Below are positions 1 through 12,637 of a stretch of DNA of 12,637 nucleotides, piece by piece; the stretch's first letter is position 1, and the number at the start of each line of letters is the position of its first letter. Below the pieces are notes generated by a model. That model ran no database searches. It was not told where the DNA came from and saw only the letters and a program-made list of their open reading frames with translations. Both the position numbers and the translations under genes were made by a program. Source of the stretch: Shewanella sp. (GTDB lineage: Bacteria; Pseudomonadota; Gammaproteobacteria; Enterobacterales; Shewanellaceae); assembly GCA_004195335.1 (NCBI GenBank), contig SDWK01001011.1, forward strand, positions 1 through 12,637, written 5' to 3'.

Positions 1-112
1 AGGTGCTGGGTAACAGAATACGCCTTAGTGGAGGCTTGAGCCGTATGCAGTGAAAGTTGCACGTCCGGTTCTTAGGAGGGCGGCACTTGGTAACAGGTGT
101 CGCCTATCCGAC
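1..112 (+). mobile_element. 3' end of a group II intron (domains V and VI), body off the left edge
   Basis: Bases 38-71 fold as a 34-nt group II domain V: AGC triad at 39-41, upper stem 46-51/56-61 closed by a GAAA tetraloop (52-55), two-base bulge at 62-63, and a lower stem 38-45/64-71. One lower-stem pair is broken (T44 opposite C65). Domain VI follows: stem 79-86/97-104 with a GTAA loop, then a lower stem (75-78 with 105 and 107-109) with an unpaired A106. This A is the seventh base from the predicted 3' splice site at 112 (ending CCGAC), as expected for the branch-point adenosine. The reverse transcriptase/maturase and domains I-IV would lie upstream, outside the window. The intron points right, toward the 3' end of typA. 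Whether the whole intron is intact cannot be judged here. Confidence 0.88.
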
Positions 113-443
113 AAAAGCTTGTTTATAACATCTGAGAAAAGCTAAATCGAAGAAACAAATAATCAGGTGTGAACACGTCAATCTGCTGCAAGCAATAAAT
201 ACAATTACGGTTATCAGTTTCAACTCACTCACCAAACACCTATCCATTCGATGACACTCTAAAAGATACTTGAAACTTGTAATCCGACAAGACCTTTACA
301 TGGCGTGTCACAGAAGTGTTTACGCATCAGCTTGCGGCAGCAATAGATCCCAACGAAGCCTGACGTTGCAATACAGTCACCAAACTAACTGAAAGTAAAA
401 CTGACACTATCTGCCAGTCTGCAAACTATTTACCAGATAATAA

Positions 444-487
444 ATCCCCTCCTAGTACATCCTGTACTTCGGGGATAAGTATATCCC
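444..487. repeat. Nested, mutually exclusive small hairpins with an ATCCT loop
   Basis: An outer stem ATCCCC (444-449) / GGGGAT (471-476) encloses an inner stem AGTAC (454-458) / GTACT (464-468) with loop ATCCT. A second hairpin, GGGATA (472-477) / TATCCC (482-487), reuses the right arm of the outer stem, so the two cannot form together. The inner unit resembles the hairpins at 12482-12528. It may be a short dispersed repeat; function unknown. Confidence 0.55.
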
Positions 488-492
488 TATAC

Positions 493-531
493 AAAAAAGC
501 CCTGAACATTTGCATGTTCAGGGCTTTTTTT
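493..531. terminator. Bidirectional rho-independent terminator, 3' of typA
   Basis: Perfect 10-bp stem GCCCTGAACA (499-508) / TGTTCAGGGC (515-524) with a 6-nt loop, flanked by an A-run on the left and a T-run on the right. It therefore has a U-tract on both strands. On the minus strand it lies about 45 bp after the typA stop codon; on the plus strand it would stop transcripts arriving from the intron side. Confidence 0.92.
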
Positions 532-571
532 ACGAAATTCGAAAACTTATGTTTCGAAAGACATACGATTA

Positions 572-2380
572 TTAGCGGTTATGACGCTTACGCTCGTTTT
601 CAGTCAAGAAACGCTTACGAACACGAATGTTCAGCGGCGTTACTTCTACTAGCTCGTCATCATCGATGAACTCAAGCGCTTGCTCAAGTGTCATTTCGAT
701 ATGCGGAGTCAGTACTTGTGCTTCATCGGTACCCGATGCACGCATGTTGGTAAGCTGCTTACCTTTCAAACAGTTAACTGTAAGATCGTTAGCACGAGCA
801 TGTAGACCAACTACTTGACCTTCATAAACTTCTGCAGCGTGGGTAATAAATAGACGACCACGTGCTTGAAGGTTAAACAATGCGAATGTCAGTGCTTTAC
901 CGGTTGCGTTAGAGATCAATACGCCACGAGCACGTTGACCAATATCGCCGCCTTTCACAGGACCGTAATGGTCGAATGAATGGTAAATAAGACCAGAACC
1001 TGAAGTGGCTGTCATAAAGTCAGTTTGGAAACCGATTAGACCACGGCTAGGGATAACGAAATCGATACGTACACGACCCTTACCATCCATCTGCATGTCT
1101 TTCATGTCACCCTTACGGATACCAAGCTTCTCGATAACGCTACCTTGATGCTCTTCTTCAACATCAACAGTCAAGTTTTCGAATGGCTCACACATCTCGC
1201 CATCGATCTCTTTAACGATAACTTCTGGACGAGAAACTGCGAGCTCGTAGCCTTCACGTCGCATGTTTTCAATCAAGATTGAAAGGTGAAGTTCACCACG
1301 ACCCGATACGCGGAAACGATCTGGACTTTCAGTTTCTTCAACGCGCAATGCAACGTTGTGAACTAATTCCTGCTGCAGACGCTCAAGGATGTTACGTGAA
1401 GTGACGTACTTACCTTCTTTACCAGCGAATGGAGAGGTGTTGACCTGGAAGGTCATTGTTAGTGTTGGTTCATCAACAGACAAAGGTGGTAATGCTTCTA
1501 CGTTAGTAGTTGCACAAACAGTGTCAGAAATCAGCAACTGACCAAGACCAGTAATCGCGACGATGTCACCAGCGTTAGCAATTTCAACTTCGTTACGATC
1601 TAGACCCATGTAACCTAATACTTGGCCCATCTTACCGTTACGCTTCTTACCATCAGCACCAATAATAGTGACCTGTTGGTTAGTCTTAACGCTACCACGC
1701 TTGATACGACCAATACCGATAACACCCACGTATGAGTTGTAATCGATTTGAGAGATCTGCATCTGGAAATCACCTTCAGCATCAGCATCAGGGAATGAAA
1801 CTTTCTCAACGATAGTTTCAAACAGAGGAGTCATGTCACCCTCTGAGACTTCTGGATCAAGAGAAGCGAAACCGTTTAGTGCAGAAGCATAAACGATTGG
1901 GAAGTCTAGCTGCTCATCAGTTGCGCCTAAGTTGTCGAAAAGGTCGAAAACTTGATCGATAACCCAATCAGGACGAGCGCCTGGACGGTCAATCTTGTTG
2001 ATAACAACAATAGGCTTTAGGCCTTGAGCGAATGCTTTCTTAGTTACGAAGCGAGTCTGCGGCATAGGACCGTCAACCGCATCAACAAGAAGCAGAACCG
2101 AATCAACCATAGATAGAACACGCTCAACTTCACCACCGAAATCGGCGTGACCTGGGGTGTCTACAATGTTAATGCGGTAATCATTCCACTTGATGGCAGT
2201 ATTCTTTGCCAGAATCGTGATTCCACGCTCCTTTTCAAGATCGTTCGAATCCATCACCCGCTCAGTGGCTTCTCCTCGACTCTCAAGGGTTCCAGACTGC
2301 GCCAGCAACTTATCTACCAAGGTTGTTTTACCATGGTCGACGTGTGCAATAATGGCGATGTTACGTAAATTCTCTAACAC
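572..2380 (-). CDS. typA: Ribosome-associated translational GTPase TypA/BipA
   Basis: This is a ribosome-binding GTPase of the EF-G/LepA class, known for roles in 50S assembly and growth under stress or cold. With the GTG start at 2380 it is 602 aa, close to the usual 603-607. The G domain is complete: G1 AHVDHGKTT at residues 12-20, the switch-I GITI at 53-56, G3 DTPGH at 74-78 and G4 NKID at 128-131. Domains II, III and V and the BipA-specific C-terminal region follow without a break. I chose GTG 2380 because AGAGG sits 7 nt upstream and the protein then starts [19 protein letters not shown], as in relatives. TTG 2401 and ATG 2398 are in frame but would add residues absent from the family and lack a good ribosome binding site. 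It is a single-gene unit, divergent from glnA, ending at the terminator at 493-531. Confidence 0.96.
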
Positions 2381-2416
2381 AGATAAACCTCTTACCATCA
2401 AAATATAGGGGGTATT

Positions 2417-2444
2417 TGTAACAGCTCAAATAATAGCTGTTGCA
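2417..2444. repeat. 10-bp hairpin in the typA leader/promoter region
   Basis: TGTAACAGCT (2417-2426) pairs with AGCTGTTGCA (2435-2444), with one G-U pair and an 8-nt loop. It lies 37 bp upstream of the typA GTG start. It could be a 5' UTR hairpin in the typA mRNA or a palindromic operator. I found no clear -35/-10 pair for typA nearby, so which of these it is stays open. Confidence 0.45.
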
Positions 2445-2530
2445 ATAAAAAACGTGCCATTCTACTCTAGCCTAGGGCTCTCGCACAGGATTATTTTTTA
2501 GTCAGCTATGAATAGTCTGCATAATCCATC

Positions 2531-2547
2531 CGCACCAGAATGGTGAA
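2531..2547. promoter_or_regulatory. NtrC-binding site, upstream member (glnA enhancer)
   Basis: CGCACCAGAATGGTGAA differs from the 17-bp NtrC consensus TGCACCA-N3-TGGTGCA at two outer positions. Its centre (2539) is at -137 from the predicted sigma-54 start, close to E. coli glnA site 1 (about -140). Confidence 0.82.
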
Positions 2548-2564
2548 CGCACCAATACTGAGCA
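2548..2564. promoter_or_regulatory. Weak third NtrC-like site
   Basis: CGCACCAATACTGAGCA has a good left half (CGCACCA) and a poor right half (CTGAGCA against TGGTGCA). It directly abuts the upstream site and lies between the two strong ones, so it may serve cooperative NtrC binding. It could also be chance. Confidence 0.4.
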
Positions 2565-2569
2565 CTAAC

Positions 2570-2586
2570 CGCACTATCTTGGTGCA
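2570..2586. promoter_or_regulatory. NtrC-binding site, downstream member (glnA enhancer)
   Basis: CGCACTATCTTGGTGCA matches TGCAC(C/T)A-N3-TGGTGCA with only the first base off. Its centre (2578) is at -98 from the predicted sigma-54 start; the E. coli counterpart is at about -108. Together with the site at 2531-2547 it forms a typical paired enhancer for phosphorylated NtrC. Confidence 0.87.
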
Positions 2587-2649
2587 ATCTATCACTTTCC
2601 TAGAACCTGATTTACAACACTTGTCCTAAAAATCAGTACGTTACAATTT

Positions 2650-2666
2650 TGGCATAACTCTAGCTT
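2650..2666 (+). promoter_or_regulatory. Sigma-54 (-24/-12) promoter of glnA
   Basis: TGGCATAACTCTAGCTT carries GG at 2651-2652 and GC at 2663-2664, separated by exactly 10 bp as RpoN promoters require. It is preceded by TTT as in E. coli glnAp2. The start would be near 2676, giving a leader of about 70 nt. A weaker sigma-70-like pair (TTGTCC at 2621, TACAAT at 2642, 15-bp spacer) overlaps this stretch and might provide basal expression. Confidence 0.87.
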
Positions 2667-2746
2667 ATTCATTGTCAGAATCGCAATTAGTGCTAAATGA
2701 ATTAAAAATAAAAGGGTTCCCCCTTTACCCTACTCGGAGACTTAGA

Positions 2747-4156
2747 ATGTCAGCTGAATCAGTTTTACAACAACTAGAAGAATTAGAAGTTAAGTTTGTT
2801 GATTTGCGTTTTACCGATACGATAGGTAAAGAGCAGCACGTTTCAATACCAAGTCATCAGGTTGATGCTGACTTTTTTGAAGACGGTAAGATGTTTGACG
2901 GTTCTTCAATCTCAGGTTGGAAAGGCATTAACGAATCAGACATGGTATTGATGCCAGATGCTGCAAGTTTCGTGCTTGACCCTTTCACAGCTGAAACCAC
3001 AGCGAACATTCGTTGTGACATTTTAAATCCTGGCACAATGACAGGTTACAACCGTGACCCACGTTCTATTGCTAAAAAAGCCGAAGAGTATTTACGCTCT
3101 ACCGGTATTGCAGACACGGTATTGATTGGTCCTGAGCCAGAATTCTTCCTCTTTGATGATGTTAAGTTCGGCGCAGACATGTCAGGTTGCTTCTACAAGG
3201 TAGATGCAGAAGAAGCAGCATGGAACTCAGGCACTCACTACGATGAAGGCAACAAAGGCCACCGTCCGACAGTGAAAGGTGGTTACTTCCCTGTTGCACC
3301 TGTGGATTCTTCACAGGACCTACGTTCAGCGATGTGTCTTGTTCTTGAAGAAATGGGACAAGTCGTTGAAGCACATCACCACGAAGTGGCAACAGCGGGT
3401 CAGAACGAAATCGCAACTCGCTTTAATACGCTTACGCTAAAGGCCGATGAAGTTCAGGTACTTAAGTACGTTGTTCATAACGTTGCTCACGCTTACGGTA
3501 AGACAGCAACCTTTATGCCTAAGCCGATCGTTGGTGACAACGGTAGCGGTATGCATGTTCACCAGTCTCTTGCTAAAGATGGTGTAAACCTTTTCGCCGG
3601 TGACAAGTACGGTGGATTGAGTGAAATGGCCTTGTTCTATATAGGTGGTATTATCAAGCATGCGCGCGCAATCAACGCATTTGCTAACCCATCGACTAAC
3701 TCTTATAAGCGCCTAATTCCACACTTTGAAGCGCCAGTAATGCTTGCATACTCGGCGGCAAACCGTTCAGCTTCTATCCGTATCCCATTGGTACCAAGTC
3801 CTAAAGGACGTCGTATCGAGCTTCGTTTCGGAGACCCAATGGCTAACCCATACCTGGCATTCTCTGCAATGCTAATGGCTGGTCTTGACGGTATCCAAAA
3901 TAAGATCCACCCAGGTGAAGCGATGGATAAAGATCTTTATGATCTGCCACCAGAAGAAGCAGCTGAAATCCCAACAGTTGCCACGTCACTGGAAAATGCA
4001 CTTGAGTGTCTGGATGCTGACCGTGAATTCCTGACTCATGGCGACGTATTCAGTAATGACTTTATCGATTCTTATATCAAACTTAAGTCTGTTGATGTTG
4101 AGCGCATAAACCAAACAACTCACCCACTTGAATTCGAGCTTTACTACAGCTTGTAA
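2747..4156 (+). CDS. glnA: Type I glutamine synthetase (GSI-beta)
   Basis: Glutamine synthetase makes glutamine from glutamate, ammonia and ATP and is the main entry for ammonium in the cytoplasm; GSI works as a dodecamer. From ATG 2747 the protein is 469 aa, the exact family length. Visible marks are the N-terminal beta-grasp segment with FVDLRFTDT (17-25), the metal-ligand region GPEPEFF (128-134), the ATP/glutamate segment GSGMHVHQS with His270, NRSASIRIP (339-347), and the adenylylation site [10 protein letters not shown] with Tyr398, so GlnE-type control is likely. I chose ATG 2747 because CGGAGA precedes it by 6 nt and the protein starts MSAES as in relatives. The upstream in-frame TTG at 2672 lies ahead of the predicted transcription start. 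Transcription is from an NtrC-activated sigma-54 promoter. A terminator follows directly, so it is probably monocistronic, unlike the E. coli glnALG operon. Confidence 0.98.
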
Positions 4157-4185
4157 TATTTAGCTGATTCGAATGCGATATAGAT

Positions 4186-4213
4186 AAAGCCCTGGAGATT
4201 TCCGGGGTTTTTT
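4186..4213 (+). terminator. Rho-independent terminator of glnA
   Basis: An 11-bp stem (4186-4196 with 4201-4211; one internal T-G pair at 4193/4204 and one G-T pair at 4189/4208) with a GATT loop runs into a T-tract. It starts 30 bp after the glnA stop codon. Confidence 0.88.
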
Positions 4214-4637
4214 ATTGCCCCCCGTATTGCCCTCCGGCCTTGAAAACAACATAAAATGCATAAACCATATTGGTCATTTTTTGGCTATATCTATTTCACC
4301 CTACCAACCTGATCACTACATTAAATTGTGCTTAACCTGCTCTTTATTATCATTGCCCCCTTTAGTCACAACCTAAGGCCTTCCTTCTGAAACTATCCCC
4401 ATTCTAGTCGTGATAAGAACGGTAACCTATGCCTCCTCAACAGTGATCAATGTGGGACGCCATCTTAATGCGACTCAAATAATCAAGCGAATAAATAAAT
4501 GAGCTTTCACAATAGATTAGCCATCACTAAACTGCTGATTTCCAAAAGATAGAATAGAATAAAAAATAGACAAAAAGAAAAGTTATAGCTAGGGTTAGTG
4601 TGATACAGATCACGATAATTACGAAAAAGGAATCTGC
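4214..4637. other. Gene-free stretch between glnA terminator and the small secreted protein gene
   Basis: No coding region is supported on either strand. The last 60 bp are A-rich and hold the CRP-like site and likely promoter of the next gene. I saw nothing else distinctive. Confidence 0.55.
4599..4614. promoter_or_regulatory. CRP-binding site
   Basis: TGTGATACAGATCACG fits the CRP consensus TGTGA-N6-TCACA at 9 of 10 fixed positions. FNR would want TTGAT-N4-ATCAA, so CRP is the better fit. The site centre is only about 31 bp upstream of the start codon at 4638. A -10-like GATAAT (4614-4619) overlaps its right edge. This geometry suits repression, or an activated start further downstream, better than classical activation. 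Confidence 0.68.
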
Positions 4638-4955
4638 ATGAACAATAAAATCAAAGCAACCTTAGTCTCATTGCCTCTACTCTTCACATCTACAAGCTAC
4701 GCTGCCATGTCAGAAATGTCTGTCTGCAATGACTGTTCAACCCAGGAAATTAAAACACTTATCGATAGAGACTCATCTGCAAATATTTATGTCGTAGACT
4801 TCGTAAACCGCACTGCACAGAAATTTACCTCAAGCGGTGAAGATGGCTCTCAGCCAATCGCAATAGCGATGTCAATTAGCGAGCTAAACACCATTAATCA
4901 ACGTTATGAGTACCGTAAAACACATTTACGAGCCCTTAACCCAAGTTCAAAATAA
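4638..4955 (+). CDS. Small secreted protein with a CxxC motif, function unknown
   Basis: I do not recognise a named family. The 105-aa product has a clear Sec signal peptide: basic start MNNKIK, hydrophobic core about 7-17, and a likely signal peptidase I site after SYA (about residue 22). The mature protein would be about 83 aa, periplasmic or secreted. It begins with a Cys pair, C30-ND-C33, near its N-terminus, followed by a short stretch around VYVVDF-like residues 50-55 and a polar, basic tail. The CxxC could form a disulphide or bind metal; neither is shown. AAGGAA lies 5 nt before ATG 4638. A CRP-like site is just upstream and a strong hairpin just downstream (4971-5007), so it looks like a single-gene unit. 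The complete signal peptide and good ribosome binding site make it a convincing gene. Confidence 0.8.
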   Translation: MNNKIKATLVSLPLLFTSTSYAAMSEMSVCNDCSTQEIKTLIDRDSSANIYVVDFVNRTAQKFTSSGEDGSQPIAIAMSISELNTINQRYEYRKTHLRALNPSSK

Positions 4956-4970
4956 TTCTTTGTCCCTCCA

Positions 4971-5007
4971 AAGATAAGACCTTCGATAATGTCGAAGGCC
5001 TTATCTT
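4971..5007 (+). terminator. Long hairpin after the small secreted protein gene, probable terminator
   Basis: AAGATAAG (4971-4978) / CTTATCTT (5000-5007) and CCTTCGA (4980-4986) / TCGAAGG (4992-4998) form a 15-bp stem with one A-C mismatch and a 5-nt loop. It starts 15 bp after the stop codon. There is no real T-run after it, so it may act as a weak terminator or an mRNA 3' end stabiliser. Confidence 0.6.
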
Positions 5008-5322
5008 ATAATCATCATTAGATTCAGCTACCCCATCTTTTGTCATTCGATCGATTACTAGTCGGCATGGGATACAATTGCTCAGCAAGAAATGAGCAAT
5101 TTTAAGGCTAGGTCATTAGTTGCTCCTTCATAAATGGCATTCACAACATCTTAGAACTAGGGATAGAGGAAATATCTTAACTATGTCGAGAACATACATG
5201 ACCCAGTTGCTCGCAACGAGTAAAGATCATAGTTAACCTGAATTGACAAAGACGACAATGTATTAAAATATCTACCCTATGAAGTCCACTCCAAGCAGTC
5301 CTTCTACGCCAGTTAACTATGA
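5008..5322. other. Gene-free stretch upstream of the tetR-family gene
   Basis: No coding region is supported. It holds a 9-bp hairpin AATTGCTCA (5076-5084) / TGAGCAATT (5093-5101) followed by a short T-run, possibly a weak terminator, and the repeats of GTTAACTATGAT described separately. Confidence 0.5.
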
Positions 5323-5323
5323 T
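5177..5323. repeat. Three copies of TTAACTATG, two extended to an inverted 12-mer
   Basis: TTAACTATG occurs at 5177-5185 and 5313-5321 on the plus strand and, inverted, at 5228-5236. The last two extend to the 12-mer GTTAACTATGAT (5312-5323) and its exact reverse complement (5226-5237). The right-hand copy touches the putative -35 of the tetR-family gene. This could be an operator for a second regulator or a DNA-looping pair. Confidence 0.5.
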
Positions 5324-5352
5324 TAACAAAAACACTAGACGACCGGTCTATT
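5323..5352 (+). promoter_or_regulatory. Putative sigma-70 promoter of the NemR-like gene
   Basis: TTAACA (5323-5328) and TCTATT (5347-5352) are separated by 18 bp; the -10 overlaps the right end of the 15-bp operator. The same arrangement (TTAACG at 6018, TCTACT at 6041, 17-bp spacer) occurs before yqhD, which supports both calls. The predicted leader is only about 12 nt with no visible Shine-Dalgarno. Confidence 0.45.
5336..5350. promoter_or_regulatory. Operator O1 of the NemR-like regulator
   Basis: TAGACGACCGGTCTA is a 15-bp inverted repeat (TAGAC / GTCTA with 5 bp between) ending 20 bp before the regulator's ATG. A copy with one base changed lies before yqhD at 6030-6044. Such a pair of matching palindromes next to a TetR-family gene and its neighbour is typical of autoregulated repressors. 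Confidence 0.85.
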
Positions 5353-5370
5353 ATCCATTATTCTAGTTAC

Positions 5371-5973
5371 ATGAAAACAGACACTCAACTGACACGCCAG
5401 CATATTATCGACTCTGGCTACACACTCATTTCCAGCAAAGGCTTCTCAAATGTTGGCCTGTCGCAGATCTTAAAATTTGCCGATGTGCCAAAAGGCTCTT
5501 TTTACCACTACTTCAAATCAAAGGAGCAGTTCGGTGAAGAGATCATTAATAGCTATTTCAAAACTTACCTAAGCGCAATCGATGAACTATTCGCCCCAAC
5601 GAAAGACTCTGGTCTAGAGCGTTTAATGGAATATTGGTTACGCTGGCAAGAGACTCAAAGCGATACTTGTGTCGATCAAAAATGCCTCGTCGTGAAATTA
5701 AGTGCCGAAGTTGCCGATCTGTCTGAGCCTATGCGTTTAGCATTAAAAACAGGCTCAGCAGGTGTAATCACTCGCATAGCAAACTGCATTGAAGCAGGTA
5801 TTGAGGACGGCTCAATTCCTGAAATGCATGGGTTTAATACCGCTGAAATGCTCTACCAGATGTGGCTAGGTGCTAGCTTGATGAATAAGCTAAGCCGAGA
5901 TCCAAAAGTAATTGAACGTGTACTAGCGGCTACTCGAAAGCAACTTGGCCAAACCGTTTCAGCAGTAAATTAA
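5371..5973 (+). CDS. nemR: TetR-family repressor, NemR-like electrophile/redox sensor
   Basis: The product is 200 aa, the length of E. coli NemR (199 aa). Residues 8-52 are the TetR helix-turn-helix, with VPKGSFYHYFKSKEQFG at 39-55. The ligand domain matches what I recall of NemR: KCLVVKLSAEVADLSEPMR (104-122) and YQMWLGASLMNKLSRD (162-177). Cys105 aligns with NemR Cys106, the reactive thiol, and Lys173 with NemR Lys175, its reported sulfenamide partner. Cys100 and Cys139 are extra thiols. By family knowledge, oxidised or alkylated NemR lets go of DNA. Inference: it represses itself (operator O1) and the yqhD-hsp31-gst unit (operator O2). No Shine-Dalgarno precedes ATG 5371, so translation may use a near-leaderless mRNA. 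A terminator after the gene separates it from yqhD. The symbol rests on motif similarity; a paralogue with another inducer is possible. Confidence 0.85.
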   Translation: MKTDTQLTRQHIIDSGYTLISSKGFSNVGLSQILKFADVPKGSFYHYFKSKEQFGEEIINSYFKTYLSAIDELFAPTKDSGLERLMEYWLRWQETQSDTCVDQKCLVVKLSAEVADLSEPMRLALKTGSAGVITRIANCIEAGIEDGSIPEMHGFNTAEMLYQMWLGASLMNKLSRDPKVIERVLAATRKQLGQTVSAVN

Positions 5974-5990
5974 CCAACAATATCTATCTC

Positions 5991-6020
5991 CCCGCCTATG
6001 ATTAAGGCGGGTATTTTTTA
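5991..6020 (+). terminator. Rho-independent terminator of the NemR-like gene
   Basis: CCCGCCT (5991-5997) / AGGCGGG (6005-6011) with a 7-nt loop is followed by a run of T (6014-6019). It makes the regulator gene its own unit and implies a separate promoter for yqhD. Confidence 0.88.
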
Positions 6021-6046
6021 ACGAATAACTAGACGACTGGTCTACT
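6018..6046 (+). promoter_or_regulatory. Putative promoter of the yqhD operon
   Basis: TTAACG (6018-6023) and TCTACT (6041-6046) are 17 bp apart, with operator O2 filling the spacer and part of the -10. The hexamers are weak, but the layout copies that before the regulator gene. Confidence 0.4.
6030..6044. promoter_or_regulatory. Operator O2 of the NemR-like regulator
   Basis: TAGACGACTGGTCTA is identical to O1 except for one central base (C to T). It lies 44 bp before the yqhD ATG. A further partial copy, GACTGGTC at 6062-6069, follows it and could extend repressor contact. Confidence 0.85.
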
Positions 6047-6087
6047 AACCTCGATGAATAAGACTGGTCGCAAAGATAGGAAAAATA

Positions 6088-7245
6088 ATGAACAGCTTTG
6101 ACTACTACAACCCAACACATATCAGCTTTGGTGAAGGCAAGATTGCCGAACTGGATAAGCTGGTCCCAAGCAAGGCCAAGGTACTAGTCCTTTTCGGCGG
6201 TAATAGTGCGAAACGCACGGGTACATTGGATGAAGTAAAATTGGCATTAGGCCAGCGAGATATTGTTGAATTTGGCGGCATAGAAGCCAACCCCACCTAC
6301 GAAACCTTAATGCAAGCCGTCGCCGTAATTAAAGAAGAGAAGATTGATTTTCTTCTGGCTGTTGGCGGCGGGTCCGTAATTGATGGGACTAAATTCGTTG
6401 CCGCTGCAGCGCTGTTTGAAGGTGAGCCTTGGGATATCCTGCTAAGTTGGGGCGCGAAGGTAACAGAGGCAATGCCATTTGGTACGGTGCTCACTCTGCC
6501 AGCAACCGGTTCAGAGATGAACAGCGCCAGCGTTATTACTCGAAAAGAGTTTCAAGCCAAACTCTCTTTCATGAGCAATCACGTATTTCCACAATTCTCA
6601 GTACTCGATCCCACTAAAACCTTCACACTGCCAGAGCGTCAGGTTGCTAACGGTGTTGTCGATGCCTTTATCCATATTACCGAGCAATACTTAACTTACC
6701 CAGTTAATGCGCCGGTGCAGGACCGATTCGCCGAAGGCTTACTACAAACTTTAATCGAACTGGGTCCACAGGCATTAAGTCAACCTGACGACTTCGATGT
6801 CAGAGCTAACCTGATGTGGGTCGCCACTATGGCACTGAGCGGCGTCATTGGTAAAGGTATCCCCCACGACTGGGCTACTCATATGATTGGCCATGAATTA
6901 ACCGCACTATACGACATCGATCATGCTCGCACTATCGCGATGATCTTACCCGGAATGCTTGATTGCCGACGTGATAGCAAACAAGAAAAGCTACTGCAAT
7001 ATGGCGAGCGAGTTTGGGGAATTACCCAAGGCTCTATTGATGAAAGAATCGATGCTGCTATTGCCAAAACTCGTGAATTCTTCGAAGCCATGGGGATCAA
7101 AACCCGCCTTTCTGATTATGATCTTACTGCAACAAGTATTGACGAAATCATGACTCAACTTGAAGAGCATGGCATGACAGCACTCGGTGAGAAACAAGAT
7201 GTCGATTTAGCCATGAGTCGCAAAATTCTAGAACGTAACTTATAG
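6088..7245 (+). CDS. yqhD: YqhD-type NADPH-dependent aldehyde reductase (iron-containing ADH family)
   Basis: It reduces short and medium-chain aldehydes, including lipid-peroxidation products and glyoxals in E. coli, to alcohols using NADPH in the cytoplasm. The 385 aa run collinear with recalled E. coli YqhD (387 aa). The N-terminal Rossmann part carries FGGNS (36-40, the NADP-specificity loop) and VGGGSVIDGTKF (92-103), then TLPATGSE (136-143). The C-terminal helical domain has the four metal ligands Asp192, His196, His265 and His279, matching Asp194, His198, His267 and His281 of YqhD, in VVDAFIH, DWATHMIGHE and DIDHA. AGGA lies 6-7 nt before ATG 6088. It is the first gene of a probable three-gene unit and carries operator O2 in its promoter. 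In E. coli yqhD is controlled by YqhC, an AraC-type activator, so placing it next to a NemR-like repressor is a different wiring. Confidence 0.93.
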   Translation: MNSFDYYNPTHISFGEGKIAELDKLVPSKAKVLVLFGGNSAKRTGTLDEVKLALGQRDIVEFGGIEANPTYETLMQAVAVIKEEKIDFLLAVGGGSVIDGTKFVAAAALFEGEPWDILLSWGAKVTEAMPFGTVLTLPATGSEMNSASVITRKEFQAKLSFMSNHVFPQFSVLDPTKTFTLPERQVANGVVDAFIHITEQYLTYPVNAPVQDRFAEGLLQTLIELGPQALSQPDDFDVRANLMWVATMALSGVIGKGIPHDWATHMIGHELTALYDIDHARTIAMILPGMLDCRRDSKQEKLLQYGERVWGITQGSIDERIDAAIAKTREFFEAMGIKTRLSDYDLTATSIDEIMTQLEEHGMTALGEKQDVDLAMSRKILERNL

Positions 7246-7256
7246 ACGATGACCAG

Positions 7257-7286
7257 TTGCAGGTCGCTCAAGCCGATCGCCTGCAA
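7257..7286. repeat. Intercistronic hairpin between yqhD and the Hsp31-like gene
   Basis: TTGCAGG (7257-7263) pairs with CCTGCAA (7280-7286) around a 16-nt loop, 11 bp after the yqhD stop. There is no T-run, so it is more likely an mRNA processing or stability element than a terminator. Confidence 0.45.
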
Positions 7287-7319
7287 GCTAAAACCTTACA
7301 GACTATACAGGATAATAAA

Positions 7320-7997
7320 ATGAACATATTGATGGTACTGACTTCACACGACAAACTCGGCGATACAGGGTTAAAAACAGGTTTTTGGTTAGAGGAGTTT
7401 GCGAGTCCTTACTACCGCTTTAAAGACAAGAGCTTCACCATCACCTTAGCGTCGCCAGCAGGCGGACAGCCGCCACTGGATCCAACCAGTGAGCAACCAG
7501 ACTTTCAAACTGCTGCAACAGACCGTTTCAATCAAGACAGTGAAGCCCAGCAACATTTGGCAACCACTCTGCCTTTGGCCAGTATTAAAGCCGAAGATTA
7601 TGATGCCATCTTCTACCCTGGCGGTCATGGTCCATTGTGGGATCTGACTAACGATGCGCACTCAATTGCATTAATCGAAGCCTTTTATCAGGCAAATAAG
7701 CCTGTCGGCCTAGTGTGTCATGCTCCGGGAGCCCTTAAAAATGTAAAAGCTGCCGATGGCACGCCATTGGTACAAGGTAAGCATGTTACTGGTTTTACCA
7801 ACACCGAAGAAGCTGCCGTTCAACTAACTGATATCGTCCCTTTTTTAGTCGAGGATATGATGCAGGAAAACGGCGCTTTGTATAGCAAAGGCGATGACTG
7901 GGCAAGTTACCTTGCCGTTGATGGACACTTAGTGACGGGGCAAAATCCTGCGTCATCTGAAGTCGTTGCTGACGAGATGATTAAACAGTTAGGTTAA
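7320..7997 (+). CDS. DJ-1/PfpI family protein, Hsp31-like (possible glutathione-independent glyoxalase)
   Basis: The 225-aa protein has the class I glutamine amidotransferase-like fold of the DJ-1/PfpI superfamily. The nucleophile elbow is GLVCHAPGAL (130-139) with Cys133-His134, and Glu25 in GFWLEEF (21-27) matches the conserved acid that activates the cysteine. YPGGHGPLWDL (99-109) is the oxyanion-side loop. This Glu/Cys/His set and length match yeast Hsp31-type proteins, which convert methylglyoxal to lactate without cofactor and may have chaperone roles. I started at ATG 7320 because AGGA lies 7 nt before it and the first strand reads MNILMVLTS; the in-frame TTG 7257 would add 21 residues unlike the family and falls in a hairpin. 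It sits 74 bp after yqhD and probably shares its transcript. The glyoxalase role is inference; deglycase or protease claims in this superfamily are disputed. Confidence 0.88.
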   Translation: MNILMVLTSHDKLGDTGLKTGFWLEEFASPYYRFKDKSFTITLASPAGGQPPLDPTSEQPDFQTAATDRFNQDSEAQQHLATTLPLASIKAEDYDAIFYPGGHGPLWDLTNDAHSIALIEAFYQANKPVGLVCHAPGALKNVKAADGTPLVQGKHVTGFTNTEEAAVQLTDIVPFLVEDMMQENGALYSKGDDWASYLAVDGHLVTGQNPASSEVVADEMIKQLG

Positions 7998-8019
7998 CTC
8001 TGCTTATCTTCCCCTTCAC

Positions 8020-8052
8020 GACGGTGCACCTGATGGCGCACCGTCTTCTGCT
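8020..8052 (+). terminator. Hairpin between the Hsp31-like and GST genes, weak terminator or attenuator
   Basis: GACGGTGC (8020-8027) pairs perfectly with GCACCGTC (8038-8045) around a 10-nt loop and is followed by a broken T-rich stretch (TTCTGCTTT). It may let part of the transcript continue into the GST gene 22 bp further on, giving lower GST expression. Confidence 0.5.
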
Positions 8053-8073
8053 TTATCAAGCAAAGGAAACCAC

Positions 8074-8703
8074 ATGATCACCTTGCACCATCTTAATAGA
8101 TCTCGCTCTAAACGCATTATTTGGTTACTCGAAGAGCTAGGTTTGGATTATCAAATCAAAGCCTATCAAAGAGATAGCGAGACATTTCTGGCTCCACCAG
8201 AGCTGACCGCAATTCATCCGTTAGGTAAATCTCCTGTCATTGAATATGACCAGCAGGTAATCGCAGAATCAGGGGCAATAACTGAGTTCCTTATTGACAC
8301 TCATGCCGCTGGAACATTAGCGCCCGAAAAAGGCACAACAGAGTATGTAGAGTACCTTCAGTGGCTACATTTTGCTGAAAGCTCAGCAATTTTACCGCTT
8401 TTGCTAAGAATGTTTGTTGCCAAAGATGGCTGCAAAACCAATTTCTTAGAGGGCTATGCGGCAATTGAAGTGAAGAAGATCCTCAATTATTTCGATGACT
8501 CTCTGGAAAATAAAACCTATTTAGTTTCTGAGAAATTAACTGGTGCTGACATTATGATGTCCTTCATCGTCGAGTTATTAATTAATAGCGGTGAAATTAC
8601 AAAATACCAAAATATTGCCACCTATTCGGAACAGCTAGCAACGCATTCGAGTTATCTTAAAGCTGCCACAATAGAGCTCAATAACGATATTACTCAAGCC
8701 TAA
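8074..8703 (+). CDS. Glutathione S-transferase family protein
   Basis: Glutathione transferases join glutathione to electrophiles in the cytoplasm. The 209 aa show a thioredoxin-like N-terminal domain (about 1-77) with HHLNRSRSKRIIWLLEELGL (5-24, exactly the active-site loop and helix 1), the cis-proline in GKSPVIEY (Pro54), and the glutathione gamma-glutamyl contact AESGAI (Glu65-Ser66). The helical C-terminal domain (about 88-200) has the N-capping box LTGADI with Asp159. No Tyr stands in the usual position near residue 7-9, so a Ser/Arg-type active site (Ser10, Ser12, Arg9 or Arg11) is likely; substrate unknown. AAGGA lies 6 nt before ATG 8074. As last gene of the yqhD unit it fits a conjugating role beside two aldehyde-removing enzymes. 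Confidence 0.88.
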   Translation: MITLHHLNRSRSKRIIWLLEELGLDYQIKAYQRDSETFLAPPELTAIHPLGKSPVIEYDQQVIAESGAITEFLIDTHAAGTLAPEKGTTEYVEYLQWLHFAESSAILPLLLRMFVAKDGCKTNFLEGYAAIEVKKILNYFDDSLENKTYLVSEKLTGADIMMSFIVELLINSGEITKYQNIATYSEQLATHSSYLKAATIELNNDITQA

Positions 8704-8933
8704 TAACAAGAGTTCGCTGGTCAGCTAGGATGCGAAGCCAGCAAGCATCGAAGAAAGTCCACTTCCTACCGATATGATATATCGCCCTCCACCAAGGTAT
8801 TCTGAGTGTCGAGCTAGCGATACTCCTCTTAATAAATCTATCGATAATCCAGATAAGCGTATTTTCTCCATGATTTTTAGCTCAATAAAAGCTAGTCTTG
8901 AAAGGCTTACCTATGTGTAACAAAGGAACTTTT
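8704..8933. other. Intergenic region before the DUF4124 gene
   Basis: Two overlapping short inverted repeats follow the GST stop: TTCGC (8713-8717) / GCGAA (8732-8736) and GCTGG (8716-8720) / CCAGC (8738-8742). They cannot both form fully and lack a T-run. I see no strong promoter or sigma-54 site for the next gene. Confidence 0.4.
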
Positions 8934-9470
8934 ATGCGCTTAGCTATTATTTTCAGCCTTTTGCTTTTTACTGTGATGTCCCATGCTGCTGTTTATAAAT
9001 GGATCGACAAAGATGGCAAGATCCACTATTCAGATGAGCCAATAAATAATTCTGAAGTTGTCGAATTTAAAAGCAATACTCAAAACAAGATCACAATCCA
9101 GGCTCCCAAGAGTTCGGCTTCTGTTACAAAAGAGCAAACAGTACCTTCGACTCAATATAAAATGAGTATTCTAACGCCAAAAGAAGATGAGACCATTCGT
9201 GATAATAATGGCGATATCACCATAATGGCGACAATAACACCCGATCTAAAACCCAAGCATCTGCTCGTCATTTTGATGGACGACAAGGTGATTGGTCCCC
9301 CGCAAGAAACCCCAATCTTTAGTCTTAAAAATATTGACCGTGGCGAACACTCTTTCGTCATTAAAGCGGTAGCCCAAAATGGCAAACAACTTGCAACGAC
9401 TCCACCAAGGAAGATCTTTCTCCACAGAGCCATAATAAACAGTAAGGCAAAAGCCACTCCTTTTAATTAG
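8934..9470 (+). CDS. Secreted DUF4124-domain protein upstream of ntrBC
   Basis: The 178-aa protein has a signal peptide (MRLAIIFSLLLFTVMSHA, cut after about residue 18) followed at once by the DUF4124 signature AVYKWIDKDGKIHYSDEP (19-36). A linker of about 40 polar residues leads to a C-terminal segment (about 70-168) that looks like an all-beta, Ig-like domain: ILTPKEDETIRDNNGDITI, then LLVILMDDKVIG and RGEHSFVIKAVAQNGK. It should sit in the periplasm; its function is unknown. I chose ATG 8934 because AAGGA stands 6-7 nt before it and the signal peptide starts there; the in-frame TTG at 8898 would bury the signal sequence. By recollection, similar genes lie next to glnA or ntrB in Pseudomonas and Shewanella, so the link to nitrogen control is probably conserved. 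glnL starts 131 bp downstream. Confidence 0.9.
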   Translation: MRLAIIFSLLLFTVMSHAAVYKWIDKDGKIHYSDEPINNSEVVEFKSNTQNKITIQAPKSSASVTKEQTVPSTQYKMSILTPKEDETIRDNNGDITIMATITPDLKPKHLLVILMDDKVIGPPQETPIFSLKNIDRGEHSFVIKAVAQNGKQLATTPPRKIFLHRAIINSKAKATPFN

Positions 9471-9550
9471 ATAAGTTAATTAACACTATAAAATTAATTA
9501 GTTAAGCTTTTAGTCAATCAGATATGACTCAGTGGAAGAAAGTTGCAGAG

Positions 9551-9567
9551 TGCACCAATTTGGTGCA
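9551..9567. promoter_or_regulatory. Perfect NtrC-binding site 1 before glnL
   Basis: TGCACCAATTTGGTGCA is an exact match to TGCACCA-N3-TGGTGCA. It shares four bases (TGCA, 9564-9567) with the next site. Confidence 0.93.
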
Positions 9568-9580
9568 CCATGATGGTGCA
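9564..9580. promoter_or_regulatory. Perfect NtrC-binding site 2 before glnL
   Basis: TGCACCATGATGGTGCA is a second exact consensus match, its centre 13 bp from that of site 1 and ending 21 bp before the glnL ATG. The position suits NtrC repression of its own operon, as at E. coli glnLp. Confidence 0.93.
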
Positions 9581-9601
9581 GTAAGTCAACTTGGAGCACT
9601 G

Positions 9602-10642
9602 ATGGATATAAAACACCTGTTCAATAACCTTGTCACAGCAGTCATGGTCATAGATGTTGATCTCAAACTTTGCTATGCCAACGCAGCGGCAGAGCAACTC
9701 TTAGGTGTGGGAAGCCACCGCTTAACCGAGCATGTTCTATCAGACAGTTTCCAAATCCTTGGCGTAAGTACTGATTTATTGAGTAAAGCTATCAGGGAAA
9801 ACCAGGGACTCACAGTGAATACCGCAGCTTTGGTAACATTGGATAACCAGCATCATACCGTGGATATCACGCTCACCCCCTTGGAGCAGGAACAGGGATT
9901 AGGCCTATTAGAGCTCAGACAAGTCGATCAACAAAGGCGTATTCATCAACAACTGACTTTAGATGCACAACAACAAGCCGCTCAATACTTGGTGAGAAAT
10001 CTGGCTCATGAGATAAAAAACCCGTTGGGTGGCCTTCGTGGTGCAGCGCAACTGCTCTCTCGTGAACTACATGATCCACAGTTGAATGAGTTTACCGATC
10101 TTATTATCGAGCAAGCCGATCGCCTAAGAAATCTGGTGGATAGATTACTCGGTCCCCAGAGGCCAACCCAACATAGCCTACATAATATTCATGAAGTGGT
10201 CCAAAAAGTACTCAACCTTGTGAACATGGCCCTTCCAGCGAACATCACACTGAAGCAAGATTACGACCCTTCCATACCAGATATTCAAATGGATCCTGAA
10301 CAACTGCAACAAGCCGTACTCAACATAGCTCAAAATGCGATTCAGGCTCTCGACACCGCTGGCGGCGAAATATTGATAAGAACCCGCACGCAGCACCAAG
10401 TCACTATTGGCACCTTGAGACACAAACTTGTATTAGCCTTGTCCATCATAGATAACGGCCCAGGTATCAAACCTGAACTATTAGACACACTTTTTTACCC
10501 TATGGTGACAGGTCGTGATAACGGCTCAGGGCTTGGTTTATCGATTGCACATAACTTTGCTCGACTACATGGCGGTAGAATTGATTGCCATTCAAAACTT
10601 GGGAGGACGGAGTTCACTATCTTACTTCCCATAAAAAACTAA
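9602..10642 (+). CDS. glnL: Nitrogen-regulation sensor histidine kinase NtrB (NRII)
   Basis: NtrB is a soluble kinase/phosphatase that phosphorylates NtrC when nitrogen is short, under PII control. From ATG 9602 it is 346 aa (E. coli 349). It has an N-terminal PAS domain (about 5-115), the H-box NLAHEIKNPLGGLRGAAQLL with phospho-accepting His136, the N-box VLNIAQNAIQAL (239-250), the G1 box DNGPGI (284-289), the F-region LFYPMVTGR and the G2 box GSGLGLS (308-314). I reject the longer in-frame start ATG 9524: it has no ribosome binding site, adds 26 residues absent in E. coli NtrB, and those codons are the NtrC operators. GGAG at 9593-9596 lies 5 nt before ATG 9602. A -10-like TATAAA/TAAAAT at 9487-9494 could give a leader of about 100 nt holding both operators, but no good -35 is seen. 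glnG follows after 52 bp. Confidence 0.96.
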   Translation: MDIKHLFNNLVTAVMVIDVDLKLCYANAAAEQLLGVGSHRLTEHVLSDSFQILGVSTDLLSKAIRENQGLTVNTAALVTLDNQHHTVDITLTPLEQEQGLGLLELRQVDQQRRIHQQLTLDAQQQAAQYLVRNLAHEIKNPLGGLRGAAQLLSRELHDPQLNEFTDLIIEQADRLRNLVDRLLGPQRPTQHSLHNIHEVVQKVLNLVNMALPANITLKQDYDPSIPDIQMDPEQLQQAVLNIAQNAIQALDTAGGEILIRTRTQHQVTIGTLRHKLVLALSIIDNGPGIKPELLDTLFYPMVTGRDNGSGLGLSIAHNFARLHGGRIDCHSKLGRTEFTILLPIKN

Positions 10643-10694
10643 TGAAAATAAGCAAATAACACAGATTATAAATAAGAGCGGAGCGGGGTAAATC

Positions 10695-12110
10695 ATGAGT
10701 ATAACAGAACAAGTTTGGGTGCTCGATGATGACAGCTCTATTCGCTGGGTAGTTGAAAGAGCGTTAAAGGGCGCCAGTATTAGCAGTGCCAGCTTTGCAG
10801 CAGCCGAATCACTTTGGGATGCGCTCGAACTGGCACAGCCTAAAGTCATTATTTCAGACATTAGAATGCCAGGTACGGATGGATTGAGTCTACTCGAGCG
10901 CATTCAAATTCATTACCCCCACATTCCTGTGATAATAATGACGGCACATTCAGATTTAGATAGTGCAGTTAGCGCATATCAAGCCGGGGCGTTCGAATAT
11001 CTGCCTAAGCCATTTGATATTGATGAAGCAATTACACTTGTAGAACGAGCATTGACTCACTCAACAGAGCAAACAAGTAATACCCCAGAGGAGATACAAG
11101 TCAAAGCGCCAGAGATCATTGGTGAAGCGCCAGCAATGCAGGAAGTATTTCGCGCGATTGGCCGTCTTTCAAAATCCTCTATCAGCGTGCTGATTAATGG
11201 TCAGTCCGGAACGGGTAAGGAGCTGGTTGCAGGTGCACTGCATAAACACAGCCCACGAAAAGAGAAACCATTTATCGCGATTAATATGGCCGCGATTCCT
11301 AAAGATCTCATTGAGTCTGAGCTTTTCGGCCATGAGAAAGGTGCATTTACCGGTGCAGCAGGAGTTAGACAAGGCAGGTTTGAACAGGCAAATGGAGGTA
11401 CTCTGTTTCTGGACGAGATCGGTGATATGCCACTCGATGTGCAAACACGATTATTAAGAGTGTTAGCGGATGGTCAATTTTATCGAGTTGGTGGACACTC
11501 TCCAGTTCAAGTTGATGTAAGGATCATTGCAGCCACTCACCAAGATCTTGAACTGTTAGTACAGAAAGGAGGTTTTCGAGAAGACCTATTTCACCGCCTT
11601 AATGTCATAAGAGTTCATCTGCCACCATTATCGCAGCGACGTGAAGATATCCCTCAGCTCGCTCGTCATTTTCTCTCTTCTGCCGCTAAAGAGATAGCGG
11701 TTGAACCTAAGGTACTCACCTCTGAAACAGCTAAAAAACTCTCAGAACTACCTTGGCCTGGAAATGTACGTCAGCTTGAAAACACATGCCGCTGGTTGAT
11801 GGTCATGGCATCCGGGCAGGAAATTTTACCTCAAGACCTCCCCCCAGAGCTGCTCAAGGAACCAAATAAATCTAATATCGAGCGTTCAGGAGAAGCTGCC
11901 GATTGGCAGGAGTCTTTAAAGAACTGGATTAATCAGCGTCTGAAGGAAGGTGAAAGTGATCTGCTTACCGAAGTGCAACCTGCATTTGAGCGTATATTAC
12001 TTGAAACAGCCCTAGAGCATACTAACGGCCATAAACAGGAAGCGGCAAAACGTCTGGGGTGGGGTCGCAATACACTGACAAGAAAATTGAAAGAACTGTC
12101 TATGGAATGA
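10695..12110 (+). CDS. glnG: Nitrogen-regulation response regulator NtrC (NRI), sigma-54 activator
   Basis: Phosphorylated NtrC binds enhancer sites and drives sigma-54 polymerase at glnA and other nitrogen genes. The 471 aa hold a receiver domain (about 5-120) with Asp11-Asp12-Asp13, phospho-acceptor Asp55 in ISDIRMPG, Thr83 and Lys105; a central AAA+ domain (about 142-372) with Walker A GQSGTGKE (169-176), the sigma-54 contact loop GAFTGA (216-221) and Walker B TLFLDEIG (236-243); and a Fis-type helix-turn-helix at the C-terminus (about 435-468, HKQEAAKRLGWGRNTLTRKL). Every key residue is present. It is the last gene of the glnL-glnG operon; a GGGG-containing purine-rich site lies just before ATG 10695. 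Its targets in this window should be the sites before glnA and before glnL. Confidence 0.98.
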   Translation: MSITEQVWVLDDDSSIRWVVERALKGASISSASFAAAESLWDALELAQPKVIISDIRMPGTDGLSLLERIQIHYPHIPVIIMTAHSDLDSAVSAYQAGAFEYLPKPFDIDEAITLVERALTHSTEQTSNTPEEIQVKAPEIIGEAPAMQEVFRAIGRLSKSSISVLINGQSGTGKELVAGALHKHSPRKEKPFIAINMAAIPKDLIESELFGHEKGAFTGAAGVRQGRFEQANGGTLFLDEIGDMPLDVQTRLLRVLADGQFYRVGGHSPVQVDVRIIAATHQDLELLVQKGGFREDLFHRLNVIRVHLPPLSQRREDIPQLARHFLSSAAKEIAVEPKVLTSETAKKLSELPWPGNVRQLENTCRWLMVMASGQEILPQDLPPELLKEPNKSNIERSGEAADWQESLKNWINQRLKEGESDLLTEVQPAFERILLETALEHTNGHKQEAAKRLGWGRNTLTRKLKELSME

Positions 12111-12140
12111 TTTCCTCCTTAACTATATTCCTTAGCTAAG

Positions 12141-12167
12141 AGCCTACTGGACTAAGTAGGCTTTTTT
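12141..12167 (+). terminator. Rho-independent terminator of the ntrBC operon
   Basis: AGCCTACT (12141-12148) / AGTAGGCT (12155-12162) with a 6-nt loop runs into TTTTT, 30 bp after the glnG stop codon. Confidence 0.92.
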
Positions 12168-12637
12168 ATGTCTGAATCAATGGATTTAAAGATACTAGTG
12201 AATTAATCACTAACGGGCATTCATGTGACCCTAGATACTTTATTTACTTAGCACTTCAAACAGAAGAGCGGTTACCGTACTAAACCCCAATGCAAATCCT
12301 TTCCTACATACTACTTGGCGTTAAAGGGCGTTTTCCTATACAAAAAGCCACCACATAACGGTGAATTCTTTACTGTTAAATAAGGATAAATTCGAACTGA
12401 ACACTCAAAATATCACTGAATCCAAAACGCAAAAAAACCACCTTAAATAAGAAGTGCGCCAGTCATGGTCAGCTTCGAGAACATTTAAATGCATCCTGCA
12501 TAAATGCCACTTCCTACATCCTTGTAGGTCGCAAAACCAGTTAACCCATCAGGCCTGACACCTTCAAATTGATACCTGCAATAACAAATATCGGCATAAC
12601 GACTAAAACGAAACAGGAAAAAACGCGCCAATGGTAA
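12168..12637. other. Gene-free stretch to the right edge
   Basis: No coding region is supported on either strand. The part from about 12450 on is rich in short inverted repeats (next entry) and ends with GCGCCAATGG, similar to GCGCCAGTCATGG at 12456-12468, suggesting a repeat that continues beyond the window. Confidence 0.5.
12482..12528. repeat. Tandem small hairpins with ATCCT loops, REP/MITE-like
   Basis: CATTTA (12482-12487) / TAAATG (12501-12506) encloses TGC-ATCCT-GCA (12490-12500). Right after it CCTAC (12513-12517) / GTAGG (12524-12528) surrounds the loop ATCCTT. The loop and stem design is that of the unit at 454-468. I recall similar CTACAT-CC-x-TGTAGG hairpins dispersed in Shewanella and Vibrio genomes, but cannot check copy number here. 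Confidence 0.5.

Follow-up and report, generated by a model that had tools for sequence, protein, structure and literature searches.

We propose that the locus at 5336..8703 of the Shewanella-type DNA analysed here is probably a local thiol-switch regulon of the CurR/NemR type, in which one TetR-family repressor would act on its own gene and on three detoxification genes through two identical 15-bp operators. The three genes probably act in the destruction of reactive aldehydes and similar poisons. This organism is not alone in having the layout, which looks like a variant of a known defence.

Gene order and the enzymes of the cassette

The window, i.e. the whole 12,637-nucleotide stretch of DNA that was analysed, comes from a marine bacterium. 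All genes of the locus are on the + strand, in the order TetR-family repressor gene (5371..5973, 200 aa), intrinsic terminator, yqhD (6088..7245), an Hsp31-like DJ-1/PfpI gene (7320..7997) and a GST gene (8074..8703, 209 aa). The gaps are 74 bp (yqhD/DJ-1) and 76 bp (DJ-1/GST), so that the genes, their order, their common strand and the spacing of about 75 bp given in the initial annotation are confirmed. The same is true of its matching operators before the regulator and yqhD: exact 15-mers are found on the + strand at 5336..5350 (O1, TAGACGACCGGTCTA) and 6030..6044 (O2, TAGACGACTGGTCTA). It had also described the cassette as lacking nemA and gloA, and a family search found neither of them there; OYE/NemA-like genes are on other contigs of the same genome (best identity 46%).

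The YqhD protein, an NADPH-dependent aldehyde reductase-like Fe-ADH, is identical to E. coli YqhD at 228 of 384 positions (59%, full length). Its best NCBIfam model is PRK15138, and it scores 589 bits against NF011717, under the cut-off of 645; the next-best homologue in the same genome is only 24-27% identical. The DJ-1 protein belongs to the Pfam family DJ-1_PfpI and carries the catalytic Glu25, Cys133 and His134, as had been read earlier, and these are invariant in six aligned sequences, the window included. We predict that it is an Hsp31-type, glyoxalase III-like enzyme; an assignment to HchA was rejected (41 bits, cut-off 365). The third protein scores above the gathering thresholds of Pfam GST_N and GST_C and reaches 140 bits with 4hz4, hence a glutathione S-transferase-like activity is predicted. 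By family, the enzymes act on aldehydes and glyoxals (PMC5297802, available part). In E. coli, yqhD belongs to the YqhC-yqhD-dkgA system, where YqhC is an AraC-type activator (PMC5297802, available part); here a TetR repressor stands in its place.

The operator and its distribution

The 15-mer TAGACGACYGGTCTA is found exactly at 5336 and 6030, and these are the sole exact copies in the 5.93 Mb of its own genome. When the window was scanned with up to 3 mismatches, three matches were obtained, the third being O2 read backwards; three matches were reached in 2 of 200 shuffled windows (shuffle mean 0.32). The genome-wide search that the initial annotation had suggested returned, beyond O1 and O2, no copy with 0 or 1 mismatch in the 5.93 Mb. 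With up to 3 mismatches the genome holds 81 matches, as opposed to 343 for a backwards control pattern, therefore only O1 and O2 stand out. Five matches have two mismatches, and the one of these that was examined, on contig C682, was judged to be a chance match and not a member of the regulon. Its neighbours are chemotaxis-receptor-like, MOSC-like and small lipoprotein-like ORFs, named from their translations without a family search.

In the genus of the window, 60 genomes contain 57 exact 15-mers, distributed over 32 genomes, vs. 3 matches of the backwards control. Thirty-two loci were taken from 31 of the exact-site genomes; 15 of them have the complete order regulator-yqhD-DJ1-GST and 10 more begin with regulator-yqhD. 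The gene order is thus conserved in relatives, contrary to the refuting case that the initial annotation had named, and the earlier idea that this organism itself had assembled three chemistries gives way to that of a modular regulon present in many relatives.

A wider set of 81 loci was chosen by regulator similarity and scanned on both strands for operator copies with up to 2 mismatches. An O1 copy lies upstream of the regulator in 80 of the 81 loci (L082 lacks one within this limit) and an O2 copy downstream of it in 75; in L005, L052 and L076 yqhD is found 3' of the regulator without an O2 within 2 mismatches. The orientation of the operator agrees with the direction of transcription at all 80 O1 and all 75 O2 sites, and where the enzyme genes are reversed (L044, L078 and L080) their four operator sites are likewise reversed. 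Could the 15-mers be a functionless likeness left from common descent? Close relatives would share them regardless, but we find this highly improbable: the 15 bp are near-invariant while the regulators fall to about 50% identity and the distant flanks bear no likeness at all, 917 kb yield only five matches elsewhere than at the two expected positions, three of these being 5' of reversed enzyme genes, and in genome G026 (locus L207) a yqhD/DJ-1 pair that is unlinked from the regulator still has an exact, correctly directed 15-mer. The 15-mer points to the regulon within the genus, in one case even for an unlinked gene pair.

A class-wide search gave 18 sites in 14 of 369 genomes. Four genomes, including the window's own, have two sites; the ten single sites compare with 9 matches of the backwards control, and because of this similarity the search is not taken as proof of breadth. 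The possibility that the operator consists of two overlapping dimer sites was also considered and appears unlikely, as its two palindromes are offset by 1.5 bp. In a literature search with few subscription journals in scope, neither the 15-mer nor the E. coli 16-mer was found as text, and NemR, Shewanella and yqhD were not found together.

Behind the operator of the 81 loci, yqhD, curA, DJ-1, GST or nemA genes appear in changing mixtures, the first known gene 3' of the regulator being curA in 47 and yqhD in 29 loci. The GST gene is the least stable member of the cassette: on a quick regulator tree, in which 25 of 79 inner branches are well supported, gst needs 15 changes as compared to 7 for yqhD and 8 for DJ-1, and the GST is apparently reduced to its first codons in the two closest relatives that were found. 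One may ask, then, whether control by the operators is largely confined to the regulator, yqhD and DJ-1, with the GST expressed from elsewhere or uncoupled by a hairpin. Such a hairpin is located in the DJ-1/GST gap (8020..8045, + strand) and could be a partial terminator or an RNA processing site; part of it was listed as terminator-like in the scan, and the fold of 7995-8078 has a z of -4.37, with 0 of 200 shuffles equally stable. However, its T tail is weak, neither a 15-mer nor a consensus promoter is present on the + strand immediately 5' of the GST gene, and many Vibrio and Photobacterium loci place a GST after curA, so we regard an uncoupled GST as unlikely.

The regulator and its probable signals

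The regulator has the domains TetR_N/TetR_C_13, and CurR of Pseudomonas is a closer relative of it than NemR of E. coli. It reaches 214 bits with PDB 3rd3 and 134 bits with NemR (4yze). The CurR model NF058643 gives 262.3 bits, below the equivalog cut-off of 300. The initial label "NemR-like" was right about the family, but "nearest to CurR" describes the protein better. Of nine regulators scored, five (L025, L044, L058, L061 and L078; four Pseudomonas and one Rouxiella, PA2196 itself not being in the set) pass the CurR cut-off, and each of these carries an exact copy of the 15-mer upstream; CurA was identified with a score over the cut-off in the 3 of 3 cases tested. The closest named system is thus CurR-curA of P. 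aeruginosa (PA2196-PA2197), from which the window differs by having yqhD, DJ-1 and GST instead of curA. P. aeruginosa CurR reportedly senses hypochlorite (NaOCl) and N-ethylmaleimide (NEM), as is said in the title of Duang-Nkern 2024.

Comparison with NemR is instructive with respect to the sensing residues. The two proteins are 39% identical; Cys105 and Lys173, the counterparts of NemR Cys106 and Lys175, are present in 81 of 81 loci, Cys100 in 70 and Cys139 in 72. NemR Cys21 and Cys116 are missing, the alignment placing Ile20 and Ala115 there. In NemR, Cys106 is described as bleach-sensing and Cys21 and Cys116 as needed for the electrophile response (PMC5297802 and PMC3739934, in the parts available). 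We consider it likely that the regulator senses bleach or thiol stress, whereas glyoxal sensing is unsupported by its residues: with Cys21 and Cys116 missing, this property is not transferable from E. coli, and the E. coli-style electrophile sensing of the initial annotation is not upheld. Conservation of the lysine does not prove a sulfenamide switch, since replacement of the Lys175 equivalent by Ala in a sensor built on NemR is described as leaving a response to NaOCl (PMC8748444, available part).

The locus shares further features with NemR-nemA-gloA of E. coli, i.e. an autoregulated TetR repressor with the HOCl cysteine and a similar inverted repeat before the regulator gene. A true NemR equivalent, responding generally to glyoxal, methylglyoxal and quinones as in E. 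coli, would agree with the common family, the retained cysteine and lysine and the aldehyde- and glyoxal-directed enzymes. We find it a rather doubtful reading: besides the two absent cysteines, which only NemR has, the E. coli nemR repeat TAGACCGACTGGTCTA has 16 bp and so exceeds the 15-mer by one base, the best 15-base match to the 15-mer in the E. coli nemR locus has no fewer than 4 mismatches, and the enzymes differ, nemA and gloA adjoining the regulator there (gloA being expressed via read-through according to the available part of PMC3739934) and neither being a neighbour here.

Alternatively, the protein could be a narrow-ligand sensor for one natural marine electrophile instead of bleach or electrophiles in general, comparable to AltR (thiosulfinates) or AcuR (acrylate). 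Among the NCBIfam models, AcuR ranks second (115 bits, cut-off 247), and the enzyme set varies by lineage as if the main toxin differed. AltR, a self-repressing, cysteine-dependent NemR relative that governs the alt tolerance cluster of Pantoea ananatis, responds to thiosulfinates and not to NEM or diamide, as far as the available part of PMC13178969 describes it; signals thus differ among NemR relatives. The AltR operator, CAATCTAC-N6-GTAGATTG (PMC13178969, available part), is unlike that of the window, and its signal is probably different too. On the other hand, Cys105, Lys173, Trp165 and Gly167 are invariant in all 81 loci regardless of the enzymes encoded there. This speaks for a single shared signal, and a narrow ligand seems improbable to us. 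Bleach and thiol stress remain our preferred signals.

A promoter model for the switch

What seems to be new here is the relation of the operator to the two putative promoters: we tentatively suggest, at somewhat less than even confidence, that the 15 bp do double duty, supplying the -35 element of a repressor promoter whose transcript is leaderless and, at the enzyme promoter, the extended -10 element. For the regulator, a predicted -35 (TAGACG, 4/6, 5336..5341, + strand) lies within O1, 17 bp ahead of a predicted -10 (TATTCT, 4/6, 5359..5364, + strand). The latter fits a conserved TANNNT, which 68 of 80 loci have at operator position 24 and 77 of 80 at positions 23-25 (44 of 45 representatives vs. 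a shuffled mean of 4.5). The transcript would then probably start at or near the ATG, i.e. be leaderless. In line with this, Shine-Dalgarno matches of at least 4 nt precede only 15 of the 74 regulator genes, compared with 16% of random positions; they precede 28 of 29 yqhD, 20 of 22 DJ-1, 35 of 37 GST and 45 of 51 curA genes. The ATG of E. coli nemR is 14 bases past the repeat, and no Shine-Dalgarno sequence is visible there.

The regulator gene is followed by a predicted intrinsic terminator (5991..6019, + strand; a 7-pair stem, then TATTTTTT) with a fold z of -3.16 and 0 of 200 shuffles equally stable; the terminator scan as such gave 2 matches, not above the shuffled mean of 3.5. For the enzyme genes we read a predicted -35 (TTAACG, 4/6, 6018..6023, + strand) and an extended -10 (TGG-TCTACT, 6038..6046, + strand; operator positions 9-17) that overlaps O2; T17 is invariant at O1 and O2 sites. 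TTGACA-like hexamers peak at positions -13 and -12 of the O2 sites, in part because of the T tract of the terminator. A promoter scan that needs 9/12 reports neither proposed promoter, as both count 8/12. TCTANT at operator positions 12-17 scores equally at O1 and O2 (4.59/6), which allows an alternative regulator start about 12 bases upstream of the ATG.

In the proposed mechanism the repressor would occupy O1 and O2 and shut both promoters, the left arm of O1 being the -35 of the repressor promoter and the right arm of O2 the -10 of the enzyme promoter; this double use would explain the fixed direction of the operator. The affinity for DNA would fall once Cys105 is oxidized or alkylated, perhaps together with Lys173 or Cys100, hypochlorous acid and strong thiol-reactive electrophiles being the likeliest signals. 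Upon derepression YqhD would use NADPH to turn aldehydes into alcohols, the DJ-1 enzyme would convert glyoxals to hydroxyacids without a cofactor, the GST-like enzyme would be made, and additional repressor would reset the switch after the stress. Behind this switch, related bacteria would have other CurA/YqhD/DJ-1/GST/NemA-like sets. The earlier proposal of one thiol switch over three chemistries thus keeps its core (one NemR-family regulator, two operators, enzymes of three detoxification families) and loses its organism-specific character and the NemR electrophile cysteines.

In E. coli, AGACGACCGG is found 3' of the nemR terminator and is possibly a relic of a second operator. If the promoter model is true, the textbook case nemRA would be a derived form minus the second operator, and ribosomes that initiate on leaderless transcripts during stress could read the repressor mRNA. 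The hybrid element would also account for an asymmetric, near-invariant site across gamma- and betaproteobacterial loci in which the enzymes are exchanged. With its fixed operator direction and a start that is probably leaderless, this is a concrete model that can be tested by reporters. For the biology of these bacteria, the analysis means that a probable TetR thiol switch governs YqhD in many genomes of the genus as well as in proteobacteria outside it. Caution is advised in that methylglyoxal should not be presumed to be the signal.

Setting of the cassette and its operators

The TetR-family regulator gene (5371-5973) is followed by yqhD (6088-7245), a DJ-1/PfpI gene (7320-7997) and a GST gene (8074-8703), all on the plus strand, with gaps of 74 bp (yqhD/DJ-1) and 76 bp (DJ-1/GST) within the enzyme unit. 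The 15-mer TAGACGACYGGTCTA is found exactly at 5336 (O1, before the regulator) and at 6030 (O2, before yqhD); these are its sole exact copies in the 5.93 Mb of the genome, in which no copy with one mismatch was found either. The initial annotation had described the genes, their order, strand and gaps and the two matching operators correctly, and its reading of the whole as one regulon is sound in outline.

The regulator and enzyme genes are flanked by glnA and ntrB-ntrC, all on the plus strand. In E. coli these flanking genes form one operon; here glnA (2672-4156) and ntrB-ntrC (9524-12110) are separated by the cassette and two small genes. Among the matches listed, 17 loci are from named Shewanella, 14 of them with ntrB downstream, and the closest named locus is that of S. 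canadensis (regulator identity 94%). A 105-aa ORF at 4638-4955, with an apparent signal peptide, gave no match in Pfam or NCBIfam; several Shewanella loci have relatives of it on the upstream side of the regulator. On another contig of the same genome (C349, 3097-3249, L220) there is a short DJ-1-like fragment (63% identity over 51 residues, 93-aa open frame) that looks like the remnant of a second copy.

The genus search (60 genomes) returned 57 exact 15-mer sites in 32 genomes, the backwards control 3. The surroundings in the 31 other site-bearing genomes comprise 32 loci: regulator-yqhD-DJ1-GST (15), regulator-yqhD (6), regulator-yqhD-DJ1 (4), regulator-curA (3), regulator-DJ1-GST (1), the regulator alone (1) and two without a regulator of this kind. 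The proposal that this particular organism had joined three detoxifying chemistries is therefore unsupported. The two regulator-less loci are telling. In one of them (L207, genome G026) a yqhD-DJ1 pair unlinked from the regulator carries the exact 15-mer in the direction of transcription; on another contig of G026 (L192) a more distant regulator, 46% identical, also has the exact 15-mer in the direction of transcription and is the likely controller of the pair. In the other (L204:2535, genome G080) the exact 15-mer precedes another, more remote TetR gene, which shares 26% identity with NemR and has a Shine-Dalgarno-like stretch; no enzyme cassette was found around this site.

Exchange of enzymes under a constant switch

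A second set of 81 loci consists of the window and the best 80 of at least 575 confirmed relatives; it consequently favours close regulators, and shares loci with the genus set. Within two mismatches, O1 is present in 80/81 loci (L082 is the exception) and O2 in 75/81 (absent in L005, L044, L052, L076, L078 and L080). In L044, L078 and L080 an enzyme gene runs the opposite way and is preceded by reversed sites. Outside the O1 and O2 places, 917 kb contained 5 matches. Three of these are the reversed sites from L044 and L080; the reversed site of L078, the fourth, was tallied as upstream. All 80 O1 and 75 O2 sites are oriented like the gene behind them; O1 and O2 share an invariant T at position 17 and an asymmetric centre, GACYG.

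Genes were counted in the 81 loci over a span from 2.5 kb before to 4.5 kb after the regulator, including some that run the opposite way (the sequence of L057 and that of L075 stop within 3.5 kb; nemA denotes similarity to E. coli NemA). The sets are curA+gst (27/81), curA (12), yqhD+DJ1+gst (10), yqhD+DJ1 (5), yqhD+nemA (5), yqhD (4), curA+DJ1 (4), yqhD+curA+DJ1 (3), DJ1 (3), yqhD+curA+gst (2), yqhD+curA (2), and one locus each with nemA, curA+DJ1+gst, curA+DJ1+nemA and gst+nemA. NCBIfam confirmed the CurA identity in 3/3 sequences tested. A quickly built tree of the regulators (82 sequences; 25 of 79 inner branches well supported, 29 open) requires 3 changes for yqhD or curA as the first gene, and 7, 8 and 15 changes for the presence of yqhD, DJ-1 and GST, respectively. 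Judged from these mixtures and counts, the switch stays constant while its enzymes are exchanged, yet not freely, since the set follows lineage. In eight Vibrio loci (L026, L027, L041, L045, L046, L067, L071, L074) curA or curA-gst is followed by a cluster c11 gene coding for about 725 aa, identified in L041 as catalase-peroxidase KatG; in L050 it is present but reversed.

GST is missing in S. canadensis and in genome G011 (regulators 94 and 95% identical). In both, the DJ-1/GST hairpin, the Shine-Dalgarno and the first GST codons persist and are followed by the sequence that precedes the DUF4124 gene, as read by eye from the aligned letters; the aligner itself put that stretch elsewhere. From the remaining hairpin and codons we infer that a deletion removed GST. 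All three enzymes together are probably an old feature of this group, yet a dispensable one.

Promoters and the regulator start

A terminator (7-pair stem and T tract, fold z -3.16) lies 3' of the regulator, although the terminator scan gave 2 matches, no more than the shuffled mean of 3.5. A separate promoter is therefore probably required for the enzymes, and O2 lies where one would be expected.

At O1, TANNNT starts at position 24 in 68/80 loci and at 23-25 in 77/80; among 45 representatives (loci below 75% identity having O1) it was present in 44, versus a mean of 4.5 and a maximum of 14 in 500 shuffles. It lies 17 bp from TAGACG (positions 1-6), and in most loci 7-9 bases separate its last base from the A of the regulator ATG. 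O2 has no matching -10 at position 24 (mean TATAAT score 1.73, equal to background); TTGACA-like hexamers (4 of 6) peak there at -13 (36% of loci), -12 (25%) and -15 (24%), in part because of the terminator T tract, and those at -12 and -13 are 17-18 bp before TCTANT (positions 12-17). We read the left arm of the operator as a putative -35 at O1 and the right arm as a putative -10 at O2. Against this split, TCTANT also scores 4.59 of 6 at O1, so that the regulator could start about 12 bases ahead of its ATG. Also against it, the consensus promoter scan of the window reported neither proposed promoter, because each scores 8 of 12 by our count. The promoter-operator arrangement is worth testing.

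Shine-Dalgarno matches (at least 4 nt in bases -20 to -4) were counted before each kind of gene; for the regulator, 74 of the 80 fetched loci had a usable start. They precede the regulator in 15/74, versus 16% at random positions, yqhD in 28/29, DJ-1 in 20/22, GST in 35/37, curA in 45/51, ntrC in 7/7 and ntrB in 0/1. Before the ATG of E. coli nemR no Shine-Dalgarno is visible by eye, and TAGACCGACTGGTCTA ends 14 bases 5' of it. The place of TANNNT and the scarcity of Shine-Dalgarno matches point to a probable leaderless start of the regulator; leaderless repressor genes are known, e.g. lambda cI and tetR of Tn1721. In the E. coli nemR-nemA gap (L169:4641-4651), where relatives carry the second operator, CAGACGACCGG follows the terminator-like hairpin of nemR; it matches 10 consecutive bases of the 15-mer, with 5 mismatches over all 15 in this post hoc match, and is possibly a decayed O2.

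Sensor residues and kind of switch

The regulator belongs to a large family: of 6117 candidates, 5879 proteins score at E <=0.001. It shares 39% identity with NemR and matches structure 3rd3 (214 bits) better than NemR 4yze (134 bits); 3rd3/4l62, labelled just 'transcriptional regulator' in the PDB, we take to be P. aeruginosa PA2196. The aligned counterparts of NemR Cys106 and Lys175 are Cys105 and Lys173, both present in 81/81 loci, while Cys100 is kept in 70/81 and Cys139 in 72/81. NemR Cys21 and Cys116, in contrast, are replaced by Ile20 and Ala115, which leaves the earlier emphasis on glyoxals unsupported. CurR is said, in work by Duang-Nkern et al. 2024, to sense NaOCl and NEM. NemR Cys21 and Cys116 are described as essential for the electrophile response (PMC5297802), and AltR, another relative, as responding to thiosulfinates, not to NEM or diamide (PMC13178969). 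The kind of switch is therefore reasonably supported, but its exact signal is not. The regulon is a variant of the CurR/NemR kind, the variant being new and the kind known.
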